From positions 1-64,000 of the forward strand of contig NZ_FNBC01000003.1 of NCBI RefSeq assembly GCF_900102145.1: 64,000 bases of DNA, in the 5' to 3' direction. Position 1 is the first letter of the stretch, and every line of letters starts with the position of its first letter. The position numbers and the translations under genes are program-made. The stretch comes from Thermus arciformis. GTDB lineage: Bacteria; Deinococcota; Deinococci; Deinococcales; Thermaceae. The notes beneath the pieces were generated by a model. The model made no database searches and was not told where the DNA came from. It worked only from the letters and a program-made list of their open reading frames with translations. Shown here one piece after another: positions 1 through 64,000 of the stretch.

Positions 1-2
1 CG

Positions 3-329
3 CTTCTCCTCCTTCCCCTGGACCTTCCCGAGGGGGCGGAGCTCTACCTGGACCGGGGGTACGAGAGCCATCTGTACGAGGACCTCCTCCGGGAGGCCCA
101 GGAGGTTGTTCCCATGGTCATCCGCAGGAGGAACAGCCGGCGGTATCTCCCTTGGATGCAGTACCTGGCCATCGTGGGGCGGAGGGTGGTGGAGACGGTG
201 GGGAGCATGCTCCATCACCTCTTCCCCAGGCGCATCCACGCCGTGACCCAGGAGGGTTTCGTCATCAAAGTTCTCACCTTCGTCCTGGCCCATAACATCA
301 GTCTCCTGACCCAGAAGATGGCTGGGTAG
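3..329 (+). CDS. IS982-like transposase, C-terminal part (cut by window edge)
   Basis: An open frame enters at base 3 and runs to TAG at 327-329. Only about the last 108 residues are present. It contains LYLDRGYES, where D is a likely DDE acid, then a basic RRRNSRR stretch, RRVVETVGSMLHHLFPRR (with an E that could be the last acid) and a hydrophobic end. This order resembles the C-terminus of IS982-family transposases, which move the element by cut-and-paste. The upstream part lies outside the window, so I cannot tell whether the copy is intact. The element's right end probably lies within the next few tens of bases, but I could not define its inverted repeat. Family assignment is from recall of motifs, not a search. 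Confidence 0.65.
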   Translation, partial: LLLLPLDLPEGAELYLDRGYESHLYEDLLREAQEVVPMVIRRRNSRRYLPWMQYLAIVGRRVVETVGSMLHHLFPRRIHAVTQEGFVIKVLTFVLAHNISLLTQKMAG

Positions 330-363
330 CAACTTGGGTTACCTTAGGCCTTGGCCCTTGCCG

Positions 364-369
364 TAGCAT
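364..369 (+). promoter_or_regulatory. -10 element for leaderless response regulator gene
   Basis: TAGCAT is followed by 7 nt and then GTG at 377. The spacing predicts a transcript starting at or next to the start codon. I see no good -35. Confidence 0.5.
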
Positions 370-376
370 GGGTTTC

Positions 377-1117
377 GTGGCGCGCCTTTTGGTGGTGGAC
401 GACGACCCCCAAATCCGCTACCTCCTGGAGGTGCTCCTTTCCGGCTCGGGCCACGAGGTGACCGTGGCGGACTCGGCCAGGGCCGCCCTGGAGCACCTGC
501 GCAAGGAGACCCCTGACCTCATCCTTTTGGACATCATGATGCCCGATATGGACGGCCTCTCCCTCCTGGGGCGCATCCGCGCCGTTCGCCGCCTGAGCAA
601 GGTCCCCGTCATCCTCTTCACCGGGGGAGGACGGGAGCTGGAAGGGGTGGGGAAGGCCTTGGGGGCGGACCTCTTCCTGGAAAAACCCGTGTCCGGGCGG
701 CGGTTGAAGCAGGCGGTGGAAAGCCTTCTGGGCCGGGAGGGGTACCTTCTGCCCGGGGGGGAGCGGGTGGCCACCCTTCAGGAGGTGCGCTCCCGCCTCG
801 CCCAGGCCCTCCCCAAGGAGGAGCGCTTCCGGGAGCTTTGGCGGAAGACGGCAGGCCGCCGGGCCCTTCTGCAAAACCTGGTGGCCAAGGGCTGGACCGA
901 GGCGCTTTTGCGCCGCATCCTCCCCGGGCCGTACGACCTCTACGACCTTTTGGGCCACCTGGCCTACGGCTGGCCCCTGGTGCCCATCGCCGAGCGGGCG
1001 GCCCGGGCGAAGGACCCCCGCTTCGCCGGGTTCCTCGAGGCCTACCTGGAGCGCCAGGGCCTTCCCCTAGAAGGGGACGGCCTCCTGGAAGACCTCGCCC
1101 GGGCCCTGTACCCTTGA
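377..1117 (+). CDS. Response regulator with uncharacterised C-terminal domain
   Basis: This is a two-component receiver protein of 246 residues. The receiver fills about residues 1-115: acidic residues D8-D10, phospho-acceptor D52 in LLDIMMPDMDG, T82 and K103 in FLEKP. The remaining ~130 residues are helical and alanine/leucine-rich and match no output domain I recognise, so it may signal by protein contact. I chose GTG 377 over ATG 368 because it gives the typical MARLLVVDDD start and sits 7 nt after a TAGCAT -10. No sensor kinase lies nearby. The next gene starts 3 nt after its stop, suggesting co-transcription. Confidence 0.85.
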   Translation: MARLLVVDDDPQIRYLLEVLLSGSGHEVTVADSARAALEHLRKETPDLILLDIMMPDMDGLSLLGRIRAVRRLSKVPVILFTGGGRELEGVGKALGADLFLEKPVSGRRLKQAVESLLGREGYLLPGGERVATLQEVRSRLAQALPKEERFRELWRKTAGRRALLQNLVAKGWTEALLRRILPGPYDLYDLLGHLAYGWPLVPIAERAARAKDPRFAGFLEAYLERQGLPLEGDGLLEDLARALYP

Positions 1118-1120
1118 GGG

Positions 1121-2143
1121 GTGTGGGAGCTTCTGGAAGTCCACGAGTCCGAGGCCTGGAATGCCCTCGTGGCGGCCTTTCCCATCGCCAGCGCCCTGCA
1201 GTCCTGGGGCTGGGGAGAGGTGAAGCGCCTTTCCGGCTGGGTGCCCAAGCGCCTGGCCGTCTACCGGGAGGGCGAGCTCTTGGGGGCAGCCCAGGTTCTT
1301 CTCCGCCCCCTCCCCGGGGGGCTTGCCCTGGCCTACGCCCCTAGGGGGCCCGCCCTCCGCCACCTCCAAGACCTCCCCGCCGTGGCCCGGGCCCTGGCCC
1401 GGGGGCTAAAGGGCACCCACCTCCTTCTGGAACCCGAGGCAGGCCTTCCCGCCGAGCTGCCCCCTCCCACCTTCCCCGGCCTCTTTCCCGAAGAGCCGGT
1501 GCAGCCGGGCTTTTCCCTCTGGCTGGACCTCACCCAGGGGGAGGAGGCCCTCCTCAAGGGGATGAAGGAGATGCACCGCCGGAACGCCCGGCTCGCCCTC
1601 AAGCGGGTGGAGCTTTCCGTGGAGGGGGAGGAGGCTTTTCCCGAGTTCTTCCGCTTGTTTGAGGAGACCAACCGGCGGGCCAAGCTTCTGCAGCACTCCG
1701 AGGCCTACTACCGGGCGGTCCTCCGGGAGATGAACCAGCCCTTGGGGGAGGCCTTCCTCGCCCTGGCGCGGAAGGACGGGGAGGCCCTGGCGGCGGGCCT
1801 CTTCGTGGCCTTCGCCGGCAAGGTGGATTACCTCTACGGGGGAAGCAGCCGCAAGCACCCCGAGGCCAAGGCCCCCATGGGGATGCACCTGGCGGCCATC
1901 CGCCATGGCCTGGCCCGGGGGTACCGGGTCTATGACCTCTGGGGGGTGCCCCAGAACCCCGAGGGAAGCCACGCCGAGGGCATCTGGCGCTTTAAAGAGG
2001 GGTTTGGGGGGAGGAGGGTGCGTTTTCCCGCCTATGCCCTGCCCCTTTCGCCCCTTTACCGGCCCCTGAAGGCCCTCCTCCGGCTCAGGAAGACCTGGGT
2101 GAACCTGCGGGTGCGGGGAAACCCCAGGGACGTTCTGGGATGA
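1121..2143 (+). CDS. FemAB-family aminoacyltransferase / peptidoglycan bridge protein
   Basis: The 340-residue product has two GNAT-like halves as in FemABX proteins, which add amino acids from aminoacyl-tRNA to the peptidoglycan stem peptide. Recognisable features are QSWGWGEVKR near the N-terminus, the MHRRNARLALK segment in the middle and the C-terminal YDLWGVPQ with GIWRFKEGFGG, which is typical of the second domain. Thermus peptidoglycan carries a glycine bridge on ornithine, so a bridge-forming role is reasonable; the exact substrate is inferred. The GTG start lies 3 nt after the response regulator stop and has a weak GAGGGG in front. Family is fairly clear, specificity is not. Confidence 0.75.
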   Translation: MWELLEVHESEAWNALVAAFPIASALQSWGWGEVKRLSGWVPKRLAVYREGELLGAAQVLLRPLPGGLALAYAPRGPALRHLQDLPAVARALARGLKGTHLLLEPEAGLPAELPPPTFPGLFPEEPVQPGFSLWLDLTQGEEALLKGMKEMHRRNARLALKRVELSVEGEEAFPEFFRLFEETNRRAKLLQHSEAYYRAVLREMNQPLGEAFLALARKDGEALAAGLFVAFAGKVDYLYGGSSRKHPEAKAPMGMHLAAIRHGLARGYRVYDLWGVPQNPEGSHAEGIWRFKEGFGGRRVRFPAYALPLSPLYRPLKALLRLRKTWVNLRVRGNPRDVLG

Positions 2144-2196
2144 GCGCTCGGGGGAAGGAGCTTAGGGGGGCATCATCTTTCTCAAGGCGGCTCGGA

Positions 2197-2202
2197 TAAG
2201 GT
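2197..2202 (+). promoter_or_regulatory. -10 element for LptC-like gene
   Basis: TAAGGT is followed by 6 nt and the GTG start at 2209, the leaderless arrangement seen repeatedly in this window. No clear -35. Confidence 0.4.
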
Positions 2203-2208
2203 GGGAAC

Positions 2209-2760
2209 GTGGGGCGCTGGCTGATCTTCCTCCTCCTGGCCGTGGCCTTGGCCCTTTCCCTCCTCCGCCCTCCGGAAGCCCCCAGGCAAGAGGCCGGGGT
2301 GCGGCTTCAGGGGGTGTCCTTCGCCCTTTTCCCTGAGGAGGAGGGGGTGGAGTGGCGCTTCCTCGCGGAGGAGATGGTGGAGGAAGGGGGGGTCTTCCGC
2401 ATCCGGGGGGGAATCTCCGGGGCCCGGTACGTGGGGGGCCGGCTGGACCTGCGCCTTTTCGCCCCGGAGGTGGTGGTGGAGCCCGGGGACAACCTCCGCC
2501 TCCCCTACGCCCGGGTGGAGATCCTCCAGGGCTGCTACCGCCTGGAGCTTTCCGCCCCGGGGAAGGGGGAGGTCCTCATCCGCCAGAAGGAGGGGTTCCA
2601 GGCCCCCTGGGTGCGGATAGAGGCTCCTAACCTTCGGGGGGAGGCCTTGGCCTTCCGCTCGGACTTCGCCCTGGAGAGGATGGAGGCGGAACAGCCCCGC
2701 TTTTCCTTCCCCGCTGGGGGAAGCTTTGGACCTTGCACCGTGGAAGGAGGACGCTCATGA
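2209..2760 (+). CDS. LptC-like membrane-anchored envelope protein
   Basis: The 183-residue product has one N-terminal membrane helix (about residues 4-20) followed by a soluble beta-rich domain with repeated short strands (FRIRGGISGARYVGGRLDL and similar). This is the pattern of LptC/YrbK, the inner-membrane anchored jelly-roll protein that receives lipopolysaccharide from LptBFG and passes it to LptA. The next two genes look LptA-like, which supports the call. The stop overlaps the next start as ATGA, implying translational coupling. Thermus is not known for classical LPS, so the cargo is uncertain. Sequence similarity to proteobacterial LptC is weak; the call rests on topology and neighbours. 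Confidence 0.55.
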   Translation: MGRWLIFLLLAVALALSLLRPPEAPRQEAGVRLQGVSFALFPEEEGVEWRFLAEEMVEEGGVFRIRGGISGARYVGGRLDLRLFAPEVVVEPGDNLRLPYARVEILQGCYRLELSAPGKGEVLIRQKEGFQAPWVRIEAPNLRGEALAFRSDFALERMEAEQPRFSFPAGGSFGPCTVEGGRS

Positions 2761-3614
2761 GACGATGGGGATGGCTTGCGCTTTTAGGGCTGGCCTTGGC
2801 GGCGACCAACGTGCGGGTGATCCAGGTGGAGGGGGGGCGGCTTTCGGGGGATCTCCGCTACGGCCCCTGGACCTTTGAAGGGGGGGTCAAGGGCCGGGTC
2901 AAGGACCTCACCATTGAGGCCCCCCGGGCCACCCTCACCGCCCCCAAGGGCAAGACCATGCAGGAGGCGGAAGGGGAACGGGAGGCCCGGTTTGAGGGGG
3001 GCGTGGCGGTGCGGAGGGGTCGGGTGGAGGCCCGAGGGCCCACCCTGGTCTACCGGGAGAAAACGGGGGAGGGGGAGCTTTTGGGCCCCGCCCGCATGCG
3101 CCAGGAGCCCAAGCCCGGGGAGGACCCCGTGGAGGTGGAAGGGAGCCGCATGACCTTCCAGGTGGACACGGACACCTCCACCACGGAAAACGCCCTCCTC
3201 AAGAGCGGCAACCAGGAGGGGCGGGCGGGGTTCGTGTACTACGAGGAGGAGCGGGGCCTCGCCGTCTTCGCCGACCCCAAGGGGGTGGTCCTCACCCGGA
3301 AGCGCAAGGACGGGGACCTGAGGATCCTGGCCCCGGAGGTGCGGAGCCTCACCGGCCCCAAGAAGCTCATCGCCACCGGAGGGGTGCGCTTGGTGGACGG
3401 GGACCTGGTGACCACCGGGGAGAGCCTCTACTATGACGACACCACCGGGGAGGCCATCGTCTTGGGGAAGCCCGCGGTGAGCGAGAACAAGAAGGAGGGC
3501 TTCCGCCTTTCCGGGGCCACCCTCCTCCACAACGTGAACCGCCACCAGGTCCGGGTCTACGGAAAGGCCTTCCGCCTCCCCGTGGAGGACTTTAAGAAGC
3601 TCGGGGAGAAGTAG
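2757..3614 (+). CDS. LptA/OstA-like periplasmic protein
   Basis: This 285-residue protein has a signal peptide (RRWGWLALLGLALAA) and then successive beta-strand repeats with the OstA-type rhythm, for example RVRLVDGDLVTTGESLYYDD-like segments near residues 215-245. LptA forms a periplasmic beta-jelly-roll bridge that carries lipid from the inner to the outer membrane. The start is ATG 2757, preceded by GGAAGGAGG and overlapping the upstream TGA; an upstream in-frame ATG at 2733 lacks a signal-like N-terminus and a good ribosome site. It sits between an LptC-like and a second LptA-like gene, so the three probably act together. Confidence 0.6.
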   Translation: MRRWGWLALLGLALAATNVRVIQVEGGRLSGDLRYGPWTFEGGVKGRVKDLTIEAPRATLTAPKGKTMQEAEGEREARFEGGVAVRRGRVEARGPTLVYREKTGEGELLGPARMRQEPKPGEDPVEVEGSRMTFQVDTDTSTTENALLKSGNQEGRAGFVYYEEERGLAVFADPKGVVLTRKRKDGDLRILAPEVRSLTGPKKLIATGGVRLVDGDLVTTGESLYYDDTTGEAIVLGKPAVSENKKEGFRLSGATLLHNVNRHQVRVYGKAFRLPVEDFKKLGEK

Positions 3615-4544
3615 GTGCCCTGGCCTAGGCTCCCCCTCCTTTTCCTCCTCGGCCTGGCCCTCGCCCTGGCCCAGGAGGTCTACCGCCCGGAGGTGGAGCT
3701 CGTCCGCAAGGACAAGAAGGTGGTGGCCTGGGTCTCGGGGGAGGAGGGGAGCCTCTTCTACGCGGACTACGGGGACCTCCACGTGGGGGAGCTCGTGGCC
3801 CTCACCGGGGACCGGGCGGTGGTGGGGGAGCGGGCCTTTTTCCTGGACGCGGGGAGCGTCCTCGAGGAGGGCCTTTCCCCGGGGGACCGGGTGGAGGCCG
3901 CCTACAACAAGGACCTCCTCCGGGAGGGGCTTCCCTACCTGATGCGCCTTAGGCGGGCGGGGGAGGAAGGGGCGAAGACCTACCTCCGCCTCGTCCTCTA
4001 CGACCCCAAGGGCGTGGAGGTGCGCCTGGGGGAGGAGGTGGAGGCCCGGGGGCCCTTGGCCCTGGTGGAGCGGGGGGGGAGGGAGGAGCTTCTCCTCTCC
4101 GGGGGCGAGGCCCGCTTTCTGGAGGAGGAAGGGCGTTTGGAGCTCCGCCCGGCTTTGGGGGAGGTCCTGTTGGTCCAGGGAGAGGTGGGGGTCAAGGGAA
4201 GCCGCCTCCGGTACCGCAACGACAGGGGGGAGGCCTTTTTGGAGGGGCCCCTCGAGGTGGAGCGCCGGGGGGAGAAGCCCCTTAGGGGCAAGGCGGGAGG
4301 CCTCCGCTACCTCCTGGACGAGGACGCCCTTTGGCTTATTGGGGGCGTGGAGCTCGTCCAGGGGGGGCGCACCACCCGGGCGGAGCGGGCGCTTCTTAGG
4401 GAAAAGGAGGGGTACGCTTACCTCTACGGGGGCGTGGAAAGCCGGGACGAAAAGGGTTTCGTCCGCGGGGAGCGGGTGCGCTACGCCTTGAAGACCGGGG
4501 AGGTCCTGGTCCTAGGCCAGGTGGCGGGGGAGTTTAAGGAGTAG
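3615..4544 (+). CDS. Second LptA/OstA-like secreted protein
   Basis: This 309-residue protein has a signal peptide ending near ALALAQ (residue ~20) and, in its second half, the same strand repeats as the preceding gene (SRLRYRNDRGEAFLEGPLEV, LRYLLDEDALWLIGGVEL, VRYALKTGEVLVLG). The N-terminal half is a less typical charged beta-rich region. GTG 3615 directly follows the TAG stop of the upstream gene, so the pair is probably translated together. A tandem LptA pair suggests a longer or specialised bridge across the thick Thermus envelope, but that is inference. The transcript ends at a perfect palindrome immediately downstream. Confidence 0.55.
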   Translation: MPWPRLPLLFLLGLALALAQEVYRPEVELVRKDKKVVAWVSGEEGSLFYADYGDLHVGELVALTGDRAVVGERAFFLDAGSVLEEGLSPGDRVEAAYNKDLLREGLPYLMRLRRAGEEGAKTYLRLVLYDPKGVEVRLGEEVEARGPLALVERGGREELLLSGGEARFLEEEGRLELRPALGEVLLVQGEVGVKGSRLRYRNDRGEAFLEGPLEVERRGEKPLRGKAGGLRYLLDEDALWLIGGVELVQGGRTTRAERALLREKEGYAYLYGGVESRDEKGFVRGERVRYALKTGEVLVLGQVAGEFKE

Positions 4545-4568
4545 CCCCCCATGCCGGCATGGGGGGCT
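4543..4568. terminator. Perfect 26-bp palindromic bidirectional terminator
   Basis: AGCCCCCCATGCC is followed directly by its exact reverse complement, lying between the stop codons of two convergent genes. There is no T-tract, so termination may rely on the hairpin alone or on Rho. Confidence 0.7.
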
Positions 4569-6059
4569 TCAGGCGGTGACCCCGGCCATGAGGAGGCCGA
4601 GCCTTTCCTCCGTGGCCTCCTCCGGGGCGAGCTCCCCCACGATGCGCCCCCCGTGCATCACCAGGATGCGGTCGGAGAGGGCGAGGATCTCCGAGAGGTC
4701 GGCGGAGACGAGGAGGACAGCAAGCCCCTGGTCCCGGGCCTTGACGAGCTCCTTGTGGATGAACTCAATGGCCCCCACGTCCACGCCCCGGGTGGGCTGG
4801 GCGGCCACGAGAAGCCTTGGATTTCTCAGCACCTCCCTTCCCACCACGATCTTCTGCTGGTTCCCCCCGGAGAAGCGGCGGGCGGAGAGGGCGGTGGAGC
4901 GGGGGCGGACATCGTAAGCCTCCACGAGCCTTCTGGCGTGCTCCTCGGCCGCTTCGTCTTCCAGGAAGCCCAAAAACCCTCGGAAGGGAGGCCGGTGCTG
5001 GTCCCCGAGGACGGCGTTCTCCTTCACGGAGAAGTCCAGGACGAGGCCGCGGGCGAGCCGGTCCTCGGGCACGTGGCTTACCCCAAAGTCCCTGACCCCC
5101 CGGGCCGAGGGGGGAAGGGGCTTGCCCAGGAGGAGGGCCTTGCCCCTAAAGGGCCTAAGGCCGGTGAGGGCCTCCACGAGCTCGGTCTGGCCGTTTCCTT
5201 CCACCCCGGCGATGCCCACGATCTCCCCGGCCCGCACCTGGAAGCTCACCCCCTTGAGGCGGGGCGGGGCCTCGAGGCCCTCCACCTCCAAGACCGCCTC
5301 CCCTGGCCTCGCCGGCCCCTTCTCCACCCGCAAAACCACCTCCCGGCCCACCATCATCCGGGCGAGGGCTTCCAGGGAGGTTCCCTCGGCCCGCACTGTG
5401 CCCACCACCTTCCCGTCCCGGATCACCGTGATGCGGTCCGCCACCTGGAGGACCTCCTTCAGCTTGTGGCTGATGAAGATGGCGGCGTTCCCCCTCGCCA
5501 CGTAGCCCCTCAGGAAGCGGAAAAGCTCCTCGGCCTCCTGGGGGGTGAGGACGGCGGTGGGCTCGTCCAGGATGAGGATTTTGGCCTCCCGGTAGAGGGC
5601 CTTGAGGATCTCCACCCGCTGCTGCAGGCCCACGGGGAGGTTCTCCACCTTCTCGTCCAGGGGCACTTCAAAGCCCAGCTCCTCCATGAGGCGGACCGCC
5701 CGCCTCCTGGCCGCCTCCAGGTCCAGGAAGAGGGGGCTTCCGGGCTCGAGGCCCAGGACCAGGTTCTCCAAGACGGTGAAGGGCTCCACCAGCATGAAGT
5801 GCTGGTGGACCATGCCGATGCCCGCCCTGATGGCGTCCTGGGGGCTTTTGGGCCGGTAGGGCTTCCCGTCCACCCACATCTCCCCGGCGTCCGGGGGCTG
5901 GAGGCCGTAGACGATCTTCATGAGGGTGGACTTGCCCGCGCCGTTTTCCCCCACCAGGGCCAAGACCTCGCCCCACTCCAGGTCCAGGCCGATGCGGTCG
6001 TTGGCCAGGACCAGGGGGAAGCGCTTGGTGATGTCCTTGAGGACCAGGGCCTTCGCCAC
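4569..6059 (-). CDS. ABC transporter ATPase, duplicated type (sugar/nucleoside, BMP system)
   Basis: This 496-residue protein holds two fused ABC domains, as in RbsA/YufO-type importers. The first has Walker [10 protein letters not shown] (about residues 38-46) and Walker [12 protein letters not shown]; the second has the degenerate [14 protein letters not shown] and a signature-like SGGNQQK, as is usual in this family. It should energise uptake through a ring-type permease pair, likely for nucleosides, judging from the BmpA-type binding protein upstream. No permease gene is adjacent, which is unusual. GTG 6059 follows TATACT by 6 nt, so the gene seems to have its own leaderless promoter after the bmpA terminator. 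Confidence 0.88.
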
Positions 6060-6065
6060 GGGAGG

Positions 6066-6071
6066 AGTATA
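6066..6071 (-). promoter_or_regulatory. -10 element for the ABC ATPase gene
   Basis: On the minus strand TATACT is followed by CCTCCC and the GTG start. There is no Shine-Dalgarno sequence, which fits leaderless expression. Confidence 0.55.
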
Positions 6072-6073
6072 CG

Positions 6074-6099
6074 AAAAAACCGGGGCCTTCTGGCCCCGG
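6074..6099 (-). terminator. Rho-independent terminator of the BMP binding-protein gene
   Basis: On the minus strand an 8-bp stem CCGGGGCC/GGCCCCGG with a 4-nt loop is followed by six T residues. It lies between the binding-protein gene and the ATPase gene, so their expression levels can differ. Confidence 0.85.
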
Positions 6100-6117
6100 C
6101 CTTTAGGTCCCCGTCCC

Positions 6118-7242
6118 TTAGCGGGTTTCGGGCACCTTGATCTGGCCCTTGATGATCTGCTGCTTCAAGACCTCCAGCTTGCTCACCACGCCCGCGGGGA
6201 TCAGGGCCTTGTTGTACTCGTCCAGGGCGTAGCCCACGCCGTTGTTGCTGAGGCCGAACTCCCGCACCCCGCCCTTGAAGGCCTTCTGCACCACGCTCTT
6301 GATCACCTCGTAGGTGGCCACGTCCACCCGCTTCATCATGGAGGTGAGGCCGTGGTTCAGGGTGCTGGGGTTGTTGTCGGTGTCGCCCAGGTAGTTCTGG
6401 TTGGCGTCCACGCCGATGAAGAAGAGGGGCGTAACCTTGGTGCCGTCGGTGCCGCAGGCCTTGGTGTAGTCGGCGTACTTGGGCACCTTGGCGTAGGGGT
6501 CGGCCTTGCGCACGAACTTGACGTTGCCCCCTTCCTTGAGGCACTTGGTCTGCTTCACGTAGTCAATGAGCCCCAGGCCCGAGCCGCCGGCGGCGGCGTA
6601 GATGATGTCCGCCCCCTGGCGCACCTGGGCCGCGGCGATCTCCTTGGCCTTGGCGGGATCGTTCCAGGCGGCGGGGGTGTTCCCCACGTAGCCCACCAGA
6701 ACCTTGCCCTGGATCTTGTCCTCCTTGAAGGCGTACTCGGCCCCGGCGCGGAAGCCCGCCTCAAACTTGTGGATGAGGGGGATGTCCATGCCCCCGATGA
6801 AGCCCACCACGCCGGTCCGGCTCATCTTGCCGGCGATGTAGCCCACCAGGAAGCTCCCCTCCTGCTCGCGGAAGACGAGGCCCACGGCGTTGGGGAGCTT
6901 CCCTTCGCCGGGCACGGCGTCAATCACGGCGAACTTCACCTTGGGGAACTCCTTGGCCGTGGCGGTGATGGCGGGCTCGTTGGCGAAGCCCACCCCGATC
7001 ACCAGGTCAAAGCCCTCCTCGGCGAAGGTGCGGATGCCCTGCCCCACCTGGGAGGGGTCTGCGGGCTCAAAGTCAAAGAGCTTCACCCCGAAGTCCTTGG
7101 CCGCCTTCTGGGCGCCTTCCCAGGCGGACTGGTTGAAGGAGCGGTCAAACTTGCCGCCAGCGTCAAAGGCGATCCCCACCCGCACCTGGGCCAGGCCGAG
7201 GCCCAGGGCCAACACCGCCATAAGCGCTACCGTTCGTTTCAT
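6118..7242 (-). CDS. BMP/Med-family ABC substrate-binding protein (likely nucleoside)
   Basis: The 374-residue exported binding protein has a signal peptide ([19 protein letters not shown]) and the BMP-family features [18 protein letters not shown] after it, then [17 protein letters not shown] and [15 protein letters not shown]. Members of this family bind purine nucleosides or lipoprotein-linked ligands and deliver them to an ABC importer. I chose ATG 7242, which has a strong AGGAGGTG at ideal spacing, rather than the GTG two codons upstream. The mature N-terminus lacks a lipobox cysteine, so it would be a free periplasmic protein. Its ATPase is the next gene downstream, beyond a terminator. 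Confidence 0.85.
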
Positions 7243-7273
7243 GTTCACCTCCTGCGGCTACTCGCCGGGGCCT

Positions 7274-7279
7274 ATTATA
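7274..7279 (-). promoter_or_regulatory. -10 element of the BMP binding-protein promoter
   Basis: A perfect TATAAT on the minus strand lies 31 nt before the start codon, leaving a short leader that holds AGGAGGTG. No matching -35 is evident. Confidence 0.6.
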
Positions 7280-7290
7280 CCGGGCTTGGG

Positions 7291-10139
<2,849 letters not shown>

Positions 10140-10146
10140 GTCCCCC

Positions 10147-10152
10147 AGTCTA
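10147..10152 (-). promoter_or_regulatory. -10 element for leaderless thyX
   Basis: On the minus strand TAGACT is followed by 7 nt and the thyX ATG. Confidence 0.5.
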
Positions 10153-10153
10153 C

Positions 10154-10182
10154 TTGCCAGGGCCTCCTTCCCCGATTACCCT
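10154..10182 (+). promoter_or_regulatory. Promoter P1 of the trpBA leader
   Basis: TTGCCA, a 17-nt spacer and TACCCT form a near-consensus promoter. TACCCT lies 6 nt before the ATG of a 20-codon leader ORF. Confidence 0.65.
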
Positions 10183-10188
10183 TAGGGC

Positions 10189-10251
10189 ATGCGGGCCAGA
10201 ACCCCCTTCGCCTGCAAGCAGCGCCACGGGCGCTACCGAGCCCGGCCCTAG
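10189..10251 (+). CDS. Candidate 20-residue leader peptide upstream of trpBA
   Basis: ATG 10189 to TAG 10249-10251 encodes MRARTPFACKQRHGRYRARP. The start sits 6 nt after the TACCCT of a well-formed promoter, exactly as for other leaderless genes here, so translation from the transcript's first base is plausible. The peptide is basic and has no tryptophan codon, so it is not a classical trp leader. Its codons 11-15 contain GCGCC-ACG-GGCGC, whose arms are complementary to the terminator arms just before trpB; ribosome passage could therefore influence termination. It might also be a short independent protein. Function is inferred from position only. Confidence 0.45.
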   Translation: MRARTPFACKQRHGRYRARP

Positions 10252-10255
10252 GGGC

Positions 10256-10285
10256 TTGGCCTTAGCGGCTTCCGAGGCTTAGGAT
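10256..10285 (+). promoter_or_regulatory. Possible second promoter P2 before trpB
   Basis: TTGGCC, an 18-nt spacer and TAGGAT would start transcription near 10292, directly in front of the terminator hairpin and the trpB ribosome-binding site. It is weaker than P1. Confidence 0.35.
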
Positions 10286-10298
10286 AGAAAGGCTTGCG

Positions 10299-10318
10299 GG
10301 CGCTTGGCGCCTTTTTTT
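10299..10318 (+). terminator. Attenuator-like terminator in the trpBA leader
   Basis: GGCGC-TTG-GCGCC followed by seven T residues ends one base before the trpB ribosome site GGAGGAG. A terminator placed this tightly in front of a gene points to regulated read-through. Confidence 0.6.
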
Positions 10319-10326
10319 GGAGGAGT

Positions 10327-12338
<2,012 letters not shown>

Positions 12339-12355
12339 TCTCGCTCTGAGAAAAA

Positions 12356-12391
12356 CCGGGGCCCCCATGCTGGCTTGGGCCAGCATGGGGG
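12356..12391. repeat. Repeated intergenic hairpin, copy 1 (terminator-like)
   Basis: A 13-bp stem (CCCCCATGCTGGC with its complement) and a TTGG loop lie between convergent trpA and mqnC. Bases 12356-12390 are identical to 20906-20940. On the minus strand a T5 run follows a few bases after the stem, so it best fits a terminator for mqnC. Confidence 0.75.
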
Positions 12392-12399
12392 AACCGCCC

Positions 12400-13533
12400 T
12401 TAGGCGAGGGGGAGTTCCAGGGGCTCGGGCTCCTTCAGGATGGCCTCGGGGTCTGGGTAGCGGAGGATGCGGTAAAGGGGGTCCCGCTCCGCCGGTTTAA
12501 ACCCCGCGTCCACGATGTGGCGCACGATCTGGCGCACCGTGGCGTGGGTGCGCCCGTGCCCCCCCGCCGCCGAGACCACGTTCTCTTCCAGCATGGTGCT
12601 CCCGAAGTCGTCGGCCCCGTAGTAGAGGGCGGCTTGGGCCACCTTGAAGCCCAGGGTGGGCCAGGAGGCCTGGAAGTGGGCGAAGTTGTCCAGGGCGAGC
12701 CGGGCCACGCTCAAGGTCTTCAGGTACTCGTGGGCGGTGGCCCCCGGGGCTTTGCCCTTTAGCCGGGTGTGCTCCACCTGAAGGGTCCAAAGGGCGAAGG
12801 CGGCGAAGCCGTTCCCATAGCGCTCCAGGGCCTTGTCCTGCTGGGCCCTTAGGCCCAGGAGGTGGGCGGCGCGCTCCTTGGGGCCCTCCCCAAACCCGAT
12901 GACCATGCTGGCCAGGGTGTAAAGCCCCAGAGCCTGGGCGGCGTCCACGATGCGGTACCAGTCGGCGGTCTTGATGCGGGCGGGGGCCGCCTTCAGGCGC
13001 ACCTCGTCCACCAGGATCTCCGCCCCCGCCCCCGGCATCCCGTCCAGGCCCGCCTCCTTGAGCTTTTCCAGGATGGCCTCCGCCTTAAGCCCGGTGAGGC
13101 GTTCCAGGCCTAGGATCTCCTCGGGGCTGAAGGCGTCTATGCGGAGGTCGGGGAAGCGGTCCTTGAGGTAGCGGAGGAGGTCCAGGTACCAATCTAGGGG
13201 AAGCTCGGGGTTCACCCCGCCCTGCATGAGGATCCGCTTTCCCCCCACCTGGTAGAGCTCCTCCACTTTCCTCGCGATCTCCTCGTAGCTCAGGGTGTAG
13301 GCGTCCTTCTGCCTCTTGGTGCGGTAAAAGGCGCAGAAGGCGCAGGCCACGGTGCAGACGTTGGTGTAGTTGATGTTCCGGTCAATGAGGAAGGTCACCA
13401 CCTCGGGGTCGGTCTTCTTAAGCCGCACCTCGTGAGCGGCGGCGGCGAGCTCGGGCAAGGGGAGGCTGAAGAGGCTTAGAACCTCCGCTTCGGAAAGCCG
13501 CTCCCCGGCCACGGCCTTCTCCAGGACGTCCAT
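12400..13533 (-). CDS. mqnC: Cyclic dehypoxanthinylfutalosine synthase MqnC (radical SAM)
   Basis: MqnC is a radical SAM enzyme that cyclises dehypoxanthinylfutalosine in the futalosine route to menaquinone. The 377-residue protein has the cluster motif C60-x3-C64-x2-C67 within NVCTVACAFCAFY, preceded by DRNINYTN, and GAGAEIL further on, all typical of MqnC rather than the related MqnE. I chose ATG 13533: it gives the usual length and sits 7 nt after a TAGGAT -10; a longer frame upstream overlaps the divergent gene. The partner mqn genes are not in this window. A hairpin follows its stop. Confidence 0.9.
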   Translation of the reverse strand: MDVLEKAVAGERLSEAEVLSLFSLPLPELAAAAHEVRLKKTDPEVVTFLIDRNINYTNVCTVACAFCAFYRTKRQKDAYTLSYEEIARKVEELYQVGGKRILMQGGVNPELPLDWYLDLLRYLKDRFPDLRIDAFSPEEILGLERLTGLKAEAILEKLKEAGLDGMPGAGAEILVDEVRLKAAPARIKTADWYRIVDAAQALGLYTLASMVIGFGEGPKERAAHLLGLRAQQDKALERYGNGFAAFALWTLQVEHTRLKGKAPGATAHEYLKTLSVARLALDNFAHFQASWPTLGFKVAQAALYYGADDFGSTMLEENVVSAAGGHGRTHATVRQIVRHIVDAGFKPAERDPLYRILRYPDPEAILKEPEPLELPLA

Positions 13534-13540
13534 GGCCTTT

Positions 13541-13546
13541 ATCCTA
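13541..13546 (-). promoter_or_regulatory. -10 element for leaderless mqnC
   Basis: On the minus strand TAGGAT is followed by 7 nt and the mqnC ATG. Confidence 0.5.
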
Positions 13547-13578
13547 CACCCGTTTTCCCGTGTTAAGGTGGCCTTCGG

Positions 13579-13584
13579 TAAAAT
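13579..13584 (+). promoter_or_regulatory. -10 element for the adenosine-specific kinase family gene
   Basis: TAAAAT is followed by CGGGGC and ATG 13591. It is divergent from the mqnC promoter, with only 57 bp between the two start codons. Confidence 0.55.
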
Positions 13585-13590
13585 CGGGGC

Positions 13591-15248
<1,658 letters not shown>

Positions 15249-15255
15249 GGAGGCC

Positions 15256-15279
15256 GTGAAGGGCATGCCCCGGTCCTAG
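15256..15279 (+). CDS. Candidate 7-residue leader peptide of metG
   Basis: GTG 15256 to TAG 15277-15279 encodes MKGMPRS, with an internal methionine at codon 4. It is 7 nt downstream of a TAGAAT -10, so it would be translated from the 5' end of the transcript. The stop codon touches the first stem of the terminator region before metG. A ribosome delayed by scarce Met-tRNA could change which hairpin forms. A longer reading from ATG 15247 (10 codons) is possible in the same frame. This is inference from arrangement; no leader peptide of this kind is known to me for metG. Confidence 0.35.
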   Translation: MKGMPRS

Positions 15280-15324
15280 GGCGGGGAGGCTTCCCCGCCC
15301 GGGGCGCGTGCCCCGGTTTTTTTT
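15279..15324 (+). terminator. Two-hairpin attenuator-like element before metG
   Basis: Hairpin 1 (GGGCGGGGA/TCCCCGCCC, 15279-15300) overlaps by two bases the stem of hairpin 2 (CCGGGGC/GCCCCGG, 15299-15316), which is followed by eight T residues. The overlap makes the two partly exclusive. The T-tract ends 11 nt before the metG ATG. Confidence 0.65.
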
Positions 15325-15326
15325 AG

Positions 15327-17192
<1,866 letters not shown>

Positions 17193-17207
17193 TCCTTCTT
17201 TAAGGAG

Positions 17208-17222
17208 GGGTTAATCTAACCC
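17208..17222 (+). terminator. Weak terminator after metG
   Basis: GGGTTA-ATC-TAACCC forms a short stem followed by a T-rich stretch (CATCTTT). It is the only terminator-like element between metG and the next promoter. Confidence 0.4.
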
Positions 17223-17245
17223 TCATCTTTCTGCTTGCGGCCTGC

Positions 17246-17254
17246 TGGTATATT
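17246..17254 (+). promoter_or_regulatory. Extended -10 promoter of secreted protein gene
   Basis: TGGTATATT is an extended -10 (TGn plus TATATT). No good -35 lies 17 nt upstream, which the TG extension can compensate for. Confidence 0.5.
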
Positions 17255-17260
17255 TGGGAT

Positions 17261-17288
17261 GGATGGGAACTAGATTCCCTTCCCATCC
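17261..17288 (+). promoter_or_regulatory. 5' UTR stem-loop before the secreted protein gene
   Basis: GGATGGGAA and TTCCCATCC pair across a 10-nt loop, ending 4 nt before AAGGAGG. Such 5' hairpins can stabilise a message or control ribosome access. Confidence 0.5.
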
Positions 17289-17303
17289 TAGGAAGGAGGC
17301 TAT

Positions 17304-18161
17304 ATGCGTGGTTTAAGCGGCTTTCTCGCTCTGCTTTCCCTTGCACTGGCCCAGACGGTAAGCTTGCCTAAGCCGGAAGGTCCCGTGGTGGAGGTGGTCG
17401 CGTCCAATGTGAACGCCACCTTTAAGATCCAGGGCTGCGCTCGGGACCAGGAAGGGAAGGTGGTCTGCGCTGTTCAGATTCAGAGCAATGCCCGCACCAA
17501 CCAGCAGTTGACCGTGCTCCACCAATCTGTTCGGGCCATCTCCGCCCGTGGGTTCAGCTACCCGGGCTACCTGAGCGTGGAGGGGGGCCAGGTGGAGGCT
17601 TCCCGGAGCGTGTTCGCCCTGCCCGCGGGGAACCAGGCTAGTGGCAAGCTGATTTTCCCTCAGGTGCCTCGAGAAGAGACCTTCTTCGCCGCCATCTACA
17701 TGGGCGGCTTGGAGTTCCGGGGCATCCCCGTGGGCCAGGCGGCGGTCCCCTCCCCGGCCCCTGCGCAAGCTCCTTCCCAGGCCCAGGCCGCTCAGGAGGC
17801 GGAGCCCTGGAAGCGGTTCGCGGTAGGCCCTTTCACGTTTGAGCTGGTTGGCGAGCCTTACTTCGAATGTTGCTATAAGGTCACTTTGATTTACAACGTG
17901 GTTTCCAGCCAGGACGCGAGGCTCCAGATGCGCTTCAATAACACCCGCACCATCCTGGAAGGGGGGTTCCAAAGAACCGGAGGTGAATTTGCAGTTAGCG
18001 GCGGCCTGTCGGACTTCCTCGCGGGTATTCCCCTAAGGGTATATGTCCATCTTTACGTTCCCGACGTGAATGCCAGCAAGGTCCTCTACACGGAGTTTGA
18101 GGTCTTTGACGGCAAGGGCTGGCAGAAGATCGTCTTCCGCAACATGCCCTTCAAGAGGTAG
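17304..18161 (+). CDS. Secreted protein of unknown function
   Basis: I do not recognise this family. The 285-residue product has a signal peptide (MRGLSGFLALLSLALAQ), an N-terminal beta-rich domain with a cysteine pair (GCARDQEGKVVCAV), a low-complexity linker rich in P, A and Q (residues ~150-170) and a second domain with YFECCYKV. Four cysteines suggest disulfides in the periplasm or outside. The coding sequence is less G+C-biased than its neighbours and uses codons such as GGT, CGT and AAT more often, a possible sign of transfer. It has its own extended -10 promoter, a 5' hairpin and a strong AAGGAGG. Confidence 0.7.
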   Translation: MRGLSGFLALLSLALAQTVSLPKPEGPVVEVVASNVNATFKIQGCARDQEGKVVCAVQIQSNARTNQQLTVLHQSVRAISARGFSYPGYLSVEGGQVEASRSVFALPAGNQASGKLIFPQVPREETFFAAIYMGGLEFRGIPVGQAAVPSPAPAQAPSQAQAAQEAEPWKRFAVGPFTFELVGEPYFECCYKVTLIYNVVSSQDARLQMRFNNTRTILEGGFQRTGGEFAVSGGLSDFLAGIPLRVYVHLYVPDVNASKVLYTEFEVFDGKGWQKIVFRNMPFKR

Positions 18162-18175
18162 CCGTTAAGCCAAGA

Positions 18176-18201
18176 GGGGGCCAGGCAGGTGCCTGGCCCC
18201 C
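18176..18201. terminator. Bidirectional terminator between convergent genes
   Basis: An 11-bp stem GGGGGCCAGGC/GCCTGGCCCCC with an AGGT loop lies between the secreted protein gene and convergent ctpA, followed by TT only. Confidence 0.65.
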
Positions 18202-18214
18202 TTCGCCTTTGGGC

Positions 18215-19531
18215 TTACCGAAGCTCCTCCAGGGCCCGCTTCAGGATGGCGTCGTTCTCCAGGTCCAGGAGCGCCTGGCCCCGCTCCTCGGGCAGGGGGC
18301 GCTGGCGCTGGGGTTCGGCGTAGCTGAACTTGCCCTCGGCGTCCGCCTTCACCTTGACGGTCTTGCCGTTCAGGGTCAGGGTGACCTCCGCCCCCGGCGG
18401 GGCCCCCGCTCCTTGCAGGGAGAAGGGGGTGGGGAAGCGGGTGTCCTTGACCTCTATGTCGGGCTTCAGGCCTTCCTTGTTGATGGCCCGGCGTTTGGGG
18501 GTGAGCCACTCAAAGGTGACCAGGGTGAGCTCGCCGCCGTTCGCCAGGGTGTAAGGGGTCTGGCCCACGCCCTTGCCGAAGGTCTTCTCCCCGATGATCT
18601 TGGCCCGGCCGTAGTCCTGAAGGGCCCCGGCCACGATCTCGCTGGCCGAGGCGGAGTTGCCGTTCACCAGGACCACCATAGGCCCGTCCCAGAGGGGCCG
18701 GCCCGAGGCCTCGCACCAGACCCGGGTGAGGTTCTTGGTGCGGGTGTAGACGATGGGGCCCTCCTTGAGGAAGGCGCTGGCCACGGCGCACCCCTGGTCC
18801 AGGAGGCCCCCGCCGTTGTCCCTGAGGTCAAAGATGAGCTTCTTCACCCCCTGGGCCTTGAGGTTCTCTATGGCCTTTTTCAGCTGGTCCTCCACCTTGA
18901 AGTTGGCGAAGGTCTCTAGGGCCACGTAGCCCACGTCCCCGATCCTGCCCGTGGAGACGGAGATGATCTCCACCTTCTCCCGCACGAGTTCAAAGACCAG
19001 GGGGGCGGGCACGCCTTCCCGGCGGACCTTGAGGGTGACCTTGGTCCCCTCCCGTCCCCGGATCCGGGCCACCACTTCCTGGAGGGGGAGCTTGGTCACG
19101 TCCTCCCCGTCCACCTCGAGGATCACGTCCCCGGCCCTAAGGCCCGCCCGCTGGGCGGGAAGCCCCTTCATGACCCCCTCAATCCTGGCCCCCGTGCCGT
19201 CGGGGTTGGCGGGGGTTAAGGTGGCCCCGATGCCGAAGAACTCGCCCCGGAGGTCCTCCTGGCGCAGGCTCGCCCGCTGGGGCGGGGAGTAGCTGGTGAA
19301 GGGGTCCTCGAGGGCCTGGACCATCCCCCCGATGGCCCCTTCCAGGAGCTTGTTCAGTTTTTCCCGGGGAAGGGACTCCAGGTAGTCCTGCTGGATCCTC
19401 TGGTAGACCTCCAGGAGGGCCTGGCCGTTCGGGTTTTGCAGGAAGCTTTCCGCCTGAGGGCGGGGGAGCTGGGCGTAGACCAAGGCCAGAAGCACCCCAA
19501 GCCCCGCGATGACCCATGCGCTTCGCTTCAT
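18215..19531 (-). CDS. ctpA: Carboxy-terminal processing protease (S41)
   Basis: CtpA-type proteases trim or degrade proteins from their C-termini in the periplasm using a Ser-Lys dyad. The protein has an N-terminal signal/anchor (KRSAWVIAGLGVLLALVYAQ), a PDZ domain (about residues 100-185, with GLRAGDVILEVDG), and the S41 core with nucleophile S293 in NGNSASASE and K320 in FGKG. The tail beyond residue 390 is an extra beta-like region. I chose ATG 19531, preceded by GGGAG; GTG 19543, 8 nt after a TATAGT, is an alternative leaderless start adding four residues. Confidence 0.92.
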   Translation of the reverse strand: MKRSAWVIAGLGVLLALVYAQLPRPQAESFLQNPNGQALLEVYQRIQQDYLESLPREKLNKLLEGAIGGMVQALEDPFTSYSPPQRASLRQEDLRGEFFGIGATLTPANPDGTGARIEGVMKGLPAQRAGLRAGDVILEVDGEDVTKLPLQEVVARIRGREGTKVTLKVRREGVPAPLVFELVREKVEIISVSTGRIGDVGYVALETFANFKVEDQLKKAIENLKAQGVKKLIFDLRDNGGGLLDQGCAVASAFLKEGPIVYTRTKNLTRVWCEASGRPLWDGPMVVLVNGNSASASEIVAGALQDYGRAKIIGEKTFGKGVGQTPYTLANGGELTLVTFEWLTPKRRAINKEGLKPDIEVKDTRFPTPFSLQGAGAPPGAEVTLTLNGKTVKVKADAEGKFSYAEPQRQRPLPEERGQALLDLENDAILKRALEELR

Positions 19532-19551
19532 CTTCTCCCTCACTCGCCTTC

Positions 19552-19557
19552 ACTATA
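19552..19557 (-). promoter_or_regulatory. -10 element of ctpA
   Basis: TATAGT on the minus strand lies 8 nt before a GTG and 20 nt before the ATG of ctpA. Confidence 0.5.
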
Positions 19558-19595
19558 GCGCCTCTCCATGAGAAGAAAGGGTGGCCCACTCCCCA

Positions 19596-19601
19596 TATAG
19601 T
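19596..19601 (+). promoter_or_regulatory. -10 element for leaderless ftsE
   Basis: TATAGT is followed by six bases and ATG 19608, with no ribosome site between. Confidence 0.55.
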
Positions 19602-19607
19602 GGGGGC

Positions 19608-20336
19608 ATGATCGCCTTTCACCGGGTGAGCCTGGAGTACCCCCGCACCGGGACCAAGGCGCTTTACAACGTGAGCCTCGAGGTCAAAAAAGGAGAGTTT
19701 GTCTTCGTGGTGGGCCACTCGGGGGCGGGGAAGTCCACCCTCCTCGCCCTGGTCCACAGGCGGCTTATTCCCACCCAGGGAGCGGTCTACTTCGCCGGGC
19801 AGAACCTGAAGGCCCTCCGGGGCGACCAGGTGGCCTACCACCGCCGCCGCATCGGCATGGTCTTCCAGGACCACCGGCTCCTTGCCGACATGACCGTGGA
19901 GGAGAACCTGGCCTTCGTCCTCCAGGTGCAGGGAGTGCCGCGGAAGGAGTGGCCCGAGCGCATCGCTACCGCTCTCCGCCGGGTGGGGCTTGCCCACAAG
20001 AAGCGGGCCTTCCCCGAGGAGCTTTCCGTGGGGGAGGCCCAGCGGGTGGCCCTGGCCCGCGCCCTCCTTCTGGACCCCCCCGTGATCCTCGCCGACGAGC
20101 CCACGGGCAACCTGGACCCGGAAAACGCCCTCCAGGTCCTGGACATCCTCAAGGCGGCCCACCAGCGGGGGGCCACGGTGGTGGTGGCCACCCACAGCCG
20201 CGAGCTCCTGGAGGCCTACCCCGCCCGGGTCGTGGCCCTGAAGGCGGGCCAGGTGGTGCGGGACGAGCGTCCCGGGGAGGGTGGTAGCATAAGGGTAAGG
20301 GAAGGCCCTGACCGGGGCGGAAAGGAGGGCGCATGA
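19608..20336 (+). CDS. ftsE: Cell division ATP-binding protein FtsE
   Basis: FtsE is the ATPase partner of FtsX; the complex activates peptidoglycan hydrolases at the division septum. The 242-residue protein has Walker A GHSGAGKST (residues 36-44), the FtsE-like VFQDHRLLADMTVEENLAF, Walker B VILADEPTGNLD and the H-loop VVATHS. The signature reads LSVGEAQR, with Val where LSGGE/Q is usual. I chose ATG 19608, 6 nt after TATAGT, over an upstream in-frame codon. The 3' end overlaps hpf (ATGA). ftsX is not adjacent but 2 kb away on the opposite strand. Confidence 0.88.
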   Translation: MIAFHRVSLEYPRTGTKALYNVSLEVKKGEFVFVVGHSGAGKSTLLALVHRRLIPTQGAVYFAGQNLKALRGDQVAYHRRRIGMVFQDHRLLADMTVEENLAFVLQVQGVPRKEWPERIATALRRVGLAHKKRAFPEELSVGEAQRVALARALLLDPPVILADEPTGNLDPENALQVLDILKAAHQRGATVVVATHSRELLEAYPARVVALKAGQVVRDERPGEGGSIRVREGPDRGGKEGA

Positions 20337-20893
20337 ACATCTACAAGCTCATCGGCCGCAACCTGGAGATCACCGACGCCATCCGGGAGTACGTGGAGAA
20401 GAAGCTCTCCCGCCTGGACCGCTACCAGAACGGCGAACTCATGGCCAAGGTGGTCCTCTCCCTGGCGGGGAGCCCTCACGTGGAGAGGAAGGCCAAGGCC
20501 GAGGTGCAGGTGGACCTCCCCGGGGGGCTCGTGCGGGTGGAGGAGGAGGACCAGGACCTCTACGCCGCCATTGACCGGATGGTGGACCGCCTCGAGGCCC
20601 AGCTCAAGCGCTTCAAGGAGCGCCGCTACGTGGGCAAGCGCCACACCTACCAGGGCCCCCCGCCCCCCGAGGTGCGGGACCTCGAGGCCCTGCGCAAGCC
20701 CGAGGAGGAGGAAGGCCCCAGGATCGTGCGGGTGAAGCGCTTTGAGATGAAGCCCATGGACCCCGAGGAGGCCGCCTTCCAGATGGAGGCCTTGGGGCAC
20801 GACTTCTTCGTCTTCAGGAACGCCCAGACCGACGAGATCAACGTCATCTACCGCCGCAAAGACGGCAACTACGGCCTCATTGAGCCCGCTTAG
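20333..20893 (+). CDS. hpf: Ribosome hibernation promoting factor, long form
   Basis: Long HPF binds the 30S decoding region and dimerises ribosomes into inactive 100S particles in slow growth. The 186-residue protein has the N-terminal ribosome-binding fold (residues 1-100, starting IYKLIGRNLEITDAIREYVE), a linker, and the C-terminal dimerisation domain (about 125-186, RFEMKPMDPEEAAFQMEALG with FFVFRNA). ATG 20333 overlaps the ftsE stop and has AAAGGAGG before it; a TAGCAT hexamer at 20285 could provide an internal promoter. It ends at the repeated hairpin. Confidence 0.93.
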   Translation: MNIYKLIGRNLEITDAIREYVEKKLSRLDRYQNGELMAKVVLSLAGSPHVERKAKAEVQVDLPGGLVRVEEEDQDLYAAIDRMVDRLEAQLKRFKERRYVGKRHTYQGPPPPEVRDLEALRKPEEEEGPRIVRVKRFEMKPMDPEEAAFQMEALGHDFFVFRNAQTDEINVIYRRKDGNYGLIEPA

Positions 20894-20905
20894 CCCCGCC
20901 TTCTG

Positions 20906-20940
20906 CCGGGGCCCCCATGCTGGCTTGGGCCAGCATGGGG
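20906..20940. repeat. Repeated intergenic hairpin, copy 2 (terminator-like)
   Basis: This 35-nt element is identical to 12356-12390 and again lies between convergent genes (hpf and the EnvC-like gene). The stem pairs CCCCATGCTGGC with its complement across TTGG. Confidence 0.8.
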
Positions 20941-20944
20941 CGGG

Positions 20945-22189
20945 TCAGTAGTAGGCCGCGGGGTCCACGAAGCGGGTCTCCTCGCCCACCCGCACGGCCA
21001 CCCGGAACTCCAGCTCGTCCGGGGGGATGAGGAGGCCCCCGCCGGTGTAGCCCAGCACCTGGCCCTGGCGCACCCTTTGGCCCTCCTGCACCAGGGGCTC
21101 CTGGAGGTTGGTGTAGACGGTGGAGAGGGCTTCCGTGTGCACCAGCATCACCGTGTAGCCCAGGTTGGGCAGGTAGAGGATGCCCGCCACGTACCCGTCC
21201 GCCGCCGCCTGCACCGGGCTTCCGGGCGCGGGGCCCTGGAGGACCTGGAAAGGCCCCTCCTGCCCGTAGGGGACTAGGACCCGCCCCCCGGGCACGGGGA
21301 AGGCCAGGCGGCCCACGGCGGCGGGGAGGGGGGGCGGGGGCACCACCACCTGGGGGGGCGGAGCCTGGGCGCTTTGGCGGCGCCTCTGCTCCTCCTGGCG
21401 CCTCCTTTCCTCCTCCTGGAGGGCCAAAAGCCGCCTCCGCTCCTCCAGGACCTTGGCCTGGAGCTCGGCCAGGGCCCTCTGCAGGCGCCCCCGCTCGGCG
21501 AGGGCGTCCCGGAGGAGGGCCTTTTTCCCTTCCTCCTCCTGGCGGAGGCTCTTCAGGGTGGCCTCGAGGCTTTTCCGCTCGGATTCCAGCTGCCTTTGGT
21601 TCTCCGCCAGGGCGGCTTCCTTGGCGGTGAGGTCGGCGAGGAGGAGGGCGAGGCGCTCCCGCTCTTCCTTGAGGGCCTTGAGGGTGGCCTGGAAGCGGCG
21701 CACCAGCTCGGCGTCCTGCCGGGAGATGTAGCCCACCCAGCGGGCCCGCACCCCCAAATCCGTGAAGGACTGGGCGCGAAGCAGGGGCAGGTAGCGGCCG
21801 GAGCGCTCCCGGTACAGGCTTCGCATGAGGGCCTTGAGCCTCCCCTTCAGGGCGGCCAGGTCGTCCTCCAGCTTGGCGATGCGGGCTTCCGTTTCCCGGA
21901 TGGACTCCTTGAGCCCGGCGATCTCCCGGCGCAGGGCCTGCCTTTCCCCTTCCAGGCGGCGGATCGCCGCCTCGAGGCGGGCCTTTTCCGCGAGGAGGTT
22001 TTGCACCCTTTGGGAGAGGCGGGCAAGCTCCTGGTTAAGCCGCCGGATCTGGGCCTGGGCCTTCTCCTCCAGGGCGCGGGCCCGGGCGGCCTCGGCCTCC
22101 AGGGACCGCACCTTCTCCTTCTGGGTGGCCACGTCCTGCCCCAAGGCGAGGAGGGCGAGGAGGAGGCCAAGCCAAACCCCAAGCCGCAC
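20945..22189 (-). CDS. EnvC-like murein hydrolase activator (coiled coil + LytM)
   Basis: The 414-residue exported protein has a signal peptide (RLGVWLGLLLALLALGQ), a long coiled coil (about residues 20-275, rich in E, R, L and Q), a proline-rich linker and a C-terminal LytM/M23-like domain from about 290. The domain lacks the usual HxxxD and HxH zinc ligands, as in EnvC, which activates amidases rather than cutting peptidoglycan itself. It is directly downstream of ftsX (2-nt gap, GGAGGT within the ftsX end), matching the known FtsEX-EnvC partnership. GTG start. Confidence 0.82.
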   Translation of the reverse strand: MRLGVWLGLLLALLALGQDVATQKEKVRSLEAEAARARALEEKAQAQIRRLNQELARLSQRVQNLLAEKARLEAAIRRLEGERQALRREIAGLKESIRETEARIAKLEDDLAALKGRLKALMRSLYRERSGRYLPLLRAQSFTDLGVRARWVGYISRQDAELVRRFQATLKALKEERERLALLLADLTAKEAALAENQRQLESERKSLEATLKSLRQEEEGKKALLRDALAERGRLQRALAELQAKVLEERRRLLALQEEERRRQEEQRRRQSAQAPPPQVVVPPPPLPAAVGRLAFPVPGGRVLVPYGQEGPFQVLQGPAPGSPVQAAADGYVAGILYLPNLGYTVMLVHTEALSTVYTNLQEPLVQEGQRVRQGQVLGYTGGGLLIPPDELEFRVAVRVGEETRFVDPAAYY

Positions 22190-22191
22190 CG

Positions 22192-23046
22192 TCAGACCTC
22201 CTTGAGGTAGGCCCGGCTGGCCATGTAGGCCCCTCCGGCCCCCAGCACCAAGGCCAGGAGGAGGACCCCAAGGGCGGTGCGCAGGAGGTCCTCCTGGGCC
22301 AGGACCGGGAGGAAGGGGAGGAGGCCCTGGGCCGCCCGGGAAAGCCCCAGGTAGAGGCTTCCCCCCGCGAGCACCGCCAAAAGCCCGGCCGCCAGGGTGA
22401 GGAGGAGGCCTTCCGCGATGAAGGGCCCCTGGATGAAGCGCCGCGTGGCCCCCACCAGGAGCATGACCGAAAGGGCCTCCTTGCGGCTTTCCACCGAGAG
22501 GCGGATGGACCCCATCACGCTGAAGAAGGTGTTGAGGAGGAGGAGCCCCACCAGCACCCCCATGGCCAGGCGGCTTCCCGAAAGCACCCCCAAAAGGCGC
22601 TCCGTGAGCTCTCCCCCGTACTCCACCCCTTCCACCCCGGGAAGCCTCCGCAGGCGCTCGGCCACCTGGCGCACCGCCTCGGGGGTTCGGAGCTTTAGGC
22701 GCAGGGTGTCGGGGAGGGGGTTTTCCACCAGGTCCTTGGCCTCGGCCAGGTAGGGGTAGTCCAGGACCAGCTGGGCCAGGGCCTCTTCCTTGGGGATGAG
22801 GCGCACCTCCCCCACCTCCGGCCAGGCCTGGATCTCCGTGAGCAGGGCCTCCACGTCGGCCTTGTCCTGGAGGAAGGCGGCCACCTCCAGCTCCTTCTCC
22901 AGGCTTTGCACCACCTTTTCCAGGTTCCAGAGGAGGAGGCCCAGGAAGTAGAGGAGGGCGAAGGACACGAGGGCGGTGAAGAAGGTGGCGAGGCTGGCCG
23001 TGGGGTGCCTGAGGATCTGGCGGAGGGCCTCGCGGAGGACGTACAC
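22192..23046 (-). CDS. ftsX: Cell division protein FtsX
   Basis: FtsX is the membrane subunit that links cytoplasmic FtsE to periplasmic hydrolase activators. The 284-residue protein has an N-terminal helix (about 20-42), a periplasmic domain (about 45-150, with LEVAAFLQDKADVEALL and PLPDTLRLKL), and three C-terminal helices, the FtsX topology. The GTG start is 7 nt after a TAAGAT -10, so it is probably leaderless. It is followed by its EnvC-like partner, while ftsE lies in the facing operon. Confidence 0.88.
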   Translation of the reverse strand: MYVLREALRQILRHPTASLATFFTALVSFALLYFLGLLLWNLEKVVQSLEKELEVAAFLQDKADVEALLTEIQAWPEVGEVRLIPKEEALAQLVLDYPYLAEAKDLVENPLPDTLRLKLRTPEAVRQVAERLRRLPGVEGVEYGGELTERLLGVLSGSRLAMGVLVGLLLLNTFFSVMGSIRLSVESRKEALSVMLLVGATRRFIQGPFIAEGLLLTLAAGLLAVLAGGSLYLGLSRAAQGLLPFLPVLAQEDLLRTALGVLLLALVLGAGGAYMASRAYLKEV

Positions 23047-23053
23047 GCCCTAC

Positions 23054-23059
23054 ATCTTA
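23054..23059 (-). promoter_or_regulatory. -10 element for leaderless ftsX
   Basis: On the minus strand TAAGAT is followed by 7 nt and the ftsX GTG. Confidence 0.5.
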
Positions 23060-23086
23060 CGGCCCTTCTTGGGAGGGGAAAGGGGC

Positions 23087-23575
23087 TCATCGGCCCTTTT
23101 CCCTGAGCTCCTTGAGGTAGGCGAGGACCGTGTCGGCGTCCTTGAAGGGGTTCACCCCTCGCCAGATGCGCTCAATCCTCCCCTCGGGGCTGAGGAGGAA
23201 GGTGTCCCGGCTGTAGAAGCCGAAGAAGCTTCGCACCCCGTAGGCCCGGGCGAGGCGGCCCTGGGGATCGGGAATCATGCCGCCCCTTAGGGCAAGCTTC
23301 TCCACGAAGTCGCACTGCTCCCGGGCGGGGTCGTGGCTCACCCCGTAGACCCGGGCCCCGAGCCTTTGGAACTCGGGGTAGAGCTCGGAGTACCGCTTGG
23401 CCTGGGCGGTACACCCGGGGCTTTTGGCCTTGGGGTAGAACCAGAGGACCACGTAGCTTCCCCTCAGGTTCACGGGGCGGCCGTAGCTGTCCTGGGCCTC
23501 GAGGAGGGGGGCCTTGTCCCCGGGGGCGAGGGCCTGGGCCCGGAAGAGGCCTAGGAGAAGGGGGAGGGCGCGCAT
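23087..23575 (-). CDS. Exported peroxiredoxin, PrxQ/Bcp-like
   Basis: The 162-residue protein begins with a short hydrophobic signal-like segment (RALPLLLGLFRAQA), then an AhpC/TSA fold. The active site is PKAKSPGCTAQAK with peroxidatic C55; a second cysteine lies in REQCDFVEK (about C89), a different spacing from the bcp at 14 kb. It likely removes peroxides in the periplasm. The ATG sits 6 nt after TAGGCT (leaderless). The gene ends about 40 nt before the ftsX start on the same strand, and ftsX has its own promoter. Confidence 0.8.
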   Translation of the reverse strand: MRALPLLLGLFRAQALAPGDKAPLLEAQDSYGRPVNLRGSYVVLWFYPKAKSPGCTAQAKRYSELYPEFQRLGARVYGVSHDPAREQCDFVEKLALRGGMIPDPQGRLARAYGVRSFFGFYSRDTFLLSPEGRIERIWRGVNPFKDADTVLAYLKELREKGR

Positions 23576-23581
23576 ACCCTT

Positions 23582-23587
23582 AGCCTA
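23582..23587 (-). promoter_or_regulatory. -10 element for the exported peroxiredoxin gene
   Basis: On the minus strand TAGGCT is followed by AAGGGT and the ATG. Confidence 0.5.
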
Positions 23588-23655
23588 AGTGCCCGCACCT
23601 TGATTTCGCCACATGGGACGCCGGGGGTAGGGCTTTGCGAAGGCTCTTTTGGGGC

Positions 23656-23683
23656 CCCCGCTCTGGCGCAAGCCAGAGCGGGG
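23656..23683. repeat. Variant of the repeated hairpin between divergent genes
   Basis: CCCCGCTCTGGC and its complement form a 12-bp stem with a GCAA loop, preceded by GGGGC as in the copies at 12.36 and 20.91 kb. Here it lies between two divergent starts, where no known transcript should end. The rest of 23588-23764 shows nothing else I can name. Confidence 0.6.
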
Positions 23684-23764
23684 TACTCAGGAGGGCGGGG
23701 GTGGTCCGGGTGTGGCCGGGGCTCCAAAGGTGGCCTGGCCCCTTCTTCCCGAGGGGCCGCCTGC

Positions 23765-23770
23765 TACCCT
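23765..23770 (+). promoter_or_regulatory. -10 element for small membrane protein gene
   Basis: TACCCT is followed by GAGGGC and ATG 23777, the leaderless arrangement. Confidence 0.5.
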
Positions 23771-23776
23771 GAGGGC

Positions 23777-24037
23777 ATGAAACCCTTCCTCTTGGGCCTG
23801 GCCCTGGGGGGGCTTCTGGGAATGGGGGTGGCCTGGGTGGCCCAGGGCCCTGGGGGCGGGGAGGTGGCCGCCTTGGCGGTGCCCGCCCAGCTCCCGCCCC
23901 AAGGGGGCGAGGCTTGCGAGCCCCAGGTCTACCTCTTCCTGAACGGGCAGTTCTTCCGCATGCTCCCCGTGCCCGGCGGGGAGCCCCAGGAGCTTTTCCC
24001 GGTGGAGCCCGCGCCCAACCCCTTTGGAGGCTCCTAG
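23777..24037 (+). CDS. Small single-pass membrane or secreted protein, unknown
   Basis: I do not recognise this 86-residue product. It starts with a hydrophobic glycine/leucine segment (PFLLGLALGGLLGMGVAWVA, residues 3-22) that could be an anchor or signal, followed by a short proline-rich extracytoplasmic part with one cysteine (EACEPQVYLFLNGQFF). The real start is ATG 23777, 6 nt after TACCCT; a frame extending upstream to 23600 reads through the hairpin and is unlikely. Its stop shares CTAG with the stop of the convergent VWA gene. Confidence 0.55.
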   Translation: MKPFLLGLALGGLLGMGVAWVAQGPGGGEVAALAVPAQLPPQGGEACEPQVYLFLNGQFFRMLPVPGGEPQELFPVEPAPNPFGGS

Positions 24038-24972
24038 AGGGGGCTCAGGTAGCGCCTTAAGGCGACCCCCAATAGGGCCAAAGCCCCGCCCAGGGCCCCC
24101 AGAAGCCCCGTGGCCTCCTGGGGGCGGACCTCGAGGCCCATCCCCTCGGCGAGCTCCAGGTAGACCCGGGAAAGCTCCTCCTCGGAGCGCACCAGGAAAC
24201 TCTTCCCCCCGGTGAGCTCGGCGATGGCCCAAAGGAGCTCCTCGTCCACCTCGTAGGCCCCGGCGAAGAACCCAAAGGCGCTCAAGGGGTCCTCGGGGCC
24301 GGGGGTCCAGCCCGGCACCCCCACCCCCACGGTGTGCACCCGCACCCCCATCCTTTGGGCCTCCCCCGCGGCCTCCAGGGGGTCGGCGCCGGTGCGGTTG
24401 CGGCCGTCGGTGAGGAGGAGGATTTCCCCCTTGCCCCCGGCCTCCCGGATGTGGCGCAAGGCCTCGAAGATCCCCTCCCCGATGGCCGTGGAGCGGCCGA
24501 ACTCCAGGCTCTCCAGGCTCTCCAGAAGCCGCTTGCGGTCGGTGGTGGGAGGGTGGACGGTTTGGGCGTGGCCGCTGAAGGCCACGAGGCCCACCCTTAG
24601 GCCCCTCGGGGCCCTTCGGAGGAAGGCGCGGGCGGCCTCCTTGGCGGCCTCGAGGCGGTTGGGCTTGAGGTCCGTGGCCATCATGCTCCGGCTCACGTCC
24701 AGGACCAGCACGGCCACGTTTTCGCTGGTCCGCCCGGGGAGGGGGAGGAGGGGACGGGTGGCGGCCAGGGCCAGGAGGAGAAGCCCCAGGGCGAAGAGGG
24801 CCGTGGGAAGCCAGGGGAGGGGCCCCCGGGCCTCCCTGGCCGCCTCCTTCAGGAGGGCGAGGAGGGGGTGGGGCAGGCGGGCCTTGGGGCGCCTCCGGTA
24901 GAGGCCAAGGAGCAGGAAGGCCAGGAGAAGGAGGAGGCTTAGGGCTTCGGGGGCCATTAGGCTCACGGCCAC
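24034..24972 (-). CDS. VWA-domain membrane protein, BatA/BatB-like
   Basis: The 312-residue protein has two N-terminal membrane helices (about 8-25 and 56-72), a von Willebrand A domain with a MIDAS motif D92-V-S94-R-S96 and later TTDRK and LLTDGRN, and a C-terminal helix near 290-308. This is the layout of BatA/BatB proteins encoded with MoxR ATPases. Such systems are thought to help assemble or protect envelope complexes; the client here is unknown. It is last in a moxR-DUF58-VWA-VWA operon and overlaps the preceding gene by 10 nt. Confidence 0.85.
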   Translation of the reverse strand: MAVSLMAPEALSLLLLLAFLLLGLYRRRPKARLPHPLLALLKEAAREARGPLPWLPTALFALGLLLLALAATRPLLPLPGRTSENVAVLVLDVSRSMMATDLKPNRLEAAKEAARAFLRRAPRGLRVGLVAFSGHAQTVHPPTTDRKRLLESLESLEFGRSTAIGEGIFEALRHIREAGGKGEILLLTDGRNRTGADPLEAAGEAQRMGVRVHTVGVGVPGWTPGPEDPLSAFGFFAGAYEVDEELLWAIAELTGGKSFLVRSEEELSRVYLELAEGMGLEVRPQEATGLLGALGGALALLGVALRRYLSPL

Positions 24973-25883
24973 CTCCCTTCCCGGGCGAGGTTGAGGTAGG
25001 CCCCGAAGGCGAGGAGGAGGAAGCCCCCCACCACCAGGCCTTGGGCGAGGTCCCTGGGGCTTTGCCGCCAGACGTAGTGGGGCCTAAGGGCCCGGTACAG
25101 GGGGCGGAAGTCCTCCTGTAACACCTCCCCTCCCGTGGCCTGGGCCAGGCGCAGGAGGCGCAAGGGGTCCGTGGGCACGAAGAAGAGGCCTTCCCCGATG
25201 CGGCTCACCGCCCCCCTTGGGTCCCCCAGGGGGCGGACGAAGACGGGAAGCCCCGCCCGGGCGAGCTCGGCGGCCGCCTCCAGGGGGTCTTGCCCGGCGT
25301 TGGCGGCCCCGTCGGAGAGGAGGAGGAGGAGGGCGGGGGGAGGGCTTTCGGGGAGGTCGCGCTCCGCGCCCTCGGGCCTCAGGAGGCGCTTGGCCTGGAG
25401 GAGGCCGTTCCCCAAGGGGGAGACGCCCCCGGGCCTCAGGCCTTCCAGGGCCTCGAGGAGGGCCTTCCGGTCCGTGGTGGGGGCGAGGACCAGCACCGCC
25501 TGGGGCCCGAAGCTCACGAGCCCCACCCCCACCGAGGGGTCCAGGCCCTTCAGGAAGGCTTGGGCCAGGGCCTTGGCCTTCTCCAGGCGGCTTGGGGCCT
25601 CGTCGTCTGCGGCCATGGAGTGGCTGGTGTCCACCACCAGCACCGCCCGGGTCAGGTTCTCCCGCCAGGGGAGGCTCGCCTCGGGTTGGCCCGCCGCCAG
25701 GAGGAGGAGGGGGAGGGCCAGGAGGTAGGGGAGGGGAAGGGGGCCCTTCTTGGGGAGGAAGGCCCGGTCCAGGGCCCCTTGGAGCCTCCTTTGCCCCCGC
25801 CTCTCCCCGAGGAGAAGGGCGAGGAGGCCAAGCCCCAAGAGGGCGGCCCCTAGGAGAAGGCCTTCCGGGCTCTTGAAGGCCAC
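24963..25883 (-). CDS. VWA-domain membrane protein, first of pair
   Basis: The 306-residue protein has helices at the N-terminus (about 8-26 and 50-66), a VWA domain with MIDAS D85-T-S87-H-S89 and PTTDRK, LLSDGAANAGQD, and a C-terminal membrane helix (about 276-296). It resembles the following VWA protein in overall plan, so the two may form a heteromeric membrane complex. It overlaps the DUF58 gene upstream by 34 nt and the next VWA gene by 10 nt, which indicates tight translational coupling. Confidence 0.83.
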   Translation of the reverse strand: MAFKSPEGLLLGAALLGLGLLALLLGERRGQRRLQGALDRAFLPKKGPLPLPYLLALPLLLLAAGQPEASLPWRENLTRAVLVVDTSHSMAADDEAPSRLEKAKALAQAFLKGLDPSVGVGLVSFGPQAVLVLAPTTDRKALLEALEGLRPGGVSPLGNGLLQAKRLLRPEGAERDLPESPPPALLLLLSDGAANAGQDPLEAAAELARAGLPVFVRPLGDPRGAVSRIGEGLFFVPTDPLRLLRLAQATGGEVLQEDFRPLYRALRPHYVWRQSPRDLAQGLVVGGFLLLAFGAYLNLAREGRWP

Positions 25884-26725
25884 CTTCGCCTCCTTACAAG
25901 CTCCAAGAGCAGGGGCACGAGGTCCATCTCCGTGGAGGCCAGGAGGGGGTCGGCCCCCGCCCGGCGGATTTCCCCCATCCGGGCCCGCCTCAGGGCCTCG
26001 GCCCGCCTGGCGTAGGCCTCCCGCACCCTCCCGTCCAGGGCGTTCACCTCCAGGGCCTCGCCCGTTTCCGGGTCAAAGAAGGCCATCACCCCCACCTCGG
26101 GCAGGGCCCGCTCCCAGGGGTCTTCCACCAGCACCGCCACCACGTCGTGGCGGGCGGCGAGGCGGGAAAGGGGGGCGTAAAAGGGGTCCAGGAAGTCCGA
26201 GAGGACCAGGACCAGGCTCCGCTTCCGGGCCAGGCGCCCGAGGAGGCCAAGCCCCTCCCCCAAGGGGAGGCCCGTCCCCGGCCTCAGCCCCTCCCGGGCG
26301 AGGAGCAGGGCCTGGGCCTTCCCGCCCCGGGGGGGGAGGAGGCCCGTGGGGAGGAGGGCCCCCACCCGGTTCCCGTGCCTTAGGGCGATGTAGGCCGCAG
26401 AGAGGGCGAGCTCCAGGGCCAGGGCGTACTTCTCCCGCCGCCTGCTGCCAAAGCGCATGGAGGGGCTTCCGTCAAGGTAGAGCCACAGGGTGAGCTCCCG
26501 CTCCTCCCGGAAGCGGCGCACGTGGAGCTCCCCCGTGCGGGCGGTGGCGGGCCAGTCTATGCGCTCCGCCTCGTCCCCGGGGGCGTAGGGGGAAATCTCC
26601 GCCAGCTCCAGGCTCTTGCCGTAGAACACCCCCCGGTAGTCCCCGAAGAGGAACCCGTCCAGGGGACGCACCACCTCAAGCTCCAGGCGGGCCAAGAGGG
26701 CTTCGGGCGTCTCCATAGGGGTCAT
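25850..26725 (-). CDS. DUF58 protein of the MoxR system
   Basis: The 291-residue cytoplasmic protein has the DUF58 signatures GVFYGKSLELAEISPYAPGDEAERIDW and FREERELTLWLYLDGSPSM, where the second begins a degenerate VWA-like fold. DUF58 proteins are regularly encoded after MoxR ATPases and are thought to connect the ATPase with VWA membrane partners. The predicted start lies 50 nt inside the 3' end of moxR, with a second ATG three codons later at 26716; no clear ribosome site marks either. It overlaps the next gene by 34 nt. Confidence 0.85.
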   Translation of the reverse strand: MTPMETPEALLARLELEVVRPLDGFLFGDYRGVFYGKSLELAEISPYAPGDEAERIDWPATARTGELHVRRFREERELTLWLYLDGSPSMRFGSRRREKYALALELALSAAYIALRHGNRVGALLPTGLLPPRGGKAQALLLAREGLRPGTGLPLGEGLGLLGRLARKRSLVLVLSDFLDPFYAPLSRLAARHDVVAVLVEDPWERALPEVGVMAFFDPETGEALEVNALDGRVREAYARRAEALRRARMGEIRRAGADPLLASTEMDLVPLLLELVRRRRWPSRARKAFS

Positions 26726-27713
26726 GCAGGGGCACGAAGGGCGGGGGGAAGCGGTCCAGGACGGCCTTGAGGATGGCCTCCTGGTCCACGCCCTCCGCCA
26801 GGGCTTGGTAGGAGAGGACGAGGCGGTGGCGGAGGGCGTCCAAAAAGAGGTCCCGCACGTCCTCGGGGAGGGCGTGGGCCCGTCCCCGCACCAGGGCCAA
26901 GGCCTTGGCCCCCTGGACCAGGGCTAAGGAGGCCCTAGGGCTTGCCCCGAAGGCCACGTAGGGCCTGAGCTCCTTCAGGCCTACCTTTTCCAGGTCCCGG
27001 GTGGCCTGCACCAGGGCCACGGCGTGCTCCGCCACCTTGGGGTGGACGTAGACCCGGTCGGCGAGGCGGGAAAGCTCCAGAAGCTCCTCCAGGGAGAGGG
27101 CCTTTGCTACCCGGATCTCCTCCCCCGTGGTCATGCGGCGCACGATCTCCAGCTCCTCGTGAAAGGCGGGGTAGTCCACCACCACCTTGAGGAGGAAGCG
27201 GTCCAGCTGGGCCTCGGGAAGGGGGTAGGTGCCCTCGCTCTCAATGGGGTTCTGCGTGGCGAGGACGAGGAAGGGCCGGGGCAGGGGGTAGGTCTCCTTG
27301 CCCAGGGTCACCTGCCGCTCCTGCATGGCCTCGAGGAGGGCCGACTGCACCTTGGCGGGGGCGCGGTTGATCTCGTCCGCCAGGAGGAGGTGGGCGAAGA
27401 TGGGGCCGAGCTCGGTGCGGAACTCCCCGTCCTTGGGGTTGTAGACCCGGGTGCCGAGGAGGTCTGCGGGCACCAGGTCGGGGGTGAACTGGATGCGCTT
27501 GAAGCTTCCCCCCAGGGCCTCGGCCAGGGTCTTCACCGCCAGGGTCTTGGCGAGGCCCGGAACCCCCTCAATGAGGAGGTGGCCCCGGGCCAGGAGGGCC
27601 ACCAGCATCCGCTCCAGAAGCTGGTCCTGGCCCACGATGACCCGCTTGACCTCCTTGAGGAGCCCCCTGAGCTTCTCCCCCGCCTCCAAAAAGGGTGCCT
27701 CGTCCCAAGCCAT
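26676..27713 (-). CDS. MoxR-family AAA+ ATPase
   Basis: MoxR ATPases act as chaperone-like motors that mature or insert metal or protein modules, usually with VWA partners. The 345-residue protein has Walker A GVPGLAKT (residues 50-57), Walker B LLLADEINRAPAK, sensor 1 LATQNPIE and the C-terminal lid with SPRASLALVQGAKALA. I chose ATG 27713, preceded by GGGAGG and about 23 nt from a TATACT -10; an upstream frame adds only a Pro/Gly-rich stretch. First gene of a four-gene operon. Confidence 0.92.
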   Translation of the reverse strand: MAWDEAPFLEAGEKLRGLLKEVKRVIVGQDQLLERMLVALLARGHLLIEGVPGLAKTLAVKTLAEALGGSFKRIQFTPDLVPADLLGTRVYNPKDGEFRTELGPIFAHLLLADEINRAPAKVQSALLEAMQERQVTLGKETYPLPRPFLVLATQNPIESEGTYPLPEAQLDRFLLKVVVDYPAFHEELEIVRRMTTGEEIRVAKALSLEELLELSRLADRVYVHPKVAEHAVALVQATRDLEKVGLKELRPYVAFGASPRASLALVQGAKALALVRGRAHALPEDVRDLFLDALRHRLVLSYQALAEGVDQEAILKAVLDRFPPPFVPLHDPYGDARSPLGPPGA

Positions 27714-27736
27714 GCCGCCTCCCGGGGTTTCCCGGG

Positions 27737-27742
27737 AGTATA
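27737..27742 (-). promoter_or_regulatory. -10 element of the moxR operon
   Basis: On the minus strand TATACT lies 23 nt before the moxR ATG, leaving a leader with CCCGGG/CCCGGG pairing and GGGAGG. Confidence 0.45.
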
Positions 27743-27770
27743 CCCCCCCTGGCCCGGGGGGCACACCCTC

Positions 27771-28865
27771 CTAGGGCACATTTGGCCGGAAGAGGGCCTT
27801 GCCCTTCGCCCCCAGGGCCTCGGGCCAGGCCTCCAGGGGGAAGACGCCCCCCACCAGGCTTTCCAGGCCCTCGAGCTCCGGGAGAAGCCCCACCGCCTCC
27901 CGGAACTCCTCCCGGGTGTAGGTGTAGCTTCCCCAAAGGGCCACCTCCTTGAACCAGAAGGGGGAGAGGTCCACCAGCTCAAGCCCCGGCGCCCCCAGGA
28001 GGAGCACCTTCCCCCCTTCCCGGGCGAGGGCGAGGGCCTCCCGGAAGCCCCGGCCGCTTCCCGAGGCCTCCACCACCGCCTCGTACCCGCCCCTATGGCC
28101 CTCAAAGAGGAGGTAGCGGTAGCGCCGGGCCCGCGCCCAAAGGGCCTCCTTCGCGCTCCCGTAGACCCCGTCCGCCCCGAAGGCCTTGGCCCTTTCCGCC
28201 TGGTGGGGGTACTTGGCCACGGCGAGAAGCCTTCCCCCGTAGCCCAAGGCCCTGAGGAGCCTCACCGCGAGGAGGCCGATGGTGCCCATCCCCAGGACCA
28301 GGACCTCCTCGGGCCAGGGCCTGAGCTTCTTCAGGCCCCTTAGGACCACCGCCAGGGGCTCGGCGAAGACGGCCCTTTCCTCGGGGACGCCTGGGGGGAT
28401 GGGGTAGAGCCTTTCGGGCCGGGCCAGGACCCACTCCCCCCATCCCCCGGGGAGGTCCCGGTTGTAGCCCAGCATCCCGGGGGCCAAGGGGCCCTCGGCC
28501 ACGTTCTGGCAAAGCCCCTCCTCCCCCTCCTGGCACCTGGGGCAGGGGGGAAGCCCCCGGTCGGCGCAGGCGAGGAGGGGGTTCACCGCCACCAGCGCCC
28601 CCTCCACCTCCCCCAGGATCTCGTGGCCCAGCACCGCGGGGAAGGAGAAGAAGGGGCTTAGGGAGGGGGGGCTTTTCCCGTAGAGGAGGGCGAGGTCCGA
28701 GCCGCAGACGCCGCTTAGGCGCACCCGGACCCGCAGGAAGCCTTCCCGTTCGGGGAGGTGGACCTCGGCGAGCCTGAGGGGGAGGAGCCCCTTGGGAAAG
28801 CGTTTGCCGAGAAGCCTTGCCCCGAAGAAGCGGGGGAGGGAGGGGGTGTAGAGGAGGGCCTTCAT
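27771..28865 (-). CDS. Zinc-type medium-chain dehydrogenase (alcohol/polyol)
   Basis: The 364-residue protein is a medium-chain dehydrogenase. The catalytic domain has GVCGSDLALL (zinc cysteine) and VLGHEILGEVEG, a structural zinc loop with four cysteines at unusual spacing (CADRGLPPCPRCQEGEEGLC), and a Rossmann domain with VLGMGTIGLLAV. It should oxidise an alcohol or sugar with NAD(P)+; the substrate is unknown. Its start overlaps the upstream aldolase-like gene by 4 nt, so the two probably act in one pathway. Confidence 0.82.
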   Translation of the reverse strand: MKALLYTPSLPRFFGARLLGKRFPKGLLPLRLAEVHLPEREGFLRVRVRLSGVCGSDLALLYGKSPPSLSPFFSFPAVLGHEILGEVEGALVAVNPLLACADRGLPPCPRCQEGEEGLCQNVAEGPLAPGMLGYNRDLPGGWGEWVLARPERLYPIPPGVPEERAVFAEPLAVVLRGLKKLRPWPEEVLVLGMGTIGLLAVRLLRALGYGGRLLAVAKYPHQAERAKAFGADGVYGSAKEALWARARRYRYLLFEGHRGGYEAVVEASGSGRGFREALALAREGGKVLLLGAPGLELVDLSPFWFKEVALWGSYTYTREEFREAVGLLPELEGLESLVGGVFPLEAWPEALGAKGKALFRPNVP

Positions 28866-29923
28866 GCCATGGGCACGGTGCGGATGAGCTTGCCCTCTAT
28901 GCGCTCCAGGATCTCGTCCAGGCTTCTTCCGGTGATGGTGAGGCCGTGGTTCTTAAGGCCCACCACGGCCCGGGCGGGGTCGGGGGCTTGGCGCACCTTC
29001 TCCGCCACCGCCTGGGCGAGTTCATACGTGCCGCAGGGGTAGTTGAAGGCGGTGGCGGGCACGCCCTCCATCCAGGCGTGCACGTGGAGGATGGCCCCCA
29101 CCTCGGGGTGCTCCCGGTAGATCATCCAGTGCTCAATGGCGTCCACGCTCACCCGCCTCGGCTCCACGTGGGGGGGGACGGAGAGGAGGATGGCGTTCCT
29201 CTTGGGGTCGTAGTCTTTGACCATGAGGATGTCCCGGCCGATCTCCCGGAGGTTCGCCTTGTCCACCCCGCTTGCCGACATCCAGAAGCGCTTCTCGTCC
29301 TTGCGCACGGAGAGGTTGCCGTAGGAGAGCCCCCCGATGCCATAAAGCCTCTTCACGTGCCTCAGGTCCTCGGGGGAGAGGATCTCCTCAATGGGGAAGG
29401 GGGCGGGGAGGAGGTCCCACTCCTTCAGCTTCTTCCCCGCCCGGTACATGCTCTCCGTGAGCTCGTCCCCCTGCCAGAGCTCGGGCTCGAGGTCCGGCTC
29501 AAAGACGTTGTTGATGACGAGTCGGCTGCAGGCGATGGGCCTTAGGCGGGCCGCCACCCGCTCGTAGAACCCCTCCCCCTCGGGCTCCCCGTAGTGGCCG
29601 AGCTCCAGGGTGAGGAACTTGACGCCCTGGCCCGGCACGTAGGCCAAAAGGACGTTGGAAAGCGCCCGGACGAGGTAGGGGTAAAGCTCCCGCAAGGGGT
29701 CTTGGGGGAACTCGGGAAGCTCCAGGACCGAGGCCACGAAGGTGGCCTGGGCCCTGCGGCGGTAGGGTTTGGGGTTTTCCGGGGTGATGGCGTTGAGGAC
29801 GAGGTTCGGGGCTTCGGACTCGGGGTTATGGCGGAAGCCCTGGGCCTCGAGGGCCTTGCCGACGCCCTCCAAAAAAGGCCTGAGCCTGGGCGTGGGTTCG
29901 CCGTGGATGAGGTATTCCCACAT
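28862..29923 (-). CDS. Class II aldolase/adducin-family protein
   Basis: The 353-residue protein has a C-terminal class II aldolase/adducin domain (about residues 165-350) with GLSYGNLSVR, the metal histidines in ILHVHAW and a third in VGLKNHGLTI, as in fuculose- or ribulose-phosphate aldolases and epimerases. The N-terminal ~160 residues are an extra domain I do not recognise. It is preceded by AAGGAGG and a TAGGCT hexamer at 29947-29952. Coupling with the dehydrogenase downstream suggests sugar or polyol catabolism. Confidence 0.78.
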   Translation of the reverse strand: MWEYLIHGEPTPRLRPFLEGVGKALEAQGFRHNPESEAPNLVLNAITPENPKPYRRRAQATFVASVLELPEFPQDPLRELYPYLVRALSNVLLAYVPGQGVKFLTLELGHYGEPEGEGFYERVAARLRPIACSRLVINNVFEPDLEPELWQGDELTESMYRAGKKLKEWDLLPAPFPIEEILSPEDLRHVKRLYGIGGLSYGNLSVRKDEKRFWMSASGVDKANLREIGRDILMVKDYDPKRNAILLSVPPHVEPRRVSVDAIEHWMIYREHPEVGAILHVHAWMEGVPATAFNYPCGTYELAQAVAEKVRQAPDPARAVVGLKNHGLTITGRSLDEILERIEGKLIRTVPMA

Positions 29924-29946
29924 GGCGCCTCCTTGCTCTGGCCCTT

Positions 29947-29961
29947 AGCCTACCCCATACT
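29947..29961. promoter_or_regulatory. Divergent -10 elements (aldolase-like gene / P1 peptidase)
   Basis: TAGGCT on the minus strand (29947-29952) serves the aldolase-like gene, with a short leader carrying AAGGAGG. CATACT on the plus strand (29956-29961) lies 6 nt before the P1 peptidase ATG. Confidence 0.4.
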
Positions 29962-29967
29962 GGGCGC

Positions 29968-30954
29968 ATGGCGGAAGCGCTTTGGGGGGAAAGGGCCCTC
30001 CTTCCCGGGCTTCGGGTGGGCCACTTCACGGACCGGGAGGCCCGCACCGGGTGCACCGTGGTCCTGGTGGAAGAGGGGGCGGTGGCGGCGGTGGACGTGC
30101 GGGGGGCGGCCCCGGGGACCCGGGAGACGGACCTCCTCGCCCCCGAGAACACCGTGGAGCGGGTCCAGGCGGTCCTCCTCACCGGGGGAAGCGCCTTGGG
30201 CCTCGCCGCCGCGGACGGGGTGGTGCGCTACCTCCGGGAGCGGGGAAAGGGCTTCCCCACGCCCGCAGGTCTGGTGCCCATCGTGCCCGCCGCGGTGCTT
30301 TACGACCTGGGGCGGGGGGAGGTCTTCCGCCCCCCGGGGGCGGAGGCGGGGTATGGGGCCTGCTTGGCCGCAGGGGGCGGGGTGGCCGAGGGGAGCGTGG
30401 GGGCGGGCACGGGGGCCGTGGCGGGCGGGGTGAAGGGGGGGTTTGGCCTTGCGGGCTACCTCCTGGAGGAGGGGTTTAGGGTGGTGGCCCTCGCCGCGGT
30501 GAACAGCCTCGGCCGCCCCTTTGACCCCCTCACGGGGAGGCTCTACGCCGAGGGCCTCCTCGCCCCGGAGGAGCGGGCGCTTCTTCCCGACCTCTCCCGC
30601 TACCGGGGAAGCCTCGAGGACTACCGCTATCCCTTCCTCCTCGGCCAGCACACCACCCTGGCGGTGGTGGCCACGGACGCCCCCCTCACCAAGGCCCAGG
30701 CCAAGAGGCTCGCCGTCATGGCCCAAGACGGCCTCGCCCGGGCCCTCCGCCCCGCCCACACCCCTTTGGACGGGGACCTGGTCTTCGCCCTGGCCCTGGG
30801 CGAGGGAGGGGGGGTGGGGTTTCCCCTCCTCCTCCGCCTCGGGGCCTACGCCGCCGATGCGCTTTCCCGGGCCATCGCCCGGGGGGTGCTCCTGGCGGAG
30901 GGGATGCCTGGGGTGCCCGCCTACCGGGAGCTTGTGCATAAGAATGGAGGATGA
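29968..30954 (+). CDS. P1-family peptidase (DmpA/PhP-like aminopeptidase)
   Basis: The 328-residue protein belongs to the self-processing P1 peptidases. Evidence is PGLRVGHFTDREARTGCTV at the N-terminus, the glycine-rich GSVGAGTGAVAG, and LGQHTTLAVVATDAPLTKAQ, where cleavage before the threonine is expected to create the N-terminal nucleophile. The following AHTPLDGDLVFAL is also typical. It probably releases N-terminal residues from peptides in the cytoplasm; substrates are unknown. Likely leaderless from a CATACT element, and it ends just before the aqualysin promoter. Confidence 0.85.
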   Translation: MAEALWGERALLPGLRVGHFTDREARTGCTVVLVEEGAVAAVDVRGAAPGTRETDLLAPENTVERVQAVLLTGGSALGLAAADGVVRYLRERGKGFPTPAGLVPIVPAAVLYDLGRGEVFRPPGAEAGYGACLAAGGGVAEGSVGAGTGAVAGGVKGGFGLAGYLLEEGFRVVALAAVNSLGRPFDPLTGRLYAEGLLAPEERALLPDLSRYRGSLEDYRYPFLLGQHTTLAVVATDAPLTKAQAKRLAVMAQDGLARALRPAHTPLDGDLVFALALGEGGGVGFPLLLRLGAYAADALSRAIARGVLLAEGMPGVPAYRELVHKNGG

Positions 30955-30970
30955 CCGAATAAAAGTTTCC

Positions 30971-30999
30971 TTGACGCCTGGGCATTCTTGGGATAGATT
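30971..30999 (+). promoter_or_regulatory. Promoter of the aqualysin-type protease gene
   Basis: TTGACG, a 17-nt spacer and TAGATT form one of the best housekeeping-type promoters in the window. A short leader with GGAGGAG follows. Confidence 0.8.
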
Positions 31000-31026
31000 G
31001 CCCTCGTTAAAACCGCGGAGGAGCGT

Positions 31027-32568
31027 ATGAGGAAGACTTACTGGCTGGTAGGGCTTTTCGCGGCCTTCCTTTTGGGCGGTTGCCAGATGGCTTCCAAGCC
31101 CGATCCAACCCCTACCTTAGCTGAGGCCTTCTGGCCCAAGGAGGCCCCCGTCTATGGCCTGGATGACCCTGAGGCTATCCCAGGCCAGTACATTGTCGTC
31201 TTTAAGAAGGGAAAGGGTCAGTCTCTGCTCCAAGGTGGATTGACAACCCTGCAGGCACGGCTGGCTCCTCAGGGGGTGGCGGTGACCCAGGCCTACACGG
31301 GCGCTCTCCGGGGATTTGCGGCGGTGATGGCGCCCCAGGCCTTAGAGACCTTAAGGCAGAATCCCGACGTGGAGTTCATAGAGGCGGACAAGGTGGTGCG
31401 GGCTTGGTCTACCCAGAGCCCTGCTCCTTGGGGCCTGGACCGGATTGACCAACGGGACCTCCCCCTTTCCAACAGCTACACCTACACCGCTACGGGAAGG
31501 GGGGTTAACGTCTATGTGATTGACACCGGAATTCGCACGGCCCACCAGGAGTTCGGCGGCCGAGCCCGGGTGGGCTATGACGCCCTAGGGGGAAACGGCC
31601 AGGACTGTAACGGCCACGGCACCCACGTGGCGGGGACGATCGGTGGGGTGACCTATGGAGTAGCCAAGGCGGCCAACCTCTATGCTGTGCGCGTCCTGGA
31701 CTGCAACGGTTCCGGTTCCACTTCTGGGGTCATCGCCGGGGTGGACTGGGTTACCCAGAACCACCGCAAGCCGGCCGTCGCCAACATGAGCCTGGGAGGC
31801 GGAGCCTCCACGGCCTTAGACAACGCCGTGAAGAACTCCATCGCCGCGGGGGTGGTCTACGCTGTGGCCGCGGGGAACGACAATGCCAACGCCTGCAACT
31901 ACTCCCCAGCCCGGGTGGCCGAGGCCCTTACCGTGGGCGCCACCACATCTTCCGATGCCCGTGCCAGCTTCTCCAACTACGGTAGTTGCGTGGACCTCTT
32001 CGCCCCTGGAGCTTCCATCCCCTCGGCCTGGTACACCTCGGACACGGCCACCCAGACCCTCAGCGGCACCTCCATGGCCACCCCCCATGTGGCCGGGGTG
32101 GCTGCCTTGTATCTAGAACAAAACCCTTCGGCCACGCCGGCCGCCGTTGCTGGCGCTATCCTCAACGGGGCCACTACGGGGCGGCTTTCGGGGATCGGTT
32201 CGGGGTCCCCTAACCGCCTCCTTTACTCCCTGCTCTCCTCGGGGGGTGGTTCCACAGCCCCATGTACCGACTGCAGCTACTACACGGGCAGCCTTTCCGG
32301 TCCTGGCGACTATGACTTCCAACCCAACGGTACCTCCTACTACAGCCCTGCAGGTACCCATAGGGCCTGGCTTAGGGGCCCCGCCGGAGCGGACTTTGAC
32401 CTCTACCTCTGGCGTTGGAACGGCTCCCGTTGGGTGACCGTGGCCAGCTCTACGGGACCTACTTCGGAGGAAAGCATCAGCTATAGCGGAACCGCTGGCT
32501 ACTACGTCTGGCGCATCTACGCCTATAGCGGCTCGGGGATGTACGAGTTCTGGCTCCAGCGTCCCTAG
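31027..32568 (+). CDS. Aqualysin I-type subtilisin protease precursor
   Basis: The 513-residue precursor has the length and organisation of aqualysin I: signal peptide with a lipobox-like LLGGC, an inhibitor-I9 propeptide (about 20-127, [14 protein letters not shown]), the S8 domain beginning near [12 protein letters not shown], and a C-terminal pre-peptidase-type domain after a GGGST linker. The triad is D166 (VIDTG), H197 (NGHGTH) and the serine of GTSMATP. Four cysteines of the mature part match the two known disulfides. The enzyme is secreted and thermostable. Codon use is less G/C-biased than in neighbours. Its own consensus promoter and terminator frame it. Confidence 0.93.
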
Positions 32569-32582
32569 GTCAGGGGTTTCTG

Positions 32583-32614
32583 CCTCCCCTGGGAAGCGCC
32601 TGGGGGAGGTTTTT
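32583..32614 (+). terminator. Rho-independent terminator of the protease gene
   Basis: CCTCCCC and GGGGAGG pair around a 13-nt loop and are followed by TTTTT. Confidence 0.75.
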
Positions 32615-32617
32615 CCT

Positions 32618-33622
32618 TTAGCGTCCTGGGAAGGGGGCGAGGACCGCTTCCACCTGGAAGACCCGGCTTTCCCGGCGCACCGTGAGACGGATTCTTTCTC
32701 CCACCTGGTGCCTGCGCACTTCGCGGAGGAGGTCCTCAAAGCTGTTCACCGGCACCCCGTCCACCTCGAGGATCACGTCCGGCACCCCGCCCGACTCCAC
32801 TCCCCTAAGCCCCGCCCGGTGGGCGCTTCCCCCCGGCACCACCTCCCCCACCACCACCCCGCCCGGGGGCAGGCCCAGCTCCCGGGCGAGCTCCGCCGTG
32901 AGGGCCCTTGGGCCCCGGAGGCCCAGGTAGGGCCAGTAGCGCCTTTCCCCCCTCTCCAAGGCGGCGAGGGCCTCCCCCCGGCCGAAGAGGGGGGTGAAGA
33001 AGCTGCGGAAGCCCTCCTCCGTCTGGCCGATGGCCACCGCCACCCCCAGCACCCGCCCTTCCGCGTCCAGCACCGGCCCCCCCGAGTCCCCGGGGGCGAG
33101 GGGTAGGGAGGTCTCCACCAGGCCTTGGGGCAGGAAGGCCGAGGGGTTCGCCTCGAGGCCGGTGACCCGCCCGTACCGGGGGGCGAGGAACTGGCCCCGG
33201 CCGTTCCCGATGTGGAGGACGGGCTCCCCAGTTTTGGGCCTCCTCGCCGTCTCCAGGGGCAAGAGGGCGGGGGCCTTGGCCGGGGTGGCGAGCACGGCCA
33301 GGTCCAGAGGCTCGGCGAACCCCACCACCCGGGCCTCGGCCTGGGTGCGGTCCGCCAGGACCAACCGGAAGGGCCCCCCCTCCGCCACCACGTGGTAGGC
33401 GGTGAGGACGAGGCCTTCCCGGTAGAAGAACCCGGTGCCCCGGGTCCCCTCCCCGTCCGCGACGCCCAAGACCGCGGGATGGGCCCGGGTGTAGGCCTCC
33501 TGCAGGGCCCCGGGCCCCGCCTGGACGGGCTCGGCCCAGAGGACGGGGGAGCCCCGGGTGAGGAGGGCGTAAAGGGCGAGGCCCAGGGGCAAAAGGGGGA
33601 ACAAGGCCTTCAGGGGGCGCAT
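32618..33622 (-). CDS. Trypsin-like serine protease with PDZ domain (HtrA/DegP-like)
   Basis: The 334-residue exported protein has a signal/anchor (ALFPLLPLGLALYALL), a trypsin-fold domain with the triad in AYHVV (His), LDLAVL (Asp) and PGDSGGP (Ser), and a single C-terminal PDZ domain (about 245-325). This is the HtrA plan of a periplasmic protein-quality protease. I chose ATG 33622, which gives a proper signal peptide; a longer frame upstream adds an arginine-rich stretch. It converges on the aqualysin gene. Confidence 0.85.
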   Translation of the reverse strand: MRPLKALFPLLPLGLALYALLTRGSPVLWAEPVQAGPGALQEAYTRAHPAVLGVADGEGTRGTGFFYREGLVLTAYHVVAEGGPFRLVLADRTQAEARVVGFAEPLDLAVLATPAKAPALLPLETARRPKTGEPVLHIGNGRGQFLAPRYGRVTGLEANPSAFLPQGLVETSLPLAPGDSGGPVLDAEGRVLGVAVAIGQTEEGFRSFFTPLFGRGEALAALERGERRYWPYLGLRGPRALTAELARELGLPPGGVVVGEVVPGGSAHRAGLRGVESGGVPDVILEVDGVPVNSFEDLLREVRRHQVGERIRLTVRRESRVFQVEAVLAPFPGR

Positions 33623-33672
33623 AGGCCCATTCTCCCCGGTCCGCCTCCCGGCCAGGGTGGCCAAGGCCACCC

Positions 33673-33891
33673 TCAGGGGGCCCGCACCCAGTGGACTTTG
33701 GCTGGGTCCCCGCAGAGCTCCTTGAAGGCGCAGCGGCCGCAAGCGGTCCCGCAGTTTAGGGGGCGGGCGTAGCCCTTGGCCTCGAGGTGGCGCAGGAGGA
33801 GCTCGGCGGTCTCCGGCCGAAGGCCCAAGGCCCGGGCCAGCTCGGAGGGGGTCTTGGGGGTGGCGAGGAGGGCGAGGGCTTCCTGGATCAC
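33673..33891 (-). CDS. feoC: FeoC-like winged-helix Fe-S protein
   Basis: The 72-residue product has a winged-helix fold (IQEALALLATPKTPSELARA) and a cysteine cluster C-G-T-A-C-G-R-C-x5-C near the C-terminus, as in FeoC, which modulates FeoB and may sense iron or oxygen through an Fe-S cluster. I chose GTG 33891, which overlaps the feoB stop (GTGA); longer frames upstream run over feoB. It is last in a feoA-feoB-feoC operon. Confidence 0.8.
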   Translation of the reverse strand: MIQEALALLATPKTPSELARALGLRPETAELLLRHLEAKGYARPLNCGTACGRCAFKELCGDPAKVHWVRAP

Positions 33892-35954
33892 GGCAGAACC
33901 CTGGATGCGGCCAAGGCCAGGAGGTAGGCCAGGAGGAGCTGGTACCCCACGGAAAGGGCGGCCACCCGCCCCCCCACCACCTGCCGGAGGGCGGCGAGGG
34001 TGGCCACGCAAGGGGTATAGAGGAGGACGAAGACCAGGTAGGCCAAGGCCCCGGCGGGGGTCACGGCCTTGGTCAGGGCCGCCTGCAGGGGGGTGGGCTC
34101 GTGGGCCAGGGGGAGGCTAAAGGGGGCAAAGAGGGCGGCGAGGCCCTGCAGCGTGCCCCACACCGCCTGCAAAAGCCCTTCCCCGAGGTGCCTAAGCCCT
34201 TCCAGAAGCCCCAGGGGGCTTAGGGCCTCGGCCCCGAGGAAGCTCACCCCCAAAGCCCCCACCACCACCTCCTTGGCCACGAAGCCCGGGATGAGGGCCC
34301 CTACCAGGCGCCAGTCCTCCAGCCCGAGGGGCCGGAAGAGGGGGGTGAGGGCCTGGGCCAGGAGGGCGTAGGGGGTGGACCCGGCCAGGGGCACGTGGAG
34401 CAGGGCCCAGATGAGGAGGACCGCCAGGAGGATGGGCCCCCCGGCCCCCCGCACGAAGCTCCCGGTGCGGGCTAGGGAGAGGCGGAGGAGGAGCCTTAGG
34501 GGAGGGAAGCGGTATGGGGGAAGTTCCATGGCGCCCTCCCCCGTCCCGGCCCTAAGGGCCTTCCCCAGGAGGAAAGCGGTGAGGAAGCCCATCCCTAGCC
34601 CCAGAAGGTAGAGGCCGAAGACCACCAAGGGGGCCTGCTTGGGGAAGAAGGCGAAGGCGAAGAGGGTGAAGACGGGAAGCCTGGCCCCGCAGGCCAGGAA
34701 GGGGATGGCCAGGGCCACCCGCAGGCGGTCCAGGGGGTGGGAGAGGGCGCGGGTGGCGTAGATGGCGGGCACGTTGCAGCCAAAGCCCAAGACGAGGGGG
34801 ATGAAGGCCTTGCCGGGAAGCCCCGCCCACTGCATGAGGCGGTCGGCCACGAAGGCCATGCGGGCCAGGAAGCCGGAGGTCTCCAGAAAGGCCAGGGCCA
34901 GGTAGAGGAGGAAGAGGACCGGGGTGAAGGAGAGGACCGTGCCCACCCCCGCTACCACCCCTTCCGCCAGAAAGGAGCGGAGGAGGGCGGGGAGGGGAAG
35001 GGCCAGGCTCCAGCCCGCAAGCACCTCCTGGGCCCGGCCGATGAGGTCCACCCAGGGGGCGGAGAGGGCGAAGGTGAAGCGGAAGGCCAGGAACATGGCC
35101 AAGAGGAAGAGGGGAAGGCCCAAAAGGGGGTGCAGGACCAGGCGGTCCAGCCTTTCCGTGAGGGGGGGCGGGGCCTCTTTGCGGCGCACGGCCTTCCGGT
35201 AGACCTCCTGGGCCTTTTGGTAGCGGGCCTCGAGGGCCAGGAGGTAGGGGTCAGGCCCCTCCGCCAAAAGCCTTTCCCGCTCCTCGGCGGCCCGCTTTTG
35301 CGCCTCGGGCGGCAGGGGCACCCCTTCCCCCAGGAGGGCCAAAAGGCCCAGGGCCCGGGGAATGAGGGGCTCGAGGCGGCCCAGGGCCTCCTCCAGGGGA
35401 GGGGGGTAGCGCACCGGGGCTTCGGGCACGCGGGCCTGAAGGGCCTTTTCCAGGACGCCTTCCACCCGGCCCCGGCTGGCCACGGCGCCCGCCACGGGGA
35501 GGCCCAGGGCCTCTTCCAAGGCCTTCAGGTCCACCTCCAGGCCCTTGGCTTCAGCCTCGTCCAGGAGGTTCACCACCAAGGCCATGGGGAGACCGAGCTC
35601 CATGGCCTCCAGGGCCAGGACCAGGCTCCGCTCCAGGTTGCTCCCGTCCAGGACCAAAAGGAGCCGGTCCGGCGGGTGCTGAAGGAGCTCTTTCAGCACC
35701 ACGCCCTCCTCGGGGGAGGTGGGAAGGAGGCTGTAGGTGCCGGGGAGGTCCACCAGCTCCACCCGCGCCTCGCCCAGGCGGAGGTGGGCCGAGAGCCTTT
35801 CCAGGGTGGTGCCGGGCCAGTTGCCCACCTCCAGGCTTGCCCCCGCCAGGGCGTTGACGAGGGAGCTTTTTCCCGTGTTGGGGTTGCCCACCAAGGCCCA
35901 GCGCTCCTCGGCCTTAAGGACCGCTGCGGGAGGGTCGCAACGGGGGCAGCTCAC
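33888..35954 (-). CDS. feoB: Ferrous iron transporter FeoB
   Basis: FeoB imports Fe2+ across the inner membrane. The 688-residue protein has an N-terminal GTPase domain with G1 GNPNTGKSS, VDLPGTYSL (G3) and NLLDEAE (G4 variant), a helical GDI region, and the polytopic membrane domain with the two Gate-type regions (FLETSGFLARMAFVADRLMQ, LGFGCNVPAIYATR). The N-terminal extension has a CPRC pair not present in all FeoB. GTG start overlaps the feoA stop; the 3' end overlaps feoC. Confidence 0.95.
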   Translation of the reverse strand: MSCPRCDPPAAVLKAEERWALVGNPNTGKSSLVNALAGASLEVGNWPGTTLERLSAHLRLGEARVELVDLPGTYSLLPTSPEEGVVLKELLQHPPDRLLLVLDGSNLERSLVLALEAMELGLPMALVVNLLDEAEAKGLEVDLKALEEALGLPVAGAVASRGRVEGVLEKALQARVPEAPVRYPPPLEEALGRLEPLIPRALGLLALLGEGVPLPPEAQKRAAEERERLLAEGPDPYLLALEARYQKAQEVYRKAVRRKEAPPPLTERLDRLVLHPLLGLPLFLLAMFLAFRFTFALSAPWVDLIGRAQEVLAGWSLALPLPALLRSFLAEGVVAGVGTVLSFTPVLFLLYLALAFLETSGFLARMAFVADRLMQWAGLPGKAFIPLVLGFGCNVPAIYATRALSHPLDRLRVALAIPFLACGARLPVFTLFAFAFFPKQAPLVVFGLYLLGLGMGFLTAFLLGKALRAGTGEGAMELPPYRFPPLRLLLRLSLARTGSFVRGAGGPILLAVLLIWALLHVPLAGSTPYALLAQALTPLFRPLGLEDWRLVGALIPGFVAKEVVVGALGVSFLGAEALSPLGLLEGLRHLGEGLLQAVWGTLQGLAALFAPFSLPLAHEPTPLQAALTKAVTPAGALAYLVFVLLYTPCVATLAALRQVVGGRVAALSVGYQLLLAYLLALAASRVLP

Positions 35955-36184
35955 GCCTCCTCCAGGGCCTCCACCAGAACCTGGCTGGCCTCGCTCCGCC
36001 GCAGGAGCAAGAAGGTGTCCCCGGCCCGCACCTCCAGGGGGTCCCCCAGGGGGGCCTGGAGGAGGACCTCCACCAGGACCCCGGGCCTAAGGCCCAGGGC
36101 CAGAAGCCGCCTGCGCTCGGGGGGAACCCGCAGGACGCGGGCGCGGGCGCCAGGGGGAAGATGGGCCAGGGAAGGCATAGGCAT
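35951..36184 (-). CDS. feoA: Ferrous iron transport protein A
   Basis: FeoA is a small SH3-like protein required for FeoB activity. The 77-residue product shows the family pattern RRRLLALGLRPGVLVEVLLQAPLGDPLEVRAG split over two segments, with the C-terminal LLLRRSEA. Candidate starts are GTG 36187, ATG 36184 and ATG 36178; AGGTG suits 36178, while the promoter position would also allow a nearly leaderless GTG 36187. The exact start changes only the first three residues. Confidence 0.88.
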   Translation of the reverse strand: MPMPSLAHLPPGARARVLRVPPERRRLLALGLRPGVLVEVLLQAPLGDPLEVRAGDTFLLLRRSEASQVLVEALEEA

Positions 36185-36195
36185 CACCTAAAGGG

Positions 36196-36224
36196 AGGGT
36201 AACCCCCCGGGGAGATAAAGTCAA
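36196..36224 (-). promoter_or_regulatory. Promoter of the feoABC operon
   Basis: On the minus strand TTGACT (36219-36224), a 17-nt spacer and TACCCT (36196-36201) form a near-consensus promoter that would start transcription just before the feoA start codons. Confidence 0.7.
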
Positions 36225-36249
36225 GTATTCCGGTCGGATTTTGCGATTT

Positions 36250-36268
36250 GATAATGAGAAGCGTTTGC
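36250..36268. promoter_or_regulatory. Fur-box-like site upstream of feoA
   Basis: GATAATGAGAAGCGTTTGC matches 14 of 19 positions of the classical Fur box. It lies about 25 nt upstream of the feoA -35, in an unusually A/T-rich patch. Confidence 0.45.
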
Positions 36269-36290
36269 GTTGGCTCAGGTCCTGGGAGGC

Positions 36291-37454
36291 CTAGGCCTTC
36301 TCCTCTTCTTCCATGAGCCTGAGAAACGCCGCCACCACCTCGGGGTCAAACTGCCTGCCCGCCTGCTCCTGGAGGTAGGCTAGGGCCTTCGCCTTGGGCC
36401 AGGCCTTGCGGTAGGGCCGGTCCGAGGTGAGGGCGTCGTACACGTCCACCACGGCGAAGATGCGGGCGGAGAGGGGGATCTCCAGGCCCCTTAGCCCCCT
36501 CGGGTAGCCGGAGCCGTCCCAGCGTTCGTGGTGGGCGTAGGGGATCTCCAGGGCCTTCTTGAGGAAGGGGATCCCGGAGAGCCACTCGTAGGCGTAGACG
36601 GGATGCTTTTTCATCACCGCCCACTCCTCCTCCGTGAGGGGCCCGGGCTTTAAGAGGATGCTGTCGGGGATGGCGATCTTGCCCACGTCGTGGAGGATGG
36701 CCCCGCGCCTCAGGTCGTCCAGGTCCTCTTCGGGCACCCCCAGGACCTCAGCCAGGCGCAAGGAGAGGGCGGTGACCCGCTCCGTGTGCCCCGCCGTCTC
36801 CTGGTCGCGGAGCTCCACCGCCTTGGCCCAGCCCCAGAGGGTGAGCTCGTAGGCGGCCTCCAGTTCCCGCTGGCTCTTCTGGAGGTCTTGAAGGACCTTC
36901 AGGCTGTCCAGGGCCAGGGTGCTCTGCCCCACCAGGGTCTCCAGGAAGGCCTCGTCTTCCTCCGTGAGGTCCCAGGGCCTGCGGGTGAAAGCGGCGAGCA
37001 CCCCGAGAAGCCTTCCTCGGGCAAGCAGGGGATAAGCCCTTTCCGCTAGCAGGCCCTCCTCGCGGGTGAACTCCGGGTGGCTTCCCGGCTCCCGGCTAAG
37101 GTCGTCCACCGCCACTTTTTCCCCGGTGAGGGCGGCTTGGCCCACATGCCCTTGCCCGAGGAGGAGGCTTCGGGGGAGGCTTGGGCTTGGGGTGTGGAAG
37201 CCCCGGTGGGCGGCGAGGCGGAGCGCCTTCTCCCGGGGCTCGTAGAGGAAGAAGGCGGCGGTGTCCAGGGGAAGGAGGAAGAGCTTGTCCAGGAGGACTT
37301 CCAGGCTCGGGCCCAGGTCCAAGGAGGCGAGGATGGCCTGGTCCACCTGCCGCAAGGCCTCCAGGTGCTCCACCCGGCGGGCGAGCTTGTGCCGGAGGCT
37401 TGCCCGGCGCACGGCGTTGCCCAGGGCCTCGGCCACGACCTGGGCCCGCTCCAC
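36291..37454 (-). CDS. GAF/HD-GYP phosphodiesterase, 3' part of interrupted gene
   Basis: The 387-residue reading carries the end of one GAF domain, a complete second GAF domain (about 30-185) and a C-terminal HD-GYP domain with HTERV, ILHDVGK, YAHHERWDGSGYP and DVYDALTSDRPYR. HD-GYP enzymes hydrolyse cyclic-di-GMP. It is in the same frame as the PAS-domain gene upstream, separated only by one TAA at 37512-37514; the intervening codons continue the GAF domain (TVGALLLAWPHPRL). The GTG start is therefore only a possible re-initiation site inside a larger interrupted gene, although AAAGGAGGTG surrounds it. Confidence 0.7.
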   Translation of the reverse strand: MERAQVVAEALGNAVRRASLRHKLARRVEHLEALRQVDQAILASLDLGPSLEVLLDKLFLLPLDTAAFFLYEPREKALRLAAHRGFHTPSPSLPRSLLLGQGHVGQAALTGEKVAVDDLSREPGSHPEFTREEGLLAERAYPLLARGRLLGVLAAFTRRPWDLTEEDEAFLETLVGQSTLALDSLKVLQDLQKSQRELEAAYELTLWGWAKAVELRDQETAGHTERVTALSLRLAEVLGVPEEDLDDLRRGAILHDVGKIAIPDSILLKPGPLTEEEWAVMKKHPVYAYEWLSGIPFLKKALEIPYAHHERWDGSGYPRGLRGLEIPLSARIFAVVDVYDALTSDRPYRKAWPKAKALAYLQEQAGRQFDPEVVAAFLRLMEEEEKA

Positions 37455-37511
37455 CTCCTTTGGGGTGGGGAGGCGGGGGTGGGGCCAGGCCAGGAGGAGG
37501 GCTCCTACGGT

Positions 37512-39245
37512 TTACCGTCCGGCGAGGACGGGAAGGGCAAGGCCGCTATACCCCTCAGGGATATAGGGCCTGGCCGCTTCCCGGACCCGGGGGTCCCCTT
37601 TGAGGTCTGGGCTCACCACCACCTCTCCCTTCAGGGCCAGGGCCACCAGGCTGGGCTCCTTAAGGGTGGGGGCGTGGGGGATATTCCGGATCCAGCCCCG
37701 CTCCGCGCGGGCCACCAGCCGGGGAGGGGTGCCCTCGTAGAGGAGGATGGCTCCGGCCTCCGCCTCCAGGGCGGCGAGGGTAGCCTGAAGGCCGTGCTCC
37801 ATCATCTCCTGGAGGTCCTCGCTTTGCCGCAGGGCCACGGAAACCCGGGCGAAGGCCTCGAGGGTCCTCTCCCGCTCCTTGGCCTCGGTGACGTCCAGCC
37901 CCACGCCGAGGACGGCGGGCCTTCCTCCAAGCTCCACCCGGGCGGCGGAGTAGTCCAGCCAGCGCACCTCCCCCTCCTTGGTGAGGATGCGGAAGGGGTA
38001 GCGGGTGGGAGGGGTTTCCCCCCTTAGGCGGGCGAGGCCCCGGGCGCGCACCGCCTCGCGGTCCGCCGGGTGGACGAACTCCCATATGGGCCTCGCCTGA
38101 AGCTCCTCCAGGCTGTAGCCCGTGAGGCGCAGGGCTTCCTGGTTGGCGAAGGTGAGGCGGGCGCTTGCGGGGTCCTCGGGGTCTTCCAGCTGCCAGAGCA
38201 GGATGAGGGCGGGGGCGGTCTCCGCCAGGGTGCGGAAGAGGGCCTCAGACTCCCTTAGGGTCCGTTCCCAGGCTACCTCCTGGTTCACATCGTAGGTGTA
38301 GCCCGTGAGGAGCCGGGTTTCGGGGTCGTAGATCAGGGTGTCCCGGAGCCAGACGTAGGTTCCCTTCTGCCCGTGGAGGAAGCGGTAGGTGGCGATCTGG
38401 ACCTCTCCCGGGTGGGCCACGGCCCGGCGCACAGCCTCCTCCACCTTGGCCCGGTCCTCCGGGTGGACCTTGGCGAAGAAAAAGGCGGGGTCTTCTAGGA
38501 GGGCTTCCGCCGGGTGGCCCAAAACCTCCCATGCCTGCCTGGGGGTGGCGTAGACCAAGGGGGCGTAAGCGGGGTCCTGGCCTTCCTCCACCCGGACCTG
38601 GTAGACTGCCCCCGGAAGGGCTTCCAGCACACCTTTTAGCCGGGCGCGCTCTTCTTCCAGCTCGGTTTCGTCGTGAACATTGATGACGATCCCTCTGACC
38701 GCAGGGTCTTCCAGGAGGTTCTTCCCCCAGACCCGCACCGCCCGCACCCGTCCCCAGGCGTCCAGGAGGCGCAGGCGGTACTCCCGGGTTTCCCCGGGGT
38801 GGCGGAGGAGGCCCTCCAGGGCGGCCTCGGCGTAGGGGCGGTCCTCGGGGTGGACGAAGTCCAGGATGAACAAGGTTTCGCGGGTGTAGCCCAGGGGGTC
38901 GTACCCCAGCACCTGGGCCACGTTGGGGGAGGCGTAAAGGATCTGGCCCTGGGGGCTGATCAGGTAGATGAGCTCGCGGCCGTTTTCCACCAGAGCGTGG
39001 AGGCGCCTTTGCGAGGCCTCCAAGGCCTTTCTTCGCGCGCTTTCGGCCAGCGCTTCCCTCCGGCTGAGGAGGTAGATCAGGAGGCTGGAGAGGAAGACGA
39101 AGGTAAGCCCCTTCCCCGTCTGCCAGCGGGTGAGCTCCTGGGGTTCGGGGAAGAGGAGGAGGAAGAGCCGGTCGCTTCCCAGGATCCAGGCGAGGGAGAA
39201 GAGGGCGTAGACGAGGGCGATTTTCCAGGCGCCGTTTAGCCCCAT
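37512..39245 (-). CDS. Membrane PAS/GAF sensor, 5' part of interrupted gene
   Basis: The 577-residue reading has two membrane helices (about 8-30 and 48-62), three PAS/PAC units (about 80-200, 205-330 and 335-460, each with the FVHPEDR-type or FAKVHPEDR motif) and the start of a GAF domain that stops abruptly at LALPVLAGR. The stop is TAA in frame with the GAF and HD-GYP sequence that follows, so a full-length protein of about 984 residues would be a membrane PAS3-GAF2-HD-GYP enzyme. A GAA-to-TAA change would explain it. TAGAAT and GGGAGG precede the start. Confidence 0.7.
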   Translation of the reverse strand: MGLNGAWKIALVYALFSLAWILGSDRLFLLLFPEPQELTRWQTGKGLTFVFLSSLLIYLLSRREALAESARRKALEASQRRLHALVENGRELIYLISPQGQILYASPNVAQVLGYDPLGYTRETLFILDFVHPEDRPYAEAALEGLLRHPGETREYRLRLLDAWGRVRAVRVWGKNLLEDPAVRGIVINVHDETELEEERARLKGVLEALPGAVYQVRVEEGQDPAYAPLVYATPRQAWEVLGHPAEALLEDPAFFFAKVHPEDRAKVEEAVRRAVAHPGEVQIATYRFLHGQKGTYVWLRDTLIYDPETRLLTGYTYDVNQEVAWERTLRESEALFRTLAETAPALILLWQLEDPEDPASARLTFANQEALRLTGYSLEELQARPIWEFVHPADREAVRARGLARLRGETPPTRYPFRILTKEGEVRWLDYSAARVELGGRPAVLGVGLDVTEAKERERTLEAFARVSVALRQSEDLQEMMEHGLQATLAALEAEAGAILLYEGTPPRLVARAERGWIRNIPHAPTLKEPSLVALALKGEVVVSPDLKGDPRVREAARPYIPEGYSGLALPVLAGR

Positions 39246-39259
39246 GGGCCTCCCTCATT

Positions 39260-41815
39260 CTAGGGGACGGGGCGGCCCAGGAGGTACCCTTGGCCTAGGC
39301 GGAAGCCCAGATCCCTCAGGTAGGCCAAGGTGGCCTCGTCCTCAATGCCCTCCGCGATGGCCTCCAGGCCCAGGGTCTGGGCCAAGGCCAAGAGGGCCGC
39401 CACCAGCCGGGCAGGAGGGGTGTCGGGTCTGGGGGGGTTCCCCAGGGCCCGGGTGAAGCCCTGGCCCAGCTTGAGCCCGTTCACGGGGAGGGAGGCCAGG
39501 CGTTCCAGGCTGGAGTAGCCCGTGCCGAAGTCGTCCAGGTAGATGCGCACCCCCAGGCCTCGGAGGATGCGGAGGCTTTCGCTGGCCTCCCGCCCCCGTT
39601 CGTCGGGGATGAGGGCACTTTCCGTGACCTCCAGGACCAGGCCCTCCGGGGGGCAGCCCGTCTCCTCCAGGATGGCCGCCACCCGGGCGGGGTAGCCCGG
39701 GTCCAGGAGTTCCTGGGGGCTCACGTTCACGTGCACGGGTAGGCCGTGGCGGCTTCGTGCGAGGCAGGCTTGGCGGAGGACAAAGGCCCCAAGGGCGGGC
39801 ATCAGGCGGTGGCGCTCCGCCAGGGGGATGAAGGTGGATGGGGGGGCCAGGGGCCAGCGGAGGAGGGCTTCTTTGGCCACTTCCTCTCCCGTCTTCAGGT
39901 CCACGATGGGCTGGTAGGCTAGGTAGAGGTTTTCCCCCCGCTCCAGGTCTTGCTGGAGGGCCTCTAGGAGGGCCATCTCCTGGCGCAGGCCCTCCTGAAG
40001 GTGGGCCTCGTAGAAGGCCAGGCGGTTCTTCCCCTCGGCCTTGGCCCGGTAGAGGGCGAGGTCGGCCCGCTTCAGGAGTTCCCCCGGGGGAAGCCCTTCT
40101 TCCCCCAGGGCCAGGCCGATGGAGGTGGTGAGGTGGTAGACCCGCTCCCCCACGGGAAGGGGGAGGCGCATCACCTCCAGGAGCCGCTCCGCCACGGCGG
40201 TGGCCTCCTCGGGGCCTTTGAGGTGGGTGAGGAGCACCAAAAACTCGTCCCCTCCTTGACGGGCCACCAGGTCCCGGGGGCGGAGGGCGGCTTGGAGCCG
40301 CGCGGCCACCACCCGGATGGCCTCGTCCCCAACGGCGTGGCCGTCTAGGTCGTTCACCAGCTTGAGGCCGTCCAGGTCCAGGTAGAGGACGGCCAGCTGG
40401 GAGGCCTTCTCCTTCAGGGCCTGGGCCAGCCTCTCCAGGAAGAAGACGCGGTTGGGCAGGCCCGTGAGGGGGTCGTGGTAGGCCAAGTGGTGGAGCCTGC
40501 CCTCCAGCTCAAGCCGCCTTAAGAGAAGGCCGAGCTGGCTGGCGAAGGCCTGGGCCAGCTCCAGGTCCAGGGGGGCGAAGGCGTCTTCCCGTTCAAAGTT
40601 GTCCAGGTACAAGAAGGCCTTCCGCTCCCCGGCGAGGTAGACGGGCACGGAGAGGATGGCCCGGATCTCCCGCGTCCTGCCTGCCCTTTCCATCACCTCC
40701 CGGCGCTTGGGGTCTAGCCTCTGGTTGAAGCGCTCCAGCTCCTTCCAGGTGAAGACCTGGGCCTCCTTGTGGCCGGTGAGGGAGAGGGGTTCTAGGGGGT
40801 GGAGGCGCACCTGGCGCAGGGCCTCCAGGTCGTACCCTTTGGCGGCCACGAAGTGGTAGTAGCCGTCCTCCATGAGCACGGTGACGCTCCCCGCCTGGGC
40901 GCTTGGGATGGTGTCCAGGGCGGCCTCGAGGATGAGCCCAAAGATGGAGTCGGAAAGCCCCTCGGCCATGAGGGTCTCGTAGATCCGCAGGAGGTTTTTG
41001 CGGAAGGCGTTCCAGCGGGCCTCCCTCGCCTGGGCCTCGAGGCGCTCCCGCACGTCCACGCCGAGGGCGAAGACCTCGAGGACCTCCCCCCCGGGCCCGG
41101 GGATGGCCAGGAGGGTCCATTCCCACCCCTGGAGGGTGGCCGACTGGGGCTGGCCGGGGTGGGCCAGGGCCTGGGCCAGGGGGAGGGGTGGGGGTTGGGA
41201 GAAGGCTTCCCGAAAGGGGGCGTTGGCCCAGAGGAGCCTGCCCCTGGGGTCAAAGCGGGCCAGGTGGAAGGACGTCTGGGCGAGGAGCCTTTCCAGGGAG
41301 TGGTGGCGGGCGAAGAGGTCCAGGACCCGGGCCAGGGCCTCGGCCACCGTCCTCAAGAAGGCCTCCTCTTCCGGGCCGAAACTCCGCTCCCTCTGGCAGT
41401 CGTCCACCCCCAGGAAGCCCCAAAGGGCCCCGTCCACCCGCACGGGCACCACCAGGAGGCTTTGGATCTCCTGGGCCTCGAGGAGGGGCCGCTCGGACTC
41501 GGGGAAGGCGCGTACGGGGCCGGCCACCGCCCGGTCCTCTCGGAAAAGCCGAAGCCAACGGCCATACCCCGCCTCTTCCATGGGCAGGTCCTGCAGGGCG
41601 GGGTTTTGGATCTGTGGTGTGGCCCCCACCCCCGCCCACTCGGCGAGCTGGGAGGCGTACCATCGGCCCTCCCGCTCCTCCAGGCGGAAGAGGTAGGCCC
41701 GGTGGGCCCGAAGCCCTTCCCCAAGGGCCCTTAGCGCCTCGGGAAGCCCGGAAAGCCCTTCTCGGAGGAGGGGAAGGAGGGCTTCCGCTAAGCGGTGGGC
41801 TTGTAACCCGTCCAT
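39260..41815 (-). CDS. GAF-GGDEF-EAL cyclic-di-GMP protein
   Basis: The 851-residue cytoplasmic protein has two GAF-type sensory domains (about 15-170 and 270-425) with a PAS-like stretch between, a GGDEF domain with intact RQGGDEF, and an EAL domain with KEALLRW, HVNVSPQEL, VTESALI, LDDFGTGYSSL and IAEGIED. The usual LKID motif reads LKLG, losing one conserved acid, so phosphodiesterase activity may be reduced. It may act as a cyclase, a phosphodiesterase or both. It lies 14 nt from the PAS gene start, in a row of same-strand cyclic-di-GMP genes. Confidence 0.88.
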   Translation of the reverse strand: MDGLQAHRLAEALLPLLREGLSGLPEALRALGEGLRAHRAYLFRLEEREGRWYASQLAEWAGVGATPQIQNPALQDLPMEEAGYGRWLRLFREDRAVAGPVRAFPESERPLLEAQEIQSLLVVPVRVDGALWGFLGVDDCQRERSFGPEEEAFLRTVAEALARVLDLFARHHSLERLLAQTSFHLARFDPRGRLLWANAPFREAFSQPPPLPLAQALAHPGQPQSATLQGWEWTLLAIPGPGGEVLEVFALGVDVRERLEAQAREARWNAFRKNLLRIYETLMAEGLSDSIFGLILEAALDTIPSAQAGSVTVLMEDGYYHFVAAKGYDLEALRQVRLHPLEPLSLTGHKEAQVFTWKELERFNQRLDPKRREVMERAGRTREIRAILSVPVYLAGERKAFLYLDNFEREDAFAPLDLELAQAFASQLGLLLRRLELEGRLHHLAYHDPLTGLPNRVFFLERLAQALKEKASQLAVLYLDLDGLKLVNDLDGHAVGDEAIRVVAARLQAALRPRDLVARQGGDEFLVLLTHLKGPEEATAVAERLLEVMRLPLPVGERVYHLTTSIGLALGEEGLPPGELLKRADLALYRAKAEGKNRLAFYEAHLQEGLRQEMALLEALQQDLERGENLYLAYQPIVDLKTGEEVAKEALLRWPLAPPSTFIPLAERHRLMPALGAFVLRQACLARSRHGLPVHVNVSPQELLDPGYPARVAAILEETGCPPEGLVLEVTESALIPDERGREASESLRILRGLGVRIYLDDFGTGYSSLERLASLPVNGLKLGQGFTRALGNPPRPDTPPARLVAALLALAQTLGLEAIAEGIEDEATLAYLRDLGFRLGQGYLLGRPVP

Positions 41816-41849
41816 AACCGGACCGCCTATAGTCTACACCGGGCCTGGG

Positions 41850-44096
41850 TCAGGCGAGGACGGAAAGCCCCTGGGCCTTGGCCTGGTACATGCGGGTGTC
41901 GGCGGCGGAGAGGAGCTCGTCGGGGGTCCTGCCGTCCTCGGGGAAGGCGGCGAGGCCGATGTTGACCCCGAGGCAAAGCCCGTTAAAGCAGAGGGCTTCT
42001 ATGGCCCGGGCGTAGCGGAAGGCGGCCCTTAGGGCCCCTTCCTTCCCGGTGTGGGGGAAGAGGGCCGCGAACTCGTCCCCGCCCCAGCGGAAGATCCGGT
42101 CCCCGTTCCGCCTTTGCCCCTCCAGGGCCTCCGCCACCTTCGTGAGGGCGAGGTCGCCCACCGCGTGGCCCAGGCGATCGTTCACCTGCTTGAAGCCCCT
42201 CAGGTCCATGACCGCGAGGGCGAGGGGGTAGCCGTAGCGCTCCGCCCGCTTGAGCTCTTCCAGCAGGAAGCGGTCAAAGGCCCGGCGGTTGGGCAGGCCC
42301 GTGAGGGGGTCGGTGAGGGCGGCCTCCTCCAGGAGCTTCCGGGTGCGGCTTTCGTGGAGCAGGGTGGCGAGGGGGGCGGCGAAGAAGCGGGCCACGCCCA
42401 AGGAGTCCTCCCCGAAGGCCAGGGGGTCGTGGAGGTTGTCCAGGTTTAGGTAGGCCAGGACCTCGCCCTTGTAAGGGACGGGGAGGCAGAGGTTGGCCTG
42501 GATCTCCTGGGCCTTCCCCGCCCGGTCTATGACCTCGGGGGGAGCGGTTTCATGGCTGATCTTGGCGATGGGGCGCTCCGCCAGGCTCATGAGGCGGGGC
42601 TCCCCCCGCTTGGCCCCCTCCTCGGGGCGGCCGTACCAGAGGAGCATGCCCTCGGGGGTGAAGGAGATGGCCCTAAGCCCCTCCAGGTCGTACCCCACCG
42701 CCGCCCGGTAGCGGTAGGCCCCCTCCTCCAGCACCAGGAGGCTTCCCGCCTCGGACCCGGGCACCTGGCGGATGGCCTCTTCAAGGACCTCCTGGTAAAG
42801 CTCCTCCAGGGGTTTTTCCAGAAGTTCCAGGAAGAGGCGGTTCACCCCCTGGTGCCGCTCCGTTTCCTGGAGACGCTCCAGGCCCAGGCCCAGGGTGCGG
42901 GCGGCCAGGAGGAGGAGCTCCACCTCGCTCCTTCGCCAAAGCTTCTCCCCCCTCTGGCCCACCACTAAGACCCGCCTCGCCCGGGGTGCCCCCGGGGTGG
43001 GGACGGGAAGGGCGGCGAAGGTGCGCCAGCCCAGGGCCTTGAGGGCGGGCACCACCCGGGCCTCCTCGGCGTAGCGGGCGGTGAAGACCGGGCTTAGGGT
43101 CTCGTAAACCTGCCAGGCGAGGCCCACGCCGTAAGGGAGGCCTTCCTCCAGAACCTTTAGGAGGAAGGGCTCCTTCACCCCGTAGGCCGCGAGGCTCACC
43201 ATGCGGGCGCCCCGGACCTCCCAGAAGGCGCCGGCCTCGAGGCCTAGCCCCTCCACCAGGAGGGCCAGGGCCTTCTCCGCCGCTTGGGCCAGGGTGGGGG
43301 CGCTTTGCAGCCTCTCCGCCAGCTCGGCCTGCAGCCTCCTTTCCCGCAGGTCGGCCAGGCGGTCCAGGTGGAGGCTCACCGCCTGGGCGAAGCGCTCCAG
43401 GCCCTCCCGGAGTTCCTCGGGGAAGGGCCGGTCCCGCTCCAGGTTGAGGACGGCCACCACCTCCCCCCGCTCCAGGAGGGGCAGGGCGAGCTCGGCGAGG
43501 GCCTTGTGGTCCGGGGGGGCGATGTAGTCTGGGTCCCGGCGCACGTCAGGCCCGTGCACGGGCCTCCCCTCCCGGAAGGCCCGGCCCACCACGCCTCCGT
43601 AGGGGATGACCTCCACGGAGAGGGGCGGCCGGGAGGCGAGGAGGCGGAGGCCCTTTCCCTCGGGCACCCAGACCCCCACGTGCCCCCCCTCCCCCAAGGC
43701 GGCGAGGCGATCGGGGAGGCCTTTCAGGAGCGCCTCGGGGGTTTCCTCCTGGGGGATGACCTCCAGGGCCTGGGCGAGGAGCCTTTGCGCCCGGGCCAGG
43801 GCCTTGGCCCGTCGGTGGGCCTGCCGGAGGCTTTCCCCAAGCCGGTGGGCGAGGAAGGCCGAGAGGAGGAGAATCCCCACGGCCATGAGCTGGAAGCCGG
43901 GGAAGAGGAGCAGGCCCAAGGCGGCGAGGCCCGCGGCCAGGAGGCCCCAGGGGAGGCCGTAGGCGCTCGCCACCACGGCCACGGCGATCATGAACCAGGG
44001 GAGGACGTAAGGATTGCTGTACCCCAGAAGCCCCGCGAGGAGGCCCATCAGGAAGGAGCCCAGGGCGATCCACGTCCAAAGGGAAAGCGGGGGCAT
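41850..44096 (-). CDS. Membrane GAF-GGDEF diguanylate cyclase
   Basis: The 748-residue protein begins with a cluster of membrane helices (about 5-85), followed by three GAF-like domains (about 105-250, 260-410 and 415-580) and a C-terminal GGDEF domain with FRWGGDEFAALF. The active-site GGDEF is intact, so it should make cyclic-di-GMP from two GTP. I see no RxxD inhibitory site directly before the motif. It is first in the block of same-strand signalling genes. A TGGTATAAC extended -10 lies 11 nt before the ATG. Confidence 0.87.
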   Translation of the reverse strand: MPPLSLWTWIALGSFLMGLLAGLLGYSNPYVLPWFMIAVAVVASAYGLPWGLLAAGLAALGLLLFPGFQLMAVGILLLSAFLAHRLGESLRQAHRRAKALARAQRLLAQALEVIPQEETPEALLKGLPDRLAALGEGGHVGVWVPEGKGLRLLASRPPLSVEVIPYGGVVGRAFREGRPVHGPDVRRDPDYIAPPDHKALAELALPLLERGEVVAVLNLERDRPFPEELREGLERFAQAVSLHLDRLADLRERRLQAELAERLQSAPTLAQAAEKALALLVEGLGLEAGAFWEVRGARMVSLAAYGVKEPFLLKVLEEGLPYGVGLAWQVYETLSPVFTARYAEEARVVPALKALGWRTFAALPVPTPGAPRARRVLVVGQRGEKLWRRSEVELLLLAARTLGLGLERLQETERHQGVNRLFLELLEKPLEELYQEVLEEAIRQVPGSEAGSLLVLEEGAYRYRAAVGYDLEGLRAISFTPEGMLLWYGRPEEGAKRGEPRLMSLAERPIAKISHETAPPEVIDRAGKAQEIQANLCLPVPYKGEVLAYLNLDNLHDPLAFGEDSLGVARFFAAPLATLLHESRTRKLLEEAALTDPLTGLPNRRAFDRFLLEELKRAERYGYPLALAVMDLRGFKQVNDRLGHAVGDLALTKVAEALEGQRRNGDRIFRWGGDEFAALFPHTGKEGALRAAFRYARAIEALCFNGLCLGVNIGLAAFPEDGRTPDELLSAADTRMYQAKAQGLSVLA

Positions 44097-44107
44097 GCTT
44101 GGCTTCT

Positions 44108-44113
44108 GTTATA
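44108..44113 (-). promoter_or_regulatory. Extended -10 of the diguanylate cyclase gene
   Basis: On the minus strand TGGTATAAC (TG plus TATAAC) lies shortly before the ATG at 44096. The rest of 44114-44277 shows only short G+C-rich inverted repeats and nothing I can name. Confidence 0.45.
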
Positions 44114-44277
44114 CCACCCCGTGCCGGGTTGCGCCCGGGTGGGGATGGGGGAGTTTGTGCCGGCGGGCCAGTATGGAGGCCCCAAAAGGCCTTAAAGCCA
44201 GGGGCCGCTTGAGGCAAAATCCGTGCGCGGGCTCTTGGAGAGCTCCAGTCAGGCGGAGGAAGCCGGAAAAAAGGGCC

Positions 44278-45633
44278 TCAAGGGGTGGGGGCCAGGGCCA
44301 GGTAGGCCAGGGCCCGCCCCGCCGCCTTCCTCCCGGAGCGCACCACCTCGGGAAGCCCCACCCCTTCCAGGTAGTTCCCCGCCAGGAAGAGGCCGGGGGC
44401 CTTGAGGAGGGCCATCTCCAGGCGCTCCACCCGCTCCAGGTGGCCCACCCGGTAGGCGGGCATCCCCTCGGGGAAACGGAAGGCGAAGGTGTGGCTTGGG
44501 CGCACCTCCCGGCCCAGGAAGCGCCTCAGGTCCTCCAGGGCCAGGCGGGCCAGGTCCATCTCCGAGCGCCGGGCCACCTCCCCCGAGAAGTAGGCCCGGA
44601 CCAGGCTCCACCCCTCGGGGGCCCGGCCCGGCCACTTGTTGTGGACCCAGGTGAAGCCCCGCACCCGGTACCCTTCCCCCTGGGCCGGGAGGAGGCCGTG
44701 GCCCGAGACGGGAAGCGCCTCGGGGAAGGCCAGGCTCACCGTGGCCGCGGGGCTGTGGGGGATGCCCTTGAGGAGGGCCGTGGCCTCGGGGAGGAAGGGT
44801 CTGAGGAGGGCGGCCGCCTGGGGGGCGGGGGTGGCCAGGATGAGGGCCTCGGCCTCGAGGCTTCCCCTTGGGGTGTGGAGGCGGAAGCGGCTTCCCGCAG
44901 GCTCCAGCCCCAGGACCGGGGTGGCCAGCAAGACCCTTTCCCCCAAGGCCTCGGCCAATCTCTTGGTGAGGCTTCCCAGGCCCTCCGGGAAGGAGAAGAA
45001 GAGGCTTCCCCCCTCCCGGCTTCCCCGCCCCTTGCGGGCCTTGAGGGCCCCCAAAAGGAGGCTTCGGTGCTTCTTTTCCAGCTCCAAGAGCTGGGGGAAG
45101 GCGGCTTTCATGGAAAGCTCGTCGGGCTCCCCCCCGTAGATCCCCCCGGCCAGGGGGGCCACCAGGGCCTGGTAGACCTCGAGGCCAAGCCGCCGCTCCA
45201 CGAAGGCCTTCAGGCCCTCGTCCTCCGTGGCCCCCCGGGGGAGGAAGAGGTCCCAAAGGGCGCGGAGCTTCCCGGGAAAGGAGAGGAGGGGGGTCTTGGC
45301 CAGGGCGCGGAGGTCCCCCGGGACCACCTGGAAAAGCCCCTCGGGCAAGGGGTGGGCCTTCCCCCGGCGGAGGATGTAGGCGGAAGGCTTGGCGGGGAGC
45401 GTCCCCACGGGCTCTAGGCCCAGGGCCTGGGCGAGCTCCAGCACCTCCTTTTTGTAGCGCACGCTGGCGTCGGGGCCTCCTTCCACCAGGAAGCCTTCTT
45501 GCTTCAGGGTCCGCACCTTGCCCCCGAGGCGGGGGCTTCCCTCCAGGAGGAGGAAGTCCACCCCCGCTTCCTTCAGGGCCAAGGCGGCGGCCAGCCCCGC
45601 CCACCCCCCGCCCACCACCGCTACCTCTGCCAC
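44278..45633 (-). CDS. hemY: Protoporphyrinogen/coproporphyrinogen oxidase, HemY type
   Basis: The FAD enzyme oxidises the porphyrinogen ring near the end of haem synthesis. The 451-residue protein has the N-terminal dinucleotide motif VVGGGWAGLAAA, LLLEGSPRLGGKVRT, the central GGIYGGEPDELSM and the C-terminal FLAGNYLEGVGLPEVVRSG, all typical of HemY/HemG-type oxidases. Whether it uses copro- or protoporphyrinogen cannot be told from motifs. GTG start overlaps the hemH 3' end by 13 nt. Last gene of hemE-hemH-hemY. Confidence 0.88.
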   Translation of the reverse strand: MAEVAVVGGGWAGLAAALALKEAGVDFLLLEGSPRLGGKVRTLKQEGFLVEGGPDASVRYKKEVLELAQALGLEPVGTLPAKPSAYILRRGKAHPLPEGLFQVVPGDLRALAKTPLLSFPGKLRALWDLFLPRGATEDEGLKAFVERRLGLEVYQALVAPLAGGIYGGEPDELSMKAAFPQLLELEKKHRSLLLGALKARKGRGSREGGSLFFSFPEGLGSLTKRLAEALGERVLLATPVLGLEPAGSRFRLHTPRGSLEAEALILATPAPQAAALLRPFLPEATALLKGIPHSPAATVSLAFPEALPVSGHGLLPAQGEGYRVRGFTWVHNKWPGRAPEGWSLVRAYFSGEVARRSEMDLARLALEDLRRFLGREVRPSHTFAFRFPEGMPAYRVGHLERVERLEMALLKAPGLFLAGNYLEGVGLPEVVRSGRKAAGRALAYLALAPTP

Positions 45634-46574
45634 GCCGCCTCCACCAGGTCCTTTAGGACCTGGATGTAGTCCAGATCGGCGTTCAGGCTCCGGGCCCGAA
45701 GGAGCCTCAGGCCCACTTCCTGGGCGGTGGCCTGGGCCTCGAGGTCCAGGTCGTAGAAGACCTCCAGGTGGTCCGCGGGGAAGCCCACCGCCTGGACCAC
45801 CGCCTCCTCGTGGCCCTCTTCCTTAAGCCTGCGCAGGAGCTCGTTGATGTCGGGGCCGAGCCAGGGCTCGGGGGTGCGCCCGGCCGACTGGTAGGCCACG
45901 TGGTAGCGGGGGAGGGCGAGCCTTTTGGCGATGAGCTCCGCCGTCTTCTCCACCTGCCTCGGGTAGGGGTCTCCCCGCTCCACCGCGGAGAGGGGGATGG
46001 AGTGGGCGGTGAAGACGTAGGCCGCCCGCTTGGGGTCCCTAAGGCGCCAGATGGCCTCCTCCAGCCTCCTGGCGTAGGCGGCGATGAGGCCGGGGTGGGC
46101 CTCGTAGCTTTCCACCCAGACGAAGGTTATGGGCTCGGGGAGGGCCTTTAGGGCCGCTTCCACCTTCTCTTGGTACTCGGCCACGCTCCTTAAGGAGTAG
46201 TGGGGGGCGGCCACCAGGGCCACCGCCCGCCTGACCCCGTCCTCGTGCATGGCGGCCACGGCCTCCCCGATGGTGGGGTGCCAGTGCTTGGTGCCCACGT
46301 AGACCCGGGCCGGGCCCTGGGGGGTGCGGGGCGGGAAGGGGCCCTGGAGGCGCTTGGGGTAGACGGGGGCCTCGAGGTTCAGGAGGGCCTGGAGCCGGAT
46401 GGCCTGGGCCAGGGTGATCTCGTTGAGGGGGCTTTTGCCGATGGCCTCGTAGCGGCCGGAAAGCTCGTGAAGGAGCTCCTCAGGGGGCTTCTTGCCCCGG
46501 CGGATGTCCGTGTAGTAGGGCTCTATCTCCTCTGGGGCGTAGGGGGTGCCGTAGGCCATCAAGAGGACGTTCAT
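45621..46574 (-). CDS. hemH: Ferrochelatase
   Basis: HemH inserts Fe2+ into the porphyrin. The 317-residue protein starts NVLLMAYGTPYAPEEIEPYYTDIRRG and has the conserved GTKHWHPTIGEAV, the catalytic histidine in FTAHSIP and YHVAYQSAGRTPEPWLGPDI, all family hallmarks. It is overlapped by hemE (ATGA) and overlaps hemY, so the three enzymes are translated in step. Confidence 0.95.
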   Translation of the reverse strand: MNVLLMAYGTPYAPEEIEPYYTDIRRGKKPPEELLHELSGRYEAIGKSPLNEITLAQAIRLQALLNLEAPVYPKRLQGPFPPRTPQGPARVYVGTKHWHPTIGEAVAAMHEDGVRRAVALVAAPHYSLRSVAEYQEKVEAALKALPEPITFVWVESYEAHPGLIAAYARRLEEAIWRLRDPKRAAYVFTAHSIPLSAVERGDPYPRQVEKTAELIAKRLALPRYHVAYQSAGRTPEPWLGPDINELLRRLKEEGHEEAVVQAVGFPADHLEVFYDLDLEAQATAQEVGLRLLRARSLNADLDYIQVLKDLVEAAWQR

Positions 46575-47587
46575 GCGCTCGCCTCCCTCACGAGTTCTAC
46601 CACATACCGCACGTTTTCCACCGGGGTCTTGGGCAGGATCCCGTGGCCCAGGTTGAAGATGTGCCCGGGCCTCCCGGCGTTTTCCTCCAGGATGCGCCGC
46701 ACCTCCCGCCGGATCACCTCCTTGGGGGCGAAGAGGACCACGGGGTCCAGGTTCCCCTGGACGGGGGTCTTCCCCAGGAGTTCCCGGGCCCAGGGGAGGG
46801 GGGTGTGGTGGTCCAGGCCCAGGACGTCCCCCCCGGCCTCCCGCATGTCCGAAAGAAGCCCCATGGTCCCCACGCCGAAGTGGATCACCGGGACGCCCAG
46901 GGGCTTGAGGGCCCGGAAGAGCCTTTCCATGTGGGGCTTCACGTAGCGGCGGTAGTCGGCGGGGGAGAGGGCCCCCACCCAGGAGTCAAAGACCTGGAGG
47001 AGGTCGGCCCCCGCCTCCGCCTGGGCCTTCAGGTAGCGGGCCATGGCCTCGGTGAGCTTCTCCATGAGGCGGTGCCAGAGGGCTTCCTCCCGGTACATGA
47101 AGGCCTTCACCTCCAGGAAGTGGCGGCTCGGCCCCCCCTCCACGAGGTAGCTCGCCAGGGTGAAGGGGGCCCCGGCGAAGCCGATGAGGGGGACCTCAAG
47201 CTCCCGTTTCAGGAGGCGGATGGTCTCCAGCACGAAGGGCACCGCCTCCTCGGGCTTTAGGGGCCTTAAGGCCTCCACGCCCCTTGCGTCCCGGATGGGG
47301 CGGTGGATCACGGGCCCCTTGCCCTCCACCAGGTCCAGGTCCACCCCCATGCCGTAGAGGGGGGTGGTGATGTCGGCGAAGAGGATGGCGGCGTCCACCC
47401 CCAGCTGCCGCACGGGCAGAAGGGTGACTTCGGCGCAGACCTCGGGGGTGCGCACGATCTCGGGAAGGGTGTAGCGTTCGCGGATCTCCCGGTACTCCCT
47501 CTGGTAGCGCCCCGCCTGGCGCATGAACCAGACGGGGGGCCTGGGGGTGGGCTCTCCCCGGGCCGCCTTCAGGATGAGGTCGTTCAC
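46571..47587 (-). CDS. hemE: Uroporphyrinogen decarboxylase
   Basis: HemE removes four acetate carboxyls from uroporphyrinogen III. The protein shows PVWFMRQAGRYQ, FADITTPLYGMGVDLD, GFAGAPFTLASYLVEGG and GNLDPVVLF, all characteristic. I chose GTG 47587 (338 residues, NDLILKAARGE start, usual for HemE) because a minus-strand TAGCAT lies 7 nt before it. The upstream ATG 47596 lies inside the overlapping divergent -10 region. First gene of hemE-hemH-hemY. Confidence 0.93.
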   Translation of the reverse strand: MNDLILKAARGEPTPRPPVWFMRQAGRYQREYREIRERYTLPEIVRTPEVCAEVTLLPVRQLGVDAAILFADITTPLYGMGVDLDLVEGKGPVIHRPIRDARGVEALRPLKPEEAVPFVLETIRLLKRELEVPLIGFAGAPFTLASYLVEGGPSRHFLEVKAFMYREEALWHRLMEKLTEAMARYLKAQAEAGADLLQVFDSWVGALSPADYRRYVKPHMERLFRALKPLGVPVIHFGVGTMGLLSDMREAGGDVLGLDHHTPLPWARELLGKTPVQGNLDPVVLFAPKEVIRREVRRILEENAGRPGHIFNLGHGILPKTPVENVRYVVELVREASA

Positions 47588-47594
47588 GCCCTTC

Positions 47595-47604
47595 ATGCTA
47601 GCAT
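47595..47604. promoter_or_regulatory. Overlapping divergent -10 elements, hemE / ppiC
   Basis: ATGCTAGCAT reads TAGCAT on both strands, with the central TA at 47599-47600 shared. It lies 7 nt before the hemE GTG and 5 nt before the ppiC ATG. Confidence 0.6.
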
Positions 47605-47609
47605 GGGGC

Positions 47610-48527
47610 ATGCGCGCCTTTTTTCTCGCCCTGGCCCTAGGCCTTCTCCCCTTGGCCCTGGCCCAGGAAGACCCCGTGGTGGCCCAGGTGGGGGAGGAGG
47701 CCCTCACCAAGGGCCAGTTTGAGCTCCGCTTCGGCCTCTTCGCCAAAAGCGCCCTGAGGCAGCTCGGCCTCCCCGACACGGAGGAGACCCGGGCCCTCCT
47801 CGCCACCTACCGCGCCCCCTACCTCGAGGCCCTGGCGGAGGAGCGGGCGCTTTTGCAGGTGGCTCGGGCTAAAGGCTTCTTTCCCCTGCCGGACAGCGTG
47901 GAGGCCCGGGTGGAGGGCCTAAAAGGGGCCTTCCCCGAGGAGAAGGCCCTGGAAGAGGCCCTGCGGGAGGCCGGGGTGCCGGACCTTGCGGCCTACCGCG
48001 TCCTCCTCGCCGAGGCCATGGCCCTGGAGGCCCTCGAGGCCCACTACCGGGAGCGGCTTGCCGTCTCCCCGGCAGCCCTAAAGGCCCTCTGGCTCCTCTC
48101 CCCGGAGTACCGCCACCCTACCCTCTATTGCGCCCGGCACATCCTCCTGCCCACCCTGGAGGCGGCCAAGGAGGCCCTGGCCCGCCTGGAGCGGGGGGAG
48201 GCCTTCTCCGAGGTGGCCCAGGCCCTCTCCCAGGACCCGGGCTCCAAGGAGGCCGGGGGGGATCTGGGGTGCGCCCCCGAGGGCACCTACATTCCCGCCT
48301 TTGAGCGGGCCCTCCTCGCCCTGAGGCCCGGGGAGGTCTCTTCCCCGGTGGGCACGGAGTACGGCTTCCACCTCATCCTCCTGGAGAGGGTGGTCCCCCC
48401 GGGCCGCTACCCCCTGGAGGAGGTGCGCCAGGACCTGGAGGACCAGGTGAAGGGGCGGGCCTGGGAGAAGCTCGCCAGGGCCCTGATCCGCGGGGTGCCC
48501 ATCCGGCTTTTCCCCGAAAGGCTATAG
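47610..48527 (+). CDS. Exported peptidyl-prolyl isomerase, PpiC/SurA type
   Basis: The 305-residue protein has a signal peptide (RAFFLALALGLLPLALAQ), an N-terminal chaperone-like helical region (about 25-165) and a parvulin domain (about 170-275) with RHILLPTLEAAKEAL, LSQDPGSKEAGGDLG and VGTEYGFHLILLE. It likely assists folding of exported proteins. I chose ATG 47610, which gives the signal peptide and follows TAGCAT; the longer upstream frame overlaps hemE. Its stop and that of the convergent nitrilase gene form CTATAG. Confidence 0.88.
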   Translation: MRAFFLALALGLLPLALAQEDPVVAQVGEEALTKGQFELRFGLFAKSALRQLGLPDTEETRALLATYRAPYLEALAEERALLQVARAKGFFPLPDSVEARVEGLKGAFPEEKALEEALREAGVPDLAAYRVLLAEAMALEALEAHYRERLAVSPAALKALWLLSPEYRHPTLYCARHILLPTLEAAKEALARLERGEAFSEVAQALSQDPGSKEAGGDLGCAPEGTYIPAFERALLALRPGEVSSPVGTEYGFHLILLERVVPPGRYPLEEVRQDLEDQVKGRAWEKLARALIRGVPIRLFPERL

Positions 48528-49346
48528 CCCAAGGAGCAGGGCCTCGTCCCCCGTGGGCCTCTGGGCCAGGAGGAGGGCCTTTCCCGGGGCGTAGATCCCG
48601 CTCCGCCCCTCAAAGGCGAGGCCCAGGACCCTCCCATTGAGCATGGGGTTCAGGAGGAGCCTTAGGTGCTCCCGGCCCAGAAGCCTTTCCTTCGCCGAGG
48701 CGAGCCACACCTCCCCCTCCTTCCTCGTCCGGTCCCAGGGCCAGGGCCTCTCCCAGGGGGCGGGGTTGGCCGAGGGCTGGAGGAGGACCTCGGCCCCCAG
48801 GGCGTCCAGCCGGGCCAGGTGCCCCTCAAAGAACCCGTCCAGGCAGATGAGGACCCCCACCCGTCCGGCCCGGGTCTCCACCAGGTGGGGCCCGAAGGCC
48901 CCCCGCTTGAGCCAGCGCTCGGGCGGGGTGAGCTCCATCTTGGGCACCTGGGCCAGGAGGCGGCCCTCTGGGTTGAAGAAGAGGGCCAGGTTCTGGAAGA
49001 GGAAGGTGCGGGCGAAGCGCCCCCGGGCGAGCTCCTCCTCGTAGGGGGGGGAGAGGATGGACCCCGCGAGGAGGTAGGCGCCAAAGGCCCGGGCCGCCTC
49101 GGCCATGACCCGGTGGAAGACCCCGTAGGCCCGCCGCGCCCGCCGCCAGGGAAGGAGGGAGTTCCCCCCCTCCAGGTGGAGGAGGAGGGGGAGGCCGAAG
49201 AGCTCGGGGAAGGCGGCGAGCCTCGGGGCGGGGGTGCCCGCCAAGGGCTCCAGGAGGGCGAAGACCCGCTCCCGGAAGGCCTCCTCCGTGCGGTAGGCCT
49301 CGGGCCGGACCTCCGCCTGGACCGCCAAAAGGGTGCGGAAGGGCAC
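48522..49346 (-). CDS. Carbon-nitrogen hydrolase (nitrilase superfamily)
   Basis: The 274-residue protein has the nitrilase triad: Glu in AAFPELFG, Lys in VPKMELTPPERW and Cys in GVLICLDGFFEGH. The family cleaves amides, nitriles or N-carbamoyl compounds; the substrate here cannot be told. The GTG lies 6 nt after TAGACT, whose TAG is also the stop codon of the TauE gene, so it may be transcribed both from its own leaderless promoter and with the sulfur operon upstream. Confidence 0.8.
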   Translation of the reverse strand: MPFRTLLAVQAEVRPEAYRTEEAFRERVFALLEPLAGTPAPRLAAFPELFGLPLLLHLEGGNSLLPWRRARRAYGVFHRVMAEAARAFGAYLLAGSILSPPYEEELARGRFARTFLFQNLALFFNPEGRLLAQVPKMELTPPERWLKRGAFGPHLVETRAGRVGVLICLDGFFEGHLARLDALGAEVLLQPSANPAPWERPWPWDRTRKEGEVWLASAKERLLGREHLRLLLNPMLNGRVLGLAFEGRSGIYAPGKALLLAQRPTGDEALLLGL

Positions 49347-49352
49347 CCCTTC

Positions 49353-49358
49353 AGTCTA
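49353..49358 (-). promoter_or_regulatory. -10 element for the nitrilase gene
   Basis: On the minus strand TAGACT overlaps the TauE stop codon and is followed by GAAGGG and GTG. Confidence 0.45.
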
Positions 49359-50102
49359 GAGGCTTTGGGCCACGATGTAGGCCCCCATGACCACCAGGAA
49401 GAGGGCGAAGCCCCGCCTGAGGCTCTCCTGGGGCAGGCGCACCGCCACCCTTCCCCCGAGGAGGCTCCCGAGGAAGCCCACGAGGACGAAGAGCCCCACC
49501 ACCCGGTAGTCCACCGAGAGGCCTAAGGCGGGGAGGAGGTGGAGGTACTTGTAGAACCCAACGAAGGACTTCAGGGCGATGATGAGGAGGCTCGTGCCCA
49601 CGGCGAGGTGCATGGGAAGCCCTCCCAGGAGGACCAAGGCGGGGACGATCAAAAACCCGCCCCCCACCCCCACGAATCCCGTGAGGGCCCCCACGGCGAG
49701 GCCGTCCAGGACGATCTTCCAGGGCTTGCGCCCGCCCTCATGGCGCTTCAAGGAGGGGGGCCTCGCCATGAAGTAGGCGGCGAGGAGCATCACCAGGGCG
49801 AAGGTGAGGAGCTGCACCTGCCCGGAGACGAACTGGGAAAGCCAGGCCCCAAGATAGGTCCCCGCCATGCCCGGCAGGCCGAAGAAGAGGACGTTGCGGA
49901 AGTCCACGAGGTCCCTTAAGGCGTAGGGGATCGCCCCCAGGAGGGCGATCCCCCCCACGATGAGGAGGCTTTCGGCGATGGCCTGCTTGGGGGCCTCCCC
50001 CAGGAGGTAGACCAAAACGGGCACGGTGAGGATGGACCCCCCTGAGCCCAAAAGGCCCAGGGAGAGCCCGATGAGGAGGGCGCCGAGGAGGGCTAGGGTC
50101 AT
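49356..50102 (-). CDS. TauE/SafE-family sulfur compound exporter
   Basis: The 248-residue polytopic protein has two repeats with GLLGSGGSILTVPVLVYL near the N-terminus and GFVGVGGGFLIVPALVLLG in the second half, the TauE/SafE hallmark, and about eight membrane helices. Family members export sulfite or organosulfonates, or take up thiosulfate-like anions. Its place after rhodanese and persulfide-processing genes suggests export of sulfite made from persulfide. ATG overlaps the rhodanese stop (ATGA). Confidence 0.85.
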   Translation of the reverse strand: MTLALLGALLIGLSLGLLGSGGSILTVPVLVYLLGEAPKQAIAESLLIVGGIALLGAIPYALRDLVDFRNVLFFGLPGMAGTYLGAWLSQFVSGQVQLLTFALVMLLAAYFMARPPSLKRHEGGRKPWKIVLDGLAVGALTGFVGVGGGFLIVPALVLLGGLPMHLAVGTSLLIIALKSFVGFYKYLHLLPALGLSVDYRVVGLFVLVGFLGSLLGGRVAVRLPQESLRRGFALFLVVMGAYIVAQSL

Positions 50103-50758
50103 CGCTCCACCGGGAGCCCCGCCCCCATCCAGGCGTAGGTGCCGCCTTCCAGGTTGTAGACCTTATCCCCGGGGAAGCCCTGCTGCACCAGGAAGTCCGC
50201 CGCTACCCCTGAGCGGTTCCCCGAGTTGCACACGAGGAGGATGGGCCGGTCCTTGGGGAGCTCGCCAAGCCTTTGGGGCAGGGTGGAGAGGGGGATGTTC
50301 ACCGCCCCCGGCACGTGGCCTTCCCGGTACTCCCACGCCTCCCGCACGTCCACCACCAAGGCCTCCTCCAGGAGCCTGGCCGCCTCGTGGGGGCCCACCT
50401 CCTGGAAGGGGGTGGCGGCGTAGCCCACCTCCACCGGGGTGGTGTCCACGGGAAGCCCCGCGCGGTACCAGCGGACGATGCCGCCCTCGAGGTTGTAGAC
50501 GTTCGTCCACCCCTGGGCGCCAAGCCAAGCCGCCGCCTGCCAGGAGCGGTTGCCCGTGCGGCAGTAGAGGACCACCGGGGTGTCCTTGGGGATCTCCCCG
50601 TAGCGGGCCATGAACTCGGAAAGGGGGAGGAGCCCGGCCCCGGGGATCCGGGCCTGGGCGTACTCCTCCACCTCCCGCACGTCAATGAAGGGCACGCCCT
50701 CTTCGTGGAGCTTCTTGGCCTCTTCTGGGGTGAGGTCCTTGACCTGGGTCTCGTACAT
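50099..50758 (-). CDS. Tandem-rhodanese sulfurtransferase
   Basis: The 219-residue cytoplasmic protein has two rhodanese domains, each with its active cysteine: C66 in LYCRTGNRS and C177 in LVCNSGNRSG. Both loops keep the CxxGxR pattern of single-domain sulfurtransferases. It should pass sulfane sulfur between thiosulfate or persulfides and acceptors. It sits 18 nt after the MBL-rhodanese gene with GGGAG before the ATG, and overlaps the TauE gene, so the three are one transcription unit. Confidence 0.9.
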   Translation of the reverse strand: MYETQVKDLTPEEAKKLHEEGVPFIDVREVEEYAQARIPGAGLLPLSEFMARYGEIPKDTPVVLYCRTGNRSWQAAAWLGAQGWTNVYNLEGGIVRWYRAGLPVDTTPVEVGYAATPFQEVGPHEAARLLEEALVVDVREAWEYREGHVPGAVNIPLSTLPQRLGELPKDRPILLVCNSGNRSGVAADFLVQQGFPGDKVYNLEGGTYAWMGAGLPVER

Positions 50759-50776
50759 GGCTGCTCCCTTTTGGCC

Positions 50777-52213
50777 TTAGGCCTCCACCAGCTCCTCGCC
50801 CTTCCCCACCGGGTAGCCCGCCTCCTGCCAGGCCCTGATCCCCCCGGTGAGGTTCAGGGCGTTCCTGAAGCCGTGGGCCAGGAGGGCGCTGATGGCGGTG
50901 CTGGAGCGGTCCCCGCCTACGCAGTGGACGATGAGGGGCTTGTCCTTGGGAAGCCGGTCCAGGTGGGCGAGGATGCGGCCCGCGTGGATGTTCAGGGCCC
51001 CGGGGATGTGCCCGGCGAGGTACTCGTCCCGGCCCCGGACATCCAGGATGACCGCGCCCCCCTTCTCCCAAAGCGCCTTGGCCTCCTTGACGGAGATCTG
51101 GGGAACGGTTTCCAGCTCCCCTTGGGCGTAGCCTTCCAGGCCGGGGATGTACCCCACCACCTCGTCCAGGCCGATGCGGATGAGGGCCCGGGTGAGGGCT
51201 TCCACCTCCGCGGGGTGGGCGAGGAGGACGAGGGGGCGGTCGTAGGGGAGGAGCCAGCCCGCCCAGGTGGAGAAGTTCTTCCCCGCGGGGATGTTGATGC
51301 TCCCCGGGAGGTGCCCCCCGGCGAAGGCGAACTTGTCCCGGGTGTCCACGAGGATGGCCCCCTCCCTCAGCCAGCGCCCAAACTGGGCCGGGGTGAGGCG
51401 GCCCGGGTGGGGGATGCCGCCCAGGATGGCCATCCCGTCCCGGTTCAGCCGCTTCATCTCCTTGAAGTAGGTGGGGGCCTCGGGCTGGCCTTGGAGGAGG
51501 GCCCGCACGAAGCCCTCCTCGTCGTCCCGCTCCAGGTACTCTGCCCACCAGGCGTGGCGGCGCTCGTACCCCACGGTGGTGGCGGGGAGGGCCCCAAGGG
51601 CCTTGCCGCAGGCCGAGCCCGCCCCGTGGCCGGGCCAGACCTGGACGTGGTCGGGGAGGGTGAGGAACTTCTCCTTGAGGCTACGGAACATCCGCCTGGC
51701 CCCGGGGATGGCCGTGCCCTTGATCCCCGCCGCCTCTTCCAAAAGGTCCGGCCGGCCCACGTCCCCCACGAAGACGAAGTCCCCGGTGAGGAAGAGGAGG
51801 GGCTCGTCCGTCACCGCCCCGTCCGCCACCAGGAAGGAGAGGTGCTCGGGGGTGTGGCCCGGGGTGTGCACCGCCCGGACGCGGATGTTCCCCACCCTAA
51901 ACTCGTCCCCGTCCTTCAGGAGGACGTGGGGAAAGCCCTCCAGGCCCCCATACTTCCAGTTCTCGTCCCCCTCGTCGGAGAGGTACAGGGTGGCCCCCGT
52001 GGCCTGGGCGAGCTCCCTGGCCCCCGAGAGGTAGTCGGCGTGGATGTGGGTCTCGGCGATGGCCGTGATGCGAAGGCCCAGGGACTGGGCGAGCTCCAGG
52101 TAGACGTCCACGTCCCGCCTGGGGTCCACCACCAAGGCCTCCCCGGTGGCGGCGCAGCCCAGGAGGTAGCTCATCTGGGCGAGCCCTTCTTCGTAAATCT
52201 GGCGAAAGACCAT
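50777..52213 (-). CDS. MBL-fold persulfide dioxygenase-rhodanese fusion (CstB/BlrB-like)
   Basis: The 478-residue protein combines an N-terminal ETHE1-like metallo-beta-lactamase domain (THIHADYLSG, HTPGHTPEHLSF, FTGDFVFVGDVGRPDL, WPGHGAGSACG) with two rhodanese domains. The first rhodanese lacks a cysteine (LLAHPAEVE); the second has VHCVGGDRSS. Such fusions oxidise glutathione- or low-molecular-weight persulfide to sulfite and thiosulfate with O2. I chose ATG 52213, preceded by GGAGGTG; an upstream GTG frame crosses the promoter. It is controlled from a region with two palindromic operators. Confidence 0.92.
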   Translation of the reverse strand: MVFRQIYEEGLAQMSYLLGCAATGEALVVDPRRDVDVYLELAQSLGLRITAIAETHIHADYLSGARELAQATGATLYLSDEGDENWKYGGLEGFPHVLLKDGDEFRVGNIRVRAVHTPGHTPEHLSFLVADGAVTDEPLLFLTGDFVFVGDVGRPDLLEEAAGIKGTAIPGARRMFRSLKEKFLTLPDHVQVWPGHGAGSACGKALGALPATTVGYERRHAWWAEYLERDDEEGFVRALLQGQPEAPTYFKEMKRLNRDGMAILGGIPHPGRLTPAQFGRWLREGAILVDTRDKFAFAGGHLPGSINIPAGKNFSTWAGWLLPYDRPLVLLAHPAEVEALTRALIRIGLDEVVGYIPGLEGYAQGELETVPQISVKEAKALWEKGGAVILDVRGRDEYLAGHIPGALNIHAGRILAHLDRLPKDKPLIVHCVGGDRSSTAISALLAHGFRNALNLTGGIRAWQEAGYPVGKGEELVEA

Positions 52214-52254
52214 AGCTTCACCTCCGGGATGGGACCTTTGTCCCGTACGGCGGC

Positions 52255-52260
52255 AATATA
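52255..52260 (-). promoter_or_regulatory. -10 element of the MBL-rhodanese operon
   Basis: On the minus strand TATATT lies about 40 nt before the ATG and partly overlaps palindrome 1. Confidence 0.5.
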
Positions 52261-52273
52261 CCCCATGGGGGTA
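52259..52273. promoter_or_regulatory. CsoR/CstR-type operator candidate 1
   Basis: TACCCC-ATG-GGGGTA overlaps the -10 and spacer of the minus-strand promoter, where a bound repressor would block RNA polymerase. Confidence 0.6.
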
Positions 52274-52309
52274 GTGGGTGTCAATCCCCGGGGCCACGGC
52301 CTGGGCCTC

Positions 52310-52338
52310 TATACATTCTCAGCTTCATCCGGTATAGT
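52310..52338 (+). promoter_or_regulatory. Promoter of the disulfide oxidoreductase operon
   Basis: TATACA, a 17-nt spacer and TATAGT predict transcription from about 52345, with a short leader holding palindrome 2 and AGGAGG. Confidence 0.6.
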
Positions 52339-52350
52339 GGACCATGGAAT

Positions 52351-52366
52351 TACCCCTACGGGGGTA
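52351..52366. promoter_or_regulatory. CsoR/CstR-type operator candidate 2
   Basis: TACCCC-TACG-GGGGTA lies just after the predicted start of the plus-strand transcript and before the ribosome site. It closely resembles palindrome 1. Confidence 0.6.
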
Positions 52367-52379
52367 TCTAGGAGGAACC

Positions 52380-53069
52380 ATGGCGCTTTTGGGACCCAAG
52401 GAACAGGAGATCGTGCGCGAGAGGCTTGCCAACCTCACCCGGGACGTGGAGATGGTGCTTTTCACCGACTCCTCCACCCTGATCGCCCCGGGCAAGGAGC
52501 CCTGCCTCTACTGCAAGGAGACCAAGCAGCTTCTGGAGGAGCTTTCCGCCCTCTCCGACAAGCTTCACCTCGTGGTCTACGACCTGGCCACTCCCGAGGG
52601 GAAGGAGAAGGCCAAGGTCTACAACGTGGAGGCCGCCCCCACCCTCATCCTGCGGGAGAAGGGCTCGGAGGCCATCAACCTCCGCTACCGGGGTATCCCC
52701 GCGGGCTACGAGTTCGCAAGCCTCCTGGAGGACATTGAGATGCTGGGCCGGGACGGGCACGGCCTCCCCGAGAACGTGGTCCAGGAGCTCAACAACCTCC
52801 CCGAGGAGGTGGTGCTCCAGGTCTTCGTCACCCCCACCTGCCCCTACTGCCCGCAGGCGGTGCGCACCGCCCACCGCATGGCCTACGCCTCCCCCAAGGT
52901 GTGGGGCGAGATGATTGAGGCCAACGAGTTCCCCGAGCTTTCCAACCGCTACCACATCCACGGGGTACCGGACACCATCATCAACCACGGCAAGGAGCGC
53001 GTCCTCGGGGCCCAGCCCCTCTCCCAGTTCCTCCAGGCCATCCGCAAGGCCGTGGGGGTGAAGGCCTAG
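52380..53069 (+). CDS. Protein disulfide oxidoreductase (PDO), double thioredoxin fold
   Basis: The 229-residue protein has two thioredoxin-like units with active sites C42-L-Y-C45 and C154-P-Y-C157, the plan of thermophile PDO/glutaredoxin-like proteins that reduce, oxidise or isomerise protein disulfides. The cis-proline regions AAPTLI and GVPDTI are present. I chose ATG 52380 behind TAGGAGGAACC; an earlier in-frame ATG at 52344 would begin inside the operator. First gene of a three-gene operon divergent from the persulfide genes, so it may reduce protein persulfides. Confidence 0.9.
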   Translation: MALLGPKEQEIVRERLANLTRDVEMVLFTDSSTLIAPGKEPCLYCKETKQLLEELSALSDKLHLVVYDLATPEGKEKAKVYNVEAAPTLILREKGSEAINLRYRGIPAGYEFASLLEDIEMLGRDGHGLPENVVQELNNLPEEVVLQVFVTPTCPYCPQAVRTAHRMAYASPKVWGEMIEANEFPELSNRYHIHGVPDTIINHGKERVLGAQPLSQFLQAIRKAVGVKA

Positions 53070-53070
53070 C

Positions 53071-53448
53071 ATGACCCGCCGCGCCTTCCTCGGCCTCCTC
53101 GCCCTGCCTTTGCTCCTCGCCGCCTGCGGCCCCAAGGGGAGCTACCAGAACGTGGGCCCGGAGGAGCTTTACCGGGCCCTCGAGTCCGGGGCGGTGGTGG
53201 TGGACGTGAGGACCCCGGGGGAGTTCGCCCAAGGGCACGTGCCCGGGGCCATCAACCTCCCCGTGGAGGAGGTGGCCCGGTGGGCGGACCAGATCCCCAA
53301 GGACCGGCCCGTCTACCTCTACTGCCGTAGCGGCAACCGGAGCCGAAAGGCGGCGGAGTACCTGGCGAAGAAGGGCTACACGAACCTCTACAACGTGGAG
53401 GGCGGGGTTCTGGCCATAGCGCGGGTGGGGTTTTCCTTGGTCCGGTGA
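53071..53448 (+). CDS. Rhodanese-domain lipoprotein
   Basis: The 125-residue protein has a lipoprotein signal (ALPLLLAACG, lipobox C19) and one rhodanese domain with active C85 in LYCRSGNRS. It should sit on the periplasmic face of the membrane and handle sulfane sulfur or cyanide. It begins 1 nt after the PDO stop, and its own stop overlaps the next start. Confidence 0.88.
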   Translation: MTRRAFLGLLALPLLLAACGPKGSYQNVGPEELYRALESGAVVVDVRTPGEFAQGHVPGAINLPVEEVARWADQIPKDRPVYLYCRSGNRSRKAAEYLAKKGYTNLYNVEGGVLAIARVGFSLVR

Positions 53449-54239
53449 TGGACGCCCTTCAGGTGGGGCCCTTCGCCCTGCCTTGGGCCAGGGTGCAGGT
53501 GGCCCTGGCCCTTCTGGCCCTGCTGGGGGTGGCGGAGGTCCTGGCCCGTAAGGTGGACCGGAGGCTTTCCCCCTGGGCCCAGGGGGCCATCCTGGTGGGG
53601 CTTTTGGGGGCCAGGCTCGGCTTTGTGCTGGAGAACGCTTCCGTCTACGCCAGGGACCCCCTTTCGGTCCTTTACGTCTGGCAAGGGGGGTTTGATCCCT
53701 GGTGGGGTATTCTGGCCGGAGGAGGGTACACGCTCATGACCTTACCCAAGCACCTTTGGCGCTACGCCTTGGGGGCGGCCCTGGTGGCGGGGCTTGTGGC
53801 GGGGGTCCTCTTCACCCGTCAGGGAAGGGCGGGGGAGGTCCGGCTTCCCGCCATCACCCTCACCACCCTGGGCGGGACGCAGGTGAACCTGGAAAGCTTC
53901 CGCGGGAAGCCGGTGGTCCTCAACGCCTGGGCCACCTGGTGCCCCCCCTGCCGCAGGGAGCTTCCCATGATGGTGCGCCTCGCCCAGGAGAACCCGGAGG
54001 TGCGCTTCGCCTTTGTAAGCCAGGGGGAAGGCCCCCTGGTGGTGAAGAACTTTTTGGAGGAAAGGGGCCTTTCTCCCGAGTGGGTTCTTCTGGACCCCGA
54101 GACCCAGCTTGCCCAGGCCTTGGGCGTCCAGGGCCTTCCCACCACCTTCTTCTTTGACCGGGAGGGGCGGCTCGTGGCCCGGCACCTGGGGGAGCTCTCC
54201 GAGGCCCTCCTTCTTGGCTACCTCCGGGCCCTCCGCTAG
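53448..54239 (+). CDS. Lgt-like membrane domain fused to TlpA-type thioredoxin
   Basis: The 263-residue protein has four membrane helices within residues 1-122 and a periplasmic thioredoxin domain (about 130-263) with W161-A-T-W-C165-P-P-C168 and a cis-Pro in GLPTTFF. The membrane part reads like the first half of prolipoprotein diacylglyceryl transferase (GARLGFVLENASVYARDP and VWQGGFDPWWGILAGG) but lacks the catalytic half. It likely reduces periplasmic disulfides or persulfides. ATG 53448 shares its A with the rhodanese stop; GTG 53445 is an alternative. The gene ends in a CTAG shared with spoVR. Confidence 0.82.
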   Translation: MDALQVGPFALPWARVQVALALLALLGVAEVLARKVDRRLSPWAQGAILVGLLGARLGFVLENASVYARDPLSVLYVWQGGFDPWWGILAGGGYTLMTLPKHLWRYALGAALVAGLVAGVLFTRQGRAGEVRLPAITLTTLGGTQVNLESFRGKPVVLNAWATWCPPCRRELPMMVRLAQENPEVRFAFVSQGEGPLVVKNFLEERGLSPEWVLLDPETQLAQALGVQGLPTTFFFDREGRLVARHLGELSEALLLGYLRALR

Positions 54240-55606
54240 GGGGCGGAAAGGAGGGTTTCCTTCCCCCCCACCACCGTCTTCAGGTGGACGGGCCTTCCCC
54301 AGAGGCGGTGGAGGTTTTCCAGCACCGCCTTGGTCTTCCTCAGGTCCAGCTCCACCCCCTCGTAGGCGTGGGCGAGGAGGAGCTCCCCGCGGTTTTGGTG
54401 GTTGGCGTCCAGAAGCTCCACGATGGGGTAGCCCAGGTTGGTGAGGCGGAAGAGGAGGGCCTTCTTGGCCTCCGCGAAGCGGGGGAGGTCTTCCGGGGAG
54501 ACGAGGCCGCGCCTTAAGGCGAACTCCGGGGTCAGGAACTCTTCCAGGAAGTTCAGGTCGGTGTAGACGGTGCGCACCTGGAAGAGCTTCTTCCGCCCTT
54601 CCCCCGTGGGCCGCTCGTAGCGGAGCCTCTCCCCCAGGGGAAGGGCCTCGTACTCGGGGCCGAAGCGCCCCTTGTCCCAGCGCTCCTCCACCTCCTTAAG
54701 GAGGTGGTAGCCCAGGCGGTAGGGGTTCAGGCCGTGGGGGGCGAGGAGGTTCGCCTGCATTTCGGCGAACTCCACCGCCTCCTCCGGGGCGAGGAGGGGG
54801 AGGAGGAGCTTGGTGTGCCAGTAGGTGGCCCAACCCTCGTTCAGGATCTTGGTGGCCGCCTGGGGGGCGAAGTAGAGGCTTTCCTCCCGGAGGATCTCCA
54901 GGATCCCCTTCTGCCAGGGGGCGAGGGGGGCGTGCTGGGCCAGAAAGCCCAGGATGTCCCGGGTGGGCCTCGGGGGGAGGGGCTTGGGGCTTGCCCCCTC
55001 CTCCGCCTCTTTTGGGGGCTCGGGGGGCGGGTTCACGTAGGGGTCCAGGTAGGGGCGCACGGGGAGGCGCTTGGGGGCCTCTTTCTCCTCTTCCCCCAGG
55101 GGCCTTTGGACATAGGGGGCGTGGGGGTCAATGAGGTTTTCCAGGGAGAGGGCCATGTCCAGAAACTCCTCCACGCTCCTCGCCCCGTGGCGTTCCATGG
55201 CCCTTTCCACGTAGGCGGCGTGGTGGGCCATCTCCGAGAGCATGTCCTTGGGGATGGGCTTGAAGGCCAAGTTGTTCTGGAAGAAGTCGGCGTGGGCGTA
55301 GACGTGGGCCATGACCACCTTCTGGGCCAGGAGGGTGTTGCCCCTGAGGAGGTAGGCCTGCACGGGGAGGGTGTTCACCACGAGCTCGTAGATGCGCCCG
55401 AGGCCGTAGCGGTAGGTCTCCCGGTAGCGCAGGTACTCGCTTCCCCACCGCCAGTGGGGGTAGCGGCGGGGAAAGCCCCCGTAGGCGGCCAGCATGGCCA
55501 TCTCCTCCGGCCCCACCTCCTCAAAGAGCACGGGGGGGAAGGTGAGCCTGGCTTCCCGGGCCCTTTCCGCCAGCCTTTCTGCCCACAAGCGCAGCTCCTT
55601 CCGCAC
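54236..55606 (-). CDS. spoVR: SpoVR/YcgB-family protein
   Basis: The 456-residue protein matches the SpoVR/YcgB family along its length: YGGFPRRYPHWRWGSEY, the ALRN-like NLAFKPIPKDMLSEMAHHA, ESLYFAPQAATKILNEGWATYWHTK and the C-terminal LANHQNRGELLL-like segment. The biochemical role is unknown; in spore formers it is linked to cortex formation, and in other bacteria it accompanies PrkA and YeaH in stress response. It is last in prkA-yeaH-spoVR. GTG start, 3 nt after yeaH. Confidence 0.92.
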   Translation of the reverse strand: MRKELRLWAERLAERAREARLTFPPVLFEEVGPEEMAMLAAYGGFPRRYPHWRWGSEYLRYRETYRYGLGRIYELVVNTLPVQAYLLRGNTLLAQKVVMAHVYAHADFFQNNLAFKPIPKDMLSEMAHHAAYVERAMERHGARSVEEFLDMALSLENLIDPHAPYVQRPLGEEEKEAPKRLPVRPYLDPYVNPPPEPPKEAEEGASPKPLPPRPTRDILGFLAQHAPLAPWQKGILEILREESLYFAPQAATKILNEGWATYWHTKLLLPLLAPEEAVEFAEMQANLLAPHGLNPYRLGYHLLKEVEERWDKGRFGPEYEALPLGERLRYERPTGEGRKKLFQVRTVYTDLNFLEEFLTPEFALRRGLVSPEDLPRFAEAKKALLFRLTNLGYPIVELLDANHQNRGELLLAHAYEGVELDLRKTKAVLENLHRLWGRPVHLKTVVGGKETLLSAP

Positions 55607-55609
55607 GGC

Positions 55610-56649
55610 CTAGCCTCCCAGCAGTCGCCTGAGGGCCGCGGGCAGGTCCTCTCTGCCCCGGACTTCCGCGGTGGCGAGGCCCTCCTGCCCGCCCAGGTTC
55701 TCCTGAAGATCGTCCAGGAAATGCCCCCGGCCATAGGGCCCCTGGACCTGGGCGTAGCCGTAGAGGGCCAGGGTGGGGAGGAGGCGCTTCAGGGCCTCGA
55801 GGGCCAAGGGCGTGTCCCCCTGCCAGTTTTCCCCGTCGGAGAAGTGGTAGAGGTAGCGGTTGTAGAAGGCCTCGGGGTAGGCCTTGAGGATCTCCTCCGC
55901 CAGGAGGAGGGCGCTGGAGATCCGCGTTCCCCCGCCCTCCCGGGCCTTGAAGAACTCCTCCTCGGGGACCTCCCAGGCCTCGGCGTCGTGGAGGAGGTAG
56001 CGCCTTTCCAGCCTGGGAAAGTGCCGTTTGATCCAGAGGGTGATCCAGAAGGAGAGGGTCTTGACGAGCCTAAGCTCCTCCTCCCGCATGCTCCCGGAGA
56101 CGTCCAGGGCGAAGAGGACCACCGCCTGGGCGTGGGGGATGGGCTTTCGCCTCGGGGCCTTGTAGCGCAGGTCCTCCCGCTCGGGGACGAGAAGGGGGTC
56201 TTCGGGGCGGTACTCCCCGCTTTGCAGGGCCCTCTTCAGGCTCTCCTTGAGGGTGCGGCGCACGTGGCGGAGGCCCCTTGGCCCCTTGCGGGCGATGGTG
56301 GTGTGGCGGAAGGCCTCCTCCGTGACCTCCCCCTCCCCCTTGGGCCTCAGGCGGGGAAGCCTCAGGGCCTCCCCCACGAGGTCCAAAAACTCCTCCAGCT
56401 CCAGCTCGGCCACCGGGATGTGCCCCCCGGGGCCCAAGGCCTCCTCCCCGGGCCCCCCGAGGCCCAGGCCCTCCCCCAAGGGCTCCCCGTGGACGATCTT
56501 GGGGATCTCCAGCTGGGGCAGGGGGATGGAGACGAGGCGGCCTTCCACCTGGCCGAAGAGCTCCTCCCGGGTGAGGAACTCCCGGGCCCGCTTCTTCACC
56601 TCCCCCCGGACGATCTCCTTGAAGCGGAGGAGGTCGCGCTCTATGGGCC

Positions 56650-56653
<4 letters not shown>
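55610..56653 (-). CDS. YeaH-like DUF444 protein with VWA fold
   Basis: The 347-residue protein belongs to the YeaH/YhbH family. It begins [20 protein letters not shown], has a glycine-rich middle, and ends in a VWA-like domain with FALDVSGSM (MIDAS DxSxS), [12 protein letters not shown] and YHFSDGENW. The family partners with PrkA kinase/ATPase and SpoVR. ATG overlaps the prkA stop (ATGA), so it is translationally coupled. Confidence 0.9.
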
Positions 56654-58662
<2,009 letters not shown>

Positions 58663-58713
58663 GAAAGACCCTCCTCCATAGGGCCAGGCGCCGTTTTGGA
58701 TAGGTATAAACCC

Positions 58714-58719
58714 ATTATA
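58714..58719 (-). promoter_or_regulatory. -10 element of the prkA operon
   Basis: A perfect TATAAT on the minus strand lies about 50 nt before the ATG. No consensus -35 is visible. Confidence 0.5.
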
Positions 58720-58744
58720 GCAGGCCCGGGAGGGAAAATGTGGC

Positions 58745-58760
58745 CTCGGCCTCGGCCGAG
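58745..58760 (-). terminator. Terminator-like hairpin after the CPBP gene
   Basis: CTCGGC-CTCG-GCCGAG forms a short stem; on the minus strand ATTTTCC follows a few bases later. Confidence 0.4.
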
Positions 58761-58787
58761 GGGGCGGGGAAAGGGGGGCTTGAGGGG

Positions 58788-59345
58788 TCAGGGCTGGCTT
58801 TCGCGGGCAAGCTCGTAAAACCCGCGGGCGTTGTGGAGGAAGTGGGCCAAGACCCCAGGCAGGAGGCTTCCCGTGAGGAGGTAGGCGAGGCCCAGGAGGA
58901 GGCCCGCCGCCCCGGCGTAGAGGGTGTAGGCCAGGGCCTTCCTGGGGGCGGGGTGGAGGAGGGCGAAGAGGAGGGCCTGGAGGACCACTGCCCAAGGCCC
59001 CGTCCTTAAGGCGAGGAGGCTTTGGGCGAAGCCCCGGAAGAAGACCTCCTCGGCCAGCCCCGAGAGGAAGGCCAGGAAGAGGAGGATAGGGGGGCCCGCC
59101 CCCGCCTGCCGCAGGGCCAGGCCCAGCTCCCGGTGGAGGCGCTCCGCTTCCCGGAAGGACCCGGGGAAAAGGCGCTGGAAAAGGAGCTCCAGGCCCGCCA
59201 GGGCGAGGAAGAGGAAAAGCCCCAGGAGGGTTTCCCCGAAGGGGTGTTTCCCCACCATGGGAAAGCCCCAAAGGAACATCCCCCCGCCTCCCAGGAGGAG
59301 AAGCCCCCCCTGCAGGAGGAGGAGAAAGCGGAAGGGCCCCGGCAC
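58788..59345 (-). CDS. CPBP-family intramembrane metalloprotease
   Basis: The 185-residue protein has about five membrane helices and the CPBP (Abi/CAAX) motifs: [11 protein letters not shown] with the EE pair and Arg, FALLHPAPR and LAHFLHN with metal histidines. Bacterial members cleave membrane peptides or confer resistance to peptides; the target here is unknown. GTG 59345 shares a base with the stop of the RAM-domain gene, making it the last gene of a coupled set. Confidence 0.85.
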
Positions 59346-59623
59346 TACCCCTGCCCCAGGGAGAAGCCCTGGTCCAAAAGCCGCTTGGGGTAGGCGCGGA
59401 AGGCGAGGAGGGTTTCCGTGCGCTCCACCCCTTCCAGGGCCAGGATCCCCTGGGTCACGGCCTCGTCCAGCTCCTCGAGGTCCCTCAGGCGCAGGAGGGC
59501 CACGAGGTCGTAGGGCCCGGTGACGGAGTAGACCTCCGCCACCTGGGGCAGCTCGGCGATGGCCTCCCCCAGGGCCTGGACGCGGCTTCCCCGGGCCCGG
59601 ATGAGGACAAAGGCGGTGATCAT
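59345..59623 (-). CDS. Stand-alone Lrp/AsnC ligand-binding (RAM) domain protein
   Basis: The 92-residue protein equals the C-terminal effector domain of Lrp/AsnC regulators ([48 protein letters not shown]) and lacks the DNA-binding helix-turn-helix. Stand-alone RAM proteins of this size are known from Thermus and bind amino acids as ring-shaped oligomers. It may modulate full-length Lrp proteins. ATG overlaps the stop of the 34-residue ORF upstream (ATGA) and also lies 6 nt after a TATGAT. Confidence 0.9.
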
Positions 59624-59724
59624 GGCTCCATCATAAGGGCCTCCACGAAGGCGAGGCGGCTCATCTCCCCGCCGGAGGCCAGATAAAGGGCCTCCATCCC
59701 GTGCCCCACGGGCCGCCAAGGCAT
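59620..59724 (-). CDS. Hidden 34-residue small protein coupled to the RAM-domain gene
   Basis: The frame from ATG 59724 to TGA 59620-59622 encodes 34 residues beginning MPWRPVGHGMEAL and ending [15 protein letters not shown] lies exactly 6 nt before the ATG, the leaderless arrangement of this genome, and the stop overlaps the RAM-domain ATG as ATGA, as real coupled genes do here. Codon choice is G/C-ending. I recognise no family. It could be a small regulator or mainly a translation-coupling leader for the RAM gene. Confidence 0.5.
   Translation of the reverse strand: MPWRPVGHGMEALYLASGGEMSRLAFVEALMMEP
59630..59635 (-). promoter_or_regulatory. Possible internal -10 for the RAM-domain gene
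   Basis: On the minus strand TATGAT is followed by GGAGCC and the ATG. It lies inside the 34-residue ORF and could also be coincidence. Confidence 0.35.
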
Positions 59725-59730
59725 GTACCG

Positions 59731-59736
59731 AGTATA
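59731..59736 (-). promoter_or_regulatory. -10 element for the 34-residue ORF
   Basis: On the minus strand TATACT is followed by CGGTAC and ATG 59724, just after the phosphoesterase stop. Confidence 0.5.
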
Positions 59737-59739
59737 ACC

Positions 59740-60426
59740 TCAGTCCGCTTCCAGAACCAGCTTGGGCCGGAAGCGGAGGGCGTCCGCCGCCACCAGGTGG
59801 AGGGGGATGCCCTGGTAGCTTTGCGGCAGTTTGGCAGGGTCGGCCCCGTGGAGGTGGCCGTAGACGATGGCCTGGGGGTGGGCCCCGGCGGCGAGCTCCA
59901 AAAGGGGCGAGGCCTCTCCGCTTGGCCCAAAGGGGGGAAAGTGGAAGGCCACCACCAGGTGGCGGTGGGGCTTTCCCTCCAGAGACTTCAGGGAGAGCTT
60001 TAGCCGCTCCACTTCCCGGGCCAGGATCCTTTCGTCCTCGAGGGTCTCCGGGGGGTACTGCCAGCCCCGGGTCCCCGCCACCGCCACCCCCTCCAGGACC
60101 AAGGCGTCGTTCTGCAGGGCGTACATGCCCTCGGGAAGGACGGCGCGAAGCCTGGAGATGGAGGGCCACCAGTAGTCGTGGTTCCCCTTAAGGAGCACCT
60201 TCTTCCCGGGGAGGGCCCCTAGGTCCAGGAGGTCGGGGAGGGCCTCGGAAAGGCGCATGGCCCAGGAGATGTCCCCGGCCACGATCACCAGGTCCGAGGG
60301 CCCCACCACCTCCCGCCAGCCGCGGAAGAAGGCCTCGGGGTGGCCCTGCCAGCCGGGGCCGAAGATGGTCATGGGCTTGGGGTGGGCGCGGGAGAGGTGG
60401 GGGTCGGCGATGGCGAAGACCCGCAT
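59740..60426 (-). CDS. Metallophosphoesterase
   Basis: The 228-residue protein is a calcineurin-like phosphoesterase with all metal motifs in order: IADPHLS, IVAGDISW, LKGNHDYWW, VVAFHFPPF and VYGHLHG. It should hydrolyse a phosphomonoester or phosphodiester with two metals; the substrate is unknown. The ATG is 7 nt after TACGCT, which overlaps head to head with the recX -10. Downstream on the same strand follow the 34-residue ORF, RAM and CPBP genes. Confidence 0.87.
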   Translation of the reverse strand: MRVFAIADPHLSRAHPKPMTIFGPGWQGHPEAFFRGWREVVGPSDLVIVAGDISWAMRLSEALPDLLDLGALPGKKVLLKGNHDYWWPSISRLRAVLPEGMYALQNDALVLEGVAVAGTRGWQYPPETLEDERILAREVERLKLSLKSLEGKPHRHLVVAFHFPPFGPSGEASPLLELAAGAHPQAIVYGHLHGADPAKLPQSYQGIPLHLVAADALRFRPKLVLEAD

Positions 60427-60433
60427 GGGCCAT

Positions 60434-60443
60434 AGCGTACCCT
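60434..60443. promoter_or_regulatory. Overlapping divergent -10 elements, phosphoesterase / recX
   Basis: AGCGTACCCT reads TACGCT on the minus strand and TACCCT on the plus strand, sharing the TA at 60438-60439. The spacing is 7 nt to the phosphoesterase ATG and 6 nt to the recX ATG. Confidence 0.6.
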
Positions 60444-60449
60444 AAACCC

Positions 60450-60884
60450 ATGGACAAGGCCGAGGCCTTCGCCTACGCCCTTCGCCTCCTCTCCCGGCGG
60501 GCCATGAGCCGGGCCCGCCTTAAGGAAAAGCTCCTGGAGCGTTTCCCCGAGGCCGAGGTGGACCAGGCCCTGGAGCGCCTTTCGGCCCTGGGCTACCTGG
60601 ACGACCGGGCCTTCGCGGAGACCTTCGTGGCCCTTCGGCGCAAGTACGGGCCCCGGAAGCTCCGCCACCTCCTCAGGGCCCAAGGGGTGGGGGAGGAGGT
60701 GGTGGAGGCGGTCCTTAGGGAGGTGGGGGAGGAGGAGGTCCTCGAGGCCGCCCTACGGGCCCTTCGCCGCTACCCCCGGCGCCAGGACAAGGCCAAGGCG
60801 GTGCGGTTTTTGCTGGGGCGGGGCTTCCCCCTCGCCGTGGCCCTCCAGGCCTACGAGCTTGCCAAGGAGGAGGAAAAGGGGTAA
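60450..60884 (+). CDS. recX: Regulatory protein RecX
   Basis: RecX binds RecA filaments and limits their activity. The 144-residue protein shows three-helix RecX repeats, starting AFAYALRLLSRRAMSRARLKEKL and then LSALGYLDDRAFAETFVALRR with KYGPRKLRHLLRAQGV, the usual signatures. recA is not in this window. Leaderless from the shared divergent -10 element. A short gap leads to the SRPBCC gene. Confidence 0.92.
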   Translation: MDKAEAFAYALRLLSRRAMSRARLKEKLLERFPEAEVDQALERLSALGYLDDRAFAETFVALRRKYGPRKLRHLLRAQGVGEEVVEAVLREVGEEEVLEAALRALRRYPRRQDKAKAVRFLLGRGFPLAVALQAYELAKEEEKG

Positions 60885-60893
60885 AAAGGGCCC

Positions 60894-61331
60894 ATGCCCG
60901 AGGTGCGCGCCGAACGTTACATCCAAGCCCCCCCGGAGAGGGTCTACGCCCTGGCCAAGGACCTGGAGGGCCTGAAGCCCTACCTCAAGGAGGTGGAAAG
61001 CCTCAAGGTGCTGGCCCAGGAGGGCCACCGCACCCGCACGGAGTGGGTGGCGGTGGCCATGGGCAAGAAGGTGCGCTGGCTGGAGGAGGAGGAGTGGGAC
61101 GACGCCCACCTCAGGAACCGCTTCTTCTCCCCGGAAGGGGATTTTGACCGCTACGAGGGCACCTGGGTCTTCCTGCCCGAGGGGGAGGGGACGCGGGTGG
61201 TCCTCTCCCTGACCTACGAGCTCACCATCCCCATCTTCGGAGGGCTCTTGCAAAAGCTCGTACAAAAGCTCATGCAGGAGAACGTGGAAAGCCTTTTGAA
61301 GGGCCTGGAGGAGCGGGTCCTCGCGGGCTAG
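60894..61331 (+). CDS. SRPBCC/START-like protein (coenzyme Q-binding family)
   Basis: The 145-residue protein has the polyketide cyclase/START fold pattern: ERYIQAPPERVYALAKDLEGLKPYLKEVESLKVL at the start (split over strand and helix), EGTWVFLPEGEGTRVVLSLTYEL in the middle, and a long C-terminal helix. The family binds hydrophobic ligands, including quinones in the COQ10 branch. The ATG is 9 nt after the recX stop, with TAAAAA at 60882-60887 six bases before it, so a leaderless start is possible. Ligand unknown. Confidence 0.75.
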   Translation: MPEVRAERYIQAPPERVYALAKDLEGLKPYLKEVESLKVLAQEGHRTRTEWVAVAMGKKVRWLEEEEWDDAHLRNRFFSPEGDFDRYEGTWVFLPEGEGTRVVLSLTYELTIPIFGGLLQKLVQKLMQENVESLLKGLEERVLAG

Positions 61332-61360
61332 TTGCCAAAGGGGCCCGCTTGCTCTAGCAT
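61332..61360 (+). promoter_or_regulatory. Promoter of spoVS
   Basis: TTGCCA, a 17-nt spacer and TAGCAT begin right after the SRPBCC stop codon. Predicted start is near 61367, giving a leader of about 55 nt. Confidence 0.65.
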
Positions 61361-61363
61361 GGG

Positions 61364-61404
61364 CCTTGAGCCGCCCACGCCTTTGCCAAGCGGGTGGCCC
61401 AAGG
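61364..61404 (+). promoter_or_regulatory. 5' UTR stem-loop of spoVS
   Basis: CCTTG, GCC and CCC pair with GGG, GGC and CAAGG with one G-T pair and one mismatch, closing a long loop. The hairpin ends 6 nt before AGGAGGTC. Confidence 0.45.
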
Positions 61405-61421
61405 GTTTTCAGGAGGTCAAA

Positions 61422-61694
61422 GTGGAAACGTTGCGCGTCTCTTCCAAGTCCCGCCCCAACTCCGTGGCCGGCGCCATCGCGGCGCTTCTCCGCACCAAGG
61501 GAGAGGTGGAGGTGCAGGCCATCGGGCCCCAGGCGGTGAACCAGGCGGTGAAGGCCATCGCCATCGCCCGCGGCTACATCGCCCCCGACAACCTGGACCT
61601 GGTGGTGAAGCCCGCCTTCGTCAAGCTGGACCTGGAGAACGAGGAGCGGACCGCCCTGAAGTTCAGCATCAAGGCCCACCCCCTGGAGTCTTGA
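61422..61694 (+). CDS. spoVS: Stage V sporulation protein S homologue
   Basis: The 90-residue Alba-like protein is nearly invariant in its family: METLRVSSKSRPNSVAGAIA at the start, AVNQAVKAIAIARGYI in the middle and ALKFSIKAHPLES at the end. In Bacillus it affects sporulation; Thermus does not form spores, so here it may bind nucleic acid in another role. I chose GTG 61422 behind AGGAGGTC, which gives the known Thermus length. Its stop overlaps the TTG start of rsmB. Confidence 0.93.
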   Translation: METLRVSSKSRPNSVAGAIAALLRTKGEVEVQAIGPQAVNQAVKAIAIARGYIAPDNLDLVVKPAFVKLDLENEERTALKFSIKAHPLES

Positions 61695-62887
61695 AGGCCC
61701 CCACGCCCCGGGGCCTGGCCCTCGCCCTTCTCCTACGGGTGGAGATGGGGGGGCGGGCCCAGCACCTTTTGGACCGGGCCCTGGACCGCCTGGACTGGCC
61801 CGAGCGGGACAAGGCCTACGTCACCCACCTGGTCTACGGGGCCTTGCGCCGCCTGAGGCTTCTGGACTTCCTCCTGGAGCCTTACCTTAAGGCCCCCGGG
61901 AAGCTCCCCAAGGAGGTGCGCTGGGCCCTGCGCCTGGGGGCTTTGGAGTGGCTTCTCGGCAAGCCCGACCACGCCCGGGTGAGCCCCTGGGTGGAAGAGG
62001 TCAAGGGCCGCCACCCGGGGTTCGCGGGCCTGGTGAACGCCGTGCTCCGCCGCCTGCGCCCCCGGGAGGCCCCGGAGTGCGTGCGCCTTTCCCTACCGGA
62101 CTGGCTCTGCGAGGCCTGGCGGGGCTTCTTCGGGGACGTGGCCTTCGCCGAGGGCTTCAACGAGCCCGCCCCCCTCTTCGTCACCGCCTACCGGGAGGTG
62201 GACCTGAAGCCGGGTCCCATCCCGGACAGCTACGTCTGGGAAAGGCCCAAGACCGATTTTCCCGCCCTCGGCCTCCAGCCGCAAAACCCCGCTTCCCTCT
62301 TCGCCGCGGCCCTCTTGGAGCCTAAGCCCGGGGAGAAGGTGCTGGACCTCTGCGGCGGGGCCGGGCTCAAGGCCTTTTACCTGGCGGCCAAGGGGGCGGA
62401 GGTGGTCTCCTACGACCTGAACGCGAAGCGCCAGGAGGCGGGGGCCAAGACGGCGAGGCGCCTCGGCCTCCGGGTGGCCTACCGTACCCAGGACCTGCGG
62501 GAGCCCCTTCCCGAAAAGGCCAAGAAGGTGCTCCTTGACGCCCCTTGCACCGGGACGGGCACCTTCCGGGCCCACCCCGAGCTCCGCTACCGCCTGGCCA
62601 AAGAGGACCCAAAGGAGATGGCCCTCCTGCAGCTTCAGCTTCTGGAGACCGCCGCCCAGGCCACGGAGGAGGGGGGGCTTCTGGTCTACGCGGTCTGCTC
62701 CCTCACGGAGGAGGAGGGGGAGGGGGTGGCCCGGGCCTTTTTGGAGCGGCACCCCGGGTTCCGCCCGGAGCCTTTCTTTTGCCCCTTGCCCGTCCTTCGG
62801 CAGGGGCTTGGGGTCTATGTGGCGCCCCAGGGGGGCCTGGACGGGTTTTATTACCTCCGCCTCCGCAAGGTAGACTCAAGGGCATGA
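61691..62887 (+). CDS. rsmB: rRNA cytosine-C5 methyltransferase, RsmB type with NusB domain
   Basis: The 398-residue protein has an N-terminal NusB-like helical domain (about 1-130) and a SAM methyltransferase domain with VLDLCGGAGLKAFYL, the PC motif DAPCTGTG (C286) and the second conserved cysteine in AVCSLTEEEG (C336), the pair used by m5C enzymes. It probably methylates 16S rRNA. The TTG 61691 start overlaps the spoVS stop (TTGA); no ATG gives a complete NusB domain. The 3' end overlaps proC (ATGA). Confidence 0.88.
   Translation: MKAPTPRGLALALLLRVEMGGRAQHLLDRALDRLDWPERDKAYVTHLVYGALRRLRLLDFLLEPYLKAPGKLPKEVRWALRLGALEWLLGKPDHARVSPWVEEVKGRHPGFAGLVNAVLRRLRPREAPECVRLSLPDWLCEAWRGFFGDVAFAEGFNEPAPLFVTAYREVDLKPGPIPDSYVWERPKTDFPALGLQPQNPASLFAAALLEPKPGEKVLDLCGGAGLKAFYLAAKGAEVVSYDLNAKRQEAGAKTARRLGLRVAYRTQDLREPLPEKAKKVLLDAPCTGTGTFRAHPELRYRLAKEDPKEMALLQLQLLETAAQATEEGGLLVYAVCSLTEEEGEGVARAFLERHPGFRPEPFFCPLPVLRQGLGVYVAPQGGLDGFYYLRLRKVDSRA
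62871..62876 (+). promoter_or_regulatory. -10 element for proC inside the rsmB end
   Basis: TAGACT is followed by 7 nt and ATG 62884. Confidence 0.45.
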
Positions 62888-63669
62888 AGCTCGCCTTCCT
62901 GGGCCTTGGCAAGATGGGCCGGAGCATCCTCAAGGGGGCTTTGGACCGGGGCTTTTTGCGCCCGGAGGAGGTGGGGGTGGTGGGGCGCACCCCGGAGCGG
63001 GGCCAGGCCCTGGCCGCGCCCTTTGGCGTCCGGGCCCTCTCCCTCCAGGACCTGGCCGAGGCCGAGCGGGTGCTCCTCGCCGTCCAGCCCCGGGACTTCC
63101 CCCAGCTGGCCCCTGAGATCCCCCGGGCCGGGGTGGGGTTTATCTCCATCATGGCGGGGGTTTCCACGGCCGTGCTGGCGAGAAGGCTGGACACCCGGCG
63201 GGTGGTGCGGGCCATGCCCAACCTGGCGGCGGTGATCGGGGAGAGCTCCACCGCCCTCACCGCCCTACGGGAGGCCCAGGAGGCGGGGGACCTGGACTTC
63301 GCCCGGGCCCTCTTCGCCACGGTGGGGGACGTGTACGAGATCCCCGAGCACCTCTTTGACCCCTTCACCGCCATGTCCGCCTCGGCCCCCGCCTACTTGG
63401 CCCTGGTGGCCGAGGCCTTAGCCGACGCCGGGGTGAAGATGGGCATGCCCCGGGCCCTGGCCCTCCGCCTCGCCGCGGACGCCTTGGCGGCCACGGGGGA
63501 GCTTCTCAAGGGCAGGCACCCCGCCCAGGTCAAGGACGAGGTGGCGAGCCCCGGGGGCACCACCATCCACGGCCTCCACGCCCTCGAGGCCCGGGCCCTC
63601 CGGGCCGCCTTCTACGAGGCGGTGGAGGCCGCCACCCGCCGGGGGCACGAGCTGGGGGAGGCGGAATGA
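62884..63669 (+). CDS. proC: Pyrroline-5-carboxylate reductase
   Basis: ProC makes proline from pyrroline-5-carboxylate with NAD(P)H. The 261-residue protein has the Rossmann start AFLGLGKMGRSI, VRAMPNLAAVIGE, the FTAMSASAPAYLALVAEAL segment and the C-terminal signature with DEVASPGGTTIHGLHALE. ATG 62884 overlaps the rsmB stop and is also 7 nt from a TAGACT, so it may be read from both. The 3' end overlaps the next gene. Confidence 0.95.
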   Translation: MKLAFLGLGKMGRSILKGALDRGFLRPEEVGVVGRTPERGQALAAPFGVRALSLQDLAEAERVLLAVQPRDFPQLAPEIPRAGVGFISIMAGVSTAVLARRLDTRRVVRAMPNLAAVIGESSTALTALREAQEAGDLDFARALFATVGDVYEIPEHLFDPFTAMSASAPAYLALVAEALADAGVKMGMPRALALRLAADALAATGELLKGRHPAQVKDEVASPGGTTIHGLHALEARALRAAFYEAVEAATRRGHELGEAE

Positions 63670-64000
63670 GGCGCGGCCTCGTCCTGGCCCTCCTCCTCGC
63701 CTGGGCCCTGGCCCAGGTCTTCCCCAAGGAGGGAGGGGTCTACGCCTACTCCGACGGCACCCTCCAGGAGCTGAGGCTCACCCCGGAGGGGTTTCGCCTG
63801 CGCTATTCCAAGGGGGGCAGGCTCTTCCGGGAAGACCGCCTGAAGGCCCTCCCGGAAGGGCTTTACCTCTTGGGGGTGGGGCTCTTGGAGGGCTACTTTC
63901 CCTTTACGCCGCCCCTCTTCCTCTACCCGGCCCGCCTGGAGCTGGGCTCGGCCTGGGGGGGAAGCGCCCTTTTCCGCGGCCAGCGGGTGGCCCTCTCCGC
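63666..64000 (+). CDS. Secreted protein of unknown function, 5' part only
   Basis: ATG 63666 overlaps the proC stop (ATGA), and the frame is open to the window end, giving about 111 residues. It begins with a signal peptide (RRGLVLALLLAWALAQ) followed by a beta-rich sequence (GVYAYSDGTLQELRL, GFRLRYSKGG). I recognise no family in this fragment. Codon use is like that of its neighbours. Confidence 0.75.
   Translation, partial: MRRGLVLALLLAWALAQVFPKEGGVYAYSDGTLQELRLTPEGFRLRYSKGGRLFREDRLKALPEGLYLLGVGLLEGYFPFTPPLFLYPARLELGSAWGGSALFRGQRVALS

Follow-up and report, generated by a model that had tools for sequence, protein, structure and literature searches.

The closest described relatives of the arrangement considered here are the bidirectional promoters of Escherichia coli and Salmonella (PMC12825309, PMC10268837), in which -10 elements on opposite strands overlap by virtue of the symmetry of the -10 sequence. 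In E. coli the two start sites of such promoters are most commonly 18 bp apart, with distances of 10 and 23 bp also common (PMC12825309). In all five of the E. coli bidirectional promoters that were tested, the basal activity was too low for an effect of one direction on the other (Warman et al. 2026, PMC12825309), although repression of one direction can follow when the opposite one is strongly activated. A second relevant class is that of the leaderless genes of Deinococcus-Thermus (Zheng 2011, PMC3160421; Zhong 2025, PMC12340547), which carry a -10 element of the form TANNNT 6-7 nt before an ATG or GTG and have no ribosome-binding site; in Deinococcus, a gap that is too short leads to aberrant expression (Zhong et al., PMC12340547). 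A word search of these two papers, part of a literature search that covered open-access sources, found no mention of divergent or bidirectional use. Finally, in the divergent lysG/lysE pair of Mycobacterium tuberculosis the promoters of the two genes overlap, and there is a transcript that is leaderless (PMC5648196).

The locus lies between hemE and ppiC in a stretch of 64,000 nt from Thermus arciformis, called the window. At its center is ATGCTAGCAT, a perfect palindrome of 10 bp (47595-47604) that occurs once in the window, where dinucleotide-preserving shuffles give an expectation of 0.01. The palindrome reads TAGCAT on both strands, and the two head-to-head -10 elements so formed have a single TA step in common (T47599 and A47600; Table 1). 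The sequence bears out the original prediction, whose coordinates and spacings were correct throughout: the element stands 7 nt before GTG 47587, the proposed start of hemE, and 5 nt before ATG 47610, the start of ppiC. The prediction made no mention of the extended -10 TG found on each strand, nor of the ATG codons that lie inside the element in the frame of each gene (47596 on the minus strand, 47595 on the plus strand). TAGCAT matches TATAAT at four of six positions. Inspection by eye found no match to a -35 element on either side, and no GGAG-type Shine-Dalgarno sequence suitably spaced from GTG 47587 or from ATG 47610.

Table 1. Positions in the window of the shared element, the genes on either side of it, and a second pair of the same layout.
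Feature	Position	Strand	Remarks
-10 element of ppiC, TAGCAT	47599..47604	+	TA common with opposite element; in 25/25 aligned Thermus species
-10 element of hemE, TAGCAT	47595..47600	-	TACCAT in three species
Extended -10 TG, ppiC promoter	47596..47597	+	Invariant in 25 species
Extended -10 TG, hemE promoter (TGC-TAGCAT)	47602..47603	-	Invariant in 25 species
GGGGC spacer/discriminator, -10 to ppiC ATG	47605..47609	+	Invariant in 25 aligned species and L027
7-nt spacer (GAAGGGC) before hemE GTG	47588..47594	-	Fixed length, variable sequence
ppiC-type secreted peptidyl-prolyl isomerase, ATG start, predicted leaderless	47610..48527	+	PF00639
hemE, uroporphyrinogen decarboxylase, GTG start, predicted leaderless	46571..47587	-	TIGR01464, PF01208
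hemH (ferrochelatase)	45621..46574	-	PF00762; overlaps hemE stop; second gene of predicted hemE operon
Protoporphyrinogen oxidase gene	44278..45633	-	TIGR00562 above its cut-off; third gene of predicted hemE operon
Second shared-TA leaderless pair	60424..60452	.	Phosphoesterase-like (-, ATG 60426) / recX (+, ATG 60450); spacers 7 and 6

It is probable, judging from the comparisons given below, that ATGCTAGCAT acts as a sigma-A bidirectional promoter driving leaderless mRNAs of both hemE and ppiC. RNA polymerase would load on it in either orientation. Leftward transcription would start at GTG 47587 or immediately beside it, giving a leaderless mRNA of hemE, hemH, and the protoporphyrinogen oxidase gene; rightward transcription would start at ATG 47610 or immediately beside it, giving a leaderless ppiC mRNA. 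Transcription from both sides, the exact start sites, and leaderless translation are what I infer from sequence. In keeping with the definition used by Warman and Grainger, the locus has -10 elements on opposite strands with base pairs in common. The predicted start sites, 47587 and 47610, are 23 bp apart, which falls in the range of 7-25 bp that this definition sets for divergent starts and is one of the common distances in E. coli, and steric exclusion is expected here as it is in that class. If transcription starts 12 nt after the first T, then displacements of 1 and 6 between the TA steps of the two elements correspond to predicted start distances of 23 and 18 bp, respectively. Unlike the promoters of E. 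coli and Salmonella, that of hemE and ppiC is proposed from sequence comparison and is predicted to give transcripts that are leaderless and protein-coding, and since both would be leaderless, the promoter would make up the whole intergenic region, 22 bp between start codons. The M. tuberculosis pair differs from this in having a 108-bp intergenic region, a LysR-type regulator with an inverted repeat, and -35 elements, and lysE there owes its leaderless transcript to a separate, second promoter (PMC5648196).

The claim that the two genes cannot be transcribed at the same moment is sound in the steric sense, because one -10 element holds one polymerase and two polymerases cannot occupy it together. 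Beyond that sense, mutual interference between hemE and ppiC is possible as a side effect of the sharing.

To what extent does each side of the locus resemble leaderless genes of Thermus? Genes were called with purpose-written scripts in a closed Thermus genome of 2.4 Mb (G007). Upstream of the predicted starts, TANNNT peaks sharply at 6 nt (277 genes) and 7 nt (133 genes) and falls off the peak to about 5-35 genes per spacing, matching the placement of the -10 near the start of the open reading frame described for Deinococcus-Thermus (PMC12340547, PMC3160421). ATG and GTG are both common at the leaderless starts of this genome. Its spacers are rich in G and carry a C just ahead of the start codon, a pattern that fits the TAGCAT-GGGGC-ATG of ppiC, where GGGGC abuts the ATG directly. 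The hemE element stands within the distance of about 6-7 nt from the start codon that marks leaderless genes. The gap before ppiC is shorter than is typical of such genes in Deinococcus-Thermus, and 5-nt spacings are rare in G007 (about 20-22 of ~2,450 genes), below the optimum of 6-7 nt. The placement of the hemE element fits the leaderless start proposed for that gene, and that of the ppiC element, with its gap off the optimum, may allow one. TAGCAT itself accounts for 4.6% of the leaderless -10 elements at spacings of 6-7 nt in G007 (19/410), versus 1.07% of all TANNNT (p = 1.6e-7). Because TAGCAT is enriched among leaderless -10 elements and the site is nearly invariant across the genus, the occurrence at 47595-47604 exceeds chance by these sequence measures.

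The plus strand from ATG 47610 reads MRAFFLALALG..., a signal-peptide-like start, with the PpiC rotamase domain at residues 184-259. At its far end, ppiC overlaps tail-to-tail by 6 bp (48522-48527) with a minus-strand gene for a carbon-nitrogen hydrolase. On the minus strand (44278-47587), hemE and the genes for ferrochelatase and protoporphyrinogen oxidase have overlapping ends, and the three have the appearance of a single leaderless operon for late steps of haem synthesis.

The gene hemE was found in all 27 genomes of the genus, at ~86-100% identity. A gap-free alignment of 25 Thermus species shows 19 of the 20 bases of 47595-47614 to be invariant; the sole variable base, 47598, is C or G, and with either base both strands retain TANNNT and TG. 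Overlapping coding constraint could account for part of this conservation. Two lineages have the elements split. In an outlying Thermus (L027), CATCCTACCCTAGGGTGGTAGGATGGGGCATG contains two separate copies of TAGGAT, one placed 7 nt ahead of the hemE GTG and one 5 nt ahead of the ATG of ppiC. The sister genus (L030; HemE ~80% and PpiC 51% identical) again has separate elements, TAGAAT 8 nt before the GTG and TAGGCT 6 nt before the ATG. The spacing is otherwise fixed, at 7 nt for hemE in all Thermus and at 5 nt for ppiC in Thermus including L027. In-frame stop codons lie just upstream of both starts in L030 (TGA for hemE, TAG for ppiC), and the GTG and ATG are therefore the sole usable starts in that genome. 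One further genome, G005 (L017), has a deletion of about two thirds of ppiC that joins the element to the interior of the gene; its plus element has become TAGCAG, and the hemE side (TGCTAGCAT, 7 nt, GTG) is intact. No other close copy of ppiC was found in G005, and the deletion may be an assembly error. A wider scan of contigs gave mostly distant HemE relatives and one Thermus record, Thermus sp. JCM 17653, with 89% identity.

In a tree built from four proteins, L027 is sister to the other Thermus with moderate support (91/59), and a single change separates the split and shared states; a tree of hemE by itself failed to place L027. A single ancestral fusion of split elements into the shared one appears likely from these sequences, rather than demonstrated, since the support in the tree is moderate.

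One alternative to the reading given above is that HemE starts at ATG 47596 (MKGV...) on a leadered transcript, with GTG as an internal valine codon. That ATG is present in 24 of the 25 aligned Thermus species, and annotation pipelines tend to favour ATG, yet it is ATA in L026, and an in-frame TGA occupies that place in the sister genus. The stretch between the two codons varies freely, codons 2 and 3 being K/E/G/D and G/D/L, while GTG 47587 is invariant across the 25 species. Read from the GTG, the minus strand gives VNDLILKAARGE..., and the TIGR01464 hemE match (425.6 bits) begins after it, at residue 5; moreover, the bases of the ATG belong to the -10 element. A PDB search turned up HemE relatives only, with no Thermus N-terminus. 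I regard a start at ATG 47596 as very improbable. HemE most likely begins at GTG 47587, because the upstream ATG is replaced by ATA in one species and the sister genus has an in-frame stop upstream, and the correction of the hemE start put forward in the original prediction is well supported.

Granted that start, the promoter might still serve hemE only, the plus-strand TAGCAT being an accidental mirror of the functional element and ppiC being expressed with a leader from a promoter inside hemE. The 5-nt gap lies outside the optimum, as already seen, and mirrors are cheap: TA reads the same on both strands, so that just one extra A, which is present in 10% of codirectional leaderless promoters, completes a mirror TANNNT. 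What makes an accident unlikely is that conservation is stronger on the plus side, TAGCATGGGGCATGCG being invariant in 25/25 aligned species where the hemE spacer varies. Both L027 and L030, moreover, retain on the plus strand a TANNNT, separate from the hemE element, ahead of that ATG, and ppiC has no Shine-Dalgarno sequence at a usable distance that would suit a leadered transcript. A perfect 10-bp dyad between two divergent genes also calls to mind an operator for a dimeric transcription factor, with the likeness to a -10 element incidental. I rejected this possibility, which is hardly credible, since some species (L010, L023, and L028, which have ATGGTAGCAT) have a broken dyad. The dyad is dismantled altogether in L027 and L030, while TANNNT and the distances to the starts are kept, and the same layout recurs with different sequences at many unrelated gene pairs.

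Those gene pairs bear on the bidirectional promoter in their own right. Displacements between TA steps were counted for in-frame leaderless candidates among the 307-340 divergent gene pairs of G007. Pairs with a shared TA (displacement 1) numbered 15 or 11 by two gene callers, 17 in their union, and those at displacement 6 numbered 9 or 8; other distances had about 0.7 pairs each. The 17 include pairs of unrelated genes such as uvrC/dipeptidase, ruvB/panB, ispD/bacA-uppP, cobT/phosphatase, and mazG/methylglyoxal-synthase-like, and these five were checked by family. Since a mirror element comes so cheaply, codirectional genes were taken as the control. A mirror A together with a mirror start codon at 6-7 nt was found at 27 of 254 divergent leaderless promoters versus 5 of 308 codirectional ones (p = 4e-6). 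When the core was swapped among TA, AT, CG, and GC, the matches numbered 21, 5, 8, and 11, respectively, and Markov genomes gave a mean of 3.4 as against the 21 observed.

The same excess appears when the 27 Thermus genomes are summed: the layout with spacers of 6 and 7 nt gave 247 matches versus 14 in a control read backwards, and that with two spacers of 6 nt gave 158 sites versus 1, both patterns leaving out hemE/ppiC itself (spacers 7 and 5). Among genomes from outside Thermus and the sister genus, the surplus over the backwards control is mostly gone. The window holds another such pair (Table 1), whose genes belong to the RecX family on the plus strand and are metallophosphoesterase-like on the minus strand, with the same element present in many other Thermus species. 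Going by these sequence counts, the hemE/ppiC site is one of a family, not unique. The original prediction had seen in it a built-in competition between haem synthesis and a periplasmic foldase; because the layout recurs in about 17 unrelated pairs of G007, a dedicated link between the two is not implied.

It is possible, although somewhat doubtful, that minimal leaderless bidirectional promoters form a class found throughout the Thermus genome, each with one shared TA giving rise to two protein-coding mRNAs whose start codons lie ~23 bp apart. Selection would maintain the class at many pairs in the genus, and the expression of the paired genes would be mutually dependent. Such a class would be of more interest than the hemE/ppiC site alone. 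Both bidirectional promoters and leaderless genes have been described before. Their fusion would be about the most compact divergent promoter possible, lacking leaders and with intergenic DNA amounting to one symmetric -10 element, so that the upstream promoter region of each gene falls within the first codons of the other. The shared-TA layout may also supply a rule by which the start codons of divergent genes can be corrected. If the predicted transcription is true, then Thermus would offer many natural pairs, along with relatives in which the elements are split, for gauging what a shared -10 element does to two mRNAs.
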